26,356 nt of DNA from a virus, in the IMG/VR virus record IMGVR_UViG_3300032288_000464, positions 1 to 26,356 of that record, one strand, 5' to 3'. Every line of letters begins with the position of its first letter. Within the stretch, counting starts at the first letter, position 1. Positions 1 to 26,356 of this stretch are shown one piece after another. The notes below the pieces were generated by a model that did no database searches, was not told the DNA's origin, and worked only from the letters and a program-made list of their open reading frames with translations. A program made the translations under genes and the position numbers.

Positions 1-12
1 GCATCTGTTGCT

Positions 13-110
13 GTTGCACGACCCTCACCTTACGCCCTCGCACTGCAACAGTTGCAGTTGTTGCATGTTGCGCTGTTGCAGTTCGTGAAAGATGTAACTT
101 GCGCGTTGCA
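13..110. repeat. GTTGCA hexamer cluster in the leader
   Basis: GTTGCA occurs at 13-18, 51-56, 60-65, 75-80 and 105-110, with a truncated copy (GTTGC) at 67-71. The copies from 51 to 80 are 7-9 bases apart. One copy forms the right arm of a perfect inverted repeat, CTGCAAC (43-49), A, GTTGCAG (51-57). The cluster lies just upstream of two tiny genes and the packaging operon, so it could be a regulator-binding array. It could also be the end of a repetitive upstream gene: frames 1 and 3 both stay open from the window edge. I see no convincing -35/-10 promoter pair here. Confidence 0.5.
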
Positions 111-161
111 TGGATTGTGTGTAACGGGGAGCTTGTCAGCAATTGTTTTGAGGAGAGAGCG

Positions 162-257
162 ATGTTTGAAGCTGTCGTGCATTTCGCAACGTGGGCTATG
201 CTTGGTCTGGCGGGCTGGGCGGTGTATGATACCTGTCGTAATTACTTTCGGAGGTGA
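162..257 (+). CDS. 31-residue membrane microprotein
   Basis: This is a very short gene that I do not recognise. It begins at an ATG preceded by a strong ribosome-binding site (AGGAGAGAGCG, starting at 151) and encodes 31 residues. Residues about 5-23 are hydrophobic and contain three Trp-type aromatic positions, and the C-terminus is basic (ending in YFRR), which fits a single membrane span. Its last codons contain the ribosome-binding site of the next small gene, four bases away, so the two are probably translated together. Support is the ribosome-binding site, the hydrophobic pattern and the paired arrangement. No function can be assigned; a regulator or membrane factor made before packaging genes is only a guess. 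Confidence 0.5.
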   Translation: MFEAVVHFATWAMLGLAGWAVYDTCRNYFRR

Positions 258-261
258 TCGC

Positions 262-360
262 ATGGAACCGATGCGAGGTGTCAGGCTGCTCATGTGGCTG
301 TTTATGTTCGTGGCCGCATTTGGCTTCGTAATGTTGAGCTGGCCGAACGCAGCGCAGTAA
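262..360 (+). CDS. 32-residue membrane microprotein
   Basis: This is a second tiny gene with a textbook Shine-Dalgarno (GGAGGTGATCGC) directly before its ATG. It encodes 32 residues. After a basic start (MEPMRGVR), residues 9-27 form one long hydrophobic stretch rich in Leu, Met, Phe and Val, so a single transmembrane helix is likely. It follows the preceding microprotein after four bases. The same frame is open back to the window start, so a longer protein cannot be excluded, but the ribosome-binding site argues for this start. Function unknown. Confidence 0.55.
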   Translation: MEPMRGVRLLMWLFMFVAAFGFVMLSWPNAAQ

Positions 361-362
361 CG

Positions 363-381
363 CCGCCGTTATTGCGGTTTT
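363..381 (+). terminator. Weak terminator-like hairpin
   Basis: CCGC (363-366) pairs with GCGG (374-377) across a 7-base loop and is followed by TTTT. It sits two bases after the second microprotein stop and before the terminase operon. The stem is only four pairs, so this is a tentative call. The rest of 361-439 holds nothing else I can support. Confidence 0.25.
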
Positions 382-439
382 GCTTCACAAGTGTTATCTG
401 TGTGTCTTCTGAGCCTTGAGACACATGCGAGAGCCATCG

Positions 440-946
440 ATGCGTAACGCCAAAGACCCCAACAGCCCAACGCAAGTGCTGCCGCCCGACCCCGTCGTGG
501 CGAAAGAGATATGCGATCGCGTTGCTGCGGGTGAGACGCTTCTCAAGATTATCGACGTGAAGCCGCGCCCGGCGCACTACCCTTGCCGCCAAACATTTTA
601 TGAGTGGCTCCGTAACGATCCACAAATCGCCATGATGTACGAAAAAGCGCGCATTGCTGGGTACGATGTGATGGCTGAGAAGTGCTTGGAGCTTGCGCAC
701 GAGGAGATCGATAAGCCTGTCGATGGCAAGCGTGATCCTGCGCACATCGCGCACCAGAAGCTCAAGATCGACACGTATGCGCGCCTGCTGGGCAAGTGGG
801 CTCCGAAGAAGTACGGCGATCGCGTGGCGCTGGCCGGCAGTGCAGACGAGCCGGTGAACGTCAACGTGACGAGCAACCTGCCGCCGATCACCGAGTTGCT
901 CGATGCGATCTACAGCCAGAAGGCAAAACCCGAAGGCGGCAAGTGA
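440..946 (+). CDS. terS: Terminase small subunit
   Basis: Probable DNA-recognition subunit of the packaging motor, which binds the packaging site and hands DNA to the large subunit. The 168-residue product has a helix-turn-helix-like N-terminal half: VAKEICDRVAAGETLLKI, then a Cys/Gln segment, then TFYEWLRNDP. A helical region follows (EKARIAGYDVMAEKCLELA), and then the block KLKIDTYARLLGKWAPKKYGD, which is typical of Sf6-type small terminases. Other in-frame starts exist at 425 (ATG) and 416 (TTG). I chose 440 because GAGAG at 429-433 is six bases upstream. Its stop overlaps the start of the large terminase, which supports the call. Family assignment is by motif recognition, not a search. 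Confidence 0.85.
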   Translation: MRNAKDPNSPTQVLPPDPVVAKEICDRVAAGETLLKIIDVKPRPAHYPCRQTFYEWLRNDPQIAMMYEKARIAGYDVMAEKCLELAHEEIDKPVDGKRDPAHIAHQKLKIDTYARLLGKWAPKKYGDRVALAGSADEPVNVNVTSNLPPITELLDAIYSQKAKPEGGK

Positions 947-2448
947 GCGTCATTGCTTTCCCGACCACGCCTGTGAAGCGACCGGCGACGCTGCCCGAAG
1001 CGGCCGCGCTCTTGCAGCAGTACCCTCCAGAGGTGCAGGCCTACGCCGCATGGCGCATGCGCTGGCGCAACACTGCGCGCGACACGCAGATACCACCGAA
1101 CGACAGTTGGACAGAGTGCGGCTACCTTGCCGGCCGTGGCTTCGGCAAGACGCGCGTTGGCGCGGAGTGGCTGGCCGATTGTGTCATGACCGACCCGCTC
1201 GCCCTGCCATGCGCCGTGATCGCACCAACGTACGGCGACGTGAAGTTCACCTGCTTCGAAGGCCCCGCCGGCCTGATCTCGATCCTGCCGCCTGAGTTCA
1301 TCGTGCGATACAACAGCACGGATCTCATCATCGAGGTAAAGACAATCCACGGATCGACCGCCACGATACGCGGCTTCACGGCCGAGAAGCCTGAGCGTCT
1401 GCGCGGCCCGCAGCACTGTCGCATCTGGTGCGATGAGTTGGCTGCTTGGCAGTACGGGCAAGAGACTTGGGACATGGCCATGATGGGCCTGCGCTTGGGG
1501 CCACACCCGCAGATCCTGTGGACGACGACGCCTAAGCCGACCGAGCTGGTGCGCAAGCTCACGAGCGAGAAGACTGATCGCGTGATCGTGAAGGGCTCGA
1601 CCTTCGACAACCGGGCGAACCTGCCTGACGCATTCTTCGCACAGCTTGAGCAGTACGATGGCACAACGCTCGGCCGCCAAGAGCTTTATGGCGAGCTGAT
1701 CGACCCCGAAGAGCAGGGCGTGATTAAGCGTAGCTGGATCAAGCTGTGGCCGGCAAAGACCAAGCTGCCTGTCTTCGACTGGATCGTGATGTCGCTCGAT
1801 ACCGCCTACACGGAGAAGACGACCGACCGCAAGTCGCATGACCCCGACCCCACGGCCTGCGCCGTCTGGGGCGTGTTCCGTCACAATGACCGCACCAACG
1901 TCCTGCTGCTTGATTGCTGGCAGGACCACCTCGGACTGCCTGACCTGATTAAGCGCGTGAAGAAGGAGATGGAGCAGCGGTACGGCGACGACGAGGAGCG
2001 CCCGCTGATCCGTCCGCTGATCGGGCCGGGCAAGATGCACACGTCTGGCCGTGGCGTGGACATGGTGCTGATCGAGGATAAGGGATCAGGCATAAGTTTA
2101 CGACAGATGCTCGATCGCGAGGGCATCACGTCCTACGCATACAACCCCGGCCGCGCTGACAAGCTGACGCGCTTGCACATGGTGAGCCACATATTCCATC
2201 GCGGTCAGGTGTGGCTGCCCGAGAGCGCCAAGTTCGCAGGCCAGCCGCGCACATGGGCCGAGCCTCTGGTCTATCAGCTCTGCGCCTTCGCCGGCAGCGG
2301 GTCGATCAAGCACGACGACTTCGTGGACGCGACGACGCAGGCGCTACGACTGCTCATGGACAAGAACATGCTTTCCAATGTAAAGATATCCGCGCAGCCG
2401 CAAGACGTGGCTGATCCGCGACCCAAGCCCAACCCATACGCGGTGTAA
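943..2448 (+). CDS. terL: Terminase large subunit (ATPase-nuclease)
   Basis: Motor protein that pumps DNA into the procapsid by ATP hydrolysis and cuts the concatemer. The 501-residue product starts at a GTG that overlaps the small-terminase stop (GTGA); the frame is open further upstream, but that part only mirrors terS. Visible motifs are Walker A GRGFGKT (64-70), Walker B RIWCDE (about 160-165), the coupling motif TTTPKP (about 194-199) and an RNase H-like nuclease. The nuclease acidic residues lie in MSLDTAYTEK (Asp286), VLIEDKGSG (Glu378, Asp379) and KHDDFVDAT (about 457-464). Length and motif order are normal for a full-length TerL. It is followed by the portal after nine bases with its own ribosome-binding site. 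Confidence 0.95.
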   Translation: MSVIAFPTTPVKRPATLPEAAALLQQYPPEVQAYAAWRMRWRNTARDTQIPPNDSWTECGYLAGRGFGKTRVGAEWLADCVMTDPLALPCAVIAPTYGDVKFTCFEGPAGLISILPPEFIVRYNSTDLIIEVKTIHGSTATIRGFTAEKPERLRGPQHCRIWCDELAAWQYGQETWDMAMMGLRLGPHPQILWTTTPKPTELVRKLTSEKTDRVIVKGSTFDNRANLPDAFFAQLEQYDGTTLGRQELYGELIDPEEQGVIKRSWIKLWPAKTKLPVFDWIVMSLDTAYTEKTTDRKSHDPDPTACAVWGVFRHNDRTNVLLLDCWQDHLGLPDLIKRVKKEMEQRYGDDEERPLIRPLIGPGKMHTSGRGVDMVLIEDKGSGISLRQMLDREGITSYAYNPGRADKLTRLHMVSHIFHRGQVWLPESAKFAGQPRTWAEPLVYQLCAFAGSGSIKHDDFVDATTQALRLLMDKNMLSNVKISAQPQDVADPRPKPNPYAV

Positions 2449-2457
2449 GGATCGACC

Positions 2458-5067
2458 ATGGAAGACGAATACGAAGACGAAGCAATCCTCAAAGGCGAGG
2501 TCGTGGCCGTTGACAGGGAAGAGGATGACGTCGAGGACACCGAGGATGGTGGCGCGATCGTCAAGCTTGATGAGGAGGAGACGGCGGCAGGCAGGGGCGA
2601 GTTCTACGCCAACCTCGCCGAGAGCTTGCCCGACACGGATCTGCGCCGCATCGGCCGCGACTTCGTTGAGCTGATCGCACGCGACAAAGAGGCGCGTAAA
2701 AAACGCGACGAGCAATATGAGGAAGGCCTACGCCGCACCGGCTTGGGCGATGACGCGCCCGGCGGCGCTGACTTCCAAGGCGCGAGCAAGGTGGTGCATC
2801 CGATGCTGACGCAGGTCAGCGTGGACTTCGCCGCACGCGCCATCAAGGAGTTATTCCCAGCGCAAGGGCCGGTGAAGGATCTCGTGATCGGCAACAGCTC
2901 CGCCGAGAAGATCGCCAAGGCCAAGCGCAAGACCGACTTCATGAACTGGCAGTTGACCGTGCAGTCGCCTGAGTTCCGCGCCGAGCTGGAGCAGCTCCTG
3001 ACGCAAGTGCCGCTGGGCGGCGCGCAGTACATGAAGCTGGCATGGCGCGAGGATCGCAATCGCCCTGAGTTCCTGTTCGTGGCGATCGACGACGTGTACC
3101 TGCCCTTCGCAGCCACCAACTTCTATTCCGCACAGCGCAAGACGCATGTGCAGTACCTGACGCAGCTTGAATACAAGCAGCGCGTGCGCAGCGGCATGTA
3201 CCGCGACGTGGACTTGATCCCCGCCAGCATGGAGCCCGACCGCTCGTCAGCTGATCAGGCCAACGACAAGATCGAAGGGCGCTCAGACACGAGCTACAAC
3301 GAGGACGGCCTGCGCACGGTGTTCGAGATTTACGCCGTGGCCGATATCGAGGGTGAAGATTTCGCCCCGTACATCATCAGCATCGACAAGATCACGGGCA
3401 AAGTGCTGTCCATCTATCGCAACTGGGACGAGCAAGACGCCGCCAAGGAAGAACTGCAATGGATGGTCGAGTTCCCATTCGTGCCGTGGCGCGGCGCGTA
3501 TCCAATCGGCATAACCCACATGATCGGCGGCCTGAGTGCAGCAGCGACGGGCGCACTGCGCGCCCTGCTCGACAGCGCACACATCCAGAACGCACCGACG
3601 ATGCTCAAGCTCAAGGGCGGCAGCAAGGGCGGTCAGACGCTCGGCATCCAACCGACGCAGGTGATGGAGATTGAGGGCGGTCTTAACATCGACGATATCC
3701 GCAAGACGATCATGCCCGTGCCGTTCAACCCGCCAAGCTCGACACTGTTCCAGTTGCTCGGTTTCTTGGTGGACGCCGGCAACAGCGTGGTGCGCACAAC
3801 GCTCGACGACATCGCAGACGGCAACCCCAACGCTCCTGTCGGCACAACGCTGGCCAAGATGGAGCAGGGCATGGTGGTCTTCAGCGCCATCCACGCCCGC
3901 CTGCACGACGCAATGGCACGCACGTTGCGCATCCTGCATCGCCTCAACGCCATGTACCTCAATGACGAGGACGTGGAGGCCGAGATCGGCGAGGAGCTGG
4001 CAACGCGCGCGGACTTCGAAGGGCCGATGGACGTCGTGCCTGTGTCCGACCCGAACATCTTCAGCGAGGCGCAACGCTTTGCGCAGGTGCAGGCCGTGGC
4101 ACAGCGCGCCGCGCAACTGCCGCAGCTTTACAATCAGCGCAAGGTCGAGGAGCGCATCCTCGACACGCTGAAGATACCGAACGCCAAGGAGCTTCTGGCT
4201 CCGTCGATGGATCCCGAAGAGAAGAACGCCGTGGACGAAAACGTGCTGGCCAGTGTCGGCAAGGCGATCGGCGCATTCCCAGAGCAGGATCACATCGCGC
4301 ACCTTGAGGCGCACATCACATACCTGATGAACCCAGCACTCGGAGCAAGCCCGCTTATTGCGCCGCAGTTCGTGCCAGCCATTCTCCAGCACATTAAGGA
4401 GCATGTGACGCTCTGGTATGCGTCCCAAGTGTACGACATGGGTACGGAGGCCACTGGCGAGGATCTCGATGATCTGGTGAAGAGCAGCAAGACGGACAAC
4501 GAGAAGCGCACGCTCGACAGGCTGTTGGCGCTTGCAAGCAGCGAAGTGTCACAGAAGGCCGCGCAGGTGTTTGCTTCCCTGCCGCCCGTCATTCAGCAGG
4601 CGCAGCAGCTTGTACCACCCGCGCCGCAAGATCCGGCAACGGCGGCAGCAACGGCACAGTCGCAGGCACAGATGGCCGAGACGCAGCGCAAGGCCGCCCT
4701 CGACCAACAGCGCGCGCAGATCGACATGCAGCGCCTGCAACTGACGGCCGCAAACCAGCAGCAAGACACGCAAATGCGTCAGATGCAGCTACAGCAGGAC
4801 GCGCAAATGCGTCAGGCTCAGATGCAGGGCGACGCGCAGCTCAAGCAGGCGCAACTGCAATTGCAGATACAGCAGATGCAGGCCGAGTACGATCGCGAGC
4901 AGGCACGCATCGAGGGCGAGAACGCACGCAAGTACGCCGAGATCGCAGCGCGCGAGAAGATGAACACACAAGACAATATGACCGCCATGCAGCTCGCAGA
5001 GTTGGAGTTGCAGACGGGCGAAAAGTTCGCCGTGTCCACGGGCACGGGGATAAACCCACAGCCATAA
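2458..5067 (+). CDS. Portal protein with long Gln-rich C-terminal coil
   Basis: The portal is the twelve-subunit ring at one capsid vertex through which DNA enters and leaves. The 869-residue product is long, like P22-type portals. It has a very acidic N-terminus (about 1-50) and a block DFQGASKVVHPMLTQVSVDF near residue 105 of the kind seen in portals of uncultured podoviruses. A Gln/Met/Ala-rich heptad-like tail covers about 720-850 (repeats of MRQ-QMQ-QLKQAQLQ). In P22 such a C-terminal helix forms the barrel inside the capsid, so the tail here is probably the barrel. Placement directly after TerL and before the scaffold and capsid genes supports the call. The subfamily is inferred. Confidence 0.85.
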   Translation: MEDEYEDEAILKGEVVAVDREEDDVEDTEDGGAIVKLDEEETAAGRGEFYANLAESLPDTDLRRIGRDFVELIARDKEARKKRDEQYEEGLRRTGLGDDAPGGADFQGASKVVHPMLTQVSVDFAARAIKELFPAQGPVKDLVIGNSSAEKIAKAKRKTDFMNWQLTVQSPEFRAELEQLLTQVPLGGAQYMKLAWREDRNRPEFLFVAIDDVYLPFAATNFYSAQRKTHVQYLTQLEYKQRVRSGMYRDVDLIPASMEPDRSSADQANDKIEGRSDTSYNEDGLRTVFEIYAVADIEGEDFAPYIISIDKITGKVLSIYRNWDEQDAAKEELQWMVEFPFVPWRGAYPIGITHMIGGLSAAATGALRALLDSAHIQNAPTMLKLKGGSKGGQTLGIQPTQVMEIEGGLNIDDIRKTIMPVPFNPPSSTLFQLLGFLVDAGNSVVRTTLDDIADGNPNAPVGTTLAKMEQGMVVFSAIHARLHDAMARTLRILHRLNAMYLNDEDVEAEIGEELATRADFEGPMDVVPVSDPNIFSEAQRFAQVQAVAQRAAQLPQLYNQRKVEERILDTLKIPNAKELLAPSMDPEEKNAVDENVLASVGKAIGAFPEQDHIAHLEAHITYLMNPALGASPLIAPQFVPAILQHIKEHVTLWYASQVYDMGTEATGEDLDDLVKSSKTDNEKRTLDRLLALASSEVSQKAAQVFASLPPVIQQAQQLVPPAPQDPATAAATAQSQAQMAETQRKAALDQQRAQIDMQRLQLTAANQQQDTQMRQMQLQQDAQMRQAQMQGDAQLKQAQLQLQIQQMQAEYDREQARIEGENARKYAEIAAREKMNTQDNMTAMQLAELELQTGEKFAVSTGTGINPQP

Positions 5068-5077
5068 GGAGATCAAC

Positions 5078-5212
5078 ATGGCGAAGAAACCAACGGCGAA
5101 AGCCGACACTAAAGGCACGGTTAGCGGCGACGCGATCCCGATGCACAAGAAACTTGCTATGGGTCAGAACCCCGACACGGGCGCTGGCTCTGGTAAAAAG
5201 ATCCCTGCCTAA
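5078..5212 (+). CDS. 44-residue basic protein, unknown
   Basis: A small gene 10 bases after the portal, with an AAGGAG ribosome-binding site at 5066-5070 overlapping the portal stop. It encodes 44 residues that are Lys-, Gly- and Thr-rich (MAKKPTAK at the start, GSGKKIPA at the end) and probably disordered. Its stop shares a base with the start of the next gene (TAATG), which supports its being real. I do not recognise the family. The location suggests a minor virion or assembly protein, but that is inference. Confidence 0.65.
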   Translation: MAKKPTAKADTKGTVSGDAIPMHKKLAMGQNPDTGAGSGKKIPA

Positions 5213-5406
5213 TGCTGGTCGATGTGTTGCTGCGTAAGTTCGAGGAAGAGCAAGCCCGCCTTGCTAAAGAGACTTTGCAGCAACCTCAACAGCCACACGA
5301 GTTCAATTACGGACGCGCTGTGGGCATGTATGCGGGCTTGGAACACGCAAAGACGTTGTTGCTTGAACTGATCGACGAGAAGAACAAGCGCGACATATTG
5401 CTATAA
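5212..5406 (+). CDS. 64-residue helical protein, unknown
   Basis: The start overlaps the stop of the preceding small gene (TAATG), suggesting coupled translation. The 64 residues are strongly helical: a charged N-terminal helix (VLLRKFEEEQARLAKETL), a Gln/Pro linker (QQPQQPHEF) and a second helix ending in LLLELIDEKNKRDILL. No catalytic motif is visible. It lies between portal and co-chaperonin, so an accessory role in head assembly is possible. I do not recognise it. Confidence 0.7.
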   Translation: MLVDVLLRKFEEEQARLAKETLQQPQQPHEFNYGRAVGMYAGLEHAKTLLLELIDEKNKRDILL

Positions 5407-5425
5407 CTTGCGGAGCGGAGCGAAG

Positions 5426-5851
5426 ATGCAAGAGATTACAAACAAGATCGACTTCAGTTACGACAGCCTTGATGAGGCTTTCCCGCCGTGTGACGCAGGC
5501 GTGAAGCCCTTTGGTTCGCGGGTGCTGGTGCAAGTGCGCACACCCAAGCAGAAGACCAAGGGCGGCATTATCTTGACGACTGATGCACGCGAGACTGAGC
5601 ATTATAATACGCAGGTGGCCAAGGTCATTGCCGTGGGCACTCTGGCGTTCAAGAACAGAAACACTATGGAACCGTGGCCGGAAGGCTCGTGGTGTGAGGT
5701 GGGCGAGTTTGTTCGCGTGCCGCGCTACGGCGGCGACAGGTGGTCTGTAAAAACCGCAGATGGTGATGAGGCCATCGTGGTTATTTTCAACGATCTCGAT
5801 CTGGTGGGTAAGGTGACTGGCGATCCGCTGGCCATCAAGGCCTTCCTCTGA
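5426..5851 (+). CDS. GroES-like co-chaperonin
   Basis: Probable phage co-chaperonin that caps the host GroEL chamber during folding of a virion protein. The 141-residue product has a GroES-like layout: KPFGSRVLVQV (27-37), then a mobile-loop-like segment KTKGGIIL (43-50) whose IIL would be the GroEL-contacting tripeptide, then VAKVIAVG (64-71). The chain continues with GSWCEVGEFVRVPRYGG (87-103) and ends with EAIVVIFNDLDLVGKV (115-130). It is longer than bacterial GroES (about 97 residues) because of a roughly 26-residue N-terminal extension and a longer middle loop. I chose ATG 5426, five bases after GGAG; a TTG at 5408 is also in frame. T4 gp31 is the known precedent for a phage GroES substitute. 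No GroEL is present in the window. Confidence 0.8.
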   Translation: MQEITNKIDFSYDSLDEAFPPCDAGVKPFGSRVLVQVRTPKQKTKGGIILTTDARETEHYNTQVAKVIAVGTLAFKNRNTMEPWPEGSWCEVGEFVRVPRYGGDRWSVKTADGDEAIVVIFNDLDLVGKVTGDPLAIKAFL

Positions 5852-5880
5852 TCGATAAGGCTGCATTAGGAGAGCCGATC

Positions 5881-6831
5881 ATGGCAGACAACCAACTAAA
5901 CGAAAAAGATGAGGATGAGTTGATCCCCGTCGAGACGCCGCCAGAAACTGAGGCCGAGCAGGCCGAAGACCACGACGATGATGACGATAGCGATGACGAG
6001 GACACGCGCCTTGCCGACGACGACGATGATGGCGACGATGAGGACGACGGTCGGCCTTCCAAGACACTGAAGAACCGTGAGCGCCGTAGCAAGCGCCGCG
6101 ATATTCGGCGTGTTGCGAAGGAGCGTGCAGACGCAGAGCTTCGCTTACTGCGCGAGCAGAACGACCAGCTCATGCGCCGCATGCAGGCTCTGGAGGGCAA
6201 TAGCATTGCCCAGAACGAGAATGCCATTGAGCAGCGTCTCCACGAGGCGGTGCAAGAGGCATACACGGCAGAGCAGATCATCGCCAAGGCTGTTGAGGCC
6301 GGCAATGGTGACGATGTGGCAACCGCCATGCGCTTGCGTGACGAGGCCAAGCAGCGCGCCGCGCAATTGCAAGGCGTCAAGCATCAGCTTCAATACGCCA
6401 AGCAACAAGCAGCTCAACCTCAAGTCGATCAGCGCGTCACCAATTATGCCCAAGAGTGGCTGCAAGCCAATCCGTGGTATGATCCGAGTGGCCGCGATGA
6501 GGACAGCGCAATCACCAAGGCGATCGATAACTCGCTCGCCGCCGAGGGCTGGGATCCACGATCCGAAGTCTATTGGCACGAACTCACGCGCCGAGTTGCA
6601 GCGCGTGTGTCTGACGACGACGCACCTTCGCGTCGTGATGCAGCACCTAAGCGTAAGGCTCCACCAATCGGTGGAGGGCGTGAACATGCACCCGCATCAA
6701 CACGCAAAGAAGTATACGTGACACCTGAGCGAAAACAGGCTATGATAGATGCTGGTGTGTGGGATGACCCCGTCGCCCGCAACCGCTACCTGAAGGCGTA
6801 TCAGGACTATGACAAGCAATCGGCTCGCTAA
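5881..6831 (+). CDS. Scaffolding protein (probable)
   Basis: Likely internal scaffold that guides capsid assembly and is then removed. The 316-residue product has an extremely acidic N-terminal region (residues 29-57 are almost all Asp/Glu), a basic stretch (KNRERRSKRRDIRR, about 64-77) and a long coiled coil (about 80-175). A middle region NYAQEWLQANPWYDP follows, then a Lys/Arg-rich linker and a short C-terminal helical domain (KEVYVTPERKQAMIDAGVWDD). Acidic coil plus C-terminal helical segment, placed between portal and capsid genes, is the usual scaffold picture. The ribosome-binding site is TTAGGAG. No protease gene is seen nearby. The function is inferred from composition and position. 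Confidence 0.75.
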   Translation: MADNQLNEKDEDELIPVETPPETEAEQAEDHDDDDDSDDEDTRLADDDDDGDDEDDGRPSKTLKNRERRSKRRDIRRVAKERADAELRLLREQNDQLMRRMQALEGNSIAQNENAIEQRLHEAVQEAYTAEQIIAKAVEAGNGDDVATAMRLRDEAKQRAAQLQGVKHQLQYAKQQAAQPQVDQRVTNYAQEWLQANPWYDPSGRDEDSAITKAIDNSLAAEGWDPRSEVYWHELTRRVAARVSDDDAPSRRDAAPKRKAPPIGGGREHAPASTRKEVYVTPERKQAMIDAGVWDDPVARNRYLKAYQDYDKQSAR

Positions 6832-6846
6832 AAGAAAGGGTAAGCC

Positions 6847-7383
6847 ATGCAAGACAATGATGAACGCCTGAAGACGGAAATGAGTGTTGGACGCCGCAGC
6901 CGTAAGGCCGACGATCGCGAGATGGTCGAAAGCCGGACAGTAAGCGAAGACGACCGACTGGAGATGTTCCGAAACCAACTGTTTAACGACGCACTGCCTG
7001 ACCTGCCGGATATGCCCGGCTGGCACGTTTGCTGGTTAACAACGACTAATCCGAGGGATCCGATCCATCGGCGTATGCAGCTCGGTTACGAGCCTATCCG
7101 CCCTGAAGAAGTCCCCGGCATGGAGTACGCGACCTTGAAGACCGGAGAATACTCCGGAATGATTGGCGTCAACGAGATGCTTGCATTTAAGCTTCCACAG
7201 ACACTGTACCAACGGTTTATGAAGGAAGCCCATTACGATGCCCCGTTGCGCGAAGAGAATAAGCTCGCAGAAACTGCCGAGATTATGCGTGAGCAAGCGG
7301 CCCGCATGGGTGCCACTCTCTTTGAGGGTGATGGCATGTCAGAGATGCGTCACGAAGCCCCCCGCTTAACCGACTTCGATTAA
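6847..7383 (+). CDS. 178-residue head-region protein, unknown
   Basis: Starts 15 bases after the scaffold with an AAAGGG ribosome-binding site. The N-terminus (1-45) is charged and helical. The middle contains MPGWHVCWLTTTNPRDPIH, followed by GYEPIRPEEVPGMEY and a Gly-rich turn before NEMLAFKLPQTLYQRFMKEA. The C-terminus is charged. I recall similar proteins between scaffold and capsid genes in environmental phage genomes, where they are annotated only as hypothetical. A head-assembly or minor capsid role is plausible from position only. No enzyme motif is visible. Confidence 0.85.
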   Translation: MQDNDERLKTEMSVGRRSRKADDREMVESRTVSEDDRLEMFRNQLFNDALPDLPDMPGWHVCWLTTTNPRDPIHRRMQLGYEPIRPEEVPGMEYATLKTGEYSGMIGVNEMLAFKLPQTLYQRFMKEAHYDAPLREENKLAETAEIMREQAARMGATLFEGDGMSEMRHEAPRLTDFD

Positions 7384-7417
7384 GCTGGGTAACGCAACTC
7401 TTTGATGAGGTAACGCT

Positions 7418-7984
7418 ATGTCAACGACTTCCAAGCCGTTCGGCGTAATCCCTGCGTATCATCCGAGTGGTGTGGTTCGCCCCACTGCTTTCACGATCCG
7501 CAATGGCTACGGCTCGAACATTCTGCAAAACCAAGTTGTGCGCATTGTTCCGTCTTCGACGGGCGAAGGCACGCTTGCCGCCGCTGCACTCAATGAAAAC
7601 TTCATTGGCGTGTTTCAAGGTGTTGAGTTTACCGATAGCGACGGTCGTCGTCGCGTGAGCAACAAATGGACTGCCAACCAGTATGGCACGGAAGTTGTAG
7701 CTTATGCCACGCTCGATCCAGTGATTGTTTACAACGTGCAGGCCAATGGCTCGCTCGATGTGGACAGCATCGGCAAGCAATTCGACCTCGTTTCGGTTTC
7801 TGCCGGTGACACGACCACAGGTCTGTCGCAAGCCGTTCTCGACACGGGTTCGTCCGCCTCCAACGCTGCTTTCCGCGTCATCGGCATCACGCCGGGGCCG
7901 GACAACGCTTGGGGTGACAACTTCACCATCGTTCAGGTTCAGATCAGCGAACATCAAATGGTCGCTGATAAGGCCGCATTCTAA
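7418..7984 (+). CDS. Beta-rich protein upstream of capsid, possible decoration protein
   Basis: The 188-residue product begins at an ATG with GAGGTAAC upstream. It is rich in Gly, Ser, Thr, Val and Asn with few long helices, for example PFGVIPAYHPSGVVRPTAF at the start and VYNVQANGSLDVDSIGKQFDL in the middle. A beta-barrel or beta-sandwich is therefore likely. It sits directly before the major capsid gene, which is where many phages keep head decoration or stabilising proteins. That role is an inference from position and composition; I see no diagnostic motif. Codon choice begins to shift toward T-ending codons here, as in the capsid gene. Confidence 0.75.
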   Translation: MSTTSKPFGVIPAYHPSGVVRPTAFTIRNGYGSNILQNQVVRIVPSSTGEGTLAAAALNENFIGVFQGVEFTDSDGRRRVSNKWTANQYGTEVVAYATLDPVIVYNVQANGSLDVDSIGKQFDLVSVSAGDTTTGLSQAVLDTGSSASNAAFRVIGITPGPDNAWGDNFTIVQVQISEHQMVADKAAF

Positions 7985-8001
7985 AAGGGAGGGCTTGAAC
8001 A

Positions 8002-8916
8002 ATGGCTACGCCGATGCGTTCAACCGACTTTCGTTCAATCGTCGAACCGATCCTGAACGAAGAGTTTAATGGTATCTACGAACAACGTGCCGACGAATGG
8101 GCACAGGTCTTCAAAGAGTTTAAGGGTATTCCCCGCAACTACCATGAAGAGCCTGTCCTGTACGGTTTCGGTGCAGCTCCTGAGCTGCCCGATGGCATGC
8201 CCGTCACCTATCAATCGGGTGGCGTCCTCTTCATCCAGCGTTATGTGTACAAAGTGTATGGCCTTGCCTTCGCTTTGACCAAAGTGCTGGTGGAAGATGG
8301 CGATCACATCCGTATCGGTCAGACCTATGCGCGTCACCTCGCACAGTCGCTGATCGAAACCAAGGAAACCCTTGGTGCAAACATTCTGAACCGTTCGTTC
8401 ACTGCGGCTTACCCCGGCGGCGACGGTAAAGAACTGGTTGCCACGGATCACCCGATTGTCAGCGGCACATTCAGCAACAAGCTTTCGACCGCAGCGAACC
8501 TTTCGCAAACGTCGCTTGAGCAGTTGCTGATCCAAATCCGCAACGCAGTGGACAACAACGGCAAGCGTATTCGCTTAACACCGAAGAAGCTTGTGGTTGG
8601 CCCGTCCAACGTGTTCCAAGCGGAAGTGCTGCTGAAGAGCGTACTACGTGCAGGTACTGCTAACAACGATATTAACCCTGTAAAATCAATGGGTTTGCTC
8701 GATGGTGGTCAGGCCAACCTGTCGCGTATTACATCAACGACTGCATGGTGGGTCGAAACCGACGCCCCAGAAGGTCTGAAGCTCGCAATGCGTCGTGGTC
8801 TTGAAAAGAGCATGGAAGGCGATTTCGAAACCGACTCCATGCGCTACAAGGCTACAGAGCGTTACGCTTTTGGCTGGACGGATCCGCGCGGCGTGTACGG
8901 CACGCCGGGCATCTAA
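8002..8916 (+). CDS. Major capsid protein
   Basis: Shell-forming protein, 304 residues, probably HK97-fold of the Mu gpT-like group. Visible hallmarks are a helical N-terminus ending in WAQVFKEFKGIPRN, a middle helix (YARHLAQSLIETKETLGANILNR), the segment ATDHPIVSG and the typical LTPKKLVVGPSNVFQAEVLLKS strand-helix near residues 193-214. The C-terminal part contains SMRYKATERYAFGWTDPRG. A strong ribosome-binding site (GGGAGGG) precedes it and a GC-rich hairpin follows the stop. Codon use differs from the packaging genes: 13 of 18 Arg codons are CGT by my count, as expected for a very highly expressed gene. Family level is recognised by eye; a profile search would settle the fold. Confidence 0.9.
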   Translation: MATPMRSTDFRSIVEPILNEEFNGIYEQRADEWAQVFKEFKGIPRNYHEEPVLYGFGAAPELPDGMPVTYQSGGVLFIQRYVYKVYGLAFALTKVLVEDGDHIRIGQTYARHLAQSLIETKETLGANILNRSFTAAYPGGDGKELVATDHPIVSGTFSNKLSTAANLSQTSLEQLLIQIRNAVDNNGKRIRLTPKKLVVGPSNVFQAEVLLKSVLRAGTANNDINPVKSMGLLDGGQANLSRITSTTAWWVETDAPEGLKLAMRRGLEKSMEGDFETDSMRYKATERYAFGWTDPRGVYGTPGI

Positions 8917-8927
8917 TGCGAACCGGG

Positions 8928-8947
8928 CGGGGGGCTTCGGCTCCCCG
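8928..8947 (+). terminator. GC-rich hairpin with TTCG loop after capsid gene
   Basis: An 8-bp stem (one G-U pair) closes a TTCG tetraloop at 8936-8939, twelve bases after the capsid stop. Only a short TCTAATT follows, so termination would be partial. It could equally protect the 3' end of the capsid transcript. Such a hairpin behind the most expressed gene is common in phages. Confidence 0.65.
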
Positions 8948-8967
8948 TCTAATTAGGAGATCGACCG

Positions 8968-9669
8968 ATGGGTAACAATGTAGTCACCCGCTTTCAGTAT
9001 GGCGTGACAAACGTCGGTCAGGACACCCTGTTCGCAGACATGGTGCAACCCGACCCGACGCTTTTTCACCAATACTTCAACGACTTCGACACCTATGTCG
9101 CTGGCGATTGGACAGTCACAGAAACCGACGCTGGGGCCACACAAGCCCTGACGGCCGGCGACGGTGGCCTGCTTCTTATCACCAACACGGCTGCGGATAA
9201 CGATCTCGTTGCTCTGCAAAAGAACCCTGCGGCTTGGAGCTTTACGGCTGGCAAGAAGAGTTTCTTCAGCGCCCGCTTTAAAGTCTCCGATGCCACGCAA
9301 TCGGATCTCGTCATTGGCCTTCAGGTTGTTGACGCAACGCCCCTCGATGTGACGGACGGTGTGTACTTCCTTAAAGCTGACGGCGCAGCCACGGTTAACG
9401 TGATCTGCCGCAAGAACGCCACGACTGGCTCAACATCTGCTTCCGCCATCGCCACCTTAGCCGATGATACTTTCATTACGCTGGGCTGGTATTACGACGG
9501 TGACAGCAAGATTGCTTATGCAGTCAACGGTTCGGTGCTTGGCTCGCTGGACGCTTCGTCGTCCTACTTGCCCGACACCAACGTCACGGTGAGCTTTGCC
9601 CTTCAAAACGGCGAAGCGGTAGCTAAGACAATGACCGTGGACTACATTTACGTTGCCAAAGAGCGGTGA
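8968..9669 (+). CDS. Lectin-like beta-sandwich virion protein
   Basis: The 233-residue product has a short N-terminal region (about 1-40) followed by a jelly-roll-type domain. Alternating strands include GGLLLITNTAADNDLVALQ, SFFSARFKVSD, DLVIGLQVVD, DGVYFLKADG, FITLGWYYDGDSKIAYAVNG and MTVDYIYVAKE. This pattern resembles concanavalin/LamG-like domains found on phage surfaces. It lies just after the capsid gene, so a head fibre or decoration protein is the best guess. The ribosome-binding site is TTAGGAG. The ligand, if any, is unknown, and the fold is inferred from the strand pattern. Confidence 0.75.
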   Translation: MGNNVVTRFQYGVTNVGQDTLFADMVQPDPTLFHQYFNDFDTYVAGDWTVTETDAGATQALTAGDGGLLLITNTAADNDLVALQKNPAAWSFTAGKKSFFSARFKVSDATQSDLVIGLQVVDATPLDVTDGVYFLKADGAATVNVICRKNATTGSTSASAIATLADDTFITLGWYYDGDSKIAYAVNGSVLGSLDASSSYLPDTNVTVSFALQNGEAVAKTMTVDYIYVAKER

Positions 9670-9678
9670 TATAAGGAT

Positions 9679-9711
9679 GGGGTCGCTCTAACGGGCGGCC
9701 CCTGACTTTTT
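9679..9711 (+). terminator. Rho-independent terminator-like hairpin
   Basis: GGGGTCG (9679-9685) pairs with CGGCCCC (9696-9702) around a 10-base loop and is followed by TGAC and five T (9707-9711). It stands between the lectin-like protein and the next beta-rich gene and may lower transcription out of the capsid segment. Confidence 0.65.
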
Positions 9712-9726
9712 AGAGGATTTTGGCCG

Positions 9727-10386
9727 ATGCGCCCTATTCAGATAACCCTTTCGTTTGCAGCCGCAGACCCGAATAGCGTGGTTACGGCCGAGACGCCGGT
9801 AGATGGCGTGGATCTCACGATAGCAGGTGCGTTTGCCTCTGGCGGCGTTGCCACTTTCCCTGAGCCCACCACGGTGGACTTTACCAGTGCCGATGACATC
9901 AGCGACGTGACCTTTACGATTACGGGCACGAACAGCCAAGGCACAACGATTTTCGAGGATGTGACAGGCGTCAACAATGACACCGTGTCCACCATCCAGC
10001 TTTTTAAGACGGTGACTTCAATCGCCGTTGCCACGGTGACGACATACACGACCGAGACGGTCGAGGTCGGCAACCCTGACACGCCCAGCTTCGGCACAGG
10101 GCCTTGGTGGCCGTTGGACATCTACACGCCTAATCAGGTGACGACCATCTCGGCTAACGAGCTGGACGGCGCTGTGACGTACAGCGTGGAGTATACCAAC
10201 GAAGATCCATTCGACACGTCGATCACGCAGCTTGCAGTTGCGCACCCAGCCGCTGGCGGCGCGTTCACTAATGCTACAACCGATCAGACACACTTCACGA
10301 CCACGCTCATGCGTGCCGTGCGTGTGAACCTGACGGCTGGTTACGGCGATCTGCGCGTAACCGTTGTCCAACAATCTACAGCCTAA
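9727..10386 (+). CDS. Beta-rich structural protein, unknown
   Basis: The 219-residue product is almost entirely Thr, Val, Asp, Ala and Gly in an alternating strand pattern (VDLTIAG, DVTFTITGTNSQGTTIFEDV, TSIAVATVTTYTTETVEVG). This points to one or two immunoglobulin-like or beta-sandwich domains. The middle has GTGPWWPLDIYTPNQV and the end DLRVTVVQQSTA. There is no signal peptide and no enzyme motif. It follows a terminator-like hairpin and has a modest GAGGA ribosome-binding site. Position suggests a virion surface or neck protein; I do not recognise the family. Confidence 0.75.
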   Translation: MRPIQITLSFAAADPNSVVTAETPVDGVDLTIAGAFASGGVATFPEPTTVDFTSADDISDVTFTITGTNSQGTTIFEDVTGVNNDTVSTIQLFKTVTSIAVATVTTYTTETVEVGNPDTPSFGTGPWWPLDIYTPNQVTTISANELDGAVTYSVEYTNEDPFDTSITQLAVAHPAAGGAFTNATTDQTHFTTTLMRAVRVNLTAGYGDLRVTVVQQSTA

Positions 10387-10400
10387 TAGGGGTTTAACAT

Positions 10401-11339
10401 ATGCCTCGTGAATACGGATTAGACCCCTACGGCATCATTGCCAGCGGTAGCAGCATGTACGGCGGCACAACTGGCGGCTTTGGCGGCATGGGCTTCTCAC
10501 CCACGTTTAAAGGCGGTATGCCCGGCGTTAAGTTCCGCACGGCCTTTGCCGAAGGCGGCTACGCTGATGGCGGCATGGCGTCTTCCCTTCCGTTTATGGG
10601 CAGCACACCCCCGCCGCCTCAACGGGGCAACCCTTATGGCGGCATGGATAAGGATCAGCGCAAGTCTCTTAACGATATGCGCGCAGAGTACGGCTTGGGT
10701 GGCAAGAAGAACGCTCTCATGCCTCCTATGCCGGTGCAGCCGGGCTTTCCGTCCGCGCCGCAGGTGTTTAACGACTTGCCGTTTGTTGTGCCGGGCTGGG
10801 CAAACGATCCCAACGCCGTCAATTCTGGCGGTGCGCCGTCCTTAATAGATTACTTTACTGGCATGAGAGATTACCTTACTGGTTTGTCTTCTACACCGAC
10901 AAGCCCTGCGTCTCCGTCAGTGCCGCAAACGGGTATGGTATCTCCGTACCAAGCCCCGCGCGACGGATGGGTTGGCTATGGTAACGCCGTCAATTCTGGC
11001 GGTGCGCGGTCCTTAAACGAGTACTTTGTTGATCCGACAAGCCCTGCGTCTCCGTCAGTGCCGCAAATGCAAACAGACGGCACGCGGCCGTATGGCATGG
11101 GCGGCGCTTCGCCGTACACCATCAACCAGCCCGCAGGGCAAATGGGAGGGATGCCGCAATCTCCGATGCCGCAGTATCCTCAACCTACGCAACCGCAGCC
11201 GATGCAGCCTGCTATGACGCCGCAAGCGCAACGGCCGGGTCAGATGATGCGCGACCAGCGTCAGGATCAGCAGCAAATGCAGCAGCCGATGCAAGGCGGT
11301 CAGATGATGAACAGGCCGTTTGCTGTTCGCGGCCGATAA
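10401..11339 (+). CDS. Low-complexity Gly/Pro/Gln/Met protein with GG motifs
   Basis: The 312-residue product is mostly disordered. An N-terminal Gly-rich stretch leads to FAEGGYADGGMASS (from residue 49). A Pro/Ser region carries an internal duplication, and a Gln/Pro/Met-rich tail ends in MNRPFAVRGR. It is the first of four consecutive genes that carry an A-x-G-G motif. Proteins with such motifs occur in environmental phage genomes beside structural genes, without known function. A flexible virion or assembly factor is an inference. The ribosome-binding site is AGGGG. Confidence 0.75.
   Translation: MPREYGLDPYGIIASGSSMYGGTTGGFGGMGFSPTFKGGMPGVKFRTAFAEGGYADGGMASSLPFMGSTPPPPQRGNPYGGMDKDQRKSLNDMRAEYGLGGKKNALMPPMPVQPGFPSAPQVFNDLPFVVPGWANDPNAVNSGGAPSLIDYFTGMRDYLTGLSSTPTSPASPSVPQTGMVSPYQAPRDGWVGYGNAVNSGGARSLNEYFVDPTSPASPSVPQMQTDGTRPYGMGGASPYTINQPAGQMGGMPQSPMPQYPQPTQPQPMQPAMTPQAQRPGQMMRDQRQDQQQMQQPMQGGQMMNRPFAVRGR
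10812..11067 (+). repeat. Interspersed direct repeats A-B...A-B inside a coding gene
   Basis: Block A is 34 bases at 10812-10845 and again at 10983-11016 with one mismatch. Block B is 34 identical bases at 10896-10929 and 11034-11067. The order A-B-A-B shows one duplication followed by divergence or loss between blocks. Both repeat distances (171 and 138 bases) are multiples of three, so the frame is kept. The repeats encode NAVNSGGA-SL and TSPASPSVPQ. Confidence 0.9.
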
Positions 11340-11348
11340 GGGGCGAAG

Positions 11349-11894
11349 ATGTTTGATCTGGCTTTTGATCGTAACGCTGAAAAAGCCAAGCGTGACATAG
11401 ACGCAGCAGTGCGTATGTTCATGCCGCAGGCAGCGCCTCCTCCGCCCATGCCGCCGCAGGGCGGTATGCCTCCAATGGGCCAACCGCCTATGGGCATGCC
11501 TCCAATGCCGCCACAAGGGCCGCAGATGCCGCCTCAAGGCATGATGCCGCCTATGGGCCCACCTCAGATGCCTGCGCCTCCTATGGGCGGTTTACAGGCC
11601 GCTCAGGGGCCAATGCCCGCACCGCGTGCATTTGCTAAGGGCGGTGGTGTGTGGACGCGCAAGGAGGGGCAGAACCCCGAAGGCGGCCTGAATGCAAAGG
11701 GCCGTGCAAGCTTGCGCGCACAAGGCCACGACATCAAGCCGCCGGTAAGCGCCAAGCAGGCTAAGAAGTCTCCCAAGTCGGCAGCACGTCGCAAAAGCTT
11801 CTGCGCACGCACGAGCGGTATGCCGGGGCCGATGAAGGACGAAAAAGGTCGCCCGACACGCAAAGCGTTGTCACTTCGTAAGTGGGACTGCTGA
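11349..11894 (+). CDS. Pro/Met-rich protein with conserved basic C-terminal domain
   Basis: The 181-residue product has a helical start (MFDLAFDRNAEKAKRDIDAA), then a Pro/Met/Gln low-complexity region (about 25-90) made of repeats like GGMPPMGQPPMG. RAFAKGGGVW follows, then a compact basic domain: GGLNAKGRASLRAQG, KQAKKSPKSAARRKSFCARTSGMPG, KDEKGRPTRKALSLRKWDC at the very end. I recall this last domain as a phage family of unknown function (DUF6321, not checked). The basic domain could bind nucleic acid. The stop overlaps the next start (TGATG). Confidence 0.8.
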   Translation: MFDLAFDRNAEKAKRDIDAAVRMFMPQAAPPPPMPPQGGMPPMGQPPMGMPPMPPQGPQMPPQGMMPPMGPPQMPAPPMGGLQAAQGPMPAPRAFAKGGGVWTRKEGQNPEGGLNAKGRASLRAQGHDIKPPVSAKQAKKSPKSAARRKSFCARTSGMPGPMKDEKGRPTRKALSLRKWDC

Positions 11895-12421
11895 TGGACG
11901 ATGCGGCGTATCAAGCGTGGCTTAAAAGCAACAGCCTTACAGAGACGCCCGATTACGATTATCGCGGCGCTTTTGAGGCTGGGCTTAAACCTGATCCTGA
12001 GACGCACCATTTAGACGACACGTTCAAAAAGCCTAATCACATCACCTACTCCGGCGACAGCCGCTATGCGCGAGAAAAGGGCGCGCCGGCTGCCGGTAAG
12101 TGGGTTGCAGGTGAAGACGGCAAATGGACGTTTTACGCCGCGCCGACCAACGTGGCGAATGCGGGCGGTGTCGACGCCTTGCGCGATTATTTCAAGCGCA
12201 ACGAAAAAGACGCAATCCTCGTGCTGCCTGAAGCCAAGGCTGAGGGAGGCTTTGCGGTGAAGCCAATTTGGGATAAAAAACGTCCCAAGGATCTCGGTAA
12301 ACCCAAAGGGCTTTCCGATAAGAAAAAAGCCTTTGCAGTGCGCCGCGCGAAAGCTGCTGGGCGTCCCTATCCAAACCTCGTGGACAACATCGCCGCAGCG
12401 CGAAAGAAAAAGGGTAAATAA
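11894..12421 (+). CDS. Phage protein with GG motif and basic C-terminus, unknown
   Basis: I chose the ATG whose first base is the last base of the upstream stop (TGATG), giving 175 residues; an in-frame GTG lies 12 bases earlier. The N-terminal half has YDYRGAFEAGLKPDPETHHLDDTFKKPNH, a segment I have seen in many environmental phage proteins. Then come KWVAGEDGKWTFYAAP and a helical piece VDALRDYFKRNEKD. AKAEGGFAVK links this protein to its three neighbours by the shared motif. The C-terminus is strongly basic (KKKAFAVRRAKAAGRPYPN, ending ARKKKGK). Function unknown; a DNA-contacting or virion-interior role is only suggested by the charge. Confidence 0.8.
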   Translation: MDDAAYQAWLKSNSLTETPDYDYRGAFEAGLKPDPETHHLDDTFKKPNHITYSGDSRYAREKGAPAAGKWVAGEDGKWTFYAAPTNVANAGGVDALRDYFKRNEKDAILVLPEAKAEGGFAVKPIWDKKRPKDLGKPKGLSDKKKAFAVRRAKAAGRPYPNLVDNIAAARKKKGK

Positions 12422-13267
12422 ATGGACGGCTTCAAGAACAGCACCAAAACCCAGTACGCTATGGGCGGCGCGTGCAAGGGCTACGCTAAAGGCGGCGGCG
12501 TTAAAGGCGCAGCCAAGATCAGCAAGGTCATGGGCGAGTTTAAGTCTGGCGAGCTGCACAGCGGCTCCAAGTCAGGGCCTGTTGTAACAAACCCCAAGCA
12601 GGCGACTGCTATCGCCATGAGCGAAGCCCGCAAGGCTGGCGCTAAGATCCCGATGAAAAAAGAAGCAGGCGGCTCTGTTGCTGTCACCGCCGCTAACCCA
12701 ACGGCCACGACCGCCGCTGCGCCGGTGTCTCGCGAGCAGCAGCGTTACAACAAAATGGACAGCAAGTTCGACGCTCGCGTCGCTAAAATGCAGTCGAAAG
12801 TTGCCGACATGCCTACCGATCGACAGGCAGCGGCGCGCACTCGCCTCGGCCAAATGCAGTCACGCTTCGATGCGCGCTTGGCTAACGCCGCAACGCGCCT
12901 TCCTGCGCCGGCCGCCGCTAAAAAGGGCGGCATGATGAAGAAGGCAGATGGCGGCTCGGTTGAAGGCCCCGACGTGCTGATCGCTCGGATGACCAAGGAT
13001 GAACTGGCCGCAGGCCCAGAGGGCATTAAGACCGCCAAAGAGCGCATGGAGCGTGAAAAGATTGGCAAGGCAAGCGATCGCGAGATACGCATCAAGGAGC
13101 GGGTCAAAAAGTCCGTGCCTGTGCCGCGTGACAAGCCGCTTGTGCCGAACAAATACGAGGAAAGCTTGCTCAAGCGCCGCAGCGTTGAGGCTGGCGATCT
13201 TGATCCGCGCTTGATGCGTGAGCCTTACAAGCGCGGTGGTATGGCTGCTAAAAAAGGCAAATGCTGA
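12422..13267 (+). CDS. Basic GG-motif protein with DUF6496-like segment
   Basis: Starts immediately after the previous stop (TAAATG) with AAGGG upstream. The 281-residue product opens with GG motifs (YAMGGACKGYAKGGGVKG). Next comes KVMGEFKSGELHSGSKSGP and TNPKQATAIAMSEARKAG (about 36-78), a segment I recall as DUF6496 in phage proteins. A coiled-coil region follows (SREQQRYNKMDSKFDARVAKMQSKV) with two similar helical repeats containing MQSKFDAR-type and MQSRFDAR, then KKGGMMKKADGGSV and a charged tail ending YKRGGMAAKKGKC. It is last before a strong terminator. The function is unknown, and the high Lys/Arg content could suit DNA or scaffold contact. Confidence 0.8.
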   Translation: MDGFKNSTKTQYAMGGACKGYAKGGGVKGAAKISKVMGEFKSGELHSGSKSGPVVTNPKQATAIAMSEARKAGAKIPMKKEAGGSVAVTAANPTATTAAAPVSREQQRYNKMDSKFDARVAKMQSKVADMPTDRQAAARTRLGQMQSRFDARLANAATRLPAPAAAKKGGMMKKADGGSVEGPDVLIARMTKDELAAGPEGIKTAKERMEREKIGKASDREIRIKERVKKSVPVPRDKPLVPNKYEESLLKRRSVEAGDLDPRLMREPYKRGGMAAKKGKC

Positions 13268-13271
13268 CACA

Positions 13272-13307
13272 GGCTCGGCCCTCTGATTTACAGGGGGCCA
13301 GCCTTTT
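13272..13307 (+). terminator. Strong bipartite rho-independent terminator
   Basis: A 9-bp inner stem (13277-13285 with 13291-13299, one G-U pair) closes a 5-base loop. A further 4-bp stem GGCT/AGCC extends it, separated by one bulged C (13276). TTTT follows at 13304-13307. It lies right after the GG-motif gene block and before the adaptor gene, so it marks a transcription boundary. The gap to 13379 holds an AT-rich TATATGTATTT that might be part of a promoter, but no good -35 is visible. Confidence 0.85.
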
Positions 13308-13379
13308 GCTATATGTATTTAGCCAGAAATGCTTGCCCTCAGTGGCGAGCTGCTGTGCTTAAAAAGCGAGCAGGATTTT

Positions 13380-14366
13380 ATGGCATACTCTGGCACTATA
13401 TCTCAAACAGTCTTTAATACGCGGCGCGTCATTGAAAACGCTGTGCGCCGCTGTAAGCTGACTGCGCAGCAGATCACGGCCGAATACGTCGATATAGCCA
13501 ACGACCAACTTTACCTCCTGCTCTCCGATCTAGCCAATCAGGGCGTGCCCCTGTGGTGCATCGAGAAGCAGATATTGCCTCTTTACGCTGGCGTTGCCGA
13601 AGTTGCTTTAGAAACGTCCACCGTGGACATTTTAAACAGCAATTTGCGCTATTTGCAGACCGTGTCAGGCACGAACTACGACACGTCCACCGAACGCGAA
13701 ATAGATTTCACCAGTGATACTTTCGTCACCACGCTTGGCATCCTTTGGTCTGCGGCCGCCGTGCCGATCGCCATTGAGGTGTCAGACGACGGCCTGACGT
13801 GGGTCACTGAGCAAACCGAGACGCCCACGGCCTCTGCGGGGCAGTGGACGTGGTACGACATCAATACGCAAGTTCAGGCGCGCTGGTGGCGCGTGCGAGC
13901 CACGTCTGGAACGCTGGGCTTCAGCCGCATCTATACGGGTAACACGCCAACGGAAATCCCGCTGGCGCGCATGAATCGCGACGACTATACAAACCTGCCG
14001 AACAAAAGCTTCCAGTCGCAACGGCCTCTGCAATTTTGGTTTGATCGCCAAATACCGCAGCCGATCATGCACCTTTGGCCTGTGCCCAATTTGGCCGCCG
14101 AAGTTTATCAGATCGTTATCTGGCGTCACCGTTACATCATGGATGTGGGTTCCATGACGCAAGAGCTTGAAGTGCCGCAACGCTGGTACGAGGCGATCGT
14201 GGCGGGCTTGGCTGCAAAGCTGGCTATGGAGATCGTTGAGGTCGATCCTCAGATGATCGGCATGCTCGACGGTAAAGCAGCTATGGCCTTGGCAGTTGCG
14301 CAGGCAGAAGAGCGCGACAACAGCCCGATGATGATCCAGCCCAACATCTCACCGTATACGAGGTGA
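13380..14366 (+). CDS. Head-tail adaptor-like protein with inserted beta domain
   Basis: The 328-residue product has the outline of a podovirus adaptor. N-terminal helices (TRRVIENAVRRCKLTAQQ, EYVDIANDQLYLLLSDLANQG) are followed by a strand pair with HLWPVPNLAAEVYQIVIWRHRY (231-252). The helical end EVPQRWYEAIVAGLAAKLAMEI is typical of T7 gp11/P22 gp4-type adaptors. Residues about 118-185 look like a separate beta domain: IAIEVSDDGLTWVTE, QWTWYDINTQVQARWWRVRA, resembling discoidin/F5-8-type folds. I chose ATG 13380 (AGGA five bases upstream); an ATG at 13329 would add 17 residues without a good site. The adaptor role is inferred from the pattern; the insert is unusual. Confidence 0.65.
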   Translation: MAYSGTISQTVFNTRRVIENAVRRCKLTAQQITAEYVDIANDQLYLLLSDLANQGVPLWCIEKQILPLYAGVAEVALETSTVDILNSNLRYLQTVSGTNYDTSTEREIDFTSDTFVTTLGILWSAAAVPIAIEVSDDGLTWVTEQTETPTASAGQWTWYDINTQVQARWWRVRATSGTLGFSRIYTGNTPTEIPLARMNRDDYTNLPNKSFQSQRPLQFWFDRQIPQPIMHLWPVPNLAAEVYQIVIWRHRYIMDVGSMTQELEVPQRWYEAIVAGLAAKLAMEIVEVDPQMIGMLDGKAAMALAVAQAEERDNSPMMIQPNISPYTR

Positions 14367-14370
14367 TGGC

Positions 14371-14601
14371 ATGGCAGTCGAAGGTTACCTCGACACGCGC
14401 GGCAAACAATATCTGGCAATCGCTATCTGCGATCGCTGCAAGCGCAAGTTCCCGTTGGAGGAATTGAAATCGGATCCCAACTCGCCGGGCCTGAAAGTGT
14501 GTCCGCAAGATTTGGATGTGCTGGATCCGTGGCGCGAGCCGCCGCCTGCGCCTGAGCAAATCGCTTTGATGTATCCGCGACCTGACGAGGCTCTGAGCTG
14601 A
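14371..14601 (+). CDS. Zinc-ribbon-like microprotein, copy 1
   Basis: The 76-residue product contains ICDRCKRKFPLEELKSDPNS with CxxC at residues 20 and 23 and a third Cys at 44 (VCPQDLD). In related phage proteins I recall, the second knuckle is also CxxC; here the fourth position is Asp. A three-Cys, one-Asp metal site, or a decayed zinc ribbon, is possible. The C-terminal part is Pro-rich. A GAGGTGA ribosome-binding site overlaps the end of the adaptor gene. Its stop overlaps the start of a paralogue (TGATG). Small proteins like this sit between neck and fibre genes in environmental phages; function unknown. Confidence 0.8.
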   Translation: MAVEGYLDTRGKQYLAIAICDRCKRKFPLEELKSDPNSPGLKVCPQDLDVLDPWREPPPAPEQIALMYPRPDEALS

Positions 14602-14915
14602 TGCCCCGTTGGTTGAACACAAAAGGTCGCCGCACGCTCGGCATCGGTATTTGCTCGCGTTGCAGCATCAAATATCCGCTTGAGATGCTGTCGCCCGACC
14701 CAAATTACCCCGGCTTGCGCGTTTGCGACAAGGATAAGGATCAATACGACCCTTATCGCCTGCCTGCGCGCCAGCCTGACCGCATTACGCTGCCCTTTAC
14801 TCGCCCTGATACGCCTATCCCGACCAATCCATCGGGCGTGATCACGCAAGATGGCGATTACTTCTTAATTACGGAAGATGGCGACAGCTTCCTGACCGTG
14901 AGGGATGACGAGTGA
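14601..14915 (+). CDS. Zinc-ribbon-like microprotein, copy 2
   Basis: Paralogue of the preceding gene: about half of the residues match over a 58-residue stretch (ICSRCSIKYPLEML, DPNYPGLRVC). It has Cys at 18, 21 and 42 and again Asp where a fourth Cys is expected (CDKDKD). The 104-residue product adds a C-terminal tail with two similar strands, DGDYFLITE and DGDSFLTV, a beta-hairpin repeat common in phage tail-associated proteins. Start and stop overlap both neighbours (TGATG and GTGA), so the three genes are tightly coupled. Function unknown. Confidence 0.8.
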   Translation: MPRWLNTKGRRTLGIGICSRCSIKYPLEMLSPDPNYPGLRVCDKDKDQYDPYRLPARQPDRITLPFTRPDTPIPTNPSGVITQDGDYFLITEDGDSFLTVRDDE

Positions 14916-17092
14916 GCAATGTCCCAACCAACCTGATTCCGTCATTTATCACGCAGTTGCCCGAATATTCGGGCACAAGCACAGATGGCTACTTCCCATA
15001 CGCCTTTGGCGGCCGCACTTATAAGGTGCAATTTGGCCAATTGGCCGCTGCGGGCGCTGTTCCGGCCTCTCGCGAGATTAATACAGGCAATGGCCTCACT
15101 GGTGGCGGCAATTTAACGCAAAACCGCACCCTTTCTATCGCAAATGGCGGTGTCGGGGCGTTGCAACTCGACCAAACGGGCGTTGTTGCCGGCACTTACG
15201 GCGATTTTGACAAAGTTGCGCAATTCACGGTTGATGCGAACGGCAGAATTAGCAGCGTTTCGGACGTTCCGATTGTTTTATCGGGATACGTGCCAAATAC
15301 GCGCTCAATTTTGGCGGGTACGGGCCTATCTGGTGGCGGTACACTCAATGCCGATCGCACTTTATCCATAAATTTCTCGTCCGCAACACCAGAACCGCTG
15401 GGCGTGCCGACCGCAGGCGTTGGCACTCAGGCCGCGCGCGACGATCACGTCCACCCTGCGGTCGATCTCAGCGATACCACGGAAACCCAAGGCACGCTCC
15501 CCTTGGCCCGTGGGGGAACCGGGAACAGCCTTTCTCCTGTTCCCGGTTCCATAGTTTACTCCGATGGCACGAACCTTGAGCTGACAAACTCTGGGAATGT
15601 AGGCGATGTCTTGCTGTCTGACGGCTCAGGGGCTCCGTACTGGGGCGCAGTGCCATCTACGGGTACGGTGACGAGCGTGGACGCAACGGGCGGCACGGGC
15701 ATATCGGTAACGGGCGGCCCGATCACCACGTCTGGCACTTTCGTGATCACAAACACCGCGCCAGATCAGGTTGTGTCGATCACAGGCGCTGGCACTTCTG
15801 CTGTGACGGGCAGCTACCCCAACTTCACCATTACATCCAACGACCAATACGTTGGCACAGTTACGAGCGTGGGTGCTACGGCGGGCACGGGCATTTCCGT
15901 ATCTGGCAGCCCCATTACGACCTCTGGATCTTTGACGATTACGAACACTGCGCCAGATCAGGTTGTATCGCTGACGGGCGGCGGCAGCGTCACGATCACA
16001 GGATCCTACCCTAATTTTACAATCACGGGCGCGTCCAGCGGCACGGGCACTGTCACCAGCGTTGATCTGACGGCCGGCACGGGCATGTCCGTGTCGGGCG
16101 GCCCAATCACCACGTCGGGCAGCATAACTGTCACCAACACGGCTCCAGACCAGATTGTGTCATTGTCGGGCACGGGTACGACGACAGTCACCGGCACATA
16201 CCCAAGCTTTACTATCAATTCTGCCGATCAGTATGTTGGCACTGTCACCAGCGTTGATCTGTCGGCGGGTACGGGCATTTCCGTGTCTGGCGGCCCGATT
16301 ACGGCCTCTGGGTCAATCACGGTCACTAATACGGCCCCAGATCAGGTGGTAAGCCTGACAGGCGCAGGCACGACCAGCATTACGGGCAGCTACCCCAATT
16401 TCACAATCACGTCGGCCGATCAATTTGTTGGCACAGTGACAAGCGTGGACGTGTCGGGCGGCACGACTGGCCTAACCACATCAGGTGGCCCAATCACGAC
16501 ATCAGGCACAATTACGCTGGCTGGAACGCTTGCCGTTGCTAATGGCGGCACGGGGCAGACAACATACACGGACGGGCAGTTGCTGATCGGCAACACCACG
16601 GGCAACACGCTCACCAAGGCTACACTAACGGCTGGCACGGGCATCTCGGTGTCGAATGGTTCTGGTGCGATCACGGTCACAAACAGCTCCCCAGATCAAG
16701 TTGTGTCCATCACGGGCGCGGGCACCACAGTCGTCACAGGCACATACCCCAGCTTCACAATCACCTCAAATGACCAATACGTTGGTACGGTTACGAGCGT
16801 GGGCGGTACGGGAACAGTCAACGGTATCACGCTGACAGGCACAGTCACGACAAGCGGCAGCTTAACGCTTGGCGGTACACTGAGCGGCGTGAGCTTAACA
16901 ACGCAAGTGTCGGGCACGTTGCCGATCGCCAATGGCGGCACGAATGGCACGGCAACACCCACAGCTGGCGCTGTCGCCTATGGCACAGGTACGGCTTATG
17001 CGTTTACTTCCGCTGGCACAACAGGCCAAGTTCTGGTATCAAATGGCACATCTGCACCGTCGTTTGGCGGTATTGACGGAGGCACTTTCTAA
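14912..17092 (+). CDS. Repeat-containing tail fibre protein
   Basis: Probable host-binding or spacer fibre, 726 residues, starting at a GTG that overlaps the previous stop. The N-terminal region (1-60) has FPYAFGGRTYKVQFGQL, likely the tail-attachment part. Fibre motifs follow: GNGLTGGGNLTQNRTLSI, GTGLSGGGTLNADRTLSI, AARDDHVHP (about 170-178) and ARGGTGNSLSPVPGSIVYSDG. Four exact 64-residue repeats fill nucleotides 15662-16429 (GTVTSV...NTAPDQVVSL...GSYPNFTIT), then a fifth longer unit and a sixth partial one. It ends in SNGTSAPSFGGIDGGTF. Composition is Gly/Thr/Ser with almost no Lys or Cys. There is no visible intramolecular chaperone or enzymatic tip. The product is recognised from fibre motifs. 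Confidence 0.85.
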   Translation: MSNVPTNLIPSFITQLPEYSGTSTDGYFPYAFGGRTYKVQFGQLAAAGAVPASREINTGNGLTGGGNLTQNRTLSIANGGVGALQLDQTGVVAGTYGDFDKVAQFTVDANGRISSVSDVPIVLSGYVPNTRSILAGTGLSGGGTLNADRTLSINFSSATPEPLGVPTAGVGTQAARDDHVHPAVDLSDTTETQGTLPLARGGTGNSLSPVPGSIVYSDGTNLELTNSGNVGDVLLSDGSGAPYWGAVPSTGTVTSVDATGGTGISVTGGPITTSGTFVITNTAPDQVVSITGAGTSAVTGSYPNFTITSNDQYVGTVTSVGATAGTGISVSGSPITTSGSLTITNTAPDQVVSLTGGGSVTITGSYPNFTITGASSGTGTVTSVDLTAGTGMSVSGGPITTSGSITVTNTAPDQIVSLSGTGTTTVTGTYPSFTINSADQYVGTVTSVDLSAGTGISVSGGPITASGSITVTNTAPDQVVSLTGAGTTSITGSYPNFTITSADQFVGTVTSVDVSGGTTGLTTSGGPITTSGTITLAGTLAVANGGTGQTTYTDGQLLIGNTTGNTLTKATLTAGTGISVSNGSGAITVTNSSPDQVVSITGAGTTVVTGTYPSFTITSNDQYVGTVTSVGGTGTVNGITLTGTVTTSGSLTLGGTLSGVSLTTQVSGTLPIANGGTNGTATPTAGAVAYGTGTAYAFTSAGTTGQVLVSNGTSAPSFGGIDGGTF
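15515..15550. repeat. Perfect 14-bp inverted repeat inside the fibre gene
   Basis: GGAACCGGGAACAG (15515-15528) is exactly complementary to CTGTTCCCGGTTCC (15537-15550) around the 8-base loop CCTTTCTC. It lies within codons for GGTGNSLSPVPGS, at the boundary between the fibre N-terminal part and its repeats. No T-run follows, so it is not an ordinary terminator. Confidence 0.9.
15662..16429 (+). repeat. Four tandem 192-bp (64-residue) fibre repeats
   Basis: Units begin at 15662, 15854, 16046 and 16238, each exactly 192 bases. A fifth unit begins at 16430 but is 354 bases long, owing to extra sequence containing VANGGTG, and a sixth starts at 16784. The units agree much better in protein than in DNA (synonymous changes such as ACGAGCGTG against ACCAGCGTT), so they are old and kept by selection on the protein. 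Confidence 0.9.
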
Positions 17093-18300
17093 TGTCGGCG
17101 ACAAATTACACCAGTATACAGCTCTACCGCACCACCACGGCTGCGGCCACGCCGTCTGCGGGCAATCTTGCTGCGGGCGAATTGGCGATCAACACGACCG
17201 ACGAGAAGCTGTATTTTAAGAACGCTGGCGGCACGGTAAAGTTGCTTGCATCCTCGGCCGGCGCAAGTGGCACAGTCACGTCGGTCGATGTGTCTGGGGG
17301 CACGACCGGCTTAACGTATAGTGGCGGCCCCATCACATCTTCGGGCACAATTACGATGGCTGGAACGCTCGGCGTTGCCAACGGCGGTACGGGCGCGACA
17401 ACCTTTACTGCTAATGGTATTTTATATGGAAATACCACTTCAGCAGTTTCTGTTACGGCTGCGGGCACAACCGGCCAAGTCCTTATTGGAAATACGGGTG
17501 CGGCACCTTCATGGGCGGCACTTAGCAGCAATGCTGTTACGTCACTTAGTTTTGGAACGACAGGCCTTACGCCTGCTACAGCTACGCAAGGAGCCATTAC
17601 GGTCGCAGGTACGTTGGTTGCAGCCAATGGCGGTACAGGGCAAAGCAGCTACGCCGTTGGCGACATTTTATACGCCTCAACCACTACGGCGTTAAGCAAA
17701 TTGGCTGACGTTGACACGGGCAACGCGCTCATTTCTGGTGGTGTCGGCGTTGCACCTTTGTACGGCAAAATTGGTTTGACAACGCACGTCTCAGGCACAC
17801 TTGCAGTCGGCAACGGCGGTACGGGAGCAACGACACTTACGGGCGTTGTGATCGGCAACGGAACGTCAGCATTTTCGACTGTGACCGCGCCATCTGGTGC
17901 AATCGTCGGCACAACAGACACGCAAACGCTAACCAACAAAACGATCACGCCTCGCGTCAACGCTCAGACCACGACCACCAGCCCGTGGGCGTGGAACAGC
18001 GACAGCTACGACCAACAGAGCTTCTCAGCCCTTGCCAACGCGCTGACGATCAACGCCGACGCAGGTACGCCTGTGGATGGCGAGAAGCAGATCCTGCGCT
18101 TCGAGGACAACGCCACGCCGCGCATCCTGACTTTCACGGGTGGCGTGTCTAAAGGCTTCCGCGATTTGACGGGGCAGCTTACAGTCAGCGGCAGCAACTT
18201 TACTTACACCACAGTGGCGAGCAAGCTTGTCTATTTTGGCTGTATATACAATACGGCAGACAGCCGCTGGGATATTGTTGCAGTAACGCAAGAGCCATAA
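17092..18300 (+). CDS. Second tail fibre protein
   Basis: The 402-residue product starts on the last base of the upstream stop (TAATG). The N-terminus NYTSIQLYRTTTAAATPSAG and NLAAGELAINTTDEKLYFKN is a common phage fibre start. Modules follow: GTVTSVDVSGGTTGL, GTLGVANGGTGATTF, GTTGQVLIGNTGAAPSW, GDILYASTTTALSKLADV, NALISGGVGVAP and TDTQTLTNKTITPRV. The C-terminal part (about 300-402) looks like a compact beta domain (EKQILRFEDNATPRILTFTGG, ending YNTADSRWDIVAVTQEP), similar to fibre tips in marine phages. Residues encoded at 17647-17826 match the fibre-like protein at 23960 closely. Confidence 0.85.
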   Translation: MSATNYTSIQLYRTTTAAATPSAGNLAAGELAINTTDEKLYFKNAGGTVKLLASSAGASGTVTSVDVSGGTTGLTYSGGPITSSGTITMAGTLGVANGGTGATTFTANGILYGNTTSAVSVTAAGTTGQVLIGNTGAAPSWAALSSNAVTSLSFGTTGLTPATATQGAITVAGTLVAANGGTGQSSYAVGDILYASTTTALSKLADVDTGNALISGGVGVAPLYGKIGLTTHVSGTLAVGNGGTGATTLTGVVIGNGTSAFSTVTAPSGAIVGTTDTQTLTNKTITPRVNAQTTTTSPWAWNSDSYDQQSFSALANALTINADAGTPVDGEKQILRFEDNATPRILTFTGGVSKGFRDLTGQLTVSGSNFTYTTVASKLVYFGCIYNTADSRWDIVAVTQEP

Positions 18301-18310
18301 GGAGCGGAGC

Positions 18311-18511
18311 ATGATCGACACAACTTGCGCCGTTTGCCGTTTAAATGACGAGCTTGTGATCAATTTGATCGTTGCAGCACCTTCAGATCCCGCGCAGGAC
18401 GGTTGTCAGTTGATAGAAGTCATGAATGGCGTAACATGCGAAATCGGCTGGACGTGGAACGGATCAATCTTCGTGCCACCAGCCCCCGTAGGTGTGACCG
18501 ATGGCAACTAA
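18311..18511 (+). CDS. 66-residue fibre-associated protein, unknown
   Basis: Starts 11 bases after the second fibre with a GGAGCGGAGC ribosome-binding site. The 66 residues include Cys at 6, 9, 32 and 43 (TCAVCRLN and later GCQLIEVMNGVTCEIGW) and end WTWNGSIFVPPAPVGVTDGN. The GWTWNGSIF ending resembles small phage proteins encoded beside fibres, which may be fibre chaperones or tip parts. Its last 11 bases overlap the glycine-rich adhesin start, suggesting coupled synthesis of the two. Function is not known. Confidence 0.75.
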   Translation: MIDTTCAVCRLNDELVINLIVAAPSDPAQDGCQLIEVMNGVTCEIGWTWNGSIFVPPAPVGVTDGN

Positions 18512-19481
18512 GACCGCACTCATCACTTCAGGCACGACTTTTGTCGTACCATCTGATTGCGATGTATCAGTCGCAGCAACCGTCCGCGCTATCGGCGGCG
18601 GGGGCAGCGGTGGGCCGGCTGTGATTAACGGCCTTGCCGGCGGTGGCGGCGGTGGCGGAGGTTATTCGGAAGCGGCCATCACTTTGCCCGCGATCGGCAC
18701 GACCTGCTACGTCAGCATTGGCGCGGCCACTGGTCAGTCATGGTTTAATAAAACAGCAAACTCTGCTCCGACTGTGGCTGCAGATGGCGTTCTTGCTAAC
18801 GGCGGTAGCAGCACTACTAACGCAGGTAAAGGCAATGGTGCTGCGACGGGCGGCGCAGTAGGCACTATACGTTTTGGTGGTGGTGACGGTGGCGCAGGTC
18901 AAGCCACACAAGGCCTCGGCGCTGGCGGTGGCGGCGCGGCGGGCACTACGCTTGCAACGGGCGGCAACGGCGGCAACGGCGGCTCTGTCGTTGACGGCGG
19001 TGGCGGCGGTGGTGGCGGTACAGGCGGCGCGGGTGTTAATGCTGGCGCAAGTACCACAGGCGGTAACGGCGGTTTGAACTCTGCCGGCGGCGCTGGCGGT
19101 ACGGGCGGCGCTGCCGCAAACGGCAACCCCGGCTCTAACGGCGGCGGTGGCGGCGGTGGCGGCGGCCGTAACACGAACAGCGCAACGGCCTATACCGGCG
19201 GCGCTGGCGGCGCTGGTGCGCAATACGCCTACGACGTTCTAAACGGCGCGGCGTCATCTGGCACGGCTGGGCCGGGCGGCGGTGGCGGTGGCGGCGGTGG
19301 CTCTAACAACACAGGCTCCACGGGCGGTACTGGCGGTGCGGCAGGTCTGTACGGCGCAGGCGGCGCGGGCGGTGGTTCTGGCGTTGCAGGCGCGGGCGTA
19401 AGAACGGTTGGCGCGCAAGGCGCAGTCATCATTACCTACACGGTGCGCGCAACTTCCAACCGTATGTTTATGGTGTTTTGA
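18501..19481 (+). CDS. Glycine-rich adhesin (polyglycine II-type receptor-binding protein)
   Basis: The 326-residue product begins with a short beta region (ALITSGTTFVVPSDCDVSVAATVRAIGGGG). It then becomes extremely Gly-rich from about 33 to 300, with runs of eight to nine Gly near 47-54, 166-173, 215-222 and 259-267, separated by Asn/Ser/Thr/Ala loops. It ends GAQGAVIITYTVRATSNRMFMVF. This is the pattern of adhesins whose core is a sandwich of polyglycine II helices, known from phage S16 gp38, where loops between Gly runs contact the host receptor. The start overlaps the small preceding gene; GTAGGTG precedes the ATG. It is probably the fibre tip and host-range determinant. Fold inferred from composition. 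Confidence 0.8.
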   Translation: MATKTALITSGTTFVVPSDCDVSVAATVRAIGGGGSGGPAVINGLAGGGGGGGGYSEAAITLPAIGTTCYVSIGAATGQSWFNKTANSAPTVAADGVLANGGSSTTNAGKGNGAATGGAVGTIRFGGGDGGAGQATQGLGAGGGGAAGTTLATGGNGGNGGSVVDGGGGGGGGTGGAGVNAGASTTGGNGGLNSAGGAGGTGGAAANGNPGSNGGGGGGGGGRNTNSATAYTGGAGGAGAQYAYDVLNGAASSGTAGPGGGGGGGGGSNNTGSTGGTGGAAGLYGAGGAGGGSGVAGAGVRTVGAQGAVIITYTVRATSNRMFMVF

Positions 19482-19488
19482 TAAAGAG

Positions 19489-19552
19489 AACGCTCCCGAA
19501 AGCGAATGATTGGAAGCGTTTCAATTGCAAGCAGCCTGTGTTAAAAACAGGC
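19489..19552 (+). other. Hairpin-rich gap between adhesin and next fibre
   Basis: Two structures stand here. AACGCT (19489-19494) can pair with AGCGTT (19515-19520), or its CGCT can instead pair with AGCG at 19501-19504, giving competing stems. Then GCCTGT (19534-19539) pairs with ACAGGC (19547-19552) around GTTAAAA. No clear T-run follows either. They could reduce readthrough after the adhesin or fold the leader of the next gene. Confidence 0.4.
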
Positions 19553-19571
19553 ACAAGATAGAGGTGATGCC

Positions 19572-20294
19572 TTGGCAAACGTAAAAATATCAGAGCTGCC
19601 ATTAGCAACCACGCCACTGGCGGGGACGGAGCTGCTGGAGCTTGTCCAAAGCGGATCAAGCGTTGCTGTGGCAGCCAGTGACGTTGCGGCGTCTTTTGCC
19701 ACTGACGCGGGCAACATCCTGCCGGTCGCCAACGGCGGCACGGGCGCGGCGACCCTGACGGGTTATGTCAAAGGCTCCGGCACATCGGTTATGACGGCCG
19801 CAAGCACTATCCCTTTTGCCGATATGGCTGGGCGCGCGTATTGCGATTTTGTTGATACCGCAGATCAGACGGGCAACACGGGCGCAGCCACGGCGGTTAA
19901 GTTTAATACGAGCAATATTGCTACGGGCATCACGATTGCGAACGATGGTGGTGGCAACCCGACTTGGATCACCTTTGCGGCTGCTGGCACATATATGTTC
20001 ACACCCAGCCTTCAGTTTTATAACTCTGACAGCACCAACCATCCGGCGACTGTGTGGGTCGCCTTAAACGGCACGCGCGTCGCTAACACTGCTTCAAACA
20101 TATCTGTGCCTAAAGTTGCAGACGGCGGCACAACTGTTTTTGCTACCACGTTCGTGCTGACTGTCACAGCAGGGCAGTATGTTCAGATTATGTGGCTGCC
20201 TGCAAACGTGGCGGTAACACTCGATTACACGGCCGCTGGCGCAATCGCTCCGGCCATCCCATCGTCCATCTTCAACGCAGTAAGGATTGCTTGA
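19572..20294 (+). CDS. Third fibre-like protein, C-terminal jelly-roll
   Basis: I use a TTG start because the reading begins NVKISELPLATTPLAGTELL, the standard fibre N-terminus, directly after GAGGTGATGCC. An ATG inside that site opens only a five-codon frame. The 240-residue product continues with AASDVAASFATD and VANGGTGAATLTGYVKG. A C-terminal beta domain (about 100-240) contains GNPTWITFAAAGTYMFTPSLQF, VWVALNGTRV and GQYVQIMWLPANV, resembling TNF/C1q-like jelly-rolls. In other phages such trimeric domains act as fibre heads. Role: probable host-contact or attachment fibre. The stop overlaps the next start (TGATG). Confidence 0.8.
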   Translation: MANVKISELPLATTPLAGTELLELVQSGSSVAVAASDVAASFATDAGNILPVANGGTGAATLTGYVKGSGTSVMTAASTIPFADMAGRAYCDFVDTADQTGNTGAATAVKFNTSNIATGITIANDGGGNPTWITFAAAGTYMFTPSLQFYNSDSTNHPATVWVALNGTRVANTASNISVPKVADGGTTVFATTFVLTVTAGQYVQIMWLPANVAVTLDYTAAGAIAPAIPSSIFNAVRIA

Positions 20295-20656
20295 TGATTG
20301 AAGATCTTATCAGCCGCGTGTTTTATACACGCAACGTAGCGCACTGGCAGCACTGGCGCGCAAAAGGCGCTGGTAGCTACGCTAAACATAAAGCCCTCGG
20401 CAATTTTTACGATGATGTGATTGAGGCTTTGGATCCGCTGGTTGAGGCGTATCAGGGTGCTTTTGATCTGGTCGGCACAATCCCCGCACCACCCAAGGCC
20501 AAGGATGACATCCTTGCGCACCTTGAGGGTGAGGCTGCGTGGATTGAGGAGCATCACGAAGATATTTGCCAAGGCAATCGTGCTGTCGCGAACTTGATTG
20601 ATGGCCTCACAGCCGTATATCTGACCGCGATATATAAATTGCGCAATCTTAAATAA
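20294..20656 (+). CDS. All-helical 120-residue protein (DUF5856-like)
   Basis: The start overlaps the upstream stop (TGATG). The product is helical throughout: MIEDLISRVFYTRNVAHWQHW, then SYAKHKALGNFYDDVIEALD, VEAYQGAFDLVG and a C-terminal pair ANLIDGLTAVYLTAIYKLRN. His and aromatic residues in the first two helices recall small ferritin/Dps-like bundles. I recall a phage family of this shape named DUF5856, not checked. It sits just before the lysis genes in many environmental phages. No metal-binding set can be confirmed by eye, so a role in iron or DNA protection is only a hypothesis. Confidence 0.75.
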   Translation: MIEDLISRVFYTRNVAHWQHWRAKGAGSYAKHKALGNFYDDVIEALDPLVEAYQGAFDLVGTIPAPPKAKDDILAHLEGEAAWIEEHHEDICQGNRAVANLIDGLTAVYLTAIYKLRNLK

Positions 20657-20663
20657 GGGCCGC

Positions 20664-20888
20664 ATGATGGATTATCAGACCCTTTTTAACATCGCTTTGG
20701 GTGCATCCGCTTTTTTTGGTGGCTGGATGGTCAACCGTCTGACGCAAACCATAGATAGGCTTGATCGGGACGTGCGCAAGCTGCCTTTGGACTATGTGAG
20801 TAAAAATGATTATCGGAGCGACATGGCCGAAATTAAAGAAAGCCTGAAAGACATCTTCGACCTCTTACGCTCGAAGGTTGATAAATAA
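20664..20888 (+). CDS. Membrane-anchored coiled-coil protein, XhlA-like
   Basis: The 74-residue product (the second ATG at 20667 is equally possible) has an N-terminal hydrophobic segment (LFNIALGASAFFGGWMV, 6-23) followed by a charged coil (RLTQTIDRLDRDVRKL and DMAEIKESLKDIFDLLRSKV). This is the layout of XhlA/DUF2730-type proteins encoded next to endolysins, which help holins or membrane lysis. The ribosome-binding site AAGGG lies seven bases upstream. It opens the lysis region here. The specific role is inferred from topology and neighbourhood. Confidence 0.7.
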   Translation: MMDYQTLFNIALGASAFFGGWMVNRLTQTIDRLDRDVRKLPLDYVSKNDYRSDMAEIKESLKDIFDLLRSKVDK

Positions 20889-20915
20889 GCCCCGACAACA
20901 GAGAAAGCGGGTTGA

Positions 20916-21902
20916 ATGGCAAACAAATTATGCAGCGATGAGGATTTCATTCAGGCTTGGCACGCCGCAGAAGGTTCACCAAATAAAGTTGCAGAAATCC
21001 TTCAGCTTGATGTGCGCGGCATTTATATGCGCCGCAACAAGCTTAAAGAAAAAGGTTTTAACCTTGAGACGAAGCGCGGTGTTGGCCGTCCAACAAAATA
21101 CCATACGGACGTTGCCCGCGCTTATCCTCGCGAGCGCCGCGCTGAGATAAGCGACGGCAGTATTGTTGTGTTCTCAGACGCGCATTTCTGGCCGCAAGAA
21201 ATGACAGCAGCAAACGCTGCGCTGCTTGAAATCATCAAAGAATTAAAACCCAAGCGCGTTATCGCCAACGGCGACATCTTCGACGGCGCGCGCATTAGCC
21301 GACACTCGCCCCTCGGTTGGGCCGACACGCCTACCGTGAAGGAGGAGATGGAAGTCTGCCAAGAGCGGATGCACGAGATCCTCATGGCTTCCAACCCCAA
21401 GAAGAGCGGCTGCGCCTTTGACTGGAATATCGGCAATCACGATCAACGCTTTGACAAGTTCCTCGTGGCGAATGTCAGCGACTACACGGGCGTCTTGCCG
21501 CGCCTCCAAGACAAGTTCCCGCAGTGGGACATGGCGTGGAGCTTGCGTCTCAATGACAATATTATGGTCAAGCACCGCTGGCACAACGGCATCCACGCAA
21601 CATATAACAATACGTTGAAGTCGGGCCTGAACATCGTCACAGGACATTTGCATCGCCTCGCCGTGACGCCTTGGACGGACTACAACGGTCGGCGCTACGG
21701 CGTTGACACGGGCACGCTGGCAACCTCAGACATGCCGCAATTCGATTATGCCGAAAACAACCCCGCGCCGTGGTGCAGTGGCTTTGTCGTGCTGACCTTT
21801 AAAGACGGTCGGTTGCTGCCCCCAGAGCTGGTGGAAGTCCACAATGATGTTGCTTACTTCCGTGGACAGGTCGTGCATGACGGCCGCAAGCAGGAGGATT
21901 AG
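20916..21902 (+). CDS. Metallophosphoesterase with N-terminal helix-turn-helix
   Basis: Calcineurin-like phosphoesterase, 328 residues. Residues about 5-50 form a helix-turn-helix-like segment (KVAEILQLDVRGIYMRRNKLKEKG), then the linker RGVGRPTKYH. The metal-site motifs appear in order: VFSDAHF (Asp88, His90), ANGDIFDG (Asp120), IGNHDQRF (Asn174, His175), VKHRWHNG (His221/223 region) and TGHLHR (His244, His246). All expected ligands are present, so it should be an active two-metal enzyme on a phosphoester. The substrate is unknown; nucleic acid or a nucleotide is plausible given the N-terminal domain. It lies between lysis genes with a weak ribosome-binding site, and the endolysin site AGGAGG is inside its last codons. 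Confidence 0.85.
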   Translation: MANKLCSDEDFIQAWHAAEGSPNKVAEILQLDVRGIYMRRNKLKEKGFNLETKRGVGRPTKYHTDVARAYPRERRAEISDGSIVVFSDAHFWPQEMTAANAALLEIIKELKPKRVIANGDIFDGARISRHSPLGWADTPTVKEEMEVCQERMHEILMASNPKKSGCAFDWNIGNHDQRFDKFLVANVSDYTGVLPRLQDKFPQWDMAWSLRLNDNIMVKHRWHNGIHATYNNTLKSGLNIVTGHLHRLAVTPWTDYNGRRYGVDTGTLATSDMPQFDYAENNPAPWCSGFVVLTFKDGRLLPPELVEVHNDVAYFRGQVVHDGRKQED

Positions 21903-21904
21903 CC

Positions 21905-22384
21905 ATGACGACGGAGCCGCTTTGGTTGGCACACGGGCGTGAGCATGTCGGCCTAGCCGAGATCCTCGGCCCGAAGCACAACACGACTATCACGAAGTGG
22001 CTAACGAAGCTTGGCGCGTGGTGGCGCGATGACGAAACGCCTTGGTGTGGTACTTTCGTGGCGCACTGCTTCAACTTGTGCAACATCGCCCTACCCAAGC
22101 ATTGGTACAGAGCTAAAGACTGGCTTAACTGGGGCGTTGCCGTCGCGCCCCGCCTCGGCGCTGTGGCCGTTTTTGAGCGCAAGGGCGGCGGTCACGTCGG
22201 TTTCCTTGTGGGCGAGACGGCCACGGCCTACGCCGTATTGGGCGGCAATCAGGGCAATAAAGTCAGCATCGCCACGCTGCCCAAGGAGCGCCTGCGCGGC
22301 ACACGCTGGCCTGCTAACACGTCCAAGTCGCCCGTAATCGCGCTGCCTAAAATAAAGGCCGCAGCCTCCACGAGCGAAGCATGA
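21905..22384 (+). CDS. Endolysin, NlpC/P60-type cysteine peptidase-amidase
   Basis: Peptidoglycan-cutting enzyme, 159 residues. It matches the TIGR02594-type layout: an N-terminal helix region (HVGLAEILGPKHN), TPWCGTFVAHC with the probable nucleophile Cys48, a segment RLGAVAVFERKGGGHVGFLVG with His97, and LGGNQGNKV with Asn115. These three would form the Cys-His-Asn triad. There is no signal peptide, so it needs the holin for release. The ribosome-binding site AGGAGG lies eight bases upstream. Its last four bases are shared with the holin start (ATGA). The tail after 135 is Lys/Pro-rich and probably not catalytic. Confidence 0.85.
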   Translation: MTTEPLWLAHGREHVGLAEILGPKHNTTITKWLTKLGAWWRDDETPWCGTFVAHCFNLCNIALPKHWYRAKDWLNWGVAVAPRLGAVAVFERKGGGHVGFLVGETATAYAVLGGNQGNKVSIATLPKERLRGTRWPANTSKSPVIALPKIKAAASTSEA

Positions 22385-22602
22385 GCTGGCGGGATTTTGA
22401 GCAGGGTACGCTCAAGCGTATCCGCGTTTGGTGGCGTCCTGCAACGTGCGTTGGCATCGCCGGCGGCGTTATTATCAACGCGATTGTGCTGCCGCTGATG
22501 AAAAACGAGGCAACAGAATTAACAGGCTTTGCGGCCGTTATTGCGTCCTGCGCAACTATTTTTGCGGTGCGTGAATGGGGCAAGATTAAAGGGGTCGATT
22601 GA
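22381..22602 (+). CDS. Holin
   Basis: Inner-membrane pore former that lets the endolysin reach peptidoglycan. The 73-residue product has a basic N-terminus (FEQGTLKRIRVWWRP), one hydrophobic segment (ATCVGIAGGVIINAIVLPLM, 21-40) and a second (LTGFAAVIASCATIFAV, 47-63), then a charged end REWGKIKGVD. RVWWRP plus NAIVLPL resembles the holin family first described in gene transfer agents. It overlaps the endolysin stop by four bases and the next start by one, so expression is coupled. Topology and location give the call. Confidence 0.8.
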   Translation: MSWRDFEQGTLKRIRVWWRPATCVGIAGGVIINAIVLPLMKNEATELTGFAAVIASCATIFAVREWGKIKGVD

Positions 22603-22790
22603 TGTCCGACAAGCCCAACATCGTTAAGTTTGAGCGCGAAGCGCCTTCTGATTATGTTCGGCTTTGCAATGCGGTGCTGGCAGCTATTGAAGCCTCGGAC
22701 GCGATTAGTCTGTCAAAACACGTCGATTTTGGCAAAGGACGACATTTGATTGTCAATATCGAAGTCTACGAGAGCGAATGTGACGAATGA
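22602..22790 (+). CDS. 62-residue lysis-region protein, unknown
   Basis: Starts on the last base of the holin stop (TGATG) and ends inside the start of the i-spanin gene (ATGATGA). The 62 residues are MSDKPNIVKFEREAPSDY, then a helix VRLCNAVLAAIEAS, then HVDFGKGRHLIVNIEVYES. It is a soluble alpha/beta protein without a membrane span. Nothing identifies a function. Its location in the coupled run between holin and spanins suggests it is expressed at lysis time, possibly as a regulator such as an antiholin-like factor, but the lack of a membrane segment argues against that. Confidence 0.75.
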   Translation: MSDKPNIVKFEREAPSDYVRLCNAVLAAIEASDAISLSKHVDFGKGRHLIVNIEVYESECDE

Positions 22791-23182
22791 TGAACCCGAT
22801 TCTTGTGTATGCCTCAATAGCAGTCGCGACGGCTGGTTTTGCTGGTGGTTGGGCTGTGCGGGGCTGGAAGGCGGAGGCCGAGGTGAAAGCGTCCTACGAA
22901 CGTCTGATCGAGGAGAAGGATCGGATGCAGACTAAAATGGACGCAACATCGGCTAAGTATGAAGACGCCCGCGCTGCTTTGGAGCCGGCCAAGATTGAAA
23001 CACGGAACACGATCAGGGAGATTTATCGCAATGTGGAAGTGTCTGCTGAGTGTGCCGCTCCTGCTGTTACTGTCGGGGTGCTTCAGAGCGCCCGCAGTCG
23101 TGCAAATGCAGCCGCCTCCGGCCAATTTGGCTCAACCGTGCCCCCCTCTGCCGCCGATTCCAGCGCCTCTGATAGACCCTGA
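22787..23182 (+). CDS. Rz: i-spanin (Rz-like inner-membrane spanin)
   Basis: Inner-membrane half of the spanin pair that disrupts the outer membrane at the end of lysis. The 131-residue product has an N-terminal transmembrane segment (ILVYASIAVATAGFAGGWAV, 5-24), then a long periplasmic coiled coil (about 29-80, WKAEAEVKASYERLIEEKDRM). The Rz-like block REIYRNVEVSAECA (77-90) follows, and VLQSARSRANAAASGQ (98-113). Two adjacent ATGs (22787, 22790) are possible starts. Its 3' part overlaps the o-spanin gene in another frame, which is diagnostic of spanin pairs. Confidence 0.85.
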   Translation: MMNPILVYASIAVATAGFAGGWAVRGWKAEAEVKASYERLIEEKDRMQTKMDATSAKYEDARAALEPAKIETRNTIREIYRNVEVSAECAAPAVTVGVLQSARSRANAAASGQFGSTVPPSAADSSASDRP

Positions 23183-23291
23183 TCGGGCGCAGTGGGAGGC
23201 CGACGCCATATATCAATATGGCGAATGCGCCGCCCGCCATCGATTTGCAATTGATGCATGGCAGGGGGCTGTCAAAAAGCCTGAAAAATGA
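23031..23291 (+). CDS. Rz1: o-spanin (Rz1-like outer-membrane lipoprotein)
   Basis: The 86-residue product starts inside the i-spanin gene in a different frame at ATG 23031, ten bases after AGGGAG. The signal peptide is MWKCLLSVPLLLLL followed by the lipobox LSGC, so Cys17 would be lipidated and anchored in the outer membrane. A Pro-rich mature region follows (MQPPPANLAQPCPPLPPIP), which is typical of Rz1. Unusually for Rz1, it continues with a charged helix (DPDRAQWEADAIYQYGECAA). The overlap is 152 bases, then the gene extends 109 bases past the i-spanin stop. A longer in-frame opening exists at 22959, but it lacks a lipoprotein signal at its start. Confidence 0.85.
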   Translation: MWKCLLSVPLLLLLSGCFRAPAVVQMQPPPANLAQPCPPLPPIPAPLIDPDRAQWEADAIYQYGECAARHRFAIDAWQGAVKKPEK

Positions 23292-23306
23292 TACAAGGAT
23301 AGCACT

Positions 23307-23960
23307 ATGGCTACGACAATGACCTTTGTGAGCTTGCAGCAAGACGTTCGGCGTTATCTTGAACGCGGGACGACCTATGCTTCCGACCCCGTAGTCTTTG
23401 AGCAAATCCCGCGTTTGATCAATTTGGCCGAGCGTCGAATTGCGCGCGAACTTAAAATACAAGGCTTTATCAACGTGGTAACGGGCACGTTGACGGTGGG
23501 CCAATCAGTTTACGCAAAGCCAGACCGCTGGCGCGACACGATCAGCTTCAATATCGGCACAGGCGCGTTGAACAACAGCCGCAAGACTATATTTACGCGC
23601 GACTATGAATATATGCGCGCATATTGGCCTGACAGCACGCAGACAGAAGAACCAGTCTTTTATTCGGACTATGATTATATCCATTGGCTGATCGCCCCCA
23701 CGCCGGACGATGCTTACCCCTTTGAGGTGCTTTATTACGAGCTGCCGCCCCTGTTGGACGATGTCGTCCAAACCAACTGGCTTACGGAATATGCGCCTCA
23801 GCTTTTACTCTATGGAGCGTTGTTAGAAGCAACGCCCTTCTTGAAAAACGATGATCGCATTCAGGTTTGGCAGAATATGTATGATCGCGCCGCCGCCATG
23901 CTTAACGGTGAAGATCTCGCAAAAATACTCGACCGCTCGTCGGTTCGTAAGGAGGCATAA
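23307..23960 (+). CDS. Second head-tail adaptor-like protein
   Basis: The 217-residue product has an AAGGA ribosome-binding site. The N-terminal helices (LQQDVRRYLERGTTYASDP, EQIPRLINLAERRIARELKI) are followed by a strand-rich middle (VVTGTLTVGQSVYAKP, WRDTISFNIG) and LIAPTPDDAYPFEVLYYELPPLL. The C-terminal helices are WLTEYAPQLLLYGALLEATPFL and VWQNMYDRAAAML. This matches adaptor proteins that form a ring beneath the portal in podoviruses such as SU10 and HK97-type neck proteins. Together with the 13380 gene, the phage would have two adaptor-like proteins. The stop overlaps the next start (TAATG, with GGAGG before it). The call rests on pattern recognition. Confidence 0.7.
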   Translation: MATTMTFVSLQQDVRRYLERGTTYASDPVVFEQIPRLINLAERRIARELKIQGFINVVTGTLTVGQSVYAKPDRWRDTISFNIGTGALNNSRKTIFTRDYEYMRAYWPDSTQTEEPVFYSDYDYIHWLIAPTPDDAYPFEVLYYELPPLLDDVVQTNWLTEYAPQLLLYGALLEATPFLKNDDRIQVWQNMYDRAAAMLNGEDLAKILDRSSVRKEA

Positions 23961-25243
23961 TGTCCGTCTACACCCAAGTCTTCGGCGGCACGACCATCTA
24001 CCCGTCGGACGTGTCTTATTTGGCGATCACGTTAAGCGCCGACACCCCTCTGGAATGGCCGCTGGAAAGCTCTACGGCCAATGACGTCGCTGCCTCTATC
24101 ATTGATGTAACGCCGACTGCTGGCGGCTATTCGGTCGTTCTGCCACCCGCAGATAATACGGGCAATGGGCAGACGATCTTTTTTAATAACGTCAGCGGTT
24201 CGTACAGCTTTTTCGTAAAGGACAGTGCGGGCAACACGATTGCCACAGTTCCTTTCGGTGAGCAGTGGCAGATTTATCTGTCCGACAACAGCACGGCCGC
24301 AGGCGTTTGGCGCGTATTCCGCTACGGCGCATCGACGGCCACTGTGCAGCCCTCGGCTCTTGCCGGTTACGGCCTGACAGTTACAGGCAACACGCTTTCG
24401 CAGTCTGCGCCCCTCACCACGTTCACCAACACGCCGCGCACAGTTCTGGCAACTGAGCGCGCAAGCGTATTGGTGTGGGCGGGCACGGGCGCTGGCACGC
24501 TTACCCTCCCCAGCGCGGCCACTGTCGGCAATAACTTCTTCGTCTCAGCGCACAATGCTGGTGGCGGTGATCTGACGATCGACCCTGCGGGATCTGAAAC
24601 ACTCGACGGTTTAGCAACGCTGGCCTTACGGCCGGGCGAGAGTTCCAGCTTCATGACGGATGGTCTGGACTGGTACACGCTGGGCCTTGGCCAAGAGGCT
24701 GTATTTGCTTTCGACTATACGTCCATCACAGTCACGGGCGGCAATTACACGCTGGCAGGCTCCGAGCTAAACCGTATCGTGTATAGGTTCGTGGGCACGC
24801 TCACGAGCGATTGTTACATTATCGTGCCAGCCACGGTGCAGCAGTATTGGGTGGATAACGCAACGACTGGATCGTTTGCGCTTTATGTGCGCACAGCCAG
24901 CGGAACGCCCGTTGCAGTGCCGCAGGGTGCTCGCGGCATCTATTACTGCAATGGCACGACGGTGTTGGACGCTGACACAACGGCCGTTCCGCTGCCTGTG
25001 CAACCCTCAGACGGTGGTACAGGCATCGTCTCTTATGCCATCGGCGATATCATATACGCTTCAGGCGCAACCACGCTGGCGCGTCTTGCCGACGTGGCCG
25101 TGGGCAACGCCCTTATTTCGGGCGGCGTGGGCGTCGCGCCTTCGTGGGGCAAAATCGATGTGACAACGACCGTGAGTGGCATTTTGCCGCTTGCGAACGG
25201 CGGCACGGGTACGGCTTATGGGGTCAATGGCGGGACGTTCTAA
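23960..25243 (+). CDS. Fibre-like tail protein between adaptor and gp10-like gene
   Basis: The 427-residue product starts in the adaptor stop with GGAGG upstream. The N-terminal half has several beta modules: DVTPTAGGYSVVLPPADNTG, GNTIATVPFGEQWQIYLSD, TLTLPSAATVGNNFFVSAHN and SETLDGLATLALRPGESSSF. These resemble the repeat domain seen in podovirus tail needle and fibre-anchor proteins. The last 60-odd residues (SYAIGDIIYASG, NALISGGVGVAP, GILPLANGGTG) match the second fibre closely, at about 42 of 60 positions. It ends NGGTF, as does the first fibre (DGGTF). Location between two neck-type genes suggests a fibre bound to the tail hub. Function inferred. Confidence 0.75.
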   Translation: MSVYTQVFGGTTIYPSDVSYLAITLSADTPLEWPLESSTANDVAASIIDVTPTAGGYSVVLPPADNTGNGQTIFFNNVSGSYSFFVKDSAGNTIATVPFGEQWQIYLSDNSTAAGVWRVFRYGASTATVQPSALAGYGLTVTGNTLSQSAPLTTFTNTPRTVLATERASVLVWAGTGAGTLTLPSAATVGNNFFVSAHNAGGGDLTIDPAGSETLDGLATLALRPGESSSFMTDGLDWYTLGLGQEAVFAFDYTSITVTGGNYTLAGSELNRIVYRFVGTLTSDCYIIVPATVQQYWVDNATTGSFALYVRTASGTPVAVPQGARGIYYCNGTTVLDADTTAVPLPVQPSDGGTGIVSYAIGDIIYASGATTLARLADVAVGNALISGGVGVAPSWGKIDVTTTVSGILPLANGGTGTAYGVNGGTF

Positions 25244-26356
25244 TGGCCGAAAACATCGTAAAGATCGCGTCGCAGCCGGGTATTAAGCGCGACGGGACGA
25301 AGTTTGAGGGCGACAATTACGTTGACGGGCAGTGGGTTCGTTTTCAACGCGGTTTGCCGCGTAAAATGGGTGGCTACCGCTCTATCAATAGATTTCTGTC
25401 GGGCATCGCGCGCACCCTGAACGGCTATACGCAAGATCAGCTTACTTACGTCCACGCCGGCTCGGCCAATATGGTTGAGCGTTTTTATATCGATAACAAC
25501 TTCAACACGTCATCCATCAGCAATCGCACACCGCCAACGCTGACCCTTGACGATAATAACTTGTGGCAGTTCGACATTGAGACGGCTACCAATCCGCTCA
25601 CGGGCGTCTTTACCAACAAGCTTCTGGCGCAAGTTGCGCCTAATCTTGATTGCATTTGTAATAGTTTCGGCGGTCAGCTTTTCATTGGTGATCTGTTCGG
25701 CACTGCTCCGTTGACGGAAGTCACTAATTTACCGCCGGGCTACAGCGTTACTGGCGGTGTGGTGGCCTTGCATCCGTATACTTTCGCCTTTGGCAATGAC
25801 GGCTACATCATGTGGTCTGTGGCCGGCGACCCTTCAGACTTTACAAGCTTTGGCTCTGGATCCGCCAACGTGACGTCGCAGAAGATCGTGCGCGGTATGC
25901 CTCTGCGCGGTGGCCCCGGTAATGCGCCTTCAGGGTTATTCTGGTCGGCAGACGCACTGATCCGCGCCACCTTCGTTGGCGGCGACAGCGTCTTTCAGTT
26001 TGACACAGTCAGCACGCAAAGCTCAATTTTATCCGCGCAGTCTGTCATCGAGTATGACGGCGTCTTCTATTGGGTAGGCGTGGATCGCTTTTTGATGTTC
26101 AACGGCGTTGTGCGTGAAGTGCCTAACGACCTCAACCTGAACTTCTTTTTCGACAATCTCAATTCTGCGCAGCGTCAGAAAGTCTTTGCGATCAAAGTGC
26201 CGAGATACGGCGAAATCTGGTGGTGTTTCCCCAAAGGCGATAGCATTGAGCCCAACCACGCCGTTATCTTCAATTTGCGTGAAAACACATGGTACGACAC
26301 GGCGCTGCCCAATGATGGGCGCGCGGCCGGCATCTTCCCCACAGTGTTTAACCGCC
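25243..26356 (+). CDS. gp10-like tail hub/nozzle protein, 3' end outside window
   Basis: The start overlaps the previous stop (TAATG), and the frame is open for 371 codons to the window edge, so the gene is incomplete. The N-terminus is KIASQPGIKRDGTKFEGDNYVDGQWVRFQRGLPRKMGGYRSI. Later blade-like segments include GGQLFIGDLFGTAPLTEV, YTFAFGNDGYIMWSVAGDP, SVIEYDGVFYWVGVDRFLMFNG and RYGEIWWCFPKGD, repeating beta units typical of the P22 gp10/T7 gp12 propeller that forms the tail nozzle. Placement after an adaptor gene supports this. Without the C-terminus the subfamily is uncertain. Confidence 0.7.
   Translation, partial: MAENIVKIASQPGIKRDGTKFEGDNYVDGQWVRFQRGLPRKMGGYRSINRFLSGIARTLNGYTQDQLTYVHAGSANMVERFYIDNNFNTSSISNRTPPTLTLDDNNLWQFDIETATNPLTGVFTNKLLAQVAPNLDCICNSFGGQLFIGDLFGTAPLTEVTNLPPGYSVTGGVVALHPYTFAFGNDGYIMWSVAGDPSDFTSFGSGSANVTSQKIVRGMPLRGGPGNAPSGLFWSADALIRATFVGGDSVFQFDTVSTQSSILSAQSVIEYDGVFYWVGVDRFLMFNGVVREVPNDLNLNFFFDNLNSAQRQKVFAIKVPRYGEIWWCFPKGDSIEPNHAVIFNLRENTWYDTALPNDGRAAGIFPTVFNR

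Follow-up and report, generated by a model that had tools for sequence, protein, structure and literature searches.

A shared A[KED]GG motif in a block of four small phage proteins: interchangeable domains and a possible role as virion tags

Four consecutive genes between the capsid and adaptor genes of this water-borne phage encode proteins that share a short motif, A[KED]GG. The motif is enriched far beyond what composition would give and is confined to two gene positions in relatives. It stands at joints in front of small domains, which exchange partners among relatives and keep a fixed gene order. The reading we favor, to which we give an even chance, is that the block encodes virion-packaged, probably internal and co-ejected proteins composed of interchangeable parts, in which basic tags hold a variable cargo.

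The block and its genomic setting

The window (the whole stretch of 26,356 nucleotides analysed, a 26-kb virus record) carries genes for terminase, portal, GroES, a scaffold-like protein and the capsid protein, followed by the slot that houses the block and, 3' of the slot, by the adaptor, tail and lysis genes and a stabilisation protein. The slot is delimited on its 5' side by the major capsid protein, of the Phage_capsid_4 / Mu gpT-like type (8002..8916, + strand), and on its 3' side by an SU10-type adaptor (13380..14366, + strand; E 2.8e-5), whose match of 25.1 bits is slightly below the 27-bit cut-off. The capsid protein shares 87.5% identity with its counterpart in Caulobacter phage RW, and its relatives in roseophages, pelagiphages and cyanophages are more distant. 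No relatives of solved structure were found by sequence for the capsid, adaptor or ejection proteins. The original prediction placed the block between the capsid segment and a strong terminator. The terminator-like hairpin, followed by UUUU (13271..13304, + strand), is indeed strong (-25.8 kcal/mol, z -4.7), but two genes (at 8968 and 9727) separate the capsid gene from the block.

The genes at 10401, 11349, 11894 and 12422, and every peptide quoted from them in the original prediction, are present in the window. Three of the four proteins were expected to contain conserved domains, and these were recovered as DUF6321 in P2, phrog_34011 in P3 and DUF6496 in P4. All four genes and the features within them lie on the + strand.

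P1 (10401..11339; 312 aa) is rich in Gly, Pro, Gln and Met, ends in FAVRGR, and contains two motifs in the motif scan, AEGG (10548-10559) and ADGG (10563-10574). Profile searches revealed no conserved domain in it, and no relative outside the window was found among related loci. A comparison of repeats identified two copies of a 45-nt element, NAVNSGGAxSLxxYF, in P1 (10812-10856 and 10983-11027) and a third, diverged copy in P3 (12149-12193). This element is the sole tie of P1 to P3N, the N-terminal domain of P3.

P2 (11349..11894) consists of a Pro/Met-rich N-terminus, the joint FAKGGGV (AKGG at 11634-11645) and a C-terminal DUF6321 domain (PF19846; 11670..11891) with a predicted helical fold. 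Residues 108-179 match PF19846 with 84.6 bits, compared with a curated cut-off of 28.5 (E 7.5e-24). In P3 (11894..12421), the P3N domain (11894..12232), which has a compact predicted fold (pLDDT 92), is followed by the joint AEGGFAVK (AEGG at 12239-12250) and by the GRPYPNLVDN domain ('DYPN', phrog_34011; 12260..12418), and residues 124-174 match the phrog_34011 profile with E 3e-13. P4 (12422..13267) has DUF6496 (PF20106; 12509..12661) near its N-terminus, a long basic tail and a C-terminal cysteine. The profile match covers residues 30-80 (41.6 bits versus a curated cut-off of 24; E 1.7e-10), and the motif scan gave AKGG (12485-12496), KKGG (12920-12931), ADGG (12944-12955) and KRGG (13229-13240).

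The charges of these parts are strongly uneven. The net charge is +15 for DUF6321 (in 81 residues), +15 for the GRPYPNLVDN domain (in 53 aa) and +29 for P4, compared with -23 for the scaffold. P3N is acidic; P1 and the N-terminus of P2 carry almost no net charge. Domain searches recognised no effector domain in P1-P4.

The DUF6321 model is a small helical fold (pLDDT 85) in which the joint is of low confidence and poorly ordered, and it has no fold match among PDB structures. P2 has no sequence relatives among solved structures, and P3 and P4 gave only chance-level matches to them. The predicted fold of P3N clearly matches one structure, that of an uncharacterised phage protein; a glucosaminidase-domain protein and a structural protein, both from other phages, match less well. 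At a permissive cut-off, about 540 records of the phage collection contain DUF6321. Close DUF6321 sequences were found on only 6 contigs from the genomes of 84,980 species, and the domain is therefore essentially confined to phages. No mention of DUF6321 or DUF6496 was found in the literature searched, and both are family names without a function.

Enrichment and placement of the motif

The four proteins contain A[KED]GG six times, compared with 0.22 expected from their composition, and none of 20,000 shuffles reached six. The extended form [FY]A[KED]GG was seen four times versus 0.012 expected. All other proteins of the window together contain A[KED]GG once (0.81 expected). Since the motif had been chosen on the window proteins, it was re-tested in relatives, i.e., in loci retrieved through similarity searches with the capsid protein or with individual domains. 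Their proteins were taken from our own gene calls and reduced to 1,955 dissimilar proteins, many of the records being fragments.

In the proteins of the relatives' slot between capsid and adaptor, the motif was seen 104 times versus 10.2 expected, a comparison in which shuffles test composition and not shared descent, the relatives having common ancestry. In the same proteins, the reversed motif occurred 12 times (10.8 expected) and the permuted motif once (10.6 expected). The only other excess lies in a large multidomain gene that is inserted between those for terminase and portal (33 seen, 4.2 expected). Capsid, portal, terminase, scaffold and adaptor proteins contain the motif at or below chance, and the remaining genes of capsid-bearing loci contain it 14 times (13.7 expected). 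The relatives refine the motif to [FY]-A-[KED]-G-G-x-[VA]. By the test set beforehand, its frequency thus exceeds that expected for Gly/Lys/Ala-rich proteins, and a chance origin from composition is ruled out by the shuffles and by the reversed and permuted controls. No relationship to P2-P4 could be recognised for the terminase-portal insert proteins or for the ejection proteins. The proposal of a motif shared across unrelated folds is supported, with specificity for the block and one other gene position. A role of the motif at the DNA level, as a recombination site, was also considered. The unusual codon bias of the motif is found in other Gly-Gly and Ala-[KED] contexts as well, and is therefore a codon-context effect.

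The placement of the motif was quantified with a slightly wider form, [AKRQ][KEDRQ]GG, within 20 aa upstream of each domain and over distinct junctions. It precedes DUF6321 in 31 of 48 junctions (1.6 expected), the GRPYPNLVDN domain in 32 of 36 (0.8 expected) and DUF6496 in 45 of 54 (2.6 expected). The distance between motif and domain is mostly 0-3 residues, or the motif overlaps the domain start. Many of the DUF6321 junctions lacking the motif carry ASGG, ATGG or AAGG.

The motif is also found at free ends. Stand-alone DUF6321 proteins of relatives have it at the N-terminus, starting with MAKGG. In ejection-position proteins of relatives it often lies near the C-terminus, with ends such as ...YAEGGIVEETCA or ...FAEGGLAELASKYAD. 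P4-like proteins of relatives contain up to five repeats of it, and 37 of 62 distinct P4-like proteins end in cysteine. In P3, AEGG directly precedes FAVK, matching the MSDFAVKP start of stand-alone relatives, and stand-alone tag proteins, as well as the tape-measure-like proteins, again have FAVK or FAVR beside the joint. The FAVR noted earlier as common to the proteins at 10401 and 11894 is mostly coincidence; the copy in P3 falls within a region not conserved among relatives.

Exchange of parts, virion evidence and known systems

Among 149 distinct relative slots, all three domains are present in 26 and at least one in 107; 42 contain none. The slightly wider motif is present in 124. Wherever a slot has more than one of the three domains, the order is always DUF6321, GRPYPNLVDN, DUF6496. 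Profile matches for P4C spread to basic and coiled proteins and were disregarded. The expected co-occurrence of the four genes in related phages holds for three of them, as judged by the P2-P4 domains, but P1 was found in the window only. Caulobacter phage RW, with its 87.5% identical capsid protein, lacks the block.

The domains change partners between relatives. Many slots contain the putative tags as small stand-alone proteins with no cargo. P3N is joined to the GRPYPNLVDN domain in the window and to DUF6321 in two relatives (L022 and L023); it also occurs alone, and inside a protein of 2915 aa that also carries helicase, intein and InPase domains. In another relative (L239), an ADP-ribosyltransferase domain (ART-PolyVal, E 6e-15) takes the place of P3N on the GRPYPNLVDN domain, with the joint KARGGLAV. 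Of 12 related records, only 1 contained ART-PolyVal, which is therefore a rare cargo. In a further relative (L301), a 1017-aa DUF4214/cell-wall-hydrolase-like protein encoded directly after the portal gene ends in a tandem of DUF6321 and the GRPYPNLVDN domain with ADGG joints (the hydrolase match is weak, E 0.002). Thus, two domains that are separate in the window are parts of one protein there. DUF6321 fusions among predicted viral protein structures are annotated as AAA, ferritin/DPS and 'virion protein'.

A common virion location of the slot proteins is supported indirectly, by their position, by the fusions, and by mass spectrometry data published for DUF6321 proteins of two cyanophages. 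ORF137 of S-CREM2, with DUF6321 at residues 409-490 (E 4e-14), is part of the published virion proteome (4 unique peptides, 4.1% coverage; PMC10665884). S-SCSM1_29, with DUF6321 at residues 439-517, is labelled 'virion protein' in its record, as are the portal, capsid, neck and sheath proteins but not the terminase subunits. The authors of the S-SCSM1 study reported 45 virion proteins, 13 of them of unknown function (PMC9602691), and we infer that the label of S-SCSM1_29 reflects detection. Both cyanomyovirus proteomes were obtained from CsCl-purified virions (PMC10665884, PMC9602691). There is no AxGG joint in the cyanophage DUF6321 proteins, and this virion evidence therefore covers the tag and not the motif. 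CsCl bands can be contaminated by abundant non-virion proteins. No virion proteomics for a phage of the window's capsid lineage was found in the published work searched.

A C-terminal element of tape-measure proteins, [FY]AxGGxV-GPGTGTSDSIxAxLSxGEYV, has the same [FY]AxGGxV core as the block, e.g., GFATGGYVKGPGTGQSDSINARLSNGEFV in Salmonella phage Sasha. However, its GPGTGTSDSI... half is absent from the four window proteins, which are small and mostly basic; they contain the first half only, AEGGFAVK of P3 representing the same start. The ejection-protein region of phage RW encodes a protein with MARGGYAVKGPGTGRSDSIKANLSDGEYV, and the block-bearing relatives G001 and G003 encode similar proteins. 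Many matches of this RW protein are annotated as tape-measure proteins of long-tailed phages, and the three examined contain FATGGYVKGPGTGQSDSI, YATGGYVTGPGTGTSDSI and FAQGGPVIGPGTSTSDSI. Tape-measure proteins leave the virion through the tail. Thus, [FY]AxGGxV is also present in annotated proteins that leave the virion by this route.

The internal proteins of T4 are small basic head proteins that carry a loading signal and are co-ejected with the DNA, and in T4 the capsid-targeting signal is a short peptide at the N-terminus that the gp21 protease cuts off. In the block, by contrast, small basic domains are the candidates for such a signal, nothing points to a protease, and the motifs of the window are internal or near the C-terminus, unlike a T4-type targeting sequence. 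With podovirus ejection proteins of the T7/P22 type (PMC8954989), the likeness is the motif shared by the ejection-position proteins of relatives; the window proteins differ in being small and in lying between the capsid and adaptor genes rather than after the stabilisation gene. Polyvalent proteins (PMC5512222) resemble the block through ART-PolyVal on the GRPYPNLVDN tag in one relative and through P3N beside a polyvalent InPase domain. They differ by their recognised effector domains, which are found in relatives and in none of the window proteins. The portion of that paper's text searched mentions no joint of the AxGG kind.

Proposed role and alternative explanations

We propose that DUF6321, the GRPYPNLVDN domain and DUF6496 act as small, strongly basic tags that would retain a protein in the head, possibly by binding packaged DNA, an acidic scaffold, or the interior of the capsid or portal. 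The cargo on these tags may be the disordered Pro/Met tails or P3N, and in relatives the ADP-ribosyltransferase or the hydrolase-like protein. [FY]A[KED]GGx[VA] would then be the unfolded joint before each tag, and perhaps also a short docking site for a partner specific to the phage lineage. The internal location, the binding partner, the ejection into the host and the docking role are all inferred.

An alternative is that the motif is a flexible hinge only, i.e., that domain shuffling tolerates Gly-Gly at the joints, which have spread with the domains by descent and recombination, with no common partner. The position of the motif at domain joints, the unfolded joint in the DUF6321 model and the visible shuffling of domains among relatives agree with this. 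However, neither the permuted or reversed motifs nor Gly-Gly flanked by other residues reach a comparable enrichment, and [FY] before and [VA] after the motif are also preferred. The motif also stands at free termini, is repeated in disordered P4 tails, and occurs in unrelated large proteins. In addition, DUF6321 of the cyanophage isolates is joined without the motif, though plain linkers would serve there too. We regard a hinge without further function as possible but doubtful.

The basic proteins could also simply neutralise the packaged DNA in a histone- or protamine-like manner, all tags and P4 being strongly positive. Against this, there is little net charge on P1 or on the P2 N-terminus, P3N is acidic, and the partners include an enzyme. 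The motif takes K, E and D, and is therefore not itself a charge motif. Neutralisation as the whole explanation is unlikely, and DNA condensation is compatible with the proposed packaging as a sub-function of the tags. The DNA condensation or scaffold binding suggested originally fits the charges of the tags and the scaffold.

Capsid decoration, in which the slot proteins would be cement or minor decoration proteins on the outer surface of the head, would suit a slot that follows the capsid gene, and in phage DSL-LC04, which belongs to this lineage, a cement-annotated gene lies between the capsid gene and the DUF6321 gene of the slot. Decoration proteins are not typically highly basic, disordered and repetitive, nor are they typically fused to ART or hydrolase-like domains, and a separate cement candidate exists; we consider this role quite improbable. 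The processing step raised in the original prediction, with a protease cutting the motif during head maturation or after ejection, is the least probable reading and we do not favor it: the motif is still there at N-termini (MAKGG...) and at C-termini, where a cut would separate nothing, no peptidase is present among the best 25 of 35 Pfam families of the near-complete relative G001, and to our knowledge the motif fits no viral protease consensus, neither T4 gp21 nor adenovirus-type. What speaks for processing is that the motif stands before domains and that polyvalent proteins are sometimes cut before packaging, as PMC5512222 describes for DdrB/DarA of phage P1.

Returning to packaged proteins of interchangeable parts, the block could be one instance of a general loading code of phage heads, in which a docking motif and interchangeable basic tags can be acquired by any protein for packaging and delivery. 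Its natural cargo would be ADP-ribosyltransferases, hydrolases, AAA and ferritin-like proteins, and it would extend over podoviruses and cyanomyoviruses of natural waters. This generalization is speculative, and we think it rather unlikely.

Here, DUF6321 and DUF6496 come together in a single modular block whose members have a joint in common. Together with the GRPYPNLVDN domain, they become candidate virion tags with a testable role. If this role is true, fusions to the tags would be a way to list phage-injected effectors, and the domains would serve as natural tags with which proteins could be loaded into phage heads.

Multidomain proteins of relatives

Between terminase and portal, many relatives encode a polymorphic protein of 650-1540 aa (relative loci L058, 1955-4549; L030, 1654-4527; L041, 2-4174; L046, 49-4374), which contains PcfJ, SLT or DUF6973 domains together with several [FY]A[KED]GG motifs and is absent from the window. 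A stand-alone GRPYPNLVDN gene sometimes lies upstream of it. Downstream of the portal gene, locus L301 encodes a 1017-aa protein (2138-5191) in which five DUF4214 repeats and a weak cell-wall hydrolase match are followed by DUF6321 and GRPYPNLVDN domains, both candidate virion tags, arranged in tandem and joined by ADGGAIDDAL-type units.

Terminal cysteine and repeated element

The DUF6496 protein P4 of the window ends in cysteine (codon 13262-13264), as do 37 of 62 distinct P4-like proteins of relatives and, likewise, most DUF6321 domains. In the gene for P1, the first protein of the block, a 45-nt element occurs twice (10812-10856 and 10983-11027), and a third, diverged copy (12149-12193) lies inside the N-terminal domain of P3.

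Other small genes and Caulobacter phages

Two adjoining, similar small genes with CxxC pairs (14371-14601 and 14601-14915) are kept beside the adaptor gene in relatives. Inside the tail and lysis region, 20294-20656 encodes a small protein matching the PHROG 'starvation-inducible transcriptional regulator'.

In Caulobacter phage RW (L270, 827-3629), two genes are both annotated as terminase large subunit, with a SAM-dependent methyltransferase gene between them; this terminase is split or interrupted. In keeping with the kinship to Caulobacter phages, the near-complete relative G001 (L444-L446) has a gene for a GapR-like DNA-binding protein.
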